Part shown: positions 1 to 41,400 of the stretch, in pieces | Layout: each line of letters opens with the position of its first letter | Position numbering within the stretch: position 1 is the first letter of the stretch | Source: Ruminococcus sp. | GTDB lineage: Bacteria; Bacillota; Clostridia; Oscillospirales; Ruminococcaceae | DNA: 41,400 bases | Assembly (NCBI GenBank): GCA_017534835.1 | Contig: JAFXVT010000053.1 | Coordinates: 1-41,400, forward strand | Direction of reading: 5' to 3' | The notes under the pieces: model-generated | Databases searched by the model: none | Told to the model about the DNA's origin: nothing | What the model saw: only the letters and a program-made list of their open reading frames with translations | Position numbers and translations under genes: made by a program

Positions 1-447
1 ATCGCCCAAGGCAAGCAAAACTGCCTGTACCTCGGCAACCTCGACAGCCTCCGCGACTGGGGCTACGCCAAGGACTACGTGGAATGCATGTGGCTCATTT
101 TGCAGCACGACAAGCCCGATGATTACGTTATCGCCACGAACGAGACAAGAACTGTCCGCGAATTCGTTGAGACTGCTTTCAAACACGTTGACATCGAAGT
201 TGAATGGAAGGGCGAAGGCGTTGACGAGATAGGTATCGACAAGGCTACAGGCAAAACGATAGTAAAGGTAAACAAGAAGTTCTTCCGTCCTGCTGAGGTA
301 GACATCCTCCTCGGCAATCCCGAGAAGGCTGAAAAGGCTCTCGGCTGGAAGCGCGATATAAGCTTCTCTGAGCTCGTTGAGCGTATGGTAAAGAATGACC
401 TCGCTCTCGTTGAGAAGGAAATAAAGGTAAAGAGCATCACAGGCTGA
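1..447 (+). CDS. gmd: GDP-mannose 4,6-dehydratase, C-terminal part (truncated by window edge)
   Basis: The reading frame is open from base 1 and gives 148 residues ending in TGA. The first residues include LYLGNLDSLRDWGYAKDYVE, the highly conserved block of Gmd enzymes (extended SDR family), followed by the typical C-terminal segment with RPAEVDILLGNPEKAEKALGW. Gmd converts GDP-D-mannose to GDP-4-dehydro-6-deoxy-D-mannose in the cytoplasm using a bound NADP. The Rossmann fold and the catalytic Tyr/Lys lie upstream of the window. It heads a same-strand gene run that also encodes the matching reductase at 3499-4461, so the product is probably GDP-D-rhamnose (GDP-6-deoxy-mannose). The family call is firm; the sugar product is inferred. 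Confidence 0.95.
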   Translation: MAQGKQNCLYLGNLDSLRDWGYAKDYVECMWLILQHDKPDDYVIATNETRTVREFVETAFKHVDIEVEWKGEGVDEIGIDKATGKTIVKVNKKFFRPAEVDILLGNPEKAEKALGWKRDISFSELVERMVKNDLALVEKEIKVKSITG

Positions 448-467
448 GCTCCTGAGGAGGGTCTGAT

Positions 468-728
468 ATGAGAAATGACATTCTCAGGATCGAAAAGGGC
501 GGTTACAGCAAGACCGCCGTCCTCACAAAAATAGATGCGCTGAACGCTCTGCTTATGGCAGCTGACAGCGCTGACCCGAACGTGATACGTCCTCAGCTCG
601 ACAAGGTGAACGCAATAAAGCTCACCCGCGAAAAGGGCGGACTCTTCGGAAAACAGGGATTTTCCGTCGAGGACACCGATGCCTATATCGCAAAGCTTGA
701 GGAGCAGCTTATGGAGAAGCTGAGATGA
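468..728 (+). CDS. small hypothetical protein, 86 aa
   Basis: An AGGAGG-type site (453-458) sits ahead of the ATG, 20 bases after gmd. The product is soluble, charged and predicted largely helical. Two segments, one near residues 10-30 (GGYSKTAVLTKIDALNALL) and one near 63-80 (GFSVEDTDAYIAKLEEQL), faintly resemble the GY..eeVD.yi..L pattern of DivIVA-type N-terminal motifs, but this is only a visual likeness. It overlaps the next gene by the ATGA arrangement (725-728), so the two are probably translationally coupled. Its position between gmd and glycosyltransferases suggests a role linked to envelope polysaccharide synthesis or its placement, but no function can be assigned. Confidence 0.75.
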   Translation: MRNDILRIEKGGYSKTAVLTKIDALNALLMAADSADPNVIRPQLDKVNAIKLTREKGGLFGKQGFSVEDTDAYIAKLEEQLMEKLR

Positions 729-895
729 AGCTGTTTTTCGGCATTATACTGCCGGTCGTATGTGCGGTCCTGCTCTGCGCGGGACTGACCATATTTGTCA
801 TACGCCGCCCGAAGAGGTCGGCGAGACTGCTGGTCATCGCACTTGCGGCGGCTGTCATCTACTGTATCATCGGATCCATATATTACACAAAATGA
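725..895 (+). CDS. small two-helix membrane protein, 56 aa
   Basis: The ATG overlaps the stop of the preceding gene (ATGA), and translation gives 56 residues. Residues 3-26 form one hydrophobic helix (FFGIILPVVCAVLLCAGLTI). A basic loop follows (RRPKRSAR, about 27-34), then a second helix at 35-53. The basic loop between two helices predicts both termini outside and the loop in the cytoplasm. I do not recognise the family. The coupling to the 86-aa gene and the setting inside a sugar-polymer operon suggest a small accessory of the polymer machinery, but that is a guess. It is real in the sense that frame, coupling and hydrophobic pattern agree. Confidence 0.6.
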   Translation: MKLFFGIILPVVCAVLLCAGLTIFVIRRPKRSARLLVIALAAAVIYCIIGSIYYTK

Positions 896-917
896 CGCCG
901 CCGCAGCTGCGGCGGCG
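896..917. repeat. perfect 22-bp GC-rich palindrome
   Basis: Starting one base after the stop codon of the 56-aa gene, 22 bases form a perfect dyad centred on AGCT. The RNA would fold into an 11-bp GC hairpin with almost no loop. No T tract follows (CTTATCATATC), so it is a poor intrinsic terminator. It may damp transcription, protect a 3' end, or lower expression of the downstream glycosyltransferase, which uses a TTG start. Confidence 0.6.
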
Positions 918-947
918 CTTATCATATCAGAAGGCAGGAGACGCTGA

Positions 948-2093
948 TTGAATATCGCATTTGACGCAATTCCGCTCATCAGCGACCGGATAACCGGTAT
1001 CGGCTGGTGTGAAGCCGGTCAGACGATGGCTATGGCGCGTATGCACCCCGAGAACAAGTATACCTACAACTTCTTCTCGCGCACGGACGACCATATAAAA
1101 ATGGAGCGTATCGCCCCGTTCACCGGCGATAATATCGGCACAAAGCTGGTACACTTCTCCGGCTATATGTACCGCGCCGCAACGACCTTCGTGCCGTTGC
1201 CATACAGCTTCTTTTTCGGCAAAGAAGCCGATATTTCGCATTTTTTCAACTACATCGTACCGCCCGGAGTCCACGGCAGAACGGTCGTTACCGTACACGA
1301 TATGGTGTACAAGGCTTTCCCCGAGACCGTGCGCGGACGCACTAAGATGATGCTGAATATGGGGCTGAAAAAGTCGATGAAGCGCGCTGATATGATAGTC
1401 ACAGACTCCGAATTCTCGAAGCAGGAGATAATAAAACACTTCCCGAAGCACGAGGACAAGATAAGAGTTGTCCCGTGCGGAGTCGACCTTGAAAGATTCT
1501 CGCCCTGCACCGAGCCTGAGCGTATCCCAAAGGTCAAGGCATCGCTCGGGATAGAGGGCGAATACTTCCTCTACGTCGGCACTATCGAGCCGCGAAAGAA
1601 CCTCGAAAGGCTGATAACTGCGTATCATATCTTCTGTCAGCGTCACTCCGGCGCGCCGAAGCTCGTGCTCGCAGGCGGCAAAGGCTGGCTGTATGACGGC
1701 ATTTTCGCGCGCGTAACGGAGCTTGGTCTGTCTGAGCAGGTCATCTTCACGAAGTATGTTCCGGCGGAGGATATGAACCCGCTGATGTGCGGTGCGCTCG
1801 CATTCGTATTCCCGTCGATATATGAGGGCTTCGGTATGCCGCCGCTCGAGGCGATGGCAAGCGGAGTTCCCGTGCTCGCATCTGATGCGGCTTCCCTCCC
1901 GGAGGTCACCGGCGACTCCGCTGTGATATGCGACGCCTACTCAGAGGAGAGCATTGCTGACGGACTTGAAAAACTCTGCGATTCGGAGGAGCTCCGCCGC
2001 GACCTCAGTGTCCGCGGACGCGAGAGAGCAAAGCGCTTCTCGTGGGAGAGCTCGGCTGAAACGCTTTACAATATCTATAAGGAGCTGGTATAA
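948..2093 (+). CDS. GT4-type glycosyltransferase, 381 aa
   Basis: The start is TTG at 948, preceded by AGGCAGGAGA; no in-frame ATG lies early enough. The protein has the GT-B fold pattern: an N-terminal acceptor domain with VTVHDMVYKAFPE (about 114-126), then the donor half with YVGTIEPRKNLERL (209-222) and the EX7E motif as E293-GFGMPPL-E301, followed by ASGVPVLASD. This matches retaining GT4 (Glyco_transf_1) enzymes, with the closest feel to WbpY/MtfB-type mannosyl or rhamnosyl transferases. It probably adds GDP-mannose or GDP-6-deoxymannose units at the cytoplasmic membrane face. The next gene begins on the base after its stop. Confidence 0.9.
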   Translation: MNIAFDAIPLISDRITGIGWCEAGQTMAMARMHPENKYTYNFFSRTDDHIKMERIAPFTGDNIGTKLVHFSGYMYRAATTFVPLPYSFFFGKEADISHFFNYIVPPGVHGRTVVTVHDMVYKAFPETVRGRTKMMLNMGLKKSMKRADMIVTDSEFSKQEIIKHFPKHEDKIRVVPCGVDLERFSPCTEPERIPKVKASLGIEGEYFLYVGTIEPRKNLERLITAYHIFCQRHSGAPKLVLAGGKGWLYDGIFARVTELGLSEQVIFTKYVPAEDMNPLMCGALAFVFPSIYEGFGMPPLEAMASGVPVLASDAASLPEVTGDSAVICDAYSEESIADGLEKLCDSEELRRDLSVRGRERAKRFSWESSAETLYNIYKELV

Positions 2094-2366
2094 ATGAGCG
2101 AAGAGATAAGAGAAAATGAGAATACCCCGGCTGAAAAGCCGAAGGAGCAGGATTTTTCCAGCTTTCTGACTGCCGAGGACGAATTCCGTATGGAGATGGA
2201 GAACTATATCCCCGAATTTGTCCGCCGTCTTGAGACAAATTCGCTCGAAAAGGACCAGGACTTCATCGAGAGGACGCTCGAGCTCATGGACCTCGGCAAG
2301 GCAGCAGGCATCGATATGCAGGAGTATATAATGAAATACTGCCGTGAGAACGGTCTTGCTAAGTAA
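2094..2366 (+). CDS. small acidic hypothetical protein, 90 aa
   Basis: The ATG directly follows the TAA of the preceding glycosyltransferase, and its own stop overlaps the ATG of the next one (TAATG), so it is tightly coupled between two glycosyltransferases. The protein has a disordered, charged N-terminus (about 1-22) and then a predicted helical body with many Glu and Leu residues. There is no signal peptide or membrane segment. I do not recognise the family. A partner or regulator of the flanking transferases is plausible from coupling alone. Confidence 0.7.
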   Translation: MSEEIRENENTPAEKPKEQDFSSFLTAEDEFRMEMENYIPEFVRRLETNSLEKDQDFIERTLELMDLGKAAGIDMQEYIMKYCRENGLAK

Positions 2367-3487
2367 TGGGGAAGCGGTTTGAGGTGCTGGAGGTAAACAA
2401 GGCTTATTATCCGCATATCGGCGGTATCGAGAGCCTTGTGCGCCAGTATTCCGAGGAGCTCGGACAGTTCGGTGCGGAGGTGCGCACGCTCGTCTGCCGC
2501 GACGGCAGAGGCGGAACGCTCCACGAACGCGCGAACGGTGTGGAGCTCACGAGAGCAGGCAGCCTCGGGACGTATTTTTCGTGTCCGGTGTCGCTGTCGT
2601 TCATCGCGCTTTTCAGAAAGATGGCAAGGTCAGCCGATGCGGTGCATATAAATGTGCCGTTCCCGCTCGCGGACGCTGCCCTTCTGCTGTCCGGATATAA
2701 GGGGAAGGTCGCAGTTTCGTGGCACAGCGACGTCGTCAAGCAGAAGAAGCTGATGCTCCTCTACCGCCCGTTTATGATGTACCTGCTCCGCCGCGCAGAC
2801 ATTGTTTTTGTCGCGACACCGGGACACATCGACGGCTCGGACGTACTGCCGCAGTTCCGCGAAAAGTGCCGCATTCTCCCCTACGGCATCGACCCCGAAC
2901 AGTATCTCGGCATCGTGCGCAGACCCTTCCTGACGGAAAAGCTTACAGATAAAAGCTCGGTGAAGGTGTTCTTTACAGGAAGACTCGTCTATTACAAGGG
3001 CGTGGACGTGCTGCTGCGCGCTTTCCGTATGACGCAAGGCTGTGAGCTGTTCATCGCAGGCGAGGGCGTGCTTGAGGAAAGCCTCAGGCGCTACGCCGAT
3101 ACGCACGGACTGTCGGAAAAGGTGCATTTTCTGGGCTTCCTGCCCGACGATGAGCTCCGGCAGGCTTATGCGGACTGCGATATTTTCGTGCTCCCGTCAG
3201 TCGCGAAGAGCGAGGCGTTCGGCATAGTCCAGCTTGAAGCGATGGTCTACGGCAAGCCGGTGATAAATACGAAGCTCCCGTCGGGAGTCCCTTACGTGAG
3301 CGTCCACGGCGAGACAGGTCTGACAGTTCCGCCCTCGTCCCCGAAAGCTCTCGCCGCAGCCATAAACAGGCTCGCAGAGGACAGACCGCTCCGCGAAAAG
3401 CTCGGCAGGAACGCCGCTTACCGCGTAAAACGCGATTTCAACGAAAAAGACGTTATAAAGAAGCTCTACGAAGCTCTTTCGGAATAG
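2366..3487 (+). CDS. GT4-type glycosyltransferase, 373 aa
   Basis: The ATG at 2366 overlaps the preceding stop. The N-terminal nucleotide-sugar transferase signature YYPHIGGIESLVRQ (14-27) is followed by VSWHSDVVKQKK (117-128), the donor-domain start FFTGRLVYYKGVDVL (202-216) and the EX7E motif as E283-AFGIVQL-E291. After this comes KPVINTKLPSGVPYVS, a stretch typical of WcaI/WbpZ-like mannosyl/rhamnosyl transferases. It is a cytoplasmic GT-B retaining enzyme, probably building a rhamnose- or mannose-containing glycan from the GDP-sugars made by gmd and the reductase downstream. Donor and linkage cannot be read from sequence alone. Confidence 0.9.
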   Translation: MGKRFEVLEVNKAYYPHIGGIESLVRQYSEELGQFGAEVRTLVCRDGRGGTLHERANGVELTRAGSLGTYFSCPVSLSFIALFRKMARSADAVHINVPFPLADAALLLSGYKGKVAVSWHSDVVKQKKLMLLYRPFMMYLLRRADIVFVATPGHIDGSDVLPQFREKCRILPYGIDPEQYLGIVRRPFLTEKLTDKSSVKVFFTGRLVYYKGVDVLLRAFRMTQGCELFIAGEGVLEESLRRYADTHGLSEKVHFLGFLPDDELRQAYADCDIFVLPSVAKSEAFGIVQLEAMVYGKPVINTKLPSGVPYVSVHGETGLTVPPSSPKALAAAINRLAEDRPLREKLGRNAAYRVKRDFNEKDVIKKLYEALSE

Positions 3488-3498
3488 TGAGGAATAAT

Positions 3499-4461
3499 AT
3501 GAAGGCTTTGATAATCGGCGGCGCAGGCTTTGTGGGAGCGTATCTCATACGTGAGCTCGCGCTTGCAGGCGCAGAGGTACACGCTACCTGTCTGCCGTCG
3601 GAAAGGATAACCGAGAGCTGCACCTCGCACACTCTCGATATTATGAACGCTGAGGACATCTCCGCGCTTCTTGAAGAGGTATCGCCCGATGTGATATTCC
3701 ACCTCGCGGCGCAGAGCTCGGTGGCTGTTTCGTGGAAAAAGCCCCAGCTCACGGCAAATATCAACGTCATCGGCTCGATAAACGTGCTCGAAGCCGCAAG
3801 AGCCGCCGAAAAGAAGGATATGCGCATAGTCATCATCGGCACAGGCGAGGAATACGGCTTCATCAGGCAGGGCGCCTGCCCCCTCAGCGAGGACGAGCCC
3901 CTCGACCCCGGCAATATCTACGCCGCAACAAAGGCTTGTCAGGAGATGATAAGCCGCATCTACTTCCGCGCTTATAAAATGGACATCGTGATGGTCCGCG
4001 CATTCAACCACTCTGGCCCCGGACAGAGCGATATATTCGTCATATCCGACTTCTGCCGTCAGATAGCAGAGATAGAAAAGGGAATGAGACAGCCCGAGAT
4101 GAACGTCGGGAATCTCACGGCAATGCGCGATTTCACCGACGTCCGCGACGTTGTCAGAGCCTATCGCCTGCTCGCAGAGAAGGGCGTGAGCGGAAGAGTC
4201 TACAACGTCGGAAGAGGAAGGGCTGTTGAGATACAGCACATCCTCGATACCGCACTGAGCCTTTCAGATGCGGAAATAACCGTCAAACAGGACCCGGCTC
4301 GGATGAGAGCCTCGGACATACCGATAATAGAGCCCGATGTTTCGCTTATCCGCGAGGATACAGGCTGGAGCGCTGCTATCACTATGGAGCAGACCATCAG
4401 CGATACGCTCGGCTGGTGGAGGAAAAAGCTCGGCAACTACGGAACATCTCTGGGCGTATAA
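3499..4461 (+). CDS. rmd: GDP-6-deoxy-D-mannose reductase (extended SDR), 320 aa
   Basis: ATG 3499 is chosen over an in-frame GTG at 3487 because GTGAGGA stands at the right distance before it. Residues 7-13 form the Rossmann glycine motif GGAGFVG, and the catalytic YxxxK appears as Y141-AAT-K145 within NIYAATKACQEM. The C-terminal substrate domain carries RDFTDVRDVVRAY, a signature of GDP-mannose-type SDR enzymes. With gmd in the same run, reduction of GDP-4-dehydro-6-deoxymannose to GDP-D-rhamnose is the best reading. A second dehydratase or another 4-epimerase/reductase is the alternative. The usual SS.E.YG active-site strand here reads IGTGEEYG, with Thr at the Ser position. Confidence 0.8.
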   Translation: MKALIIGGAGFVGAYLIRELALAGAEVHATCLPSERITESCTSHTLDIMNAEDISALLEEVSPDVIFHLAAQSSVAVSWKKPQLTANINVIGSINVLEAARAAEKKDMRIVIIGTGEEYGFIRQGACPLSEDEPLDPGNIYAATKACQEMISRIYFRAYKMDIVMVRAFNHSGPGQSDIFVISDFCRQIAEIEKGMRQPEMNVGNLTAMRDFTDVRDVVRAYRLLAEKGVSGRVYNVGRGRAVEIQHILDTALSLSDAEITVKQDPARMRASDIPIIEPDVSLIREDTGWSAAITMEQTISDTLGWWRKKLGNYGTSLGV

Positions 4462-4484
4462 CCGCATAAGAGGGAGTGAACAAA

Positions 4485-4823
4485 ATGTCTGATCTCAAAC
4501 TGACAAATGAAAAGATGCGCACCTTCGACGGTCACGAAAAGGTGGGCGTATTCAAAGCCGGCGAAAAGCTCACCGACTTCGGCGAGAAGCAGAATTCCGC
4601 GAATGAAGTGCTCGCCGCGAACATTAATGACCTCATCGTGAGGGTGTGTGCCCTTGAGGACAAACAGCTCCAGAATGCCGAGGTCATGCGCAAGCTCGCA
4701 GAGGAGCTCGCCGCCTTCAAGAAGGAGCTCGACCGCCTGAGGCTGTCCGACAAGCTCAACACAAATGCAGTCGAGCGTCTCAACAGGGCAGTGAGCCTCG
4801 CACAGGGCGATACAGACAGCTGA
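4485..4823 (+). CDS. coiled-coil hypothetical protein, 112 aa
   Basis: ATG 4485 with AGGGAG at 4471-4476 is preferred over an in-frame GTG at 4476, which overlaps that ribosome site. The sequence is soluble. From about residue 35 a long heptad-rich helix runs through LEDKQLQNAEVMRKLAEEL and FKKELDRLRL to the end, a clear coiled coil. An N-terminal patch (KMRTFDGHEKVGVFKAGEKL) looks like a small structured cap. It is the last gene of the polysaccharide operon and precedes the ATP synthase promoter. No function is recognised; oligomerisation or scaffolding is the most that can be inferred. Confidence 0.7.
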   Translation: MSDLKLTNEKMRTFDGHEKVGVFKAGEKLTDFGEKQNSANEVLAANINDLIVRVCALEDKQLQNAEVMRKLAEELAAFKKELDRLRLSDKLNTNAVERLNRAVSLAQGDTDS

Positions 4824-4871
4824 AAAAGCGCCGGTAATTGTGAAAAAATGCCGATATTTACCGCAAAGGTA

Positions 4872-4900
4872 TTGACTTTGTTAAAGTTTTGTTATATTAT
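4872..4900 (+). promoter_or_regulatory. sigma-A promoter of the ATP synthase operon
   Basis: TTGACT (4872-4877) and TATTAT (4895-4900) are 17 bases apart. It lies downstream of the coiled-coil gene and about 125 bases upstream of atpB, leaving a leader that can fold (AGCGGT 4918-4923 with ACCGCT 4944-4949). Confidence 0.75.
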
Positions 4901-4963
4901 AGTTATATGTATCGGAGAGCGGTCCGGTGCGTGAATACTGCATACCGCTATTGCTGACTTATC

Positions 4964-4997
4964 AACGGAGATATGCACAAAAGCTGTCTCCGTTTTT
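4964..4997 (+). terminator. terminator-like hairpin in the ATP synthase leader (possible attenuator)
   Basis: AACGGAGA (4964-4971) pairs with TCTCCGTT (4987-4994) around a 15-base loop and runs into TTTTT (4993-4997). It stands between the promoter and atpB, so transcripts must read through it. It may set or regulate expression of the operon. Alternatively it ends a short leader RNA of about 90 bases. Confidence 0.6.
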
Positions 4998-5024
4998 ATT
5001 TAAAGGATGAAGGAAGGTGCTATA

Positions 5025-5759
5025 ATGGCAGAAGAGCTGATAGAAGAGCTTGAAAATAAGGTCGCCTTTACTATACCGATATTCGGAGGTATCCCCATCG
5101 CCGATTCCTGCGTTGTTACGTGGATAATAATGGCTGTACTGGTGCTGCTGTCCATAATACTCACGAGGAACCTCAAAAGAGTGCCGACAGGCGTGCAATG
5201 CCTGCTCGAATCGTTCATAAGTATGCTCAACAAGATGTTCACGGAAGCACTCGGAGAGGGCGGAAAGAAATACGTCCCCATACTTGAGACGTTCATACTC
5301 TACATAGGTGTATCGAATATCGTCGGTATCTTCGGCTTCGTGCCGCCGACAAAAGACGTAAACGTAACTGCTGCGCTCGCAGGACTTGCTATCATTCTCG
5401 TTCAGGTCGCATTCATACTCAAGAAGGGACCGCTGAACTGGCTGAAGAGCTTCATCAATCCCCTGAATGTGCTCGACCTGATAACAAGACCGCTGTCGCT
5501 GTGTATGCGACTTTTCGGTAACGTTCTCGCAGCACACATCGTTATGGAGCTCATCAAGATAGCGATAAGGACATATGTCAAGGTCCCCGCGATAGGCGTT
5601 CCGCTCATCGCAAGCGCTTATTTCGACATTTTCGACGGAATTCTTCAGGCATACGTATTCTCGTTCCTCACCTCGCTCTACCTCGCTGAAGCTATCGAGG
5701 AAGAAGAGGGAGAAGGAAAAAGATCAAGAAAACGCAAGAAAGTTCATGGAGGTAAATAA
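5025..5759 (+). CDS. atpB: F-type ATP synthase subunit a, 244 aa
   Basis: ATG 5025 is preferred over ATG 5007 because AGGAAGG (5011-5017) is spaced correctly for it. The protein is the membrane stator half-channel of Fo. The segment RPLSLCMRLFGNVLAAH contains the essential arginine in the conserved LCMRLFGN context. Several hydrophobic helices precede it (around residues 32-52, 90-110 and 117-135), and an amphipathic helix near the end leads to an unusual Glu-rich then Lys/Arg-rich tail (EEEEGEGKRSRKRKK), longer and more charged than in most homologues. It is followed after 2 bases by the first c-subunit gene. No atpI is seen upstream. Confidence 0.95.
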   Translation: MAEELIEELENKVAFTIPIFGGIPIADSCVVTWIIMAVLVLLSIILTRNLKRVPTGVQCLLESFISMLNKMFTEALGEGGKKYVPILETFILYIGVSNIVGIFGFVPPTKDVNVTAALAGLAIILVQVAFILKKGPLNWLKSFINPLNVLDLITRPLSLCMRLFGNVLAAHIVMELIKIAIRTYVKVPAIGVPLIASAYFDIFDGILQAYVFSFLTSLYLAEAIEEEEGEGKRSRKRKKVHGGK

Positions 5760-5761
5760 AT

Positions 5762-5989
5762 ATGGGAGTTATCGCATTAGGTGCTGCTGTTGCCGTTCTC
5801 ACAGGTATCGGCGCAGGTATCGGTATCGGTATCGCGACCGCTAAGGCTACAGAATCTATCGCGCGTCAGCCCGAGGCAAAGGGCGATATAAGAACATCGC
5901 TCATCATCGGATGTGCCCTTGCTGAGGCTACCGCTGTTTACGGCTTCGTTATAGCGCTCCTCATCATAATCATGCTCGGCAGCAAATAA
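5762..5989 (+). CDS. atpE: F-type ATP synthase subunit c, copy 1, 75 aa
   Basis: This is a two-helix hairpin proteolipid. Helix 1 carries the GIGAGIGIGIA glycine ladder, the polar loop is ARQPEAKGD, and the ion-carrying glutamate lies in GCALAEATAVYGF. Compared with the sodium-binding c subunit of Ilyobacter, the Gln ligand of helix 1 is Ile here and the Ser after the key Glu is Ala, which argues for proton coupling, although Thr and Tyr of the site are kept. A second gene encoding the same protein with one substitution (Val3 to Ile) follows immediately. Confidence 0.95.
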   Translation: MGVIALGAAVAVLTGIGAGIGIGIATAKATESIARQPEAKGDIRTSLIIGCALAEATAVYGFVIALLIIIMLGSK

Positions 5990-6013
5990 TCACTTACACG
6001 GAGGTATATTGAA

Positions 6014-6241
6014 ATGGGAATCATCGCATTAGGCGCTGCTGTTGCCGTTCTTACGGGCATCGGCGCAGGTATAGGAATAGGTATCGCGACCGCTAAGGCT
6101 ACTGAGTCTATCGCACGTCAGCCCGAGGCAAAGGGCGATATTAGAACATCGCTCATCATCGGATGTGCCCTTGCTGAGGCTACCGCTGTTTACGGCTTCG
6201 TTATAGCGCTCCTTATTATAATCATGCTCGGCAGCAAGTGA
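6014..6241 (+). CDS. atpE: F-type ATP synthase subunit c, copy 2, 75 aa
   Basis: The product differs from copy 1 only at residue 3 (Ile for Val). The 5' half differs at more than ten synonymous sites, while a central-3' block coding for RTSLIIGCALAEATAVYGF is identical base for base. That pattern fits an old duplication kept uniform by selection plus patchy gene conversion, not a very recent copy. It has its own AGGAGGT-like site (ACGGAGGTAT). Both copies probably contribute to one c-ring; making two messages per transcript is a simple way to reach the high c stoichiometry. Confidence 0.95.
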   Translation: MGIIALGAAVAVLTGIGAGIGIGIATAKATESIARQPEAKGDIRTSLIIGCALAEATAVYGFVIALLIIIMLGSK

Positions 6242-6277
6242 ATCTGAGCAAAGTATTCTGCATAAGGAGGAAAAATA

Positions 6278-6766
6278 ATGCTTAAATTTGAATTCTGGAG
6301 CATTTTTGAGGCAGTTGCCAATATCATCATACTGTTCATTCTGCTCAGGATATTCCTCTTCAAGCCCATAAACAAGATGATGAACGAAAGGACACAGTCC
6401 ATTCAGAAGGACATCGACGATGCCGAAAAGGCAAGGCAGGAGGCAGAAGCACTCCGCCAGCAGTATTCCGATACCATCAGCGAGGCTAAGGAAGAGGCGA
6501 GCCGGATCATTATGAAGGCTCACGATGATGCAGAGACCGAAAGATCAAGCATCATACAGAAGTCCCACGAGGAGGCTGACGAGATCGTCAGCGCCGCAAG
6601 CGAAACTATCGAGAATGAGCGCAGACGTGTGCTCCAGCAGGCACAGTCACAGATAGCAGACCTCGCTATCGAAGCCGCTTCCAAGATAGTCGGTGCGAAC
6701 CTCGATGACGATAAGAACAGGAAGCTTGTCGACGAGTTCCTTTCCGAGGAGGGTGACAAGCAATGA
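6278..6766 (+). CDS. atpF: F-type ATP synthase subunit b, 162 aa
   Basis: An AAGGAGGA site precedes ATG 6278. One N-terminal transmembrane helix (about 8-28, [21 protein letters not shown]) is followed by a long charged helix rich in Glu, Lys and Ala, the dimeric stator stalk. The end ([20 protein letters not shown]) matches the delta-binding tip of b subunits. Its stop overlaps the start of the fused delta-alpha gene (ATGA at 6763-6766), so b and delta-alpha are coupled. Length is normal for a stand-alone b; it is not fused to delta as in mycobacteria. Confidence 0.95.
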
Positions 6767-8787
6767 GAGATAACGGAAAAGAGCTCGTAAAGGAGCTCGT
6801 CCGCCGCAACATATCCCGCGAGGATATAATCACGGCAAAAAACATCCTCGATACCTGTCCCGACGTCGCTGATACGCTGTCTAATCCCCTCGTAACTTAC
6901 GATGAGAAGCACAGCATAATCAGACAGATATTCCCCGAAACGCTCGAACGCTTTATGGCTTCTGCCGTAAGAGAGGGCGCGGTCGGCGACCTCGGCGAGA
7001 TCTTCGGTGAATATGAGGAGATACTCCTCGAAAAGCAGGGAGCTATCAGAGCTGTAGTGCGCTATGTTACGCCGCTTACTGAGTCTCAGCAGGCTGACCT
7101 GCGCAAATTCATAATGGAACGCTTCGTCAAGGACGACGTTGACATCGAATACAGACATGACCCCGACATCATCGGCGGTTTCATCCTCAATGCAGGCGAT
7201 GTCGAGTACGACCGCAGCTACCGCACGAGCCTCCGCTCAATGCGCGAGCTTATGCAGTCGAAGGCGGCAGAGGTCGCCGAAAGCGGCAAGGAGAAGCTCT
7301 CCTCCGGCGACATCATCTCTGTCCTCAAGACAGAGGTAAAGGACTTCACTGTCAAGTCCGGAGCTACCGAAACAGGCTATGTTACGCGCCTCGGCGACGG
7401 TATTGCCTCAGTTTACGGTATGAGCGGGGTTATGTACGGCGAGCTCGTTGAGTTCGAGACCGGTATCCGCGGCATCGTACAGAACCTTGAAGAAAAATCA
7501 GTAGGCGTCGTACTCCTCGGCGACGACAGCGGTCTCACTGAGGGCTCTTCCGTTGTCCGCACAGGAAAGCGCGCAGGCATCGGCGTGAGCGATGAGCTCC
7601 TCGGACGTGTCGTTGACGCGCTCGGTGCTCCCATCGACGGTCTCGGACCTGTCCGCGCAGACGATTACTTCCCGATAGAGCGCGAGGCTCCCGGCGTTAT
7701 CGAGCGTAAGCCCGTAAGTGTGCCGCTCCAGACCGGTATCCTCGCTATCGACTCGATGTTCCCGATAGGAAGAGGTCAGCGTGAGCTCATCATCGGCGAC
7801 AGACAGACCGGCAAGACCTCTATCGCTATAGATACTATCATAAACCAGAAGGGCAAGGACGTTATCTGCGTCTATGTCGCTATCGGACAGAAGGCATCGA
7901 CCGTCGCACAGGTAGTAAATACCCTCAAGAAGTTCGGCGCTATGCCCTATACAGTCGTTGTATGCGCTTCTGCGAGCGACCCTGCTCCCTTCCAGTACAT
8001 ATCGCCGTATTCAGGTACGGCTATTGCCGAATACTTTATGTCAAAGGGCAAGGACGTCCTCATAGTATATGATGACCTCTCAAAGCACGCCGTTGCATAC
8101 CGTGCGATGTCGCTGCTGCTCCACCGTCCGCCCGGACGTGAGGCTTACCCCGGCGACGTATTCTATCTCCATTCGAGACTTCTCGAACGCTCGAGCCGCC
8201 TCGATGACGAGCACGGCGGAGGCTCACTCACGGCTCTCCCCGTTATCGAGACGCTCGCAGGCGATATTTCGGCATATATCCCGACGAATGTCATCTCTAT
8301 CACAGACGGACAGATATTCCTCGAGAGCGAGCTCTTCAACTCGGGTCAGCGTCCGGCTGTAAACTACGGACTCTCCGTTTCGCGTGTCGGCGGTGCGGCT
8401 CAGACCAAGGCGATGAAGAAGGCTGCCGGAAATCTGCGTATCGACCTTGCTCAGTTCAAGGAAATGGAGATATTCACACAGTTCTCATCAGAGCTCGACC
8501 AGTCCACCACAGAGCTGCTCGAGCACGGACGTATGCTCACAGAGCTGCTCAAACAGCCGCTCTATAACCCTATGCCGCACTATAAGCAGGTAATACTGCT
8601 CTACGCAGCTCAGCACAGGCTCTTCGAGGGTATCCCTCTCAATGAGCTCAGGGAGTATATCAGCGACCTTATGACGTATATCGAATCATACGGTCAGGAC
8701 ATCATCTCTGAGATAGAGGAGAAGAAGGTCCTCGACGAGGAGCTCGGCGAGCGTATCGAGCGCATCGTCACGGCATTTGAGGAGTAA
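6763..8787 (+). CDS. fused F-type ATP synthase delta-alpha subunit, 674 aa
   Basis: A single open frame encodes both subunits. Residues 1 to about 163 match delta/[21 protein letters not shown] in the N-domain, [16 protein letters not shown], then [20 protein letters not shown] in the C-domain, with the first helix of typical delta shortened. A Lys/Glu/Ala-rich linker (about 164-181) joins residues 182-674, a complete alpha: [11 protein letters not shown] at its N-terminus, Walker A GDRQTGKT (345-352), [12 protein letters not shown], and the arginine finger R541 in [12 protein letters not shown]. No stop, start with ribosome site, or frame break is visible at the junction. Delta couples the b stalk to F1, and alpha forms half of the hexamer. 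Normal F1 holds three alpha but one delta, so a strict fusion implies three delta copies, proteolytic cutting, or a changed stator. Confidence 0.92.
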
Positions 8788-8798
8788 GGGGTGAGTCT

Positions 8799-9710
8799 AT
8801 GCCCAACATAAGAGAGATACGTGAAAGGATAGCGAGCATACAGCAGATACTCAAGATAACGAATGCGATGTATCTCATATCCTCTTCAAAGCTCAAAAAG
8901 GCAAGAGCTGCCCTCGACCTCACCGAGCCATATTTCTATAAGCTTCAGGAGACTATCGAGAGCGTGCTCGAGCACACTCCGCATACACGCCAGCTCTTCT
9001 TCGACAGACGTTCGGATATACCCGATGAAAAGCGTAAAAAGGGCTATATCATCATCACAGGCGACAAGGGGCTCTGCGGAAGCTATAACCACAATATCCT
9101 CAAATACGCCGAGCAGGCACTTGACGAGGCTCCTGACCTCAACAACTGCTACCTGTTCGTTATGGGACAGGTCGGACGTATGTACTTCCAGCGGCGTATG
9201 AATTCCGGGAACACAGCCTCTGTAGACGGCGAATTCCTCTATACTACGCAGAATCCGACTATCCACCGCGCAAAGGAGATAGCCGAGCTCGTCATTGAAA
9301 AATTCGAGAACCACGAGCTTGATGAGGTGTATGTGCTGTATACGGATATGATAAATTCAAATTTGCAGGAGACGCGCACCGTCCGCCTTCTCCCGTTCGA
9401 GAGACGCCACTTCGGAAAGGCTCCCGACGGAACGATGAAAAAGCTGCCCAAGGCTTCATTTATGCCCTCGCCCGAGGAGGTAATGGAGTATCTCATACCC
9501 AACTATGCAAAGGGCATCATCTACGGCGCGATGGTCGAGGCGTTCTGCTGTGAGCAGCACTCGCGTATGACCGCTATGGACGCCGCTACGAACAGCGCAA
9601 AGGATATGATAAAGGACCTTTCGCTGATGTACAACCGCGCGCGTCAGGCTGCGATAACACAGGAGATAACCGAGGTCTGCGGCGGCGCTGCAAGCCTTAA
9701 CGAAAAATAA
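8799..9710 (+). CDS. atpG: F-type ATP synthase subunit gamma, 303 aa
   Basis: The gene starts 11 bases after the delta-alpha stop, with a GGGGTG site. The N-terminal helix MPNIREIRERIASIQQILKI and the C-terminal helix (MTAMDAATNSAKDMIKDLSL ... QAAITQEITEVCGGAASL) form the conserved antiparallel coiled coil of the rotor shaft. The middle holds ITGDKGLCGSYN, the usual Rossmann-like region. Length is slightly above the usual 285-290 residues. It rotates inside the alpha3beta3 ring and contacts the c-ring. It ends just before a hairpin (9715-9736), which separates it from an inserted unrelated gene. Confidence 0.95.
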   Translation: MPNIREIRERIASIQQILKITNAMYLISSSKLKKARAALDLTEPYFYKLQETIESVLEHTPHTRQLFFDRRSDIPDEKRKKGYIIITGDKGLCGSYNHNILKYAEQALDEAPDLNNCYLFVMGQVGRMYFQRRMNSGNTASVDGEFLYTTQNPTIHRAKEIAELVIEKFENHELDEVYVLYTDMINSNLQETRTVRLLPFERRHFGKAPDGTMKKLPKASFMPSPEEVMEYLIPNYAKGIIYGAMVEAFCCEQHSRMTAMDAATNSAKDMIKDLSLMYNRARQAAITQEITEVCGGAASLNEK

Positions 9711-9714
9711 CAGA

Positions 9715-9736
9715 GGGCTGATGTCTGTATCAGCCC
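9715..9736 (+). other. RNA hairpin between atpG and the inserted gene
   Basis: GGGCTGAT (9715-9722) pairs perfectly with ATCAGCCC (9729-9736) around a 6-base loop. No T tract follows, so it is unlikely to terminate fully. It may be an mRNA processing or stability element that helps set different subunit amounts upstream and downstream. Confidence 0.6.
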
Positions 9737-9761
9737 ATACATTATAAAGGAGGACGAGATA

Positions 9762-10154
9762 ATGAGCAAAATCGGCGATTTTCTGAGAGAAACAGGTGTA
9801 TTCTTCCTCGCAACTGCTGACGGGAAACAGCCAAAGCTCCGTCCGCTCGGAGCATTCCTCGAAAAGGACGGCAAGATAATTTTCGGCGTCGGCGACTTCA
9901 AGGACGTCTACAAGCAGCTCAAAGCTGACCCGCTCTGCGAGATAGCTGCCTGCAAAAAGGACGGTCACTGGCTGAGATACACAGGAAAGGCTGTCTTCGA
10001 GACAGACCCTTCATATGCCGAGGAAATGATAAAGGCTTCCGGTCTTGAGGCTATCTACAATGAAACGACCGGAAACAAGCTAATGACATTCCACCTTGAG
10101 GAAGCAGCAGCTGTTGACATCGCTGTTATGGGAGAGGGCGAAAGCCTCCTCTGA
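9762..10154 (+). CDS. pyridoxamine 5'-phosphate oxidase-family (flavin split-barrel) protein, 130 aa
   Basis: AAGGAGGA precedes ATG 9762. The opening pattern, FLRETGVFFLATADGKQPKL then RPLGAFLEKDGKIIFGV, is that of the PNPOx-like FMN-binding split barrel, with the substrate/FMN strand read as a short beta hairpin and DVYKQLKADPLCEIAA following. Members of this group are small FMN- or F420-binding proteins of unclear substrate, often annotated as NimA/NimC-like. It is soluble with no signal peptide. It sits in frame order between gamma and beta of the ATP synthase, a place normally empty. Whether it binds FMN or acts in redox control of the enzyme is unknown; position implies co-expression only. 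Confidence 0.8.
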   Translation: MSKIGDFLRETGVFFLATADGKQPKLRPLGAFLEKDGKIIFGVGDFKDVYKQLKADPLCEIAACKKDGHWLRYTGKAVFETDPSYAEEMIKASGLEAIYNETTGNKLMTFHLEEAAAVDIAVMGEGESLL

Positions 10155-11579
<1,425 letters not shown>

Positions 11580-11583
11580 TCCT

Positions 11584-11994
11584 ATGGCTAAGACATTCCA
11601 CCTCGAGATAATCGCTACGGACGGCATTTTCTTCCAGGGCGAGACCGAGCACCTCGTCATCACCGCGATAGACGGGCTCCTCGGTGTGCTCCCCGGACAC
11701 GAGCCGCTTGTAACGGCACTCCCGACCGGCGAGCTTAAATATATGATAGACGGCGAATGGCACTATGCTGCCATTTCCGAGGGATTCATACAGATAATGC
11801 CTGACAGGGCGATACTGCTCGCGGACGCCTGCGGTCCTCCCGAGGAGATAGCTATGAGGCTCGCGGACGAGGAGCGGATACGCTCCGAAGAGGTAGCGCG
11901 TCAGAAGCAGAGTATCCGCGAATACTACGAGACACAGGCTAACCTCAACCGCACTATCCGCCGCCTGAAGGAATCACAGAAGCATTTCAAATAA
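11584..11994 (+). CDS. atpC: F-type ATP synthase subunit epsilon, 136 aa
   Basis: ATG 11584 starts 4 bases after the beta stop, and its ribosome site (GGAGAG) lies inside the end of atpD. The N-terminal beta-sandwich shows FHLEIIATDGIFFQGETEHL and GLLGVLPGHEPLVTAL, both typical of epsilon. A C-terminal helical hairpin (about 88-136, ADEERIRSEEVARQKQSI and on) is present, so an inhibitory extended conformation is possible. It is the last gene of the operon. No clear intrinsic terminator follows before the secDF promoter. Confidence 0.95.
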   Translation: MAKTFHLEIIATDGIFFQGETEHLVITAIDGLLGVLPGHEPLVTALPTGELKYMIDGEWHYAAISEGFIQIMPDRAILLADACGPPEEIAMRLADEERIRSEEVARQKQSIREYYETQANLNRTIRRLKESQKHFK

Positions 11995-12029
11995 CAGTAT
12001 CGGATAAAGGGCTTATGTGGTCATCATAT

Positions 12030-12074
12030 ATTATGCATTGTGCATTACTGAAAACAGATTTCATTGTGCATAAT
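12030..12074. repeat. inverted repeat in the atpC-secD gap
   Basis: ATTATGCA (12030-12037) and TGCATAAT (12067-12074) form 8-base inverted arms, and GCATTGTGCAT-type words recur within. It could be a remnant of a small intergenic repeat. It lacks a T tract and is not a terminator. Otherwise the gap holds only the secD promoter and leader. Confidence 0.4.
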
Positions 12075-12106
12075 TAAGAAATATGGGCATTTATTTCCCA
12101 ATATAC

Positions 12107-12135
12107 TTGACTTTTTTACGTAAATATAGTACAAT
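12107..12135 (+). promoter_or_regulatory. sigma-A promoter of secDF
   Basis: TTGACT (12107-12112) and TACAAT (12130-12135) are separated by 17 bases. The leader to the secD ATG is about 120 bases and contains an arm pair CGTCC (12210-12214) with GGACG (12237-12241), so a structured 5' region is likely. Confidence 0.8.
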
Positions 12136-12260
12136 AATTGTAATTGTCGCGGAGACTCGGACCGGTGGTCATTTCCTGCCCCGAAAGGCGTTTCCGTGGA
12201 ATATCAAATGCGTCCATTGCCTTCGCACAGAGGGCGGACGTTCATAAGTATAGGAGGCAC

Positions 12261-13670
12261 ATGACCGTGAAAAAGACCGGCAGATCCACTTTCTTCATCG
12301 TCGTTGCTTTGATCGCTCTGTTCGCTGTTTCAACTGTCACCGGACTCGATTATATCTACGGTGATAACACGACAACAGTAATAAAGGGCGTTGACGATAT
12401 CCGTCTCGGTATCGACATCAAAGGCGGCGTTGACGTTACCTTCGCTCCGGCTGGCGACTACGACGCAACAGACGCACAGCTCGATGCGGCTACCGAGGTA
12501 ATCAAGACCCGTCTCGCTACACTCGGTATCAACGATAACGAGCTCTACAGCGACGGCAAAAGTGACAGAATCATCGTTCGTTTCCCCTGGCAGGCTGGCG
12601 AAAGCAATTTCGACCCCGAGGCTGCTGTAAAGGAGCTCGGCGAAATGGCAGAGCTCACATTCAGAAAGGGCGACGAATACGACACCGACGCAGAGGGCAA
12701 CATAACCCCTACAGGTGACATCGTTATAAACGGCTCAGACATCGACTCAGCCGGCTATACCCAGCAGCCCGACGCTTCCGGCAACTACGAATGGGTAGTT
12801 ACCCTCAAGCTCAATACAGACGGAACAAGCAAGTTCGGCAGCGCTACTTCCGAGCTCGCAGGCACATCCACACCTATCTCGATATGGATGGACAGCACTA
12901 TGATCTCAGCTCCGACCGTAAACAACGCTATCACAAACGGAAATGCTGTCATCACAGGTAATTTCACAAGCGAATCCGCAAAGAAGCTCGCCGATCAGAT
13001 CAATTCCGGTGCGCTTCCCTTCAAGATAGAGACCAAGAGCTTCAAGACCATTTCACCTACAATGGGTGAGGGCTCGCTCGATGCTATCCTTCTTGCAGCA
13101 GTTATCGCTTTCGCTCTCATCGCGATCTATATGATCGTCCTCTACCGCGTTCCCGGTCTCGTTGCTGTTATCGCTATATGCGGACAGATCGCCGGCTCGC
13201 TCGCAGCTGTAACAGGCTGGTTCGGCTTCCAGCCCGGCGCAACTCTTACTATCCCCGGTATCGCAGGTATCATCCTCGCAGTTGGTATGGGCGTTGACGC
13301 AAATATCATCACAGGCGAGCGTATCAAGGAAGAGCTCCGCTCAGGCAAGTCCACTGACGCTGCTATCCGCGTAGCTTACAAGAGAGCATTCTCTGCTATC
13401 CTCGACGGTAACATCACAAACGTTATCATCGCTATCATTCTTATGGGTGCGTTCGGCGTTCCCTCAAGCTTCTTCTCGAAGATACTCAACAGAACTATAT
13501 TCTTTATGTTCGGCGCAACTGCTGAAGGCGTTGTTTATTCATTCGGCTTCACGCTCCTCGTCGGCGTTATCTGCAACTTCATCTTCGGAGTTTTCGCTTC
13601 CAGACTTATGGTCACATCACTGGCTAAATGGTCTGATAAAAAAGCACTTTACGGAGGTGACGGCAAATGA
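12261..13670 (+). CDS. secD: protein translocase subunit SecD, 469 aa
   Basis: ATG 12261 with TAGGAGG at 12251-12257 is chosen; the frame is open further upstream, but that stretch (PERRFRGISNAS...) is not SecD-like and falls in the leader. One N-terminal transmembrane helix (about 11-28) precedes the D1 motif LGIDIKGGVDVTF. The external domain contains LKLNTDGTSKFG and WMDSTMISAPTVN. Five helices follow, with PGIAGIILAVGMGVDANI and ITGERIKEEL, the D4/D5-type motifs. SecDF uses the ion gradient to help SecYEG secretion. It overlaps secF by 4 bases (ATGA). Confidence 0.96.
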   Translation: MTVKKTGRSTFFIVVALIALFAVSTVTGLDYIYGDNTTTVIKGVDDIRLGIDIKGGVDVTFAPAGDYDATDAQLDAATEVIKTRLATLGINDNELYSDGKSDRIIVRFPWQAGESNFDPEAAVKELGEMAELTFRKGDEYDTDAEGNITPTGDIVINGSDIDSAGYTQQPDASGNYEWVVTLKLNTDGTSKFGSATSELAGTSTPISIWMDSTMISAPTVNNAITNGNAVITGNFTSESAKKLADQINSGALPFKIETKSFKTISPTMGEGSLDAILLAAVIAFALIAIYMIVLYRVPGLVAVIAICGQIAGSLAAVTGWFGFQPGATLTIPGIAGIILAVGMGVDANIITGERIKEELRSGKSTDAAIRVAYKRAFSAILDGNITNVIIAIILMGAFGVPSSFFSKILNRTIFFMFGATAEGVVYSFGFTLLVGVICNFIFGVFASRLMVTSLAKWSDKKALYGGDGK

Positions 13671-14650
13671 GCAAGAAGAAACAGGAAGCTTCTCAGGCAC
13701 AGGCTTATACCGGAAAGGTATATGACTTCTGCTCCAAGAAGACAATGATACTCGTCATCGCGATATGCGTCGTTGTAGCTCTTATCGCCGGTGCTCTCAT
13801 CAGAGGCGTAAAGTTCGCTATCGAATTCAAGGGCGGCACACTGCTGACCTACTCCTACACGGGCGACCTCGATACCGATGCAGTCGATGCAGAGGTAGAA
13901 AAGCTTGTCGACTCAAACGTAAACGTCAGACGCGGCGAAAGCCTCGACTCCGACGGCTATCAGATAACCATTTCCTTCACTTCAAAGGAAGGTCTCAATG
14001 CGGACGGTCAGCACGAGCTCACCGAGAATCTCCGCGCTGCATTCCCCGATAATGAGCTTGAGCTCTTCGATTCCAACGACGTAAGCCCTTCTTCCGGACG
14101 CGAGTTCCTTCTGAAGTGCCTCCTCGCAATGGTATTCGCAGCGATCCTCATTATCATCTACATCGCTATCAGATTCAGCAGGATAGGCGGCTGGTCGGCA
14201 GGTATCTGCTCGATATTCGCACTCTGCCACGATATTCTCGCAGCTCTTGCAGTATCTATCATCTGCGGCTTTGAGTTCAACTCGAACATCGTTGCGGTCA
14301 TCCTGACTATCCTCGGTTACTCTATCAACAACACTATCGTTATTTACGACAGGATACGTGAGAACAGAACACTTATGCCGAAGGCTTCGCTCAATGAGCT
14401 TATCAACACCGGCTGCTCACAGTCTCTCACACGTTCTATCAGAACCTCGGTAACAACTATCGGCACAATGCTCGTTGTTACAATAGTTGTCCTCATCAGC
14501 GGCTACAATTCGCTCCTCAGCTTCTCTGTACCGCTTATGGCTGGTCTTATCTCCGGTACCTACTCCTCACTCTTCGTTGCACCTGTAACATGGTCATGGT
14601 GGAAGGGCAGCAAGAAGGCTCCCAAGAAGGACAAGAAGAACGACAAGTAA
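13667..14650 (+). CDS. secF: protein translocase subunit SecF, 327 aa
   Basis: Its ATG overlaps the secD stop, so the two are coupled. The N-terminal helix (about 24-44) is followed by FAIEFKGGTLLTYSY, the FKGG motif shared by SecF proteins. Then five more membrane helices follow, with ILGYSINNTIVIYDRIRENR, the strongest SecF signature, and SLTRSIRTSVTT. The tail is Lys-rich (KKAPKKDKKNDK). It is a stand-alone SecF, not fused to SecD as in Bacillus. A strong terminator follows within 15 bases. Confidence 0.96.
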   Translation: MSKKKQEASQAQAYTGKVYDFCSKKTMILVIAICVVVALIAGALIRGVKFAIEFKGGTLLTYSYTGDLDTDAVDAEVEKLVDSNVNVRRGESLDSDGYQITISFTSKEGLNADGQHELTENLRAAFPDNELELFDSNDVSPSSGREFLLKCLLAMVFAAILIIIYIAIRFSRIGGWSAGICSIFALCHDILAALAVSIICGFEFNSNIVAVILTILGYSINNTIVIYDRIRENRTLMPKASLNELINTGCSQSLTRSIRTSVTTIGTMLVVTIVVLISGYNSLLSFSVPLMAGLISGTYSSLFVAPVTWSWWKGSKKAPKKDKKNDK

Positions 14651-14660
14651 TAAAGTCAAA

Positions 14661-14692
14661 AAAAGACCCGCTTGAAAGCGGGTCTTTTCTTA
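14661..14692. terminator. bidirectional terminator between secF and the dockerin gene
   Basis: AAAAGACCCGCT (14661-14672) and AGCGGGTCTTTT (14677-14688) form a 12-bp stem with a 4-base loop. There are T runs on the right and A runs on the left, so it serves both convergent genes. Confidence 0.95.
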
Positions 14693-14699
14693 TGCTGTT

Positions 14700-16697
14700 T
14701 TACCGGTATCTGAAATCGCGGAGCTTCATATTTCCGCCTGTTGAAAGATAGCTGTAATACGCAAGGATTATCGAAGCGTCCTTGGAATTGACGCCTCCGT
14801 CCTCGTTCACGTCGGCTGCGGACTTCTGGTCGGGAGCGAGAGCCGGCTCGCCTCCGGTCGAATATACTGCGTACGCCTTCAGTATATCGGTCGCGTCCTT
14901 TGCATCGACATTTCCGTCGCGGTTCACGTCACCAAGCTCGAAATCGGGCTGCGGAGTCACAGTCGTGGTCGTTGTAGTCTCGGTAGTTGTTGTGGTAGTT
15001 ACCGTAGTCGTTGTAGTCTCAGCCTTTTCGTTGACGAAAACACGTATCTGTTCGCTTGCCGAGAGCCATCTCTGCGCATCGTTGCTGTAGTATCTCAGCA
15101 TCACTGTGAGTGTACGCTCGCCTGCAACATTGCTGTTATAGCCTGTAACAGAGAAGATGTCCTGTCTGTCCTTGACAACGTAGGGATAACCGCCGTTATC
15201 AGCTGTTTCGCTGCCGTATTTGTCACGTGTCCATACCTGTATCGTAAGACCCGAAAGGTCGAGCTGCTCGCCCCATTCATAAACAGTCTTTGTGGGATAG
15301 CTCATTATCTGCATACGAACGCCGAAATCTGTTGTTGTCGTGGTAGTCTGAGTTGTTGTTGTCGTTGTTGTAGTAGATTCAGTGGTAGTAGTTGTCTGCC
15401 ACCACGGGATACTCTCTGTTGTTGTAGTTGTTGCCCACCACGGTATCTCGGTCGTTGTCGTGGTGGTAGTTGTTGTTGTAGTTGTAGCAGTTGATGTGGT
15501 CGTAGTCTCCGGAGCAAGCACAACTACCGTGAACTGTGCGCTGTCTGTGAGGAGCTGACCTGCGGAATTGTATCTTCTGTAGGTGATAGTCACCGTTCGC
15601 TCACCGGGAACGCTGCTGTCGAAGCCCGATATATCAAATCTTTCACGGTAATCGGTAAGGTAATACGCATTTCCGTAATTATCAGCACGTTCGTTGCCGC
15701 TTCCCTCGGTATACCACGTTCTGACTGCAAGCTCCTCAAGGTCGAGCTCTTCATTAAGGGCATAGACCGTCTTGGTCGGATAGCTGACTATCTTTATGCG
15801 GACAGCCTTTTCGGGAGCAGTCGTTGTAGAAGTCGTTGTTGTGGTGGATTCGGTCGTAGTTGAGGTCTGCCACCACGGAATGTATTCGGTAGTTGTCGTG
15901 GTCGTTGTCTGCCACCACGGTATCTCGGTCGTAGTTGTGGTCGTGCTCGTCTGCCACCACGGGATATATTCGGTAGTCGTAGTAGTCTGCCACCACGGTA
16001 TTTCCGTAGTCGTGGTGGTCGTAGTTGTCGGAGCTGTTGTTGTGGTAGTTGTTGTGGTGGTAGTCGTTGTCGTAGTAGGTCTCGTAGTTGTAGTCGTGGT
16101 AGTTGTTACGATCGGCTGGGCACCGCCTATCGACTGGAAGGTGCAGCCGTATTTTCTCGCGTAGGACTCAGCTGTAGAGCCGGAATAGCCGCATATCGTC
16201 CCGGCAAACTGGAACTTATAGGTGAAGCTGCTCCATACAACAGCATCGCTGTCATAGATCGAGCAGGACGGATTCATGATCGTGAGCGTTTTCAGCGCCT
16301 TGCAGTTGCCGAATGCATTGTTGCCGATACTTGATACCGAAGCAGGAAGGGTTATCGAGCCGAGGCTCACACAGCCTGAAAACGCACCCTTTCCGATAAC
16401 TGTTACAGTATCTGGAATGCTGATCGAGCCGATAGACGAGCCTGCGAATGATGTATCCGCAATGACTGTTACCGGGACCCCGTCCACACTTGACGGGATA
16501 GAGCTTGCGCCGGATTCTGCCCTGATGACCTCGGCGTGGTCGGAATAGACGTTAAAGGTCAGTCCGTTCTGCGTGACGGTAGTGCCAGCCGCCGAAGCAG
16601 TGATGCCGGAGAATTCCGGCGTGTGCATCTCTACAGGCGCAGAGACACACATTACAGCGAGCGAAAGCGCTGCTGCAACGATTTTTCTGATATTCAT
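14700..16697 (-). CDS. secreted LRR/Big_3-like/dockerin protein with Thr-rich IPWW linkers, 665 aa
   Basis: ATG 16697 follows GAGGGGAGA; the frame opens at a TTG upstream, but that overlaps the ribosome site. Residues 1-37 form a signal peptide (ends ASA). Residues about 70-145 are a BspA-type leucine-rich repeat (SISIPDTVTVIGKGAFSGC). Then Thr-rich linkers alternate with two copies of a bacterial Ig-like module of the Big_3 kind (each contains YPTKTVY and an Asp/Glu-Leu pair, and ends ERT-T-T-RYYN-type strands). The C-terminal type I dockerin (about 588-665) has two calcium loops, DVNRDGNVDAKD and DVNEDGGVNSKD. The linkers carry six IPWW(Q/A)T insertions. It is likely a cellulosome-attached binding protein; no catalytic domain is visible. 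Confidence 0.9.
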   Translation of the reverse strand: MNIRKIVAAALSLAVMCVSAPVEMHTPEFSGITASAAGTTVTQNGLTFNVYSDHAEVIRAESGASSIPSSVDGVPVTVIADTSFAGSSIGSISIPDTVTVIGKGAFSGCVSLGSITLPASVSSIGNNAFGNCKALKTLTIMNPSCSIYDSDAVVWSSFTYKFQFAGTICGYSGSTAESYARKYGCTFQSIGGAQPIVTTTTTTTTRPTTTTTTTTTTTTTTAPTTTTTTTTEIPWWQTTTTTEYIPWWQTSTTTTTTEIPWWQTTTTTTTEYIPWWQTSTTTESTTTTTSTTTAPEKAVRIKIVSYPTKTVYALNEELDLEELAVRTWYTEGSGNERADNYGNAYYLTDYRERFDISGFDSSVPGERTVTITYRRYNSAGQLLTDSAQFTVVVLAPETTTTSTATTTTTTTTTTTTEIPWWATTTTTESIPWWQTTTTTESTTTTTTTTQTTTTTTDFGVRMQIMSYPTKTVYEWGEQLDLSGLTIQVWTRDKYGSETADNGGYPYVVKDRQDIFSVTGYNSNVAGERTLTVMLRYYSNDAQRWLSASEQIRVFVNEKAETTTTTVTTTTTTETTTTTTVTPQPDFELGDVNRDGNVDAKDATDILKAYAVYSTGGEPALAPDQKSAADVNEDGGVNSKDASIILAYYSYLSTGGNMKLRDFRYR

Positions 16698-16715
16698 TAT
16701 GATTTCTCCCCTCAA

Positions 16716-16732
16716 TGATCATAAAAAGATCA
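16716..16732. promoter_or_regulatory. dyad TGATC-N7-GATCA near the dockerin gene start
   Basis: The inverted repeat TGATC (16716-16720) / GATCA (16728-16732) lies between the -10 box and the ribosome site of the dockerin gene. It could be an operator or an early-transcript hairpin. Confidence 0.4.
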
Positions 16733-16742
16733 ATATATATAA

Positions 16743-16771
16743 ATTATACCATTTGTGATATTATAAGTCAA
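16743..16771 (-). promoter_or_regulatory. sigma-A promoter of the dockerin gene
   Basis: Read on the minus strand, TTGACT (16766-16771) and TATAAT (16743-16748) are exactly 17 bases apart, about 45 bases from the start codon. This is close to consensus. Confidence 0.9.
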
Positions 16772-16877
16772 TAACTTTGATAAAAAATAGTGTAAACAAA
16801 TCTTAAACGCTTCAGTTTATACAAGTTGTACATTCTTGCGCATCTATTACTGACAGAACACAGCTTCGGAACAGAAA

Positions 16878-16907
16878 ATGAGCTTCCTTTTCTGAAAGGA
16901 AGCTCAT
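16878..16907 (-). terminator. terminator of the ABC exporter operon
   Basis: ATGAGCTTCCTTT (16878-16890) and AAAGGAAGCTCAT (16895-16907) form a perfect 13-bp stem with a TTTTCTGTT tail on the minus strand, just past the permease stop. Confidence 0.9.
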
Positions 16908-16913
16908 CTGTGC

Positions 16914-19166
16914 TTATTCGGTATTCTTCAGTGCCTCGTCCATCGGAATCTTGTTTATCTTCCGCTTCAGCAGAAGTGTCGTTACAAGGTAGGTCACAAC
17001 GCCCATACCTATCGTCTTTACATAGGCTGACAGCGGTATATCCGGAGCGAGCCAGCCGGGATACTGCATCATCATACCGCGCCAGAGAGCGTCCAGTGCA
17101 GCTGATTCGAGCGGTATGCACAGCAGGAACGAGAGTATCGTAACGATCGTGGTCGTGCGGATATAGATACCGCTTATCTCACGCGGCTCATAGCCGAGTA
17201 TCTTCGTAACGGATATGGACTGCACGTTCTTCTCTATCATCACCTTTGAGAGCAGGTAAACAACGAGCACGATGACCGTAATGCCGAGCACTACGAAAAT
17301 GCTCATCATATTGCCCATTGATCGTTTGAGCTGACGTGAGGTCTTTGTGACCTCGTCCTCCGTCACTACCGAGGCGATATATTTCTCGTCGATGTCGCTG
17401 AGCTCGCGGTCTGAGAAGTAGCCGGAGAAGTACTCATCTTCGAGGTCGAAGGTCCTGTTGAAATAGTCGATGTCCATAAATACGACGAGCGTGCTCGGGT
17501 AATCATAAACACCGCTTATCTCGAAGGTATAATCCTCGCTTCCGTATTCGTCAGTGAGGGTGATGCTGTCGCCGGCTTTGAGGTGGTATTTGTCGGCGTA
17601 TGCGGAGGATACCTCAACGGTATCGTCCTTGATGTCGGAGTGGAAATAATCGCTGTCGGAAGCTATGCCATAGAGCGAAACGCTCTCGGAGAAGTCGCCG
17701 CGGACTATCCTGAGCTCGCCTGCTGCGAATTTTTCAGCGTCCTCGTCCTCTGTCGGAACAGGGGCTTTGAGAATGTAGGTGTTCTGAGCTATCATACTGT
17801 TTATGCTGTCCTCGCTGAATTTGTCGAGAAGCGGCTCGAACAGCTGGCTGAAAAGCATTATCACGCTCGCGAAGAAAATGCCGACGAATATCGTCAGATA
17901 GCCGGGGATATTCTGGAACAGTACCCTCAGGCGATAACGTGTCATTATCGGTATCTTCGTGTTGAGCTTGAACGCCTTCTTGCGCTGACGGCGCTTGAGG
18001 TCGCGGCGGATGAATTTCAGCGGCGACAGGCTCAGCTTCGATGTGAGCATGATGATGTTGATAGCAAGGAGTATCAGCAGGGGAATGACCGTCGTATCAA
18101 TGAAGGCATCGGCATTCCACAGCGTCTTGTAGCTTACGATGCTGTAGGAGCCGAGGTACATATCCGCCATCACCTTCTTTAGCAGGGTATAGCCGAGGAT
18201 ATTGCCTATCACTGATGCTATGAGAAGGACGATCACCGGTGCGGCGAGGTAGTGACGCACCATTTCGCCCTTAGTATAGCCGGAAGCGCGGAGCGTGCCG
18301 ATGACGTTCGCCTCTTTGGTTATGGTATTGCTCGTAGTTACGGCAAAAACGAATGCTACGATAACAATGAGCATATCGAGCATAACGAGCATCATTATCC
18401 TGTCGTGACCGAGGTCATTGCCGGCGAATTTGATAGAGCTGTTGCGGCAGGTCGGCACGAAATTCGTAAGCGGAGCCTTTCCTGCGAGAGCCTTTAAGAG
18501 CTCGTCTCCGCGGTCCTTGGCTTCCTTGCCGAATATCTCCTCCGGCGGGTCGTCGTACTTCCACGAATAAGAATAGTGGATATATCCGTCGCCGACTCTG
18601 TCGAAGCCTGCCTTGTCGACTACGCTTACGCCGAATTTCTCGGTATCGAACATAAAGTCGGTGACATTACGGTAAAGTGCCGAATAATCGGGGAGCGCAA
18701 TGATACCTGTTATCTTGAAATCATATCCGTCGAGCTCGATAGTATCGCCCTGACTGAGGTCATTGCTCTTCATATAGAGGCGGTCGAGCGCTATCTCGTT
18801 TTCCGCAGAGGGGAGACTTCCGTCGAGCAGGCACACCCTGTTGACTTCCTCCCTTATCCTGAACAGACGCACTGTGCTCCCGTCAGAGCAGGGCTCATCC
18901 TTGAAGGTGTTGTCGTATAGTTTTATATCTTCCTCCTCGCAGGCTTCGATAATTGAGCTGTCCGGTTTTTCGGGAAATTCAAGGAAGCCGTCCTCGATGT
19001 TGTAGGTCACGAAGCTGTCATCATAGGCTGCCTTGAGGCTCGCATCTGCGATGAAATAGCCCGAAGCGACGCCGATAAGTGCGACCATAAAAAGGAATAT
19101 GACGGTATATTTTCCGGCTTCCGACTTTATCTCACGCGGGATACGTTTGAGAAGGGGGTCTCTCAT
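16914..19166 (-). CDS. ABC exporter permease, FtsX/MacB-type, 750 aa
   Basis: The membrane protein starts with MRDPLLKRIPREIKSEAG and a helix near 20-42. A long external domain (about 45-255) follows, then three helices with the FtsX-type stretch IGTLRASGYTKGEMVRHYLA. A second repeat has another N-terminal helix near 415-440 (IPGYLTIFVGIFFASVIMLF), an external domain (about 465-620) and a helix cluster containing ISVTKILGYEPREISGIYIR. This is the double-FtsX layout of YknZ/MacB-like and lipoprotein or peptide exporter permeases of Firmicutes. Substrate is unknown. It starts 13 bases after its ATPase, and the two form one operon. Confidence 0.92.
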   Translation of the reverse strand: MRDPLLKRIPREIKSEAGKYTVIFLFMVALIGVASGYFIADASLKAAYDDSFVTYNIEDGFLEFPEKPDSSIIEACEEEDIKLYDNTFKDEPCSDGSTVRLFRIREEVNRVCLLDGSLPSAENEIALDRLYMKSNDLSQGDTIELDGYDFKITGIIALPDYSALYRNVTDFMFDTEKFGVSVVDKAGFDRVGDGYIHYSYSWKYDDPPEEIFGKEAKDRGDELLKALAGKAPLTNFVPTCRNSSIKFAGNDLGHDRIMMLVMLDMLIVIVAFVFAVTTSNTITKEANVIGTLRASGYTKGEMVRHYLAAPVIVLLIASVIGNILGYTLLKKVMADMYLGSYSIVSYKTLWNADAFIDTTVIPLLILLAINIIMLTSKLSLSPLKFIRRDLKRRQRKKAFKLNTKIPIMTRYRLRVLFQNIPGYLTIFVGIFFASVIMLFSQLFEPLLDKFSEDSINSMIAQNTYILKAPVPTEDEDAEKFAAGELRIVRGDFSESVSLYGIASDSDYFHSDIKDDTVEVSSAYADKYHLKAGDSITLTDEYGSEDYTFEISGVYDYPSTLVVFMDIDYFNRTFDLEDEYFSGYFSDRELSDIDEKYIASVVTEDEVTKTSRQLKRSMGNMMSIFVVLGITVIVLVVYLLSKVMIEKNVQSISVTKILGYEPREISGIYIRTTTIVTILSFLLCIPLESAALDALWRGMMMQYPGWLAPDIPLSAYVKTIGMGVVTYLVTTLLLKRKINKIPMDEALKNTE

Positions 19167-19179
19167 ATTCTCCGCCCCC

Positions 19180-19878
19180 TTACCATTCGAGGTCTTCAGC
19201 TGCGACCTTTGCTGTGTTCAGCTCATTCTTCCTGATAACGCCGTCGCGGAGCTTGACTACACGGTCTGCCATACTCTTTATCGCATCGTTATGAGTTACC
19301 ATTATAACGGTGCTGCCGTACTTCTGATTCACAGTTTCGATCAGCTTGAGTATCTCCTTCGAGGTGTTGTAGTCGAGCGCACCTGTAGGCTCGTCGCAGA
19401 GAAGAATATCCGGATTCTTGACGATAGCTCTGCCGATAGCGGTACGCTGCTGCTGACCGCCCGAGAGCTGATTCGGGAGCTTGTGACGGTGCTCATACAG
19501 TCCGAGGGTCTTGAGTATATCGTCCACATCGAGCGGATCGTCGCTCAGATATGCGCCGACCTCGACATTCTCCTTGATATTGAGATTGGGTATGAGGTTG
19601 TACATCTGGAAGATATAGCCGAGGTGCTTGCGGCGGTAGCGTGTGAGCGCCTTCTCGTTCATATCCGCGGTCCTTTCGCCGCCTATCGAGATGGATCCGC
19701 TGTCGGGACGGTCGATGCCGCCGATGATGTTGAGCAGAGTCGATTTACCGGAGCCCGAAGGTCCGAGAAGCATACAGAACTCGCCTTTTTCGAGCTCAAA
19801 TGATATTCCCTTCAGTACCTCGACGTGGCTCTCGCCCTCGCCGAAGGATTTCTTTATGTCACTTATCTCAATGAACAT
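19180..19878 (-). CDS. ABC exporter ATPase, MacB/LolD-type, 232 aa
   Basis: An AAAGGGTGG site precedes ATG 19878. It has Walker A GPSGSGKST, the Q-loop in YIFQMYNLIPNLNIKENV, signature LSGGQQQR, Walker B ILLCDEPTGALD, and H-loop VTHND. The YIFQMYNL stretch and the GALD after Walker B are typical of the LolD/MacB/FtsE group, which pairs with FtsX-fold permeases. It drives the permease encoded downstream at 16914-19166. Such pairs export lipids, peptides or antibiotics, or sense envelope stress. The operator-like dyads upstream suggest an inducible system, but no regulator gene is nearby. Confidence 0.95.
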   Translation of the reverse strand: MFIEISDIKKSFGEGESHVEVLKGISFELEKGEFCMLLGPSGSGKSTLLNIIGGIDRPDSGSISIGGERTADMNEKALTRYRRKHLGYIFQMYNLIPNLNIKENVEVGAYLSDDPLDVDDILKTLGLYEHRHKLPNQLSGGQQQRTAIGRAIVKNPDILLCDEPTGALDYNTSKEILKLIETVNQKYGSTVIMVTHNDAIKSMADRVVKLRDGVIRKNELNTAKVAAEDLEW

Positions 19879-19892
19879 TGAACCACCCTTTC

Positions 19893-19977
19893 GTTAGAAA
19901 AAGCTAACTCTATGTCAATAAATTCAGGTCATCTCTGACCTTGACTCCATTCTATCACTTCGTTTATTATTTGTCAA
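19893..19977 (-). promoter_or_regulatory. promoter and two operator-like dyads of the ABC exporter operon
   Basis: On the minus strand TTGACA (19972-19977) and TAGAAT (19949-19954) are 17 bases apart. Just downstream lies AGGTCA-N4-TGACCT (19926-19941), and before the ribosome site GTTAG-N6-CTAAC (19893-19908), both perfect inverted repeats. This spacing is typical of repressor sites; the repressor is not in the window. Confidence 0.75.
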
Positions 19978-20052
19978 TACCATTCCGGAAAATATGAACA
20001 TTTGCTCATATATGCATATCAAATCGTTCATGAATCTGTCCGCTTTGACGAA

Positions 20053-20095
20053 AAAAAGCTCCATTCCGTCATTCTGCAACGGAATGGAGCTTTTT
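20053..20095 (-). terminator. terminator of the spo0A-flavin reductase run
   Basis: Arms of 17 bases (20053-20069 and 20079-20095) pair perfectly, with AAAAA/TTTTT ends, directly after the flavin reductase stop. Confidence 0.95.
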
Positions 20096-20096
20096 A

Positions 20097-20606
20097 TCAT
20101 TCTTTCACATATGCCTCAACTATCTCTGAGATGTAAGCGCGGTGATATGGATCGGAAGCGAAGAATTTCCCGGGAATGCCGTCATCTGTGAGGAATCCGC
20201 TCTCCTGAAGATCATAGCTGTAGAGCTTTCGGCAGACGAGCACGAGCTCTGCCTCCTCGAACGCCGGAGCTCCGCCGAGCTCAACGGGCGTAAGTCCGGT
20301 CTCCTTGACCTTGTCGCAGTCCCTTCCCGAATGCGAGCCGCAGAACGAGAGTGCGCTTCTGTACTCCTCGCCGAAGAACGAAGCCGTGAACACCTCTCCG
20401 CCCTCGATATACCCGAAGGTGTGTCTGTTCGGGCGTATGTAGCAGGTGAGGACGTTTTTGTTCCACAGCACGCCGAGCTGTCCCCACGAAGCCGTCATCG
20501 TGTTAAGATCGGACATATTTCCGCCTGTGAGGAGCATCCACTGCTTTCCGACAGCCTTGAACGGGTTGATGTCATATTCCTCGATGTTTATCTTCCTGAA
20601 TGCCAT
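20097..20606 (-). CDS. flavin reductase-family protein (flavoredoxin-like), 169 aa
   Basis: ATG 20606 has an AAGGAGGAA site. The first half has GKQWMLLTGGNMSDLNTMTA and WGQLGVLWNKNVLTCYIRPNRHTF, matching the FMN-binding split-barrel flavin reductase/flavoredoxin family, where the TMTASW-type strand and the Arg-Pro segment bind FMN. It then has EVFTASFFGEEYRSAL and a Cys-rich GSHSGRDCDKV. It is cytoplasmic and reduces free or bound flavin or passes electrons between partners. It lies 43 bases after the spo0A stop and shares its terminator, so it is probably co-transcribed; a functional link to Spo0A is not established. Confidence 0.85.
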   Translation of the reverse strand: MAFRKINIEEYDINPFKAVGKQWMLLTGGNMSDLNTMTASWGQLGVLWNKNVLTCYIRPNRHTFGYIEGGEVFTASFFGEEYRSALSFCGSHSGRDCDKVKETGLTPVELGGAPAFEEAELVLVCRKLYSYDLQESGFLTDDGIPGKFFASDPYHRAYISEIVEAYVKE

Positions 20607-20649
20607 AGTTATTCCTCCTTGAGATCGTCACCGCGCATTTCATCGCATC

Positions 20650-21444
20650 TTATCGCTCCGCCGGAACGACCTGTGCAGAAGCCTGCATCGAGGCTCTTCT
20701 GAGCGCAGATTTGTACCTGAGACGCAGCTTATCCGTGATGAGCGCGATAAATTCTGAATTTGTGGGCTTGCCCTTGCTTGTGTCGACTGTATAGCCGAAG
20801 AATGAGTTGAGCGTGTCGACATTGCCCCTGTCCCACGCTATTTCGATGGCGTGGCGGATAGCTCGCTCAACTCTCGATGAGGTCGTTTCGTATATCCTTG
20901 CAACTGTCGGGTAAAGAAGCTTTGTCACGCTCTCGAGCAGGGTCTTGTCCTCTATCGAATAGAGGATAGCCGTGCGGAGGTAGTGATAGCCCTTGATATG
21001 CGCCGGAACTCCGAGCTGATGTATCATATCCGTGACAACTATCTCCATATCGTCGCTGAGGCTGTTCGCCCTGTCTCCGAGAGCGGAGGTGATCGCACCG
21101 ATGAGGTCGTCCGCGTCATACGGCTTGAGCAGGAACTTTGCCGCTCCGTTCTCCATTACCTGACGCTCGATAAATTCGTTGTCGAAGGCGGAGGTGATGA
21201 TGAACGCCGGATACTTCACGCCGAGTTCCCTCACCTTTTTCATAATGGTGACAGCATCACCGTTTTCGGCTGTTATATCGAGAACTGCGGCATCGGGCGG
21301 ATCGTTCTTTATGGAATCGACGATAACGCCGCAGTCCTTTCTTCTTGTGTATGCATACATTCCTCTTTCGCGAAGCTTATTCGCCAGACTTACGCCTGTT
21401 CCTGCGGAATCGTCACCGATAAGCACCTTTATTTTGTTGTTCAT
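20650..21444 (-). CDS. spo0A: Spo0A-type response regulator, 264 aa
   Basis: The start has an AGGAGGAAA site. The N-terminal receiver (1-120) holds the acidic pair D11/D12, phosphoacceptor D56 in [13 protein letters not shown]84 and K107 in FLLKPYD, so it looks phosphorylatable, though its D56 surroundings are unusual (no Pro after Met as in the common DxxMPxxDG). The C-terminal sigA-type DNA-binding domain is strongly conserved: [58 protein letters not shown]. This half alone proves Spo0A. Spo0A directs sporulation onset in endospore formers, but this lineage is usually regarded as non-sporulating. The usual spoIVB neighbour is absent here. A weak promoter (TTGCCG-18-TAAGAT, minus strand near 21480-21510) may drive it. 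Confidence 0.92.
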
Positions 21445-21643
21445 AGTTTTTTCCTCCTGTTTTATGATTTTTCCTATGTTTCTATCTTATCACAGAAGGA
21501 GCGATGCCGGCAACAATGAATAATGTCAGCTATGGGAATGTTTTAGCGTTATCGAATGAAAGCGGTCGCGCCGCGGAAATGGTGTCGTTATGCCGTGACA
21601 GCGGGCGAAAAGCCGCGCAATATGCGAACCGTGACCATTGCTG

Positions 21644-22957
21644 TCAATGCGGCTTGCTTTTCATCTTAACAAGCATACCGTCGGCGATATTCCGCACTTT
21701 TGTGCCGGGCGGAAAAAGCTTGTCGGCGAGTTTTGCGGTCGCGCTGCGCTTGACGGTGCGTGCGTGGACGGGTGCGAGCTTCGGCTCCTTTGTACCCTCT
21801 GTCCATTCGGCAAAAACGGACGGCTCGAGCTTACCCTGAAGCATAGCTCTGTCGCCGGGAGCGCTGTATTTCGCAAGGAAGCTCAGCGGCATATCGCAGT
21901 CCTTATAGCCGAATTTTGCGATATGTCCGTCGAAGTGCATATGGAACAGCCTTTCCATATCCTCTATTCCTGCGGCAGCCTCCGGTATCTCGGAGAGCGC
22001 CGTAAGCAGCTTTTTCGCGGTCTTGTCCTTGATGTCCAATTCGGCAGCCTCAACAGGTCCGCCGGTCATAAATCCGAGCATATACGGACTTCCGCAGAAG
22101 TCGCTCTGAGGCGTTTTATTCACAGGGACGTCGAACAGATACGCCGCATACAGCCCGAACATACAATGCAGCGCAAGGTAGTCCGGCTCGTCGTAGTTGA
22201 TGGCGTGCTTCGCCTGAACGAAGCCGCGCAGCCTTCCCGACTTCACCATAAGCGGTATAGTTCCGGTCAGCAGCAGAGCCTTTGAGCCGTTCATTATCGG
22301 CGTTTCAACGTCAGCCTCTACGTCGCCGCCGATGTGCAGCAGCTTTGCGGGAGCAACGCCTGCCTTTCTGAGCACGGCATCATATACGGCTTTGTGGTCG
22401 GTCACGCTGCCCTTGAGCTCGGACGGCACAACGAGCTCGTCCGCATCGGAATAGCCGCAGCTCTCAAGTATCCTCGCAACGACATTTCGCGGATATATCG
22501 TATCTGCGACGATGACTATCTTCTTTTTGCAGCTTCTCGCCTTGTCGAAGAGCTCCTTTCCGAAGCCCCTCGCGAACGAAAAATGCACCGCAAGCTCACA
22601 TTCGCGCTTCAGCAGCTTTTCCTTGCCGAGCGGCGAGAGCTTTCCCGTTTTCGCAAGAATGTCGTATATCCTCGCTATCGTAGCTCCGCCGGAATTGCAG
22701 TATTTCTTCTCGGCAGCCTCTGCGGCTGCGACGCGAAGCTCGGTGAACGGCTTTCTAACGGTCGTCAGCTCACGGAAGTCCTCCTCCATAAGCATAAACA
22801 TATCCTCAAATTCCGAAAACGGCGTCAGCACAAGCGTCCCCGTCAGCCGGAAGCTGACAGCACGTATCTCCTGCTTTCCGACCTCGGTGAGCATTTTCAT
22901 TTTCAGCTCAGCCTGCTCCGTTGTCAGAGGAACACGGGGCTTGAATTTTTTGTCCAT
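21644..22957 (-). CDS. HAD-like protein with lost catalytic aspartates, 437 aa
   Basis: An AAGGAGG site precedes ATG 22957. The region around residue 34 reads VSFRLTGTLVL where HAD hydrolases of this type read FDxFDTL. The nucleophile Asp is Arg37 and the acid/base Asp is Gly40, so phosphatase chemistry should be lost. Later HAD blocks remain: VADTIYPRNVVARILESCGY and LLHIGGDVEADVETPIMNGS. Beyond residue about 260 is a helical region (KHAINYDEPDYLALHCMFGL and on) like that in predicted HAD proteins near glycosyltransferases. It is the third gene of the GH95-GH26 operon. A regulatory or binding role is likely, or it may be decaying; the function is unknown. Confidence 0.65.
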   Translation of the reverse strand: MDKKFKPRVPLTTEQAELKMKMLTEVGKQEIRAVSFRLTGTLVLTPFSEFEDMFMLMEEDFRELTTVRKPFTELRVAAAEAAEKKYCNSGGATIARIYDILAKTGKLSPLGKEKLLKRECELAVHFSFARGFGKELFDKARSCKKKIVIVADTIYPRNVVARILESCGYSDADELVVPSELKGSVTDHKAVYDAVLRKAGVAPAKLLHIGGDVEADVETPIMNGSKALLLTGTIPLMVKSGRLRGFVQAKHAINYDEPDYLALHCMFGLYAAYLFDVPVNKTPQSDFCGSPYMLGFMTGGPVEAAELDIKDKTAKKLLTALSEIPEAAAGIEDMERLFHMHFDGHIAKFGYKDCDMPLSFLAKYSAPGDRAMLQGKLEPSVFAEWTEGTKEPKLAPVHARTVKRSATAKLADKLFPPGTKVRNIADGMLVKMKSKPH

Positions 22958-22975
22958 GATCTGCCTCCTTACGCG

Positions 22976-24826
22976 TCAGGTCTGTGGAACTGCCGTAGTC
23001 TCGGTCGACACGGAAGATGTATCCTCCGCGGTATCTGTCGTATCTGCCGGACCGGAAGTAGTCGTCGCAGCAGCAGTTGTCGTTGTTCTCGGCTTTTCTT
23101 CGCCGTATTCGGGGATCAGAGGCTCGCCGCCGCGGAGCTTGATATACTCATCGAGAGTGAGCGCTCCCTCGGAATTATAGGCACGTATCATAGCCTCCTT
23201 GCTTGTGAATCTGTCGGAATATTCGCCCTTTTCGTCACGGAGGTACTTGCCGTACCAGAGCCCGAAGAACGACCACACCGCGTTATCGCGGAAGGAAGCA
23301 TCAATATCCGGAACAGAGCTGCACTCGCTCAGTGCGATGAGCTTTTCCTTGCCGACGATGTTCTGCAATGCGAGGAACTGCTCATAGCGGCTGCCGTAAT
23401 CCTTGTCGCTGTCGAGGTAGATGTCGAGTGAGGCAATATCGAAGGTGCTCTTGTTGACAAGGGTGCTCTCGCTCTGACCGTTCCATATCCAGATGAGGTT
23501 GTCGAGCTCGAAATAGTTCGTATAGCGGCGATACATCAGCTCCCACAGCCATTTATAGGCATCAACGCCGCTCGCGCCCCACCAGAACCAGTCTCCGTAG
23601 CCCTCGTGAAGAGGTCTCCACAGGACAGGAACGCCCTTGTTTCTCAGCGAGGTCAGCTGTCCTGCCATACTGTCGATGTCGAGGATAAGACCGTAGCACT
23701 GCTCTGAGATCTTCCCCTCGCCGTAAAGACCGCGTATCTCCTCCTGTGAAAGCTCAGCGATGTCGATGTCGGTAACAGCTTCGGAGAGCTTGAAATCGGT
23801 TTCCTTTGCATATACCGAGGACTTCTTGCTCGGCGATTCCCAGTACCACATAAGTCCGACTACGCCGCCCTTGCGGTACCAGTCAGAGCAGGCATCGATG
23901 TCCCTGAATGCACTGTCGAACTTGTTTCCGGTATTGTGGAGCGCGGTAAACCGGATAACGGGATATTTGCCCGTTGTCCGGTAAATGAGGTCGAGCTCCT
24001 CATTTCTGGGATTCGAGGCATACTGCCCTGTAAGGACATATTTGCCGTAATTCTTGGTGAGGAACTGCATAAGCTCCTTCGCGGACTTGCCTGCCTCCTT
24101 GTTGGTGAGGTCCTTATCCGCATCGTATCTGATACTGCTGAGCGAAGTATTATCGGCAACTCTGAGGTAATCGAGGTCTATCTCGCCGTGCGGACGTATC
24201 TCTATATCCGATTTTCCCTTGACGAGGAAGACGCCATAGAGAGTTATGAGCGTGAATTCGCCGTCATTCATCGTCTTGAACGTTGTTATCTCATTGCCGT
24301 TCACGAGGATATGGCAGTCGACGAGCCTCTCGGATGCTATGCTGAACGAAAGGTCATAGTGCTGATTGCTCGGCGCATTCACCTTGAATGTCACACCGGA
24401 GCTTCCGTCGTTCTTGAAGCCCTTGACATAGCCCTCGCCGCTGTAGTTCGTAATGACGGTATCCGGCTTTACGGTCGGGTCGAATTTGGTAGCGGGCTGT
24501 GTAGCCTCCTCCTTGTCCTTTACCTTATTGCCGTCCTTGTCGGTGGTATCCTCCTTCGGAGCGCTCATCACCTTCAGTCCGGAGCTGAGCACAGCGTCCT
24601 CCGCTTCATAGAGGTCGCCGGTTATCTTCTTTTCTATCTCGGGATAGGATATGGGATAGTCGGGATAGGTCTCGACGGTATCGGGGTCTATCTCGGTGAC
24701 CTCCTCGGTAATGTGCTCCTTTTCGGGCACAGAGCTCTCTTCCTTATCCTTTTTCTTGCATGACACTGCGCACGAAGCGGTCAGCATTGCCGCCGCCGCA
24801 AGCGCAGTCAGCTTGCGAATGTCCAT
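22976..24826 (-). CDS. GH26 beta-mannanase lipoprotein with CBM35-like domain, 616 aa
   Basis: The gene has an AAAGGAGGA site. A lipoprotein signal has C19 or C23 as possible lipidation site, followed by a charged spacer. Residues about 70-225 form a CBM35-type beta-sandwich (YEAEDAV, YSGEGYVKGF, DLDYLRV). Residues about 245-560 are GH26: RPLHE with acid/base E408 in VLWRPLHEGYGDWFWWG, and nucleophile E501 in ALSECSS. GH26 enzymes cut beta-1,4-mannan by retention. A Thr-rich tail ends the protein and has no dockerin, so it is probably cell-anchored rather than cellulosomal. It shares an operon with the GH95 gene upstream. Confidence 0.9.
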   Translation of the reverse strand: MDIRKLTALAAAAMLTASCAVSCKKKDKEESSVPEKEHITEEVTEIDPDTVETYPDYPISYPEIEKKITGDLYEAEDAVLSSGLKVMSAPKEDTTDKDGNKVKDKEEATQPATKFDPTVKPDTVITNYSGEGYVKGFKNDGSSGVTFKVNAPSNQHYDLSFSIASERLVDCHILVNGNEITTFKTMNDGEFTLITLYGVFLVKGKSDIEIRPHGEIDLDYLRVADNTSLSSIRYDADKDLTNKEAGKSAKELMQFLTKNYGKYVLTGQYASNPRNEELDLIYRTTGKYPVIRFTALHNTGNKFDSAFRDIDACSDWYRKGGVVGLMWYWESPSKKSSVYAKETDFKLSEAVTDIDIAELSQEEIRGLYGEGKISEQCYGLILDIDSMAGQLTSLRNKGVPVLWRPLHEGYGDWFWWGASGVDAYKWLWELMYRRYTNYFELDNLIWIWNGQSESTLVNKSTFDIASLDIYLDSDKDYGSRYEQFLALQNIVGKEKLIALSECSSVPDIDASFRDNAVWSFFGLWYGKYLRDEKGEYSDRFTSKEAMIRAYNSEGALTLDEYIKLRGGEPLIPEYGEEKPRTTTTAAATTTSGPADTTDTAEDTSSVSTETTAVPQT

Positions 24827-24859
24827 TTTTGTCCTCCTTTGGTCCGGTATCAGGTCCGG

Positions 24860-27178
24860 TCAGGCTTTGACTGTGTATTTTCTGCCTGCCTCGGTATTGA
24901 ATATGATAACGCCGTTCTCGATGCGCGAGCCGACATTTTCTCCGTCACACACAAGGCTTGCGACGCAGTTTGTGCGGAGTCTGCACTCGCCGCCGAGGTC
25001 GGAGGTGATGACAGCCGAGGTGAGCCTGTTATCGCGCCAGCTTATGTCAACGCCGAATCCGCCCTTCGCACGCAGACCTTTGACGCTTCCCTCGCGCCAT
25101 TCGTCCGGGAGCGCCGGAAGCAGTATTATCTCGCCGGAAACGCTCTGCAAGAGAGCCTCGGCAACAGCCGATACACCGCCGAAATTACCGTCTATCTGGA
25201 ACGGCGGATGTGTATCGAGAAGGTTGGGGTTCGTCGAATGGCAGAGCAGTCTTTTGAGGTTCTCGTATACCATTCTGCCGTCGTAGAGCCTTGCCCACAT
25301 ATTCGCTATCCACGCGCAGCTCCAGCCCGTATGTCCGCCGCCGTGGATAAGTCTGCGCACGAGAGTAGCTCTTGCAGCGTCCGCGAGCTTTGGAGTTTTC
25401 ACCGGTGTGATGAGGTCCGCCGGATGGAGCGCGAAGAGCTGCGAGATATGCCTGTGACCTATCTCGACCTCGTCATAATCGACTGCCCATTCTTTTATCT
25501 GACCGTATTTGCCTATCTCCGGCTTGGGAAGCCTTTCAAGGAGCTTTGCCAGTCTTTCGGCAAATTCGCTGTCTTTTCCGAGTATCTCAGCCGCCCTTAT
25601 CACATCGTTGAACAGGACTGTGATTATCTCCGAATCCATCGAAGGTCCGGCGCAGAGGCAGCCTCTTGTGCCGGTGGAGGTGAGATACGTATTCTCGGGC
25701 GAAACAGATGGACAGGTCACAAGTCTGCCCTCGCTGTCCTCGATGAGGAAATCCGCCATAAATTCGGCTGCGCCCTTGAGAATGTGGTATTTATCGGCAA
25801 GGAAATCCTTGTCGAGGGTGTATTCGTAATGCTCGAATATGTGGAGTGCGAGCCACGCGCCGCCGGTCGGCCATATCGTCGCCGGCATCCAGAGGTCCTG
25901 CGGAGCGCAGTCGCCCCATATATCGGTATTGTGGTGGCAGACGAAGCCGTTTTCGATGCCGTACATCTCCTTCGCAACGGTCTTTCCGTTCTCGCAGACG
26001 CGCTCAAGAAGGTCGAACAGCGGAAGGTGGCATTCCGAGAGATTGCAGCTCTCTGCGCACCAGTAATTCATCTCGGTGTTTATATTTATAGTGTACTTGC
26101 TGCCCCACGCCGGCCACATATCCTGATTCCATATCCCCTGAAGGTTCATCGGCTGAGTGCCTGGACGGCTCGCGGAGATCATCAGGTATCTGCCGTAGTT
26201 GAAGTACAGCTCGATGAGCTTGTTGTCGTGGATAAGGCGCTCGCAGTCGGTCGTGTCGAGCTCGTCGCCCTTTAGACGTGAGATGCGCTCATCGGTCGCA
26301 AAACGTTCGAGATTTTCGCCGCTGTTGTCATTCAGTGTCAGCTCGACCCTGTCGAAGAGCTCGCGGTAATCGCTGACGTGGCGGAAATACAGCTCGTCAA
26401 ATCCGCACTGAAGAGCCATTTCAGCATCGACCTCGGCGGATTCTGTGTAGTCCTCGGTGTAGAAGCTCGTGCGTGCGGAGAGCACTATCATCACAGAATC
26501 GGCATTCTTCACGGTTATCTTTCCGCCGACTGTGCGTATCTCGCCGCCCACAGCCTTTGCTCCGAGACAGGCAGCAAAGAAAATACCGTCGCGGCTGCCT
26601 GTGCCGCCGGTATAGAGTATCATATTCCTGCCGCAGGGACGGTTGTCGTCGTAGTAGTCGTCTCTGCCGTCGATAGAACATTCAAGGCTGACGCTTCCGG
26701 GCGTATCAGCGTGAACATCTATGACGAGCACATCATCGGGCGCAGAGCAGAAAACGCTCCTGCTGTAGCCGATACCACCGGCGTTGAAGCTGACGTGCGA
26801 TATAGCAGACGCAAGGTCAAGACTGCGTGAGTAGTCCTTCACCTTGCCGCTGACGAATGTGTGGATACTGAGGTTCCCGAGCGGCATATAATGCCGCATA
26901 TTCGGCGTAACGCCCTGAAGCTTCTCGAACGCTGTCTTCTCCGCGGCGGGAATGTCTCCGCTGAGAATGAGACTGCGCACCTCTGCAAGCCCTTCCTTAG
27001 CGTCCGGATTCACACGGTGGCGCAGTCCGCCGGACCATATCGAATCCTCGTTCAGCTGTATGAGCTCATTTTCGGCTCTTCCGTATATCATTCCGCCGAT
27101 CCGTCCGTTTCCGACGGGCAGAGCACTGTTGAAGTCCTCAGCCGGCTGCTTGTAGCTCAGTATCGTTTCTGTTGCCAT
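24860..27178 (-). CDS. GH95 alpha-L-fucosidase (or alpha-L-galactosidase), 772 aa
   Basis: The gene starts with a TAGGAGC site. The N-terminal domain begins YKQPAEDFNSALPVGNGRIG, with NEDSIWSGG, the GH95 hallmark. The (alpha/alpha)6 barrel contains GIWNQDMWPAWGSKYTININ and EMNYWCAES with N365 and N367, SPEN with E495, and QIDGNFG with D663, matching the Asn-Asn-Glu-Asp set of GH95 inverting enzymes. No signal peptide is seen, so it acts inside the cell on imported oligosaccharides. It is first in the operon with the GH26 gene and behind the shared promoter/leader cassette. Substrate might be fucosylated or L-galactosylated plant side chains; that is inference. Confidence 0.93.
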   Translation of the reverse strand: MATETILSYKQPAEDFNSALPVGNGRIGGMIYGRAENELIQLNEDSIWSGGLRHRVNPDAKEGLAEVRSLILSGDIPAAEKTAFEKLQGVTPNMRHYMPLGNLSIHTFVSGKVKDYSRSLDLASAISHVSFNAGGIGYSRSVFCSAPDDVLVIDVHADTPGSVSLECSIDGRDDYYDDNRPCGRNMILYTGGTGSRDGIFFAACLGAKAVGGEIRTVGGKITVKNADSVMIVLSARTSFYTEDYTESAEVDAEMALQCGFDELYFRHVSDYRELFDRVELTLNDNSGENLERFATDERISRLKGDELDTTDCERLIHDNKLIELYFNYGRYLMISASRPGTQPMNLQGIWNQDMWPAWGSKYTININTEMNYWCAESCNLSECHLPLFDLLERVCENGKTVAKEMYGIENGFVCHHNTDIWGDCAPQDLWMPATIWPTGGAWLALHIFEHYEYTLDKDFLADKYHILKGAAEFMADFLIEDSEGRLVTCPSVSPENTYLTSTGTRGCLCAGPSMDSEIITVLFNDVIRAAEILGKDSEFAERLAKLLERLPKPEIGKYGQIKEWAVDYDEVEIGHRHISQLFALHPADLITPVKTPKLADAARATLVRRLIHGGGHTGWSCAWIANMWARLYDGRMVYENLKRLLCHSTNPNLLDTHPPFQIDGNFGGVSAVAEALLQSVSGEIILLPALPDEWREGSVKGLRAKGGFGVDISWRDNRLTSAVITSDLGGECRLRTNCVASLVCDGENVGSRIENGVIIFNTEAGRKYTVKA

Positions 27179-27226
27179 AAAAGCTCCTATCTGATCATCT
27201 GATTTTTACGTATAATTTAATTAATG

Positions 27227-27298
27227 TCGGGGCAATGACCGCCGTCCGGCGTTTATTGCGAACACATTAATTATAACACAATCAGTCAAAAATAGCAA
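27227..27298 (-). promoter_or_regulatory. promoter plus hairpin leader of the GH95-GH26 operon
   Basis: On the minus strand TTGCTA (27293-27298) and TATAAT (27270-27275) are 17 apart. The following 5' leader (27227-27269) folds into a 12-bp hairpin with two mismatches (27232-27243 with 27248-27259). The 49 bases 27227-27275 match 37270-37318 at 38 positions without gaps, in the same relation to a -10 box. Confidence 0.7.
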
Positions 27299-27331
27299 CT
27301 GTTATCCGTTTCCGCCGCCGATACGCGAAAA

Positions 27332-27369
27332 ACAGCCGGAAACGAGCATTCTCAGCTGTTCCCGGCTGT
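27332..27369 (-). terminator. terminator of deoD
   Basis: ACAGCCGG (27332-27339) pairs with CCGGCTGT (27362-27369), followed on the minus strand by TTTTTC. It lies just past the deoD stop. Confidence 0.8.
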
Positions 27370-27375
27370 CAGTTC

Positions 27376-28083
27376 TTACAATGTTACAGCGGCTTCAAGG
27401 GCAATTTCCATCATATCGCGGAATGATAACTGACGCTCCTCGGCAGACGTAGAAAGTCCGCGGAGAGGGCAGTCGGAAACTGTAGTGATGCAGAGCGCAT
27501 TCCTTCCGGCGCGTGCAGCGTTCATATACAGCGCCGCGGACTCCATCTCAACGGCAAGAACTCCCATTTTCTGCCAGTCAGCGGTGCTGTTCGAGTCATC
27601 ATAGAATTTGTCGCTCGAGAAGATGTTCCCGACGTGGAAACGGCTTCCCTTTGCCTCGGCAGCCTTTACTGCGGCTGAGAGGAGCTTCCACGAAGCTGTG
27701 GGAGCGTATGTACCGGGAAGAGAGAACTGTGAGCCGTAGTTGGAATCGGTGCTCGCACTCATAGCGATAACAACGTCGCGAAGCTCTACATTGTCCGCAA
27801 TAGCACCTGATGTGCCCACGCGAATGATGTTTTCAACATCGTACTCGTTGAAAAGCTCCCACGAATAGATCCCGATAGACGGCATACCCATACCGCTTCC
27901 CTGCACGGAAATGCGGACGCCTTTATAAGTACCGGTATATCCGAGCATACCGCGCACCTCGTTGTAGCAGACGGGGTCGGTAAGGTAGTTTTCGGCGATG
28001 AACTTTGCTCTCAGCGGATCACCGGGCATAAGGACAGTTTTTGCGATGTCGCCTTTGTTGGCGCTGTTGTGGGGTGTTGGCAT
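27376..28083 (-). CDS. deoD: purine nucleoside phosphorylase, 235 aa
   Basis: ATG 28083 has an AAAGGAGGAA site. The start MPTPHNSANKGDIAKTVLMPGDPLRAKFIA is the DeoD (PNP type II, hexameric) signature with the phosphate-binding GDP and Arg. Further marks are VQGSGMGMPSIGIY, RVGTSGAI, and the ribose-site VEMESAALY. The catalytic aspartate lies in TVSDCPLRG, where family members usually have TVSDH; the Cys substitution is mild. Product converts purine nucleosides and phosphate to base and ribose 1-phosphate in the cytoplasm. It is the second gene after the flippase, 13 bases apart. Confidence 0.95.
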   Translation of the reverse strand: MPTPHNSANKGDIAKTVLMPGDPLRAKFIAENYLTDPVCYNEVRGMLGYTGTYKGVRISVQGSGMGMPSIGIYSWELFNEYDVENIIRVGTSGAIADNVELRDVVIAMSASTDSNYGSQFSLPGTYAPTASWKLLSAAVKAAEAKGSRFHVGNIFSSDKFYDDSNSTADWQKMGVLAVEMESAALYMNAARAGRNALCITTVSDCPLRGLSTSAEERQLSFRDMMEIALEAAVTL

Positions 28084-28096
28084 AGATATTCCTCCT

Positions 28097-29527
28097 TTAT
28101 TGTCTTCTCAGCAGCTTTTTTACTGTGAGGAGCAGTGCGTTGAAATTGAGACCTGTCACGACGATGAACAGTGCGATAAGGCACGGTATCCACAGCTTCG
28201 GAGCTGCGATGATGACCCACGCCATAATGAAGAGCAGCGTCGTATTGATAAGCGACCTTATCATATTGAATCTGAACGGAACATAGTACCGCGCGTCGAT
28301 TATCCTTACCCAGAAGCAGACGTAATAGCTCAGGAAGGTCGCGATAGATGCGCCCTGTATGCCCCATTCGGGAATGAGCGCGATATTCAGCACGATGTTG
28401 ACCGAGCAGGCAACAAGTGCGGTCCAGAAGCTGTTGCGCGTATGCTTTGTAGCGGAATAGATACTGCCGAGGAACTGGTTGAGCGACATAAACAGCACCG
28501 CTGAAACGAGTATCGGTGTATAGAGGTAAACATCGGCGTATTCCTTGTAATTCTCTGAGACGACGAAAAATCCGGTAAGCGGCTTGATTATCAGAAGCAG
28601 ACCTGCCGCCGCAATGAAGAGCATAGCCTCGTATGCATTGTAGACCTTCTCATAGAATTCGCTTCTGTCTGCGGATTCGTTCTCGGTTATCGCGGACATA
28701 TTCCACGCCTGAAAGAAAATGGTCGAGACCATTGAGATAAGGTTCGGGATACGGTTCGCATAGCCGTATATCGCAACGGAGGTCTCTCCGAGCTCGACGC
28801 GGTCGCTCTTCATATTCCGTATGAACATACGGTCGGAAAGGCTCGTTATCGTCCACATAACGATGGTCGGGATAAGCGGAGCGGCGTATTTCATCATCTC
28901 TTTTGCGAGATCACGGTCAAAATACTGCGGACGTGCGAATTTTCCGAGGTCAGCGATGACGAACAGGAACACCGCCGAAAGCAGGTCTGAGAGTATCACC
29001 GCGAGCATAAAGCCTGCGACGCCCCACTTGAAAACCGCTATGAACAGCAGATTGAACAGGAACAGCGTCAGTGTGGCGAGTATACCGTCGAGTGAGAACA
29101 GCTTTACCATATCGCGCGACCGGACAAATTGCTGACAAAGCATTCTCAGCGACGAGGTAGTGACGTAGATTATCAGGAGTATCGTATATCCGCGCACATA
29201 GCTCATAGCCGGCAAAAGGCTCAGAACAGGCACAAACACCGCCATAAGCAGCATACCTGCGAGCGTTATCAGCCCCGAGGTCGTGAAGACCTTGCGCTTG
29301 TCATAGTTCTTGTCAAGACCGAAGCGGATTAGATATTCCTGCAAAGCAAATGTGAATATCGGCTGAAGGAAAAGGGCTGTCGGCTCAAGGAGCTCCTTGA
29401 TACCCGAGCTTGTGGGGTCGAGGTGCTTTGAGTAGAGCCTTGTCAGAAGGATAACGAGTATCTTCGAGCCGAAGCTTCCGACAGCGAAGACACCCGTATT
29501 CATCACGAGCTTTTTATATTTATTCAT
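28097..29527 (-). CDS. polysaccharide/lipid-linked sugar flippase, MOP superfamily, 476 aa
   Basis: ATG 29527 follows GTGGAG; the frame is open upstream to 29602 but no ribosome site is there and the extra peptide is non-conserved. The protein has about 12-14 hydrophobic helices. Its start (NKYKKLVMNTGVFAVGSFGS) and the run YAAPLIPTIVMWTITSLSDR are typical of the PST/Wzx-like group of the MOP superfamily, which flip undecaprenyl-linked sugar units across the membrane. MurJ lacks this start, so Wzx-type is preferred. It could serve the polysaccharide made by the 1-4823 operon, but distance makes that unproven. It shares a promoter with deoD. Confidence 0.88.
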   Translation of the reverse strand: MNKYKKLVMNTGVFAVGSFGSKILVILLTRLYSKHLDPTSSGIKELLEPTALFLQPIFTFALQEYLIRFGLDKNYDKRKVFTTSGLITLAGMLLMAVFVPVLSLLPAMSYVRGYTILLIIYVTTSSLRMLCQQFVRSRDMVKLFSLDGILATLTLFLFNLLFIAVFKWGVAGFMLAVILSDLLSAVFLFVIADLGKFARPQYFDRDLAKEMMKYAAPLIPTIVMWTITSLSDRMFIRNMKSDRVELGETSVAIYGYANRIPNLISMVSTIFFQAWNMSAITENESADRSEFYEKVYNAYEAMLFIAAAGLLLIIKPLTGFFVVSENYKEYADVYLYTPILVSAVLFMSLNQFLGSIYSATKHTRNSFWTALVACSVNIVLNIALIPEWGIQGASIATFLSYYVCFWVRIIDARYYVPFRFNMIRSLINTTLLFIMAWVIIAAPKLWIPCLIALFIVVTGLNFNALLLTVKKLLRRQ

Positions 29528-29560
29528 TGAGTACACTCCACAGTTTTTTTCATAGGATAT

Positions 29561-29589
29561 ATTATACCACGAAGCGGAAGAAATAGCAA
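29561..29589 (-). promoter_or_regulatory. promoter of the flippase-deoD operon
   Basis: Minus strand TTGCTA (29584-29589), 17-base spacer, TATAAT (29561-29566). Confidence 0.8.
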
Positions 29590-29611
29590 GATATGACAGC
29601 AAAATTCACTC

Positions 29612-29640
29612 TTGACAGGGTTATTGGATTGTGCTATAAT
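29612..29640 (+). promoter_or_regulatory. promoter of tRNA-Ala
   Basis: TTGACA (29612-29617), 17 bases, TATAAT (29635-29640): full consensus, 13 bases before the tRNA. Confidence 0.95.
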
Positions 29641-29653
29641 ATTTCACAGATAC

Positions 29654-29729
29654 GGGCTTGTAGCTCAGTTGGGAGAGCGCTGCGTTCGCAACGCAGAGGT
29701 CGAGGGTTCGATCCCCTTCAAGTCCACCA
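29654..29729 (+). tRNA. tRNA-Ala, anticodon CGC
   Basis: The 76 bases fold into a full cloverleaf: acceptor GGGCTTG/CAAGTCC with G3-U70, the alanine identity pair; D arm GCTC/GAGC; anticodon stem CTGCG/CGCAG with loop TTCGCAA giving anticodon CGC for GCG codons; T loop TTCGATC; CCA encoded at 29727-29729. It is a single gene with its own consensus promoter. Confidence 0.97.
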
Positions 29730-29754
29730 GCGCCGAGCGGGCGCACGCTGTTTC

Positions 29755-29783
29755 GCGGTTCAGTTGTTCTGAGCCGCTTTTTT
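29755..29783 (+). terminator. terminator 1 of the array
   Basis: Nine-base stem (29755-29763 with 29769-29777) then TTTTTT. This would end the tRNA-Ala transcript. Confidence 0.9.
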
Positions 29784-29852
29784 GTTGCCGCGTATGCGGC
29801 TTTTTCCGTATCTGAAGCTTTTTCATTGAGGCGTGTCGCCGCAGCCGGTATC

Positions 29853-29882
29853 GCGGTTCAGCTGTTCTGAGCCGCTTTTTTT
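29853..29882 (+). terminator. terminator 2 of the array
   Basis: Stem 29853-29861 with 29867-29875, then seven T. Confidence 0.85.
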
Positions 29883-29951
29883 GTTGCCGCGTATGTTACT
29901 GTTTTCGGATTTGCAGGCTTCGTATTGTAACGAGCAGGCGCACGCTGTTTC

Positions 29952-29980
29952 GCGGTTCAGCTGTTCTGAGCCGCTTTTTT
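29952..29980 (+). terminator. terminator 3 of the array
   Basis: Stem 29952-29960 with 29966-29974, then six T. Confidence 0.85.
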
Positions 29981-30049
29981 ATTGCCGCGTATGCGGCTTT
30001 TTCCGTATCTGAATCTTTTTCATTGCGGCGTGTCGCCGCAGCCAGTATC

Positions 30050-30078
30050 GCGGTTCAGTTGTTCTGAGCCGCTTTTTT
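30050..30078 (+). terminator. terminator 4 of the array
   Basis: Stem 30050-30058 with 30064-30072, then six T. Confidence 0.85.
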
Positions 30079-30147
30079 ATTGCCGCGTATGCGGCTTTTT
30101 CCGTATCTGAAGCTTTTTCATTGCGGTGAGCGGGCGCACGCTGTTTC

Positions 30148-30177
30148 GCAGTTCAGTTGTTCTGAGCCGCTTTTTTT
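30148..30177 (+). terminator. terminator 5 of the array
   Basis: Stem 30148-30156 with 30162-30170 and one A-C mismatch (GCAGTTCAG in the left arm), then seven T. Confidence 0.8.
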
Positions 30178-30216
30178 CCGCTTATCTGAAATATTTCCGT
30201 GGAAATTTCGAGTTCA

Positions 30217-30987
30217 TCAAGGGATAATGAGCTCATATGTGTCATTGTCGGAATAGTGCCACCATTCGCCCCAATAGCCGTAAAAGCCGTTCCTGACCAT
30301 AATATCCTCGAGCATACGTGAATTCTCTGCCGCCTCCTCGGAAACATCGCTGTAGTCCCTGTCCGCTATCGCCGAAAATTCGTCAAAATCCGACGGCAGC
30401 TCCACCTTGCTCCCGTCTGTATATACGATGCCGAGATCTATCGTATTGCCCCTGCTGTGGCTGGTGATACCGTTTCGGGGGTCAGCGACGAAGGTCGGGT
30501 CGGGGCAGACCTCCCAGAGCTTTTCCTGAGCCTCGTGCGGACGATACGGGTCCCATATTATTATGGAGAAGCCGCGCTCGCGGAGCTCGTCCTGCACCTT
30601 CATCAGCTTTTTCACGGTGCCGTAGCAGAGATATGCTTCGCCGCTGTCGTATATGACCTTCCCGGTGAAGTTATTCGTCGTTGCATAGCGGAGGTCAGCA
30701 ACGGCATCGGGGATATAGTCGAGCACGCGCACGAGCTCACCATCGGGAATATCTCTCTCCGTTGGCGGAGCTGTTTCCGGCTCGGTTTCAGTCTCTGTCG
30801 CCGGTTCAGTCCCGGATTCGGTCTCCGGCTCTGTTTCGGTCTCAGGTTCGGTCTCCGGCTCGGTCTTCTCCGTCGGAGTTTCAGCCGCAGCCGGCGCAGG
30901 TACGATGACCTGCTCCTCCTCTGTATTTCCGCATCCGGCAAGCAGGACTGCCGCCGCAGCGCAAAGCAATATCACCTTTTTGTCCAT
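30217..30987 (-). CDS. VanX-like M15 D,D-dipeptidase lipoprotein, 256 aa
   Basis: ATG 30987 with GGAG is chosen; the upstream extension covers the promoter. Residues 1-19 are a lipoprotein signal (LLAGC, lipid on C19), followed by a Glu/Thr/Pro linker (about 36-78). The catalytic domain shows WDPYRP (R149), SHSRGNTIDLGI with zinc ligands H177 and D184, and GEWWH with E241 and zinc ligand H244: the full VanX/DdpX set of M15D peptidases that cleave D-Ala-D-Ala. Being lipid-anchored outside the cell, it likely trims peptidoglycan stem peptides or released dipeptide. No VanH or VanA gene is nearby, so a resistance cassette is not supported. Confidence 0.88.
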   Translation of the reverse strand: MDKKVILLCAAAAVLLAGCGNTEEEQVIVPAPAAAETPTEKTEPETEPETETEPETESGTEPATETETEPETAPPTERDIPDGELVRVLDYIPDAVADLRYATTNNFTGKVIYDSGEAYLCYGTVKKLMKVQDELRERGFSIIIWDPYRPHEAQEKLWEVCPDPTFVADPRNGITSHSRGNTIDLGIVYTDGSKVELPSDFDEFSAIADRDYSDVSEEAAENSRMLEDIMVRNGFYGYWGEWWHYSDNDTYELIIP

Positions 30988-31018
30988 ATCTATCAGCTCC
31001 ATTTCGTCTGTTGATATG

Positions 31019-31047
31019 ATTATAACACCTGCGGCAGGATTTTTCAA
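31019..31047 (-). promoter_or_regulatory. promoter of the VanX-like gene
   Basis: Minus strand TTGAAA (31042-31047), 17 bases, TATAAT (31019-31024). It is back to back with the plus-strand promoter at 31077. Confidence 0.8.
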
Positions 31048-31076
31048 CCGTTTTAAGCGGCAATTCCGCAAAAAGC

Positions 31077-31106
31077 TTGACAATACATATATAATAGTGG
31101 TACAAT
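31077..31106 (+). promoter_or_regulatory. promoter of the GT2-GtrA/YfhO operon
   Basis: TTGACA (31077-31082), 18 bases, TACAAT (31101-31106). The leader carries an 8-bp hairpin (31139-31146 with 31151-31158, one G-T pair). Confidence 0.8.
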
Positions 31107-31190
31107 GATAACGTATCGTTTCAACACGGTACACTTATGCTCTGTGAGGTCACAGGGCAAGTCTTACAGATAGAAACGGAGTAATAGAAA

Positions 31191-32276
31191 ATGGGTATCA
31201 GCGTTGTTTTGCTGGCTTACAAGGAAGCAGAGAACCTTGCGTTCCTCCTGCCTAAGATAAAGGAGATGCTCGACAGTCTCCCCGAACCTTATGAGATACT
31301 GGTCATAGACACAAAGGAACCTCTCGATAATACATCTGAGGTCTGCGAAAAATTCGGTGCAAGATATATAAATCAGGAGTTCCCCGGCTTCGGCGGAGCC
31401 TTCAGAACGGGTATAAAGTACGCGGAAATGGACAAGTTCCTCATCCTCGACAGCGACGGCTCGCACGACCCGAAATATATCCCGGCGATATACAAGAAGT
31501 TCACCGAGGAGAACTGCGACCTCGTCATCGGCTCACGCTACACTGAGGGCGGCGAGACCAACGATGCAAAATCTTCCATCATTATGTCGCATATCCTCAA
31601 CACCTTCTTCCGCATCTGCCTCGGCATAAAGGCAAAGGACATCTCCACCGACTACCGCCTCTACCGCACCGAGCAGATAAAGAACGTCAAGCTTGAAAAC
31701 GTCAACTATGATGTTCTTCAGGAGGTCCTCCTGAGAATGAAGCAGAACAAGCCCGACCTCAGGATAGGCGAGGTGCCTATCTCCTTCCAGAAGCGCATCT
31801 ACGGCGAATCCAAGCGCCGCCTGATACCCTTCATCATCGGATATATGAAGTCGCTCATACGCTTCACCTTCATCAGATACCCCATTCTCAGAAATATCCT
31901 TCTCTACGGTGTTTTCGGCGGACTCGCATTCGTGCTCGACTATGCGCTCTCGCTCACGCTCACCAAGACAGTTATGAAGGACGCTCCCGAGATAGCGAGC
32001 ATAATCGGCAACGTTGCCGGATTCATCTTCACCTTCCTAACGAACACCTTCTGGAATTTCAAGGTCAAGGGCAAATTCGCGCTCCGCGCCGCTTCCTACG
32101 GCGGTATCACGCTGTTCGGAATGGGCGTTTCGACCCTGTGCATACACCTGCTGAAATCGGCAATGCCGTTCGCTCTTCTGAAGCTGCTCGTGCTGATATT
32201 CGTATCGGCGATACAGTTCGTGCTCAACAAGCTCATTACGTATAACGAGAAGATAATCAAAAGCGACAACAAATAA
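31191..32276 (+). CDS. polyprenyl-phosphate glycosyltransferase GT2 fused to GtrA-like membrane domain, 361 aa
   Basis: Residues 1 to about 225 form a GT2 fold of the DPM1/GtrB kind: VVLLAYKEAENLAFLLPKI, LILDSDGSHDP (DXD at 87-89), VIGSRYTEGG, and the DISTDYRLYRT acceptor motif. Residues about 232-350 hold four membrane helices of the GtrA family (LLYGVFGGLAFVLDYALSLT, FIFTFLTNTFWNF). GT2 enzymes load a sugar on undecaprenyl phosphate at the inner face, and GtrA proteins move it outside. This one chain thus covers two steps. The YfhO-type gene 20 bases downstream could perform the third. The sugar is unknown. Confidence 0.92.
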   Translation: MGISVVLLAYKEAENLAFLLPKIKEMLDSLPEPYEILVIDTKEPLDNTSEVCEKFGARYINQEFPGFGGAFRTGIKYAEMDKFLILDSDGSHDPKYIPAIYKKFTEENCDLVIGSRYTEGGETNDAKSSIIMSHILNTFFRICLGIKAKDISTDYRLYRTEQIKNVKLENVNYDVLQEVLLRMKQNKPDLRIGEVPISFQKRIYGESKRRLIPFIIGYMKSLIRFTFIRYPILRNILLYGVFGGLAFVLDYALSLTLTKTVMKDAPEIASIIGNVAGFIFTFLTNTFWNFKVKGKFALRAASYGGITLFGMGVSTLCIHLLKSAMPFALLKLLVLIFVSAIQFVLNKLITYNEKIIKSDNK

Positions 32277-32296
32277 AAGAAAGGAAGGGAACGCTC

Positions 32297-35269
32297 GTGT
32301 CTAAGTCTCTGAAGACAGTCCTCTCCGGCAAGAAGCTCGAAATAGCCGGAGTTGTCCTTCGCTGTCTGATAGTTTTCCTCGTACCGTTCATCACCGGTAT
32401 CATAATCTTCAAAAAGAAGGAGATCTCACCCTTCGGCGAGAACGATCTCCTCTCGATAGACCTTTGGGGTCAGTATTTCCCGATGTACCGCAAGTTCGCC
32501 ACCGACCACGGCTTCTCCGAGGCGATGTACAACTGGAGCGGTGCGCTCGGCTTCAACAACTGGGTGCAGAACGCATTCTACACAAGAAGTATATTCCTCA
32601 TACCGTTCGGACTTATACCGCTCGACAAGTCGATAACCTATATCGACATCGTCTGCCTGCTGAGATTCGGTCTCGGCGCAGCAGCCTGCCAGCTCTTCCT
32701 TGAATACAAGTTCAAGAGCAAGAGCCCCGTTGTTATGGCGGCTTCCATCGGCTACGGTCTCTGCGCTTACTCAACAGCGTTCATTATGCAGTTTATGTGG
32801 ACCGACGGACTTTTCCTCGCTCCGCTGGTACTGCTCGGGCTCGAGAGATTCATCAACGGCAAGTCGCCGCTTATGTACATTCTCATGCTCGCACTCACTA
32901 TCTACACCAACTTCTACACCGGCTTTGGTGTATGCCTGTTCACAGGCTTCTACTTCATCGCTGAATGGATAAAGAGAGAATACACCGGCAAGGACGGAGC
33001 AAAGCTCCGCGGCGCCTCCGAATGGAAGGCAAGAGGCATTCTCTTCGGTAAATTCGCACTCTATTCACTGATCGGCGGCGTGATCACAGCATTTGTTCTC
33101 CTCCCGACTGTAAAGGGACTCTCAAATTCAGAATCCGCAAACGAAGGTGTGCTCAACTTCTCGCAGTGGTACCACACCTTAGCCGAGAACGTATCCGCGA
33201 TGCTCCCGACAACTCCGGCTTCGCTCGAATTCGGCGTTGCAAATATCGCAGTCGGACTCTTCGCCTTCCTGCTCATCCCGCTCTACTTTATGAACACAGA
33301 GATAAAGTTCAGTGAAAAGGCAGCAACAGGCGGATTCCTCGCAGTCCTCTACGCCGGTCTCAACTGGAATCCCGGCGACTGGCTCTTCAACGGCTTCCAC
33401 TTCCCGAACCAGCTCCCCGGACGCTGGAGCTTCCTGTTCTCGTTCGCAGTTGTCATCGTTGCCGCGAACGGTATCGCAAAGTTCAAGGGCATCGAGGCAA
33501 AGAGCATCATCACATCGCTCGTGATCGGTATATTCTTCGTGGGATATGCAAAATTCGGCAATCCCTCAGCTGAAAAGACCGACAGTCTCTCACACTGGAG
33601 CTTCCTGCTCGCAGTATATGCTATACTTCTCATCGTCTCCGTTGCACTCAGCACATTCGCTTCTATCTCGAAGAAAAAGGCTGAAAAGCTCCTCGAAACG
33701 ACAGATGAAGCTTCCGGAAAGCCCGATGAAGCTGCTCAGAAGTCCGCAAGCACCTGCAAGACAAGGTCTGTGGCATTCAGCGTCTGCTCGCTCGTTACGA
33801 GCATCGTACTCGCTTCGGCGATGACAGTTCAGGTGTGCAGAAACACCGTTGATGTTGCTGCAAAGGAGGGCGCCGGTATACCCATTTCCAATATGGAATC
33901 CTATATCAAGGTCAGCCAGCTCCTCTATGATTACGGTCAGAAATACACCAACGGCAAGGACGACCTCTACCGTATGGAAGCCAACGAGGGCTGGACCTTC
34001 AACACCTCGATGATAGGCGATTTCAACGGTATCGGCTACTACGGCTCGACCCTCAACCACGGCGTTTACGATCTTATGCGCGATCTCGGAAACAGAGTAT
34101 ACGCAAACAACGTAAGTACCGTTTACAATACTAATTCACTCTTCCAGAACAGCTTCTTCGGCGTTAAGTATATCATCGACAGAGGCAGATATTTCGGCAA
34201 CAGGACAGGCAAGGGCTATCAGCTCATCGAGAGCGGCGACAGCGCCCTCATCTGGGAGAATCCCACTGCCTTCCCGATAGCATTCGCCGCTTCGGACGAT
34301 ATGCTCGCAATGAGAGTCGATCCCGAGGAGATAAGAGCGGTAACAACTCAGAATGAGATGATAAACAAGCTCACAGGCGAGCAGACTGACGTATTCGAGC
34401 ACATCGACCCCACCGATTTCCAGCACGAGAACTGCGAATTCGCTCCGAGCGAGAACTGGAACAACAACTATTTCTACCGCTCAGACGAGACTCAGCCGGT
34501 CAGATTCGTATGGACATACACTGTTCCCGACGAGAGCCCGATATATATGGAGCAGAACTTCCGCGCAGGCTCACTCGTCATCAACAGCACCGACAACGTC
34601 GACATCGGCGCAGAAAAGTTCAGATGTCTCGGCTCTTACCCTGCCGGAACACAAATAACCATCGAATACAACGCGACCGACGTCGGTATCGGCTGCTTCG
34701 GCATCGAGCTCTACCGCTTCAATATGGACAAGTGGAACAATGTCTACAACAATGTCAAGAACAGCGGTCTCAAGGTAACTTCGTTCAAGAATACCGATGT
34801 CAAGGGCGAGATAAACCTTCCTGCTTCGAGCATGGTGATGACAACTATCCCTCAGGACGGCGGCTGGAAGGTATATGTTGACGGCAATCGCGTTGAGGAT
34901 TACACAGTGCTTGGTTCGCTTATCGCATTCAATGCCGGCGCCGGAACACACACAGTCGAGTTCAGGTACCACGTTCCTGCATTTGCAGCCGGTGTCATAT
35001 TGACTCTGTTAGCTCTCGCAGCAGCAGCTCTCTGCTACCTGATATGGAGAAAGGGCGGCTTATGGTTCATAAAGAAGAAGGACAAGCCTGCTGAGAAAAA
35101 GTCCGACAGCGACAAGAAGGACTCCGAAAGCGAGGACGCTGACGCCGAAGAGCCCGTCATCGACGAAGAGGAGGAGGAAGCTCCCGAGCCCGAGAAGAAG
35201 GAAGCACCTTCTCACGGAAAGAAAAACCACGATAAGAAAAAATCAGACCTGCCCAAAAAACGCAGATAA
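32297..35269 (+). CDS. YfhO-family GT-C-like membrane protein, 990 aa
   Basis: The start is GTG 32297 with AAGGAAGGGA. The protein has about 12-13 helices. Early on it has DLLSIDLWGQYFPMYRKF, the acidic first-loop stretch of YfhO proteins. A large external domain (about 535-880) precedes a last helix near 895-918. It ends in a long Lys/Glu/Asp-rich cytoplasmic tail (about 925-990), not usual for the family. In Bacillus and Listeria, YfhO-type proteins use a lipid-linked sugar made by a GT2 such as CsbB to decorate lipoteichoic acid outside the cell. The operon with a GT2-GtrA fusion supports such a role here, on an unknown acceptor. Confidence 0.88.
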   Translation: MSKSLKTVLSGKKLEIAGVVLRCLIVFLVPFITGIIIFKKKEISPFGENDLLSIDLWGQYFPMYRKFATDHGFSEAMYNWSGALGFNNWVQNAFYTRSIFLIPFGLIPLDKSITYIDIVCLLRFGLGAAACQLFLEYKFKSKSPVVMAASIGYGLCAYSTAFIMQFMWTDGLFLAPLVLLGLERFINGKSPLMYILMLALTIYTNFYTGFGVCLFTGFYFIAEWIKREYTGKDGAKLRGASEWKARGILFGKFALYSLIGGVITAFVLLPTVKGLSNSESANEGVLNFSQWYHTLAENVSAMLPTTPASLEFGVANIAVGLFAFLLIPLYFMNTEIKFSEKAATGGFLAVLYAGLNWNPGDWLFNGFHFPNQLPGRWSFLFSFAVVIVAANGIAKFKGIEAKSIITSLVIGIFFVGYAKFGNPSAEKTDSLSHWSFLLAVYAILLIVSVALSTFASISKKKAEKLLETTDEASGKPDEAAQKSASTCKTRSVAFSVCSLVTSIVLASAMTVQVCRNTVDVAAKEGAGIPISNMESYIKVSQLLYDYGQKYTNGKDDLYRMEANEGWTFNTSMIGDFNGIGYYGSTLNHGVYDLMRDLGNRVYANNVSTVYNTNSLFQNSFFGVKYIIDRGRYFGNRTGKGYQLIESGDSALIWENPTAFPIAFAASDDMLAMRVDPEEIRAVTTQNEMINKLTGEQTDVFEHIDPTDFQHENCEFAPSENWNNNYFYRSDETQPVRFVWTYTVPDESPIYMEQNFRAGSLVINSTDNVDIGAEKFRCLGSYPAGTQITIEYNATDVGIGCFGIELYRFNMDKWNNVYNNVKNSGLKVTSFKNTDVKGEINLPASSMVMTTIPQDGGWKVYVDGNRVEDYTVLGSLIAFNAGAGTHTVEFRYHVPAFAAGVILTLLALAAAALCYLIWRKGGLWFIKKKDKPAEKKSDSDKKDSESEDADAEEPVIDEEEEEAPEPEKKEAPSHGKKNHDKKKSDLPKKRR

Positions 35270-35275
35270 AAAACA

Positions 35276-35316
35276 AGAGACTGAGTAAGCGGTTCGCCGC
35301 TTCTCAGTCTCTTTTA
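35276..35316. terminator. bidirectional terminator after the YfhO gene
   Basis: AGAGACTGAG (35276-35285) with CTCAGTCTCT (35303-35312), and inner AAGCGG-TTCG-CCGCTT. T run on the right, A run on the left; shared with the convergent zinc-ribbon gene. Confidence 0.93.
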
Positions 35317-35328
35317 TTTTATCGATGC

Positions 35329-37176
35329 TTATACATTAGCTCCTGTGAGAGCCTTTTCTACAGCCTTGTTTCTCTTGTCTGAATTTCTGATACCGCGTCT
35401 GATACGCTTGAAGATAAAGCCGAATGCCCATTCAACAGCGCCTGTACACATACAGAACAGTCCGAACGGAAGAAGAAGCGAAGCGCAGAGGTAGAACACG
35501 AGTCCGCCTGTGATAACGTGTGCGATGGACGAGCCTGCAACTGCCGCGAGTCCGACGAGGAACACAACAGCGCCGCTCCACTTGAAGATACCGCCGTAAA
35601 GACCAACGATATGCTTGCCGCGTCCGTCAACGATAACGGCTATCCATACGAGCAGCACAATTATGAGTCCGAGAATGATACCGAGCGTCACGTAAGAGAA
35701 CAGGAAGTTTGAATTTGCAAGATCGAAGTGAGCCACCTTGCTCCACTCATCAAGAGAGAAGCTGTCGGCAGTATCCTTGAGCTCGAATCTTGTGCGTATC
35801 TTATTGTAATCTGAGGTCTGCATCTCGTATGAGAGGTTCTCGTCGGCAACATCAGAATTATTGCTGAAGAAATCGCCGAGGTCATTTGCAGAGAGTGACG
35901 GATCGGGCTTGTCGCCCTCGAGTATGTAATCCGCATATTCTCTTATATGCTTGCCGGTGTATTTCAGGAGATCGGTTTTTGCGAGATATGCGCGGAATTC
36001 AGCCTTGCTGACCTCGCCGTTCGTTACCTCGCCGAAGCCTGCTTCATTGTAGATAGCATCTGAGAGGTTCATCCTGACCTTCTTTGACTGTCCGCTTTCG
36101 TCCTTTACCTTATGCTTGTACGTCGAATCGAGCACCGTGCTTATGTTCATATTCTCTGCACGCTTCTGGAGAAGCTTTCCGGAAGCGCCTATCTTTATGC
36201 AGAACATAAGGCTCAGAAGAATGAGGAATATGATAGTGAGGAAGGCAATAAAGCCTGCGAACGAGATACGGAGCGCGCCTACCTTTACAGGTCTGTCGAC
36301 TCTGACTATCTCCGGTGCCTGCTCGGGCTGCTGCGGAGCACCGTACTGCGGATAGGGCTGCTGACCGTAATCCGGCGGCGGAGCCTGCTGTCCGAAATCG
36401 GGGGTACTGCTGTTTATCTGCTGCTGTACATCAGATGTATACTTGTCGGTATCCACGGGTTCTGCCTTCCCGGACTCTTCATTTACTGTATCGGGAGCTT
36501 TTTCTGCTTCCGGCTCTGGCTTGGATAACGGAACGTCCTCCGGCTCGGGGAGGTCGATACTATGCGGCACATAGACGGGAGGCTCTTCTTTGGCAAGAGC
36601 AGCCGGCTCCGCCGGAGCATTCACTGTTTCGATCACCTCTGCCGCCACAGCTTCAGCGGCAGGGTCTGTATCCCTGATGCCGTTGAGCGCTTCGAGCGCC
36701 TCATTTATCGTAACTACAGGGTCCTCCTCGGGGATAATGTCAACGACAGGCTCTTCCTTTTTGAGGTCTATCGGTATCACGGGAGCAGCCTCGGTCTTTT
36801 CGCTGACAGCATCAGCGGTGCTCACGGTCTTTTCCTCAAGCTTATCCGCGAATGTATCAACAGCCTTTTCGGCGTCAACGAACTTGCTCTCAGCCTTCTT
36901 TTCGGGCTTTTCTGCTTCCTTTGCAGCGGCTTCCGCCTTCTTCTCGGCTTTTTTCTCAAGCTTCTTTTCCAGCTTTTCAGCCTTCTTCTCCGCCTTTTCT
37001 GCTGCCTTTTCAACAGGCTCTGCTGCCTTTTCTGCGAGCTCTGATACTGTATCTGCAACGGTCTCCTCCGCAGCCGGGACTATCTCTTCCGGCAGGGGAG
37101 AGCCTATCTTGAATCCGCATCTGCTGCAAAAAACGGAATCATCATCTATCGTGCAGCCGCAAGATAAACACTTCAT
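35329..37176 (-). CDS. zinc-ribbon membrane protein with Lys/Glu-rich coiled coil, 615 aa
   Basis: ATG 37176 (MKCLSC) is chosen since TGGAGG lies 7 bases before it; ATG 37182 would be too near. Residues 3-20 form a zinc ribbon (C3, C6, C17, C20). Then comes a Lys/Glu/Ala coiled coil (about 45-110), an acidic Pro/Ala-rich stretch, a Pro/Gln/Tyr patch (near 270-300, QPYPQYGAPQQ), a membrane helix (near 315-335), an external domain (about 345-500) and three or four further helices to the end. A similar zinc ribbon, spacing included, heads the protein at 37903-39522. Such zinc-ribbon membrane proteins are common and uncharacterised in clostridia; the function is unknown. Confidence 0.85.
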   Translation of the reverse strand: MKCLSCGCTIDDDSVFCSRCGFKIGSPLPEEIVPAAEETVADTVSELAEKAAEPVEKAAEKAEKKAEKLEKKLEKKAEKKAEAAAKEAEKPEKKAESKFVDAEKAVDTFADKLEEKTVSTADAVSEKTEAAPVIPIDLKKEEPVVDIIPEEDPVVTINEALEALNGIRDTDPAAEAVAAEVIETVNAPAEPAALAKEEPPVYVPHSIDLPEPEDVPLSKPEPEAEKAPDTVNEESGKAEPVDTDKYTSDVQQQINSSTPDFGQQAPPPDYGQQPYPQYGAPQQPEQAPEIVRVDRPVKVGALRISFAGFIAFLTIIFLILLSLMFCIKIGASGKLLQKRAENMNISTVLDSTYKHKVKDESGQSKKVRMNLSDAIYNEAGFGEVTNGEVSKAEFRAYLAKTDLLKYTGKHIREYADYILEGDKPDPSLSANDLGDFFSNNSDVADENLSYEMQTSDYNKIRTRFELKDTADSFSLDEWSKVAHFDLANSNFLFSYVTLGIILGLIIVLLVWIAVIVDGRGKHIVGLYGGIFKWSGAVVFLVGLAAVAGSSIAHVITGGLVFYLCASLLLPFGLFCMCTGAVEWAFGFIFKRIRRGIRNSDKRNKAVEKALTGANV

Positions 37177-37269
37177 ATCCATACCTCCATTTTTTACTCC
37201 TGAAACACCGCACAAAGCCCACTTACGGTTTTGCACATATCAAAAGGATCTGCGCTCTCCGGGCGGAGT

Positions 37270-37341
37270 TCGGGGGAATGACTGCCTAACGGCGGTCATT
37301 AAAGACACATTAATTATAGCGTAGAAAAATAAACTTGTCAA
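37270..37341 (-). promoter_or_regulatory. promoter plus hairpin leader of the zinc-ribbon membrane protein gene
   Basis: On the minus strand TTGACA (37336-37341) and TATAAT (37313-37318) are 17 apart. The leader folds into a 10-bp hairpin (37277-37286 with 37291-37300, one mismatch). The stretch 37270-37318 matches the GH95 leader cassette. Confidence 0.85.
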
Positions 37342-37370
37342 CATATAAAGACTCGAAAAAACGAAACGAT

Positions 37371-37400
37371 AAAAAAGGCTGCCGTTTTGTGTCGGCAGCC
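37371..37400 (-). terminator. terminator of mscL
   Basis: GGCTGCCG (37377-37384) with CGGCAGCC (37393-37400), followed on the minus strand by TTTTTT (37376-37371). It lies 44 bases past the mscL stop. Confidence 0.92.
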
Positions 37401-37443
37401 GCATAATATCAGACGAAAAATATGTATGTCCAAGGTATGACCC

Positions 37444-37875
37444 TTACTTAGCCTGTTCCTTGAGGAGATCCCTGATCTCGGTGAGGAGAAGCTCTTCCTT
37501 AGTAGGCTCCGGAGGAGCAGCTTCTTCTTCCTTCTTCTTCTTGCCAAGGCTCATAAGCTTGTTTACTGCCTTTACCATAAGGAAAATGCAGAATGCCATA
37601 ATAAGGAAGTTGATGATAGTTGTAATGAAATGACCGTAGTTAAGGCAGAGAGCTGTTACAGCCTCTGAATCAAGACCGTCGTAGGTTACCCACGGGAGCT
37701 TGATCTTGCCTGCGATCTCTGCACCTCCGATAGATGCGATGAGCGGATTGATGAAATCGTCAGTGAGCGCGGTAACGATATTACCGAATGCAGCACCGAT
37801 GATAACACCGACAGCCATGTCCATAACATTGCCCTTGAGTGCGAATTCTTTGAATTCCTGGATAAACTTCTTCAC
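37444..37875 (-). CDS. mscL: large-conductance mechanosensitive channel MscL, 143 aa
   Basis: The start is GTG (37875-37873), with an AAGGAG site about 11 bases before. The opening FIQEFKEFALKGNVMDMAVG and VIIGAAFGNIVTALTDDFI are the diagnostic MscL N-terminal helix and first membrane helix. TM2 is about residues 79-102 (FITTIINFLIMAFCIFLMVK), followed by the KxxNKL segment, a Glu/Pro-rich linker and the C-terminal bundle helix LLTEIRDLLKEQ. It opens on membrane tension to release solutes on osmotic downshock. It is second in an operon with the zinc-ribbon repeat protein, 27 bases apart. Confidence 0.97.
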   Translation of the reverse strand: MKKFIQEFKEFALKGNVMDMAVGVIIGAAFGNIVTALTDDFINPLIASIGGAEIAGKIKLPWVTYDGLDSEAVTALCLNYGHFITTIINFLIMAFCIFLMVKAVNKLMSLGKKKKEEEAAPPEPTKEELLLTEIRDLLKEQAK

Positions 37876-37902
37876 TTTTCAATAATCTCCTTTATAATTT
37901 TT

Positions 37903-39522
37903 TTAATCTATTCCGACCTTCGGGAGAGATGGTATCTCTATATTCTCTTCCCTCACGGTCTTCTTAGCCTGCATATACTCAGGAAGCTCGATCTTGTCAA
38001 GCTCGCTCTCGTAGGGATTCTTCTTCTTGGGAAGAGCCTCTACAGCGTGGTCAGCCTGCGCCATAAGTGCCTCCTTGTGCTCGGGAACATAAGCCTCAAG
38101 CTCGGAAGCGTTCGCTTCGCCTGCCGTATACATGGTTATGCGCGACTTTGCAGTGATATTCTCTGAAAGCTTATCAGCGTCCACCTGCTTTGTCACACTC
38201 ATATAATCCTGAGTTTTAACGTGTTTATTCTCCTGAAGATCGTCAGCATTGACGGTCTCGGTCTGTCTCATATAGAATCTGTTGAACTTATCGGCATCGT
38301 TGTGGGCGAGCTTATTGGCATCAACGATAGGAGTGTCGCTCATATAGCTGCTTTTCTTCCTGTCGTTCTGACGATGTCCGCCGAGGTCGTTCATCATACC
38401 CCCGTGCGACTTGCCGAAGAAGTCCTCGGGATCGCTCTCCTTATGCTTCGTAGCAGAGCCGCCGTCGAAGAACTTCCAGAAATCCTCCGAAACATCGACG
38501 AGTGCTTCCTTCTTGTCAGGCTGCGGCTGCTGAGGCTTGGGAAGTCCGGGCATTCCGTACATTCCGCCGCCTGCGCCCTGCTGGGGGAGTCCGGGCATAC
38601 CCTGCATCGAAGGCATTCCCTGCATTGCCGGCATACCCTGCTGAGGTGTGGGCATCGACGGCATACCGGGCATTCCCGGCATAGCCTGCATTCCCTGCAC
38701 ATTCTGCTGCTGAGGCTGCTGCATATCCTGAGGCGGAGCCTGCATCGGAGCAGTCTGGGCATATATCGGCATTCCGCTCGCGTCATAGCCGATTATCTGC
38801 GGCTGACCGTACATCATCGGCTGCGGCTGGCTGTAGACAGGCATACCGTTCTGGTCATAGCCGATTATCTGCGGCTGGCCGTATATCACCGGCGGAGCCT
38901 GAGCATAAACGGGCATACCATTCTGATCGTAGCCGATTATCTGCGGCTGTGCATACATTACCGGCTGCGGCTGGCTGTAGATAGGCATACCGTTCGGGTC
39001 ATAGCCGATTATCTGCGGCTGACCGTACATTACCGGCTGCTGCTGGTTCATATACGGATTTGCGCCCATTGCGCCCTGCTGAGCAGGGATACCGCCCATA
39101 GCCGGAGCATTTGCCGGCTGACCCGGCATACCGCCCATCTGCGGCATCTGCTGGGCAAAGCCCTGCTGATTAGCCTGAAGCGGCTCGCTTCCTGCCTTGG
39201 GCAGAGAGAGCCTGTCAGTTTCGAGCCTCGGGATAAACGGCTCGTCGTACATACTGAAGTCGAATTCCTCATCGGAATCGTTCAATTCATCGGCGGTGTA
39301 GATGTCAGATGCAGAAGAGGATGTGGGACGGTCGCTTATTGTGAAGGTGCCTGTTCCTACAGTAAATCCTCTGCTTGCGGAGGAAAACTCCTCCTCTGTA
39401 TGATAGCCGCCCATATCCACCTGTTCATAATTGACTTCCTGAGGATTTTCAAGATTGCTTCCGCATTTTACGCAGAACTTGAACCCCTTTTCGTTATCTG
39501 TTCCGCACGACGGACAAATCAT
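37903..39522 (-). CDS. zinc-ribbon protein with 24-residue and 23-residue repeats, 539 aa
   Basis: ATG 39522 (MICPSC) has AAGGAG; a GTG at 39531 would lack it. A zinc ribbon at 3-20 (C3, C6, C17, C20) is followed by an acidic stretch. Four exact 24-residue repeats come next (core QPQIIGYDxNGMPxY), coded by 72-bp DNA repeats, then a Met/Gly/Pro/Gln-rich part. The C-terminal third has a second repeat set of about 23 residues with YM.....VDADKL..N at its core (SYMSDTPIVDANKL, YMRQTETVNADDL, YMSVTKQVDADKL). No signal peptide or helix is seen, so it is cytoplasmic and likely disordered. It is co-transcribed with mscL. Function unknown; it looks like a scaffold. Confidence 0.85.
   Translation of the reverse strand: MICPSCGTDNEKGFKFCVKCGSNLENPQEVNYEQVDMGGYHTEEEFSSASRGFTVGTGTFTISDRPTSSSASDIYTADELNDSDEEFDFSMYDEPFIPRLETDRLSLPKAGSEPLQANQQGFAQQMPQMGGMPGQPANAPAMGGIPAQQGAMGANPYMNQQQPVMYGQPQIIGYDPNGMPIYSQPQPVMYAQPQIIGYDQNGMPVYAQAPPVIYGQPQIIGYDQNGMPVYSQPQPMMYGQPQIIGYDASGMPIYAQTAPMQAPPQDMQQPQQQNVQGMQAMPGMPGMPSMPTPQQGMPAMQGMPSMQGMPGLPQQGAGGGMYGMPGLPKPQQPQPDKKEALVDVSEDFWKFFDGGSATKHKESDPEDFFGKSHGGMMNDLGGHRQNDRKKSSYMSDTPIVDANKLAHNDADKFNRFYMRQTETVNADDLQENKHVKTQDYMSVTKQVDADKLSENITAKSRITMYTAGEANASELEAYVPEHKEALMAQADHAVEALPKKKNPYESELDKIELPEYMQAKKTVREENIEIPSLPKVGID
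38758..39045 (-). repeat. four 72-bp coding tandem repeats
   Basis: The block around CATAGCCGATTATCTGCGG recurs at 38784, 38856, 38928 and 39000, exactly 72 bases apart. Each codes one 24-residue unit. The third copy diverges most at synonymous sites, so the array is not brand new. Confidence 0.9.
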
Positions 39523-39564
39523 TGAACTCACTCCTTGCTATGAAATGATATGGAGGCAATAATT

Positions 39565-39651
39565 GCTCAAACTGAGCCTGATCAGCCCCAAAAAGGCATA
39601 TAGCCTTATTCTATGCTATTTAATTATATCACCGGAATCGACATTTTGCAA
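39565..39651 (-). promoter_or_regulatory. promoter and leader hairpins of the zinc-ribbon repeat gene and mscL
   Basis: On the minus strand TTGCAA (39646-39651), 17 bases, TATAAT (39623-39628). The leader has AAGGC/GCCTT (39593-39607) followed by TTTTT, and GCTCA/TGAGC (39565-39577). The first might act as a weak attenuator. Confidence 0.7.
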
Positions 39652-39886
39652 GCTTTTTAAGAAAGATTGTGCATTACGGCATTTAAGGGCGTCTCCGTTT
39701 GTACACATTAACGTTGATAACAATCACAAATAGTATATTTTGTCGAATTTATACAAAATACTGAATCTGAACCATTTTCAACACTCAGCAATGTGTATCT
39801 TGCACTGTTTGTGTATGGAAACAGACTCGGATATTTGTAACTGATACCAAGATTGATGTGAAACACTATATTTTTCGGATTTTTTA

Positions 39887-39895
39887 TGGTATAAT
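39887..39895 (+). promoter_or_regulatory. extended -10 promoter of the VanY-like gene
   Basis: TGG-TATAAT (39887-39895) is an extended -10 box; the -35 (TATATT, 39867-39872) is weak. The leader contains GCCGC-GCAA-GCGGC (39952-39965), a hairpin with a GNRA loop next to the ribosome site. Confidence 0.65.
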
Positions 39896-39981
39896 ACATC
39901 GTGTGTAGAGCGGTCCGCCGCAGAATAGACAAAAATAAACAGAAACTCACCGCCGCGCAAGCGGCAGAACGGAGAGACACG

Positions 39982-41106
39982 ATGCCTAAGGATATAAGCA
40001 AAGAACAAAGTATAAACAAAGCCAAGAATATCACACAGCTCGTTATCTGTGCGGTCGTTGTCGGACTTGCCGGCTATAATCTCGCGACTGTGTACAATAA
40101 TATGAAAACTGTGCCGTCATCGAGCTATGTCGACACTGCCGAACACGATCCCGATACTCAGCCGGCTTCGCAGGAATTCGACCCCGACAAGATAATCTAT
40201 ACATCTTCACAGGTGCCTACGAAGGATAAATTCTACGGCGACCTCATCCTCGTCAACAATGATGCGGAATACTTCAGCCTCGGTGACGAGGACCTCATAA
40301 ACATCGCCGATGCAAATGCGGAAAAGGGTATCGATTACCTCGCTCTGCCCGATAATTCGTATACTATCCTCCGCCGCGTCTATGAGCCGCTGAGCGCAAT
40401 GGTGACCGACTTCTACAATATCTATTATAATGATACGCTCGAGATATACGGTTCATACCGTTCAACTCAGTTACAGAAGGAGATATATGACAGATACGAC
40501 GGTCAGCTCGACGAGGACGGCTTCCCGAGAGCGGCTCTTCCCGGTCACAGCGAGCACGAGACAGGTCTTGCATTCGATTTCAGCGAGACCGTCAACGGCG
40601 ACTATCAGGGACAGGGCGATTTCGCGTGGATAAACGAGAATTGCTATAAATACGGCTTTGTTGTCCGCTATACCGACGAAAAGAAAGACATCACCGGCTT
40701 CCGCGCCGAGCCGTGGCACTTCCGCTATGTCGGTATCCCGCACGCAACCTATATGACCAAAAATGACCTCTGCCTTGAGGAATACATTGATCTCCTCCGC
40801 GAGAAGTACCCCTACGACGGCGAGCACCTCCAGATAACCGACGACGACGGCGCTCACTATGAGGTATTCTTCACTCCGTCCAAGGATTCGGAGGAATCCA
40901 CCGATGTTCCCGTTCCGTCCGGCTACAAATACGAGATCTCCGGCAACAACATCGACGGCTTCATCATAACTGTTCACAAGGACGAAAAGGTCGCTCCCGG
41001 TCAGGAGCTCGCGACCGAGCCCGGAACAACTGAGGCATCCGGTGAGGAAAGCGATGACGGATCCGGAAATGATGACGAAAACAGCGGTGATACCGAAAAC
41101 GAATAA
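39982..41106 (+). CDS. VanY-like M15B D,D-carboxypeptidase, membrane-anchored, 374 aa
   Basis: ATG 39982 with ACGGAGAGA is chosen; the frame is open from 39901, but that covers the leader hairpin. One N-terminal membrane helix (about 17-36) anchors it. The catalytic domain (about 120-262) has YGSYRSTQLQ, then PGHSEHETGLAFDF with zinc ligands H192 and D199, and EPWHFRYVG with E243 and zinc ligand H246, the M15B set. It removes the terminal D-Ala of peptidoglycan stem peptides outside the cell. The tail is acidic and Thr/Ser/Gly-rich, possibly an extended wall spacer. No Van ligase genes are near. Confidence 0.92.
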   Translation: MPKDISKEQSINKAKNITQLVICAVVVGLAGYNLATVYNNMKTVPSSSYVDTAEHDPDTQPASQEFDPDKIIYTSSQVPTKDKFYGDLILVNNDAEYFSLGDEDLINIADANAEKGIDYLALPDNSYTILRRVYEPLSAMVTDFYNIYYNDTLEIYGSYRSTQLQKEIYDRYDGQLDEDGFPRAALPGHSEHETGLAFDFSETVNGDYQGQGDFAWINENCYKYGFVVRYTDEKKDITGFRAEPWHFRYVGIPHATYMTKNDLCLEEYIDLLREKYPYDGEHLQITDDDGAHYEVFFTPSKDSEESTDVPVPSGYKYEISGNNIDGFIITVHKDEKVAPGQELATEPGTTEASGEESDDGSGNDDENSGDTENE

Positions 41107-41112
41107 TTATAC

Positions 41113-41147
41113 AGCAGCACAGACCTTGCGTCCGTGCTGCTTTTTTT
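41113..41147 (+). terminator. terminator of the VanY-like gene
   Basis: AGCAGCAC (41113-41120) with GTGCTGCT (41134-41141), then seven T. Confidence 0.93.
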
Positions 41148-41204
41148 CACAGCCGGTATTATCAATTTCCACAAAATCACAGGAAATCTTTCGTGTATTT
41201 TTTC

Positions 41205-41233
41205 TTGCATTTTGTCGTGATTTATGTTATTAT
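41205..41233 (+). promoter_or_regulatory. promoter of carB
   Basis: TTGCAT (41205-41210), 17 bases, TATTAT (41228-41233). The leader has CGTGCA (41275-41280) / TGCACG (41288-41293), a 6-bp hairpin whose end abuts the ribosome site GTGAGGAG, so it could gate translation. Confidence 0.65.
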
Positions 41234-41308
41234 ATAAGGTAAGAATTTATGCCATATCAATGGTAAATCTATATCGTGCATCACAAATGCACGGGTGAGG
41301 AGAACAAT

Positions 41309-41400
41309 ATGCCCAAAAAACAGGATATCAACAAGATCATGATAATCGGCTCAGGTCCTATCATCATAGGTCAGGCGTGCGAGTTCGACTACTCAGGTAC
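41309..41400 (+). CDS. carB: carbamoyl-phosphate synthase large subunit, N-terminus (cut by window edge)
   Basis: ATG 41309 has GAGGAG at the right distance. The 30 residues visible, with [20 protein letters not shown], are the invariant start of CarB, the first ATP-grasp domain's pre-ATP fold. CarB makes carbamoyl phosphate from bicarbonate, ATP and ammonia, with the small subunit CarA supplying ammonia from glutamine. The gene has its own promoter and is not preceded by carA, which usually comes first; carA may lie downstream or elsewhere. Confidence 0.95.

Follow-up and report, generated by a model that had tools for sequence, protein, structure and literature searches.

A full-length fusion of ATP synthase subunits delta and alpha in Ruminococcus and its relation to fusions lacking the delta N-terminal domain

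Introduction

The stator of an F-type ATP synthase is a textbook constant, with one peripheral stalk formed by a dimer of subunit b (b2) and one subunit a per enzyme, the c-ring alone setting the H+/ATP ratio. Each F1 contains three alpha subunits. In a 41,400-nucleotide stretch of DNA from Ruminococcus sp. (GenBank assembly GCA_017534835.1, contig JAFXVT010000053.1, positions 1 to 41,400; hereafter the window), subunits delta and alpha are encoded in a single frame, which raises the question of how many stalks an enzyme built from such chains would carry. The first-pass annotation of this DNA took delta-alpha fusions to be unreported, a view outdated by the work of Ueno et al. 2025 (PMC12229609).

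In that study, the N-terminal domain (NTD) of delta was removed from Bacillus PS3 FoF1 and the delta C-terminal domain (CTD) was fused to alpha (PMC12229609). Cryo-EM of the engineered enzyme revealed particles with 0, 1, 2 and 3 stalks in proportions of 15, 51, 26 and 8%, each stalk brought an a subunit, and H+/ATP increased from 3.0 to 5.8. In the interpretation of Ueno et al., it is the position of the NTD on the threefold axis that restricts the ordinary enzyme to one stalk; they asked whether nature breaks this rule, and pointed to likely natural NTD-less fusions (Acidaminococcus fermentans, UniProt G4Q3K6 and A0A1I2C5T3). The passages of that paper drawn on here make no mention of a full-length fusion, its spread or repeated origin, and none was found in searches of the open-licence PMC literature.

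Results

The fusion gene of the window is one open reading frame that starts with ATG, lacks internal stops and encodes a 674-aa chain of 74.4 kDa, in which the delta NTD, the delta CTD, a short linker and a complete alpha follow one another (Table 1). The OSCP/delta family (PF00213) matched residues 20–163 with 89.0 bits, above its gathering score of 22.3, from profile position 24 onwards. ATP-synt_ab_N, ATP-synt_ab (277.1 bits) and ATP-synt_ab_C covered residues 203–268, 325–540 and 547–672, respectively, and the F-type alpha model TIGR00962 reached 758.9 bits (cut-off 484.45) over residues 180–673; NCBI family models name the protein plain atpA. An AlphaFold model based on an alignment of 32 sequences, of which 27 were full fusions and 5 were CTD-only forms, predicted six NTD helices (residues 3–14, 19–31, 33–40, 46–56, 59–70 and 74–91) and the CTD elements E94–101, H107–121, E125–132, E140–144, E147–150 and H153–173. 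Since its mean pLDDT was 68, with the delta part mostly at 71–86 and large stretches of the alpha core below 50, only the delta part and the junction were relied on. The open frame, the Pfam matches and the model bear out the initial claim that delta and alpha form one polypeptide, delta being joined to the alpha N-terminus in one encoded chain.

Table 1. Coordinates of the atp operon and of the parts of the fusion gene, numbered from the first position of the window
Feature	Position	Strand	Evidence
atpB, Fo subunit a	5007..5759	+	Pfam ATP-synt_A 143.4 bits
atpE copy 1, Fo subunit c	5762..5989	+	Pfam ATP-synt_C 69.9 bits
atpE copy 2, Fo subunit c	6014..6241	+	Pfam ATP-synt_C 70 bits
atpF, peripheral-stalk subunit b	6278..6766	+	Pfam ATP-synt_B 90.4 bits
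delta-alpha fusion gene	6763..8787	+	ORF, Pfam, AlphaFold, ribosome-site check
delta N-terminal six-helix domain (NTD), residues 1–93	6763..7041	+	AlphaFold helices, OSCP match
delta C-terminal (b-binding) domain (CTD), residues 94–173	7042..7281	+	AlphaFold
linker, residues 174–180 in model	7282..7302	+	no ribosome site; varies within genus
alpha N-terminal helix, residues 181–198	7303..7356	+	AlphaFold; constrained across genus
alpha body: beta-barrel, nucleotide-binding and C-terminal domains	7357..8784	+	Pfam, TIGR00962
atpG, gamma	8799..9710	+	Pfam ATP-synt 308.4 bits
PNPOx-like gene between gamma and beta, outside the synthase	9762..10154	+	PNPOx_N 40.2 bits
atpD, beta	10182..11579	+	Pfam ATP-synt_ab 254.3 bits
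atpC, epsilon	11584..11994	+	Pfam ATP-synt_DE_N 74.8 bits

The gene lies within a complete atp operon (a, c, c, b, delta-alpha, gamma, PNPOx-like, beta, epsilon), and its start overlaps the atpF stop (ATGA). A separate delta gene elsewhere, which would have undermined the first-pass reading, was not found: in a contig set that is 99.86% complete, the sole OSCP match is the fusion gene itself. This gene also holds the only F-type alpha of the genome, which has one a gene (the sole PF00119 match), one b gene and two c genes. Two weaker alpha matches on contig C10, in frames of 462 and 601 aa, resemble V/A-type subunits in size. The tandem c genes are identical at 211 of 228 bases, each preceded by a ribosome site, and c genes are also in tandem in three relatives' loci (L066, L070 and L072). 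The PNPOx-like gene, a small relative of pyridoxamine-phosphate oxidase genes, was not found above 20 bits in the 26 other loci compared. Upstream of atpB, positions 4476–4823 encode a small coiled-coil protein whose LIP-1 match (22.9 bits) falls under the Pfam cut-off of 34.1.

Among 100 Ruminococcus genomes searched, 95 had a delta match, and the fused frame was present in 91 of these; the remaining four had a separate delta only, and six genomes had both forms. This conservation rules out a sequencing or assembly artefact, and no stop or frameshift, the other flaw considered by the first-pass annotation, is present in the linker. Three of the 91 frames are shorter: that of G325 (577 aa) breaks far within alpha, away from the linker, the G328 match starts at contig base 2, and the G353 frame has 420 aa.

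An encoded fusion could still yield an F1 of ordinary alpha with a few delta-alpha chains if the chain were cut or if alpha were also initiated internally. Across the genus, conservation is lowest in the linker (dN/dS 0.32 in a 38-locus set), as fits an accessible loop, and in-frame ATGs do occur in it at 7240 and 7252. However, whereas a Shine-Dalgarno-like purine-rich stretch precedes eight of the nine operon gene starts examined (atpB being the exception), no ribosome site was found before either ATG, so the first-pass claim on this point holds. In the linker stretch of 65 full-fusion loci, 10 had no in-frame ATG, GTG or TTG, 54 had a start codon without a ribosome-site match, and one (L069) combined a start codon with a weak match; three copies of the window (L001, L002 and L151) were dropped from this count, as they were from the residue counts and the distance-ratio and c-subunit comparisons below. 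Internal initiation of alpha therefore appears unlikely. Cleavage, one of the options listed initially, is likewise disfavoured: in the relatives compared the linker varies in both length and sequence and shows no conserved cleavage motif, and relatives retaining only the CTD, to which cutting would bring no gain, stay fused. We consider a cut or internally started alpha improbable.

Relatives carry otherwise complete atp operons in three states: separate delta and alpha genes; full-length fusions, such as the window protein, with CTD and alpha in one frame and the NTD present; and CTD-only fusions, from which the NTD is gone. The best 80 of 587 relatives' loci, a sample biased towards the query and classed by a profile test, comprised 26 full-length fusions, 30 CTD-only fusions (one of which, L138, starts at a contig end without upstream sequence) and 24 separate pairs. 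Besides Ruminococcus, the full-length form is found among Lachnospiraceae, for example in Agathobacter ruminis, Pseudobutyrivibrio xylanivorans and Oribacterium parvum; species with the CTD-only form include Butyrivibrio hungatei, Shuttleworthella satelles and Absicoccus porci. A class-wide draw revealed an open junction frame in at least 37 of 391 genomes (9 full-length and 28 CTD-only), distributed over at least 17 families, with G632 added on inspection. A draw of 398 genomes from the phylum contributed at least nine further fused genomes from other classes, with frames of CTD-only size (604–659 aa); in a tenth (G966) the frame ends early. All five of these nine that were inspected were CTD-only, in operons ordered a-c-b-alpha-gamma-beta-epsilon. 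The same order was observed in 20 of 20 fused loci of one inspected set (L091, which starts inside the operon, lacks a) and in six of six CTD-only loci inspected (L212–L217, L216 being cut at the locus end). In one of the latter (L212:4821-6740, from G632), a 640-aa frame, the delta CTD and alpha are separated by a long additional segment.

No NTD was found in other ORFs of the CTD-only loci (the 30 above and L212–L217) with an NTD profile built from full fusions, which a very divergent NTD could escape. Moreover, 18 of the 28 CTD-only genomes of the class-wide draw, including the single-contig genomes G416, G464, G539 and G667, lack any other OSCP match, which indicates that, with the CTD fused to alpha, the NTD is no longer needed. 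The other ten have a separate delta as well. In the five of these ten that were inspected (loci L182, L183, L186 and L187, with L183 cut at one end) this delta belongs to a second atp operon, as it does in a genome with a full-length fusion (L184 and L185), so some of these bacteria carry an ordinary F-type synthase alongside a fused one. Such pairs of operons are present in several Lachnospiraceae and other genomes. The motif GPGxG[EQ]G with E[ST]T, which we take to mark Na+-type c subunits, fits 35 of 59 separate loci scored but none of the 61 full-fusion or the 35 CTD-only loci scored, a suggestive comparison that is confounded by descent and locus sampling and is given no weight below; a further 5 separate, 3 full-fusion and 20 CTD-only loci were unmatched by the first c-subunit pattern.

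Selection acts unevenly along the fused chain. In the Ruminococcus fusions, the NTD had a dN/dS of 0.18–0.21, compared with about 0.07 in the CTD and about 0.04 in the alpha core. A degenerate N-terminal domain, which the first-pass annotation named as part of a possible refutation, does not match these data: the comparison and the model indicate an NTD that is divergent in its first helix, yet under purifying selection (dN/dS about 0.2) and predicted to fold. The helix-1 Tyr of the NTD is present in 95% of separate deltas, 3% of Ruminococcus fusions and 100% of other full fusions, and the Arg at residue 73 of the window protein in 65%, 0% and 4%, respectively. In one comparison, the three copies of the window were again dropped, and separate loci with fewer than 640 joined residues were left out and 65 kept.

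Distances scaled to the alpha body were compared at matched alpha divergence, as description rather than as tests, since the pairs share ancestry and are not independent; L044 was dropped. The CTD/alpha ratio was 1.39–1.82 in Ruminococcus fusions, 2.30–3.31 in other fused groups and 3.00–4.31 in separate groups with at least six pairs, while one separate group with three pairs in the 0.15–0.25 bin, at 2.64, overlaps the other fused groups. The CTD thus seems to be held more tightly when fused, strongly in Ruminococcus and with a modest shift in the other fused groups. The NTD/alpha ratio did not rise with fusion. The alpha N-terminal helix is the delta-binding element of ordinary enzymes; its ratio was 2.04–6.13 in other fused groups, where it changes more freely, versus 1.26–1.80 in the two large separate groups, and at 1.25–1.79 this helix is not freer in the Ruminococcus fusions.

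The origin of the fusions was examined in trees of the alpha body only, the delta part having been removed, with 124 rows in FastTree and 76 of these, hand-picked, in an IQ-TREE quick search followed by the AU test. Both trees required 15 state changes. On the quick-search tree, and with groups defined by the trait itself, the AU test rejected a single clade of all full-length fusions (p 6.5e-5), of all CTD-only forms (p 1.6e-60) and of all fused forms (p 1.2e-64). The trees therefore indicate that the fused forms are not one clade and that fusion arose repeatedly, although fission may have occurred instead on single branches. CTD-only rows nest within groups of full-length fusions (for instance L106 and L128, which lie next to L132), a pattern in keeping with fusion having preceded the loss of the NTD. 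In separate-gene loci such as L074 and L076, delta and alpha share a frame and are one or two codons apart, a layout from which fusion needs few steps. This layout and the repeated occurrence of fusion would suit a neutral joining, in which adjacent in-frame genes lost a stop and the change was later fixed with the enzyme working as before; the repeated loss of the NTD and the altered constraint on the CTD nevertheless exceed mere joining, and we regard that explanation as highly improbable.

Among known systems, the closest to the window protein is the engineered Bacillus PS3 enzyme (PDB 9jc1), which likewise carries the delta CTD on the alpha N-terminus via a short linker. The top three PDB chains for the window model, and also for an Absicoccus porci model, were those of 9jc1, in Foldseek and VIA rows that are dominated by alpha and barely probe residues before about 175. 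Of 54 PDB sequences matched, 9jc1 alone spanned the junction, and a junction profile aligned to it over positions 8–123 of 123 (E 7.8e-21). The A1 profile was built from 37 of 50 junction pieces. By sequence and model, the CTD-only relatives match the construct of Ueno et al. closely, and they resemble the natural NTD-less fusions of that report in having delta and alpha in one chain within a complete operon (PMC12229609). The window protein, in contrast, keeps the NTD that 9jc1 lacks, and by the published description its whole delta sets it apart from those natural fusions; the full-length form can be regarded as a variant of the fusion kind first described in 2025. Furthermore, it was in the engineered enzyme that the multi-stalk state was measured.

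Canonical atpH and atpA (E. coli, Bacillus PS3) share domains, gene order and neighbours with the window, but they encode two proteins, with one delta per F1. In the mycobacterial b-delta fusion, delta is also joined to another synthase subunit, which is however the single-copy b, leaving one delta per F1, while the delta of the window is carried by the three-copy alpha (PMC8617483). The b subunit of the window is a separate 162-aa ORF. N-ATPases also lack a separate delta gene (PMC5706428), but their operon order and subunits are unlike those of the window, and the N-ATPase alpha model TIGR03324 scored 619.1 bits, below its cut-off of 750.5.

Discussion

Three alphas per F1, the fusion and the short linker together imply that the crown of F1 would carry three tethered CTDs, each beside its own alpha N-terminal helix. 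The statement of three deltas per F1 in the first-pass annotation thus follows from the alpha stoichiometry, provided that the chain stays whole. Each CTD would be a candidate b2-binding site, and every b2 would bring an a subunit; by analogy with the enzyme of Ueno et al., the synthase could recruit peripheral stalks and a subunits beyond the usual one of each, which would raise the number of H+ per ATP and support function at low proton-motive force. The retained NTDs, whose canonical signature is partly lost, have probably given up their usual exclusive capping of the threefold axis, and the outright deletion of the NTD in relatives may have the same reason.

We assign a probability of about 0.5 to the reading that the window encodes a multi-stalk enzyme, with three altered NTDs making room for each other. 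Each alpha would then bring its own stalk-binding site, and part or all of the enzymes would have more than one stalk. The fused frame in 91 of 95 genomes and the absence of any other delta in the window's own genome favour this reading, and the tight constraint on the CTD together with the repeated loss of the NTD leads us to lean towards it. Of the options listed by the first-pass annotation, an altered stator is accordingly the favoured one, the CTD being tighter when fused and the NTD missing in many relatives.

The conserved, foldable NTD leans instead towards an enzyme with one stalk and two spare deltas, in which one NTD would sit on the axis and one CTD on b2, the others being idle or packed on the crown, and in which fusion would mainly secure delta to F1 or fix delta dosage. 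Retention of an NTD with a predicted fold, under purifying selection at a dN/dS of about 0.2, agrees with such an enzyme and counts against several stalks, as do the single a and b genes beside two c genes, since a raised gene dosage is seen for neither a nor b. According to Ueno et al., the stalks are limited to one by the NTD, and even in their engineered enzyme only 8% of the particles had three (PMC12229609). Nevertheless, a single stalk leaves unexplained why many fused lineages lost the NTD and why the CTD became tighter when every copy would be only one-third used. In the CTD-only form, moreover, the three sites are equal, and its engineered counterpart takes extra stalks (PMC12229609). 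We therefore view the one-stalk enzyme as a serious possibility, at rather less than even odds.

The engineered enzyme of Ueno et al. demonstrates that, in the laboratory, fusing delta to alpha can overturn the one-stalk rule (PMC12229609). The present survey adds many natural fusions, several of them from named cultured species (Butyrivibrio hungatei, Pseudobutyrivibrio xylanivorans, Agathobacter ruminis, Oribacterium parvum, Shuttleworthella satelles and Absicoccus porci). Full-length and CTD-only forms differ by exactly the domain held to limit the stalks and so provide natural controls, which makes the multi-stalk consequence that we infer a directly testable question. On a broader and more tentative view, synthases with two or three stalks and an equal number of a subunits might be common in anaerobic Bacillota through repeated fusion, Ruminococcus having the full-length version, in which three complete deltas would top one F1, with H+/ATP ratios above any natural measurement.

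A different arrangement was observed in one of 32 genomes of its family (G643, contig C84), where a separate 270-aa delta (L211:3744-4553) upstream of an ordinary alpha has one NTD and tandem CTDs (residues 108–181 and 180–254), possibly another route to two stalk-binding sites.
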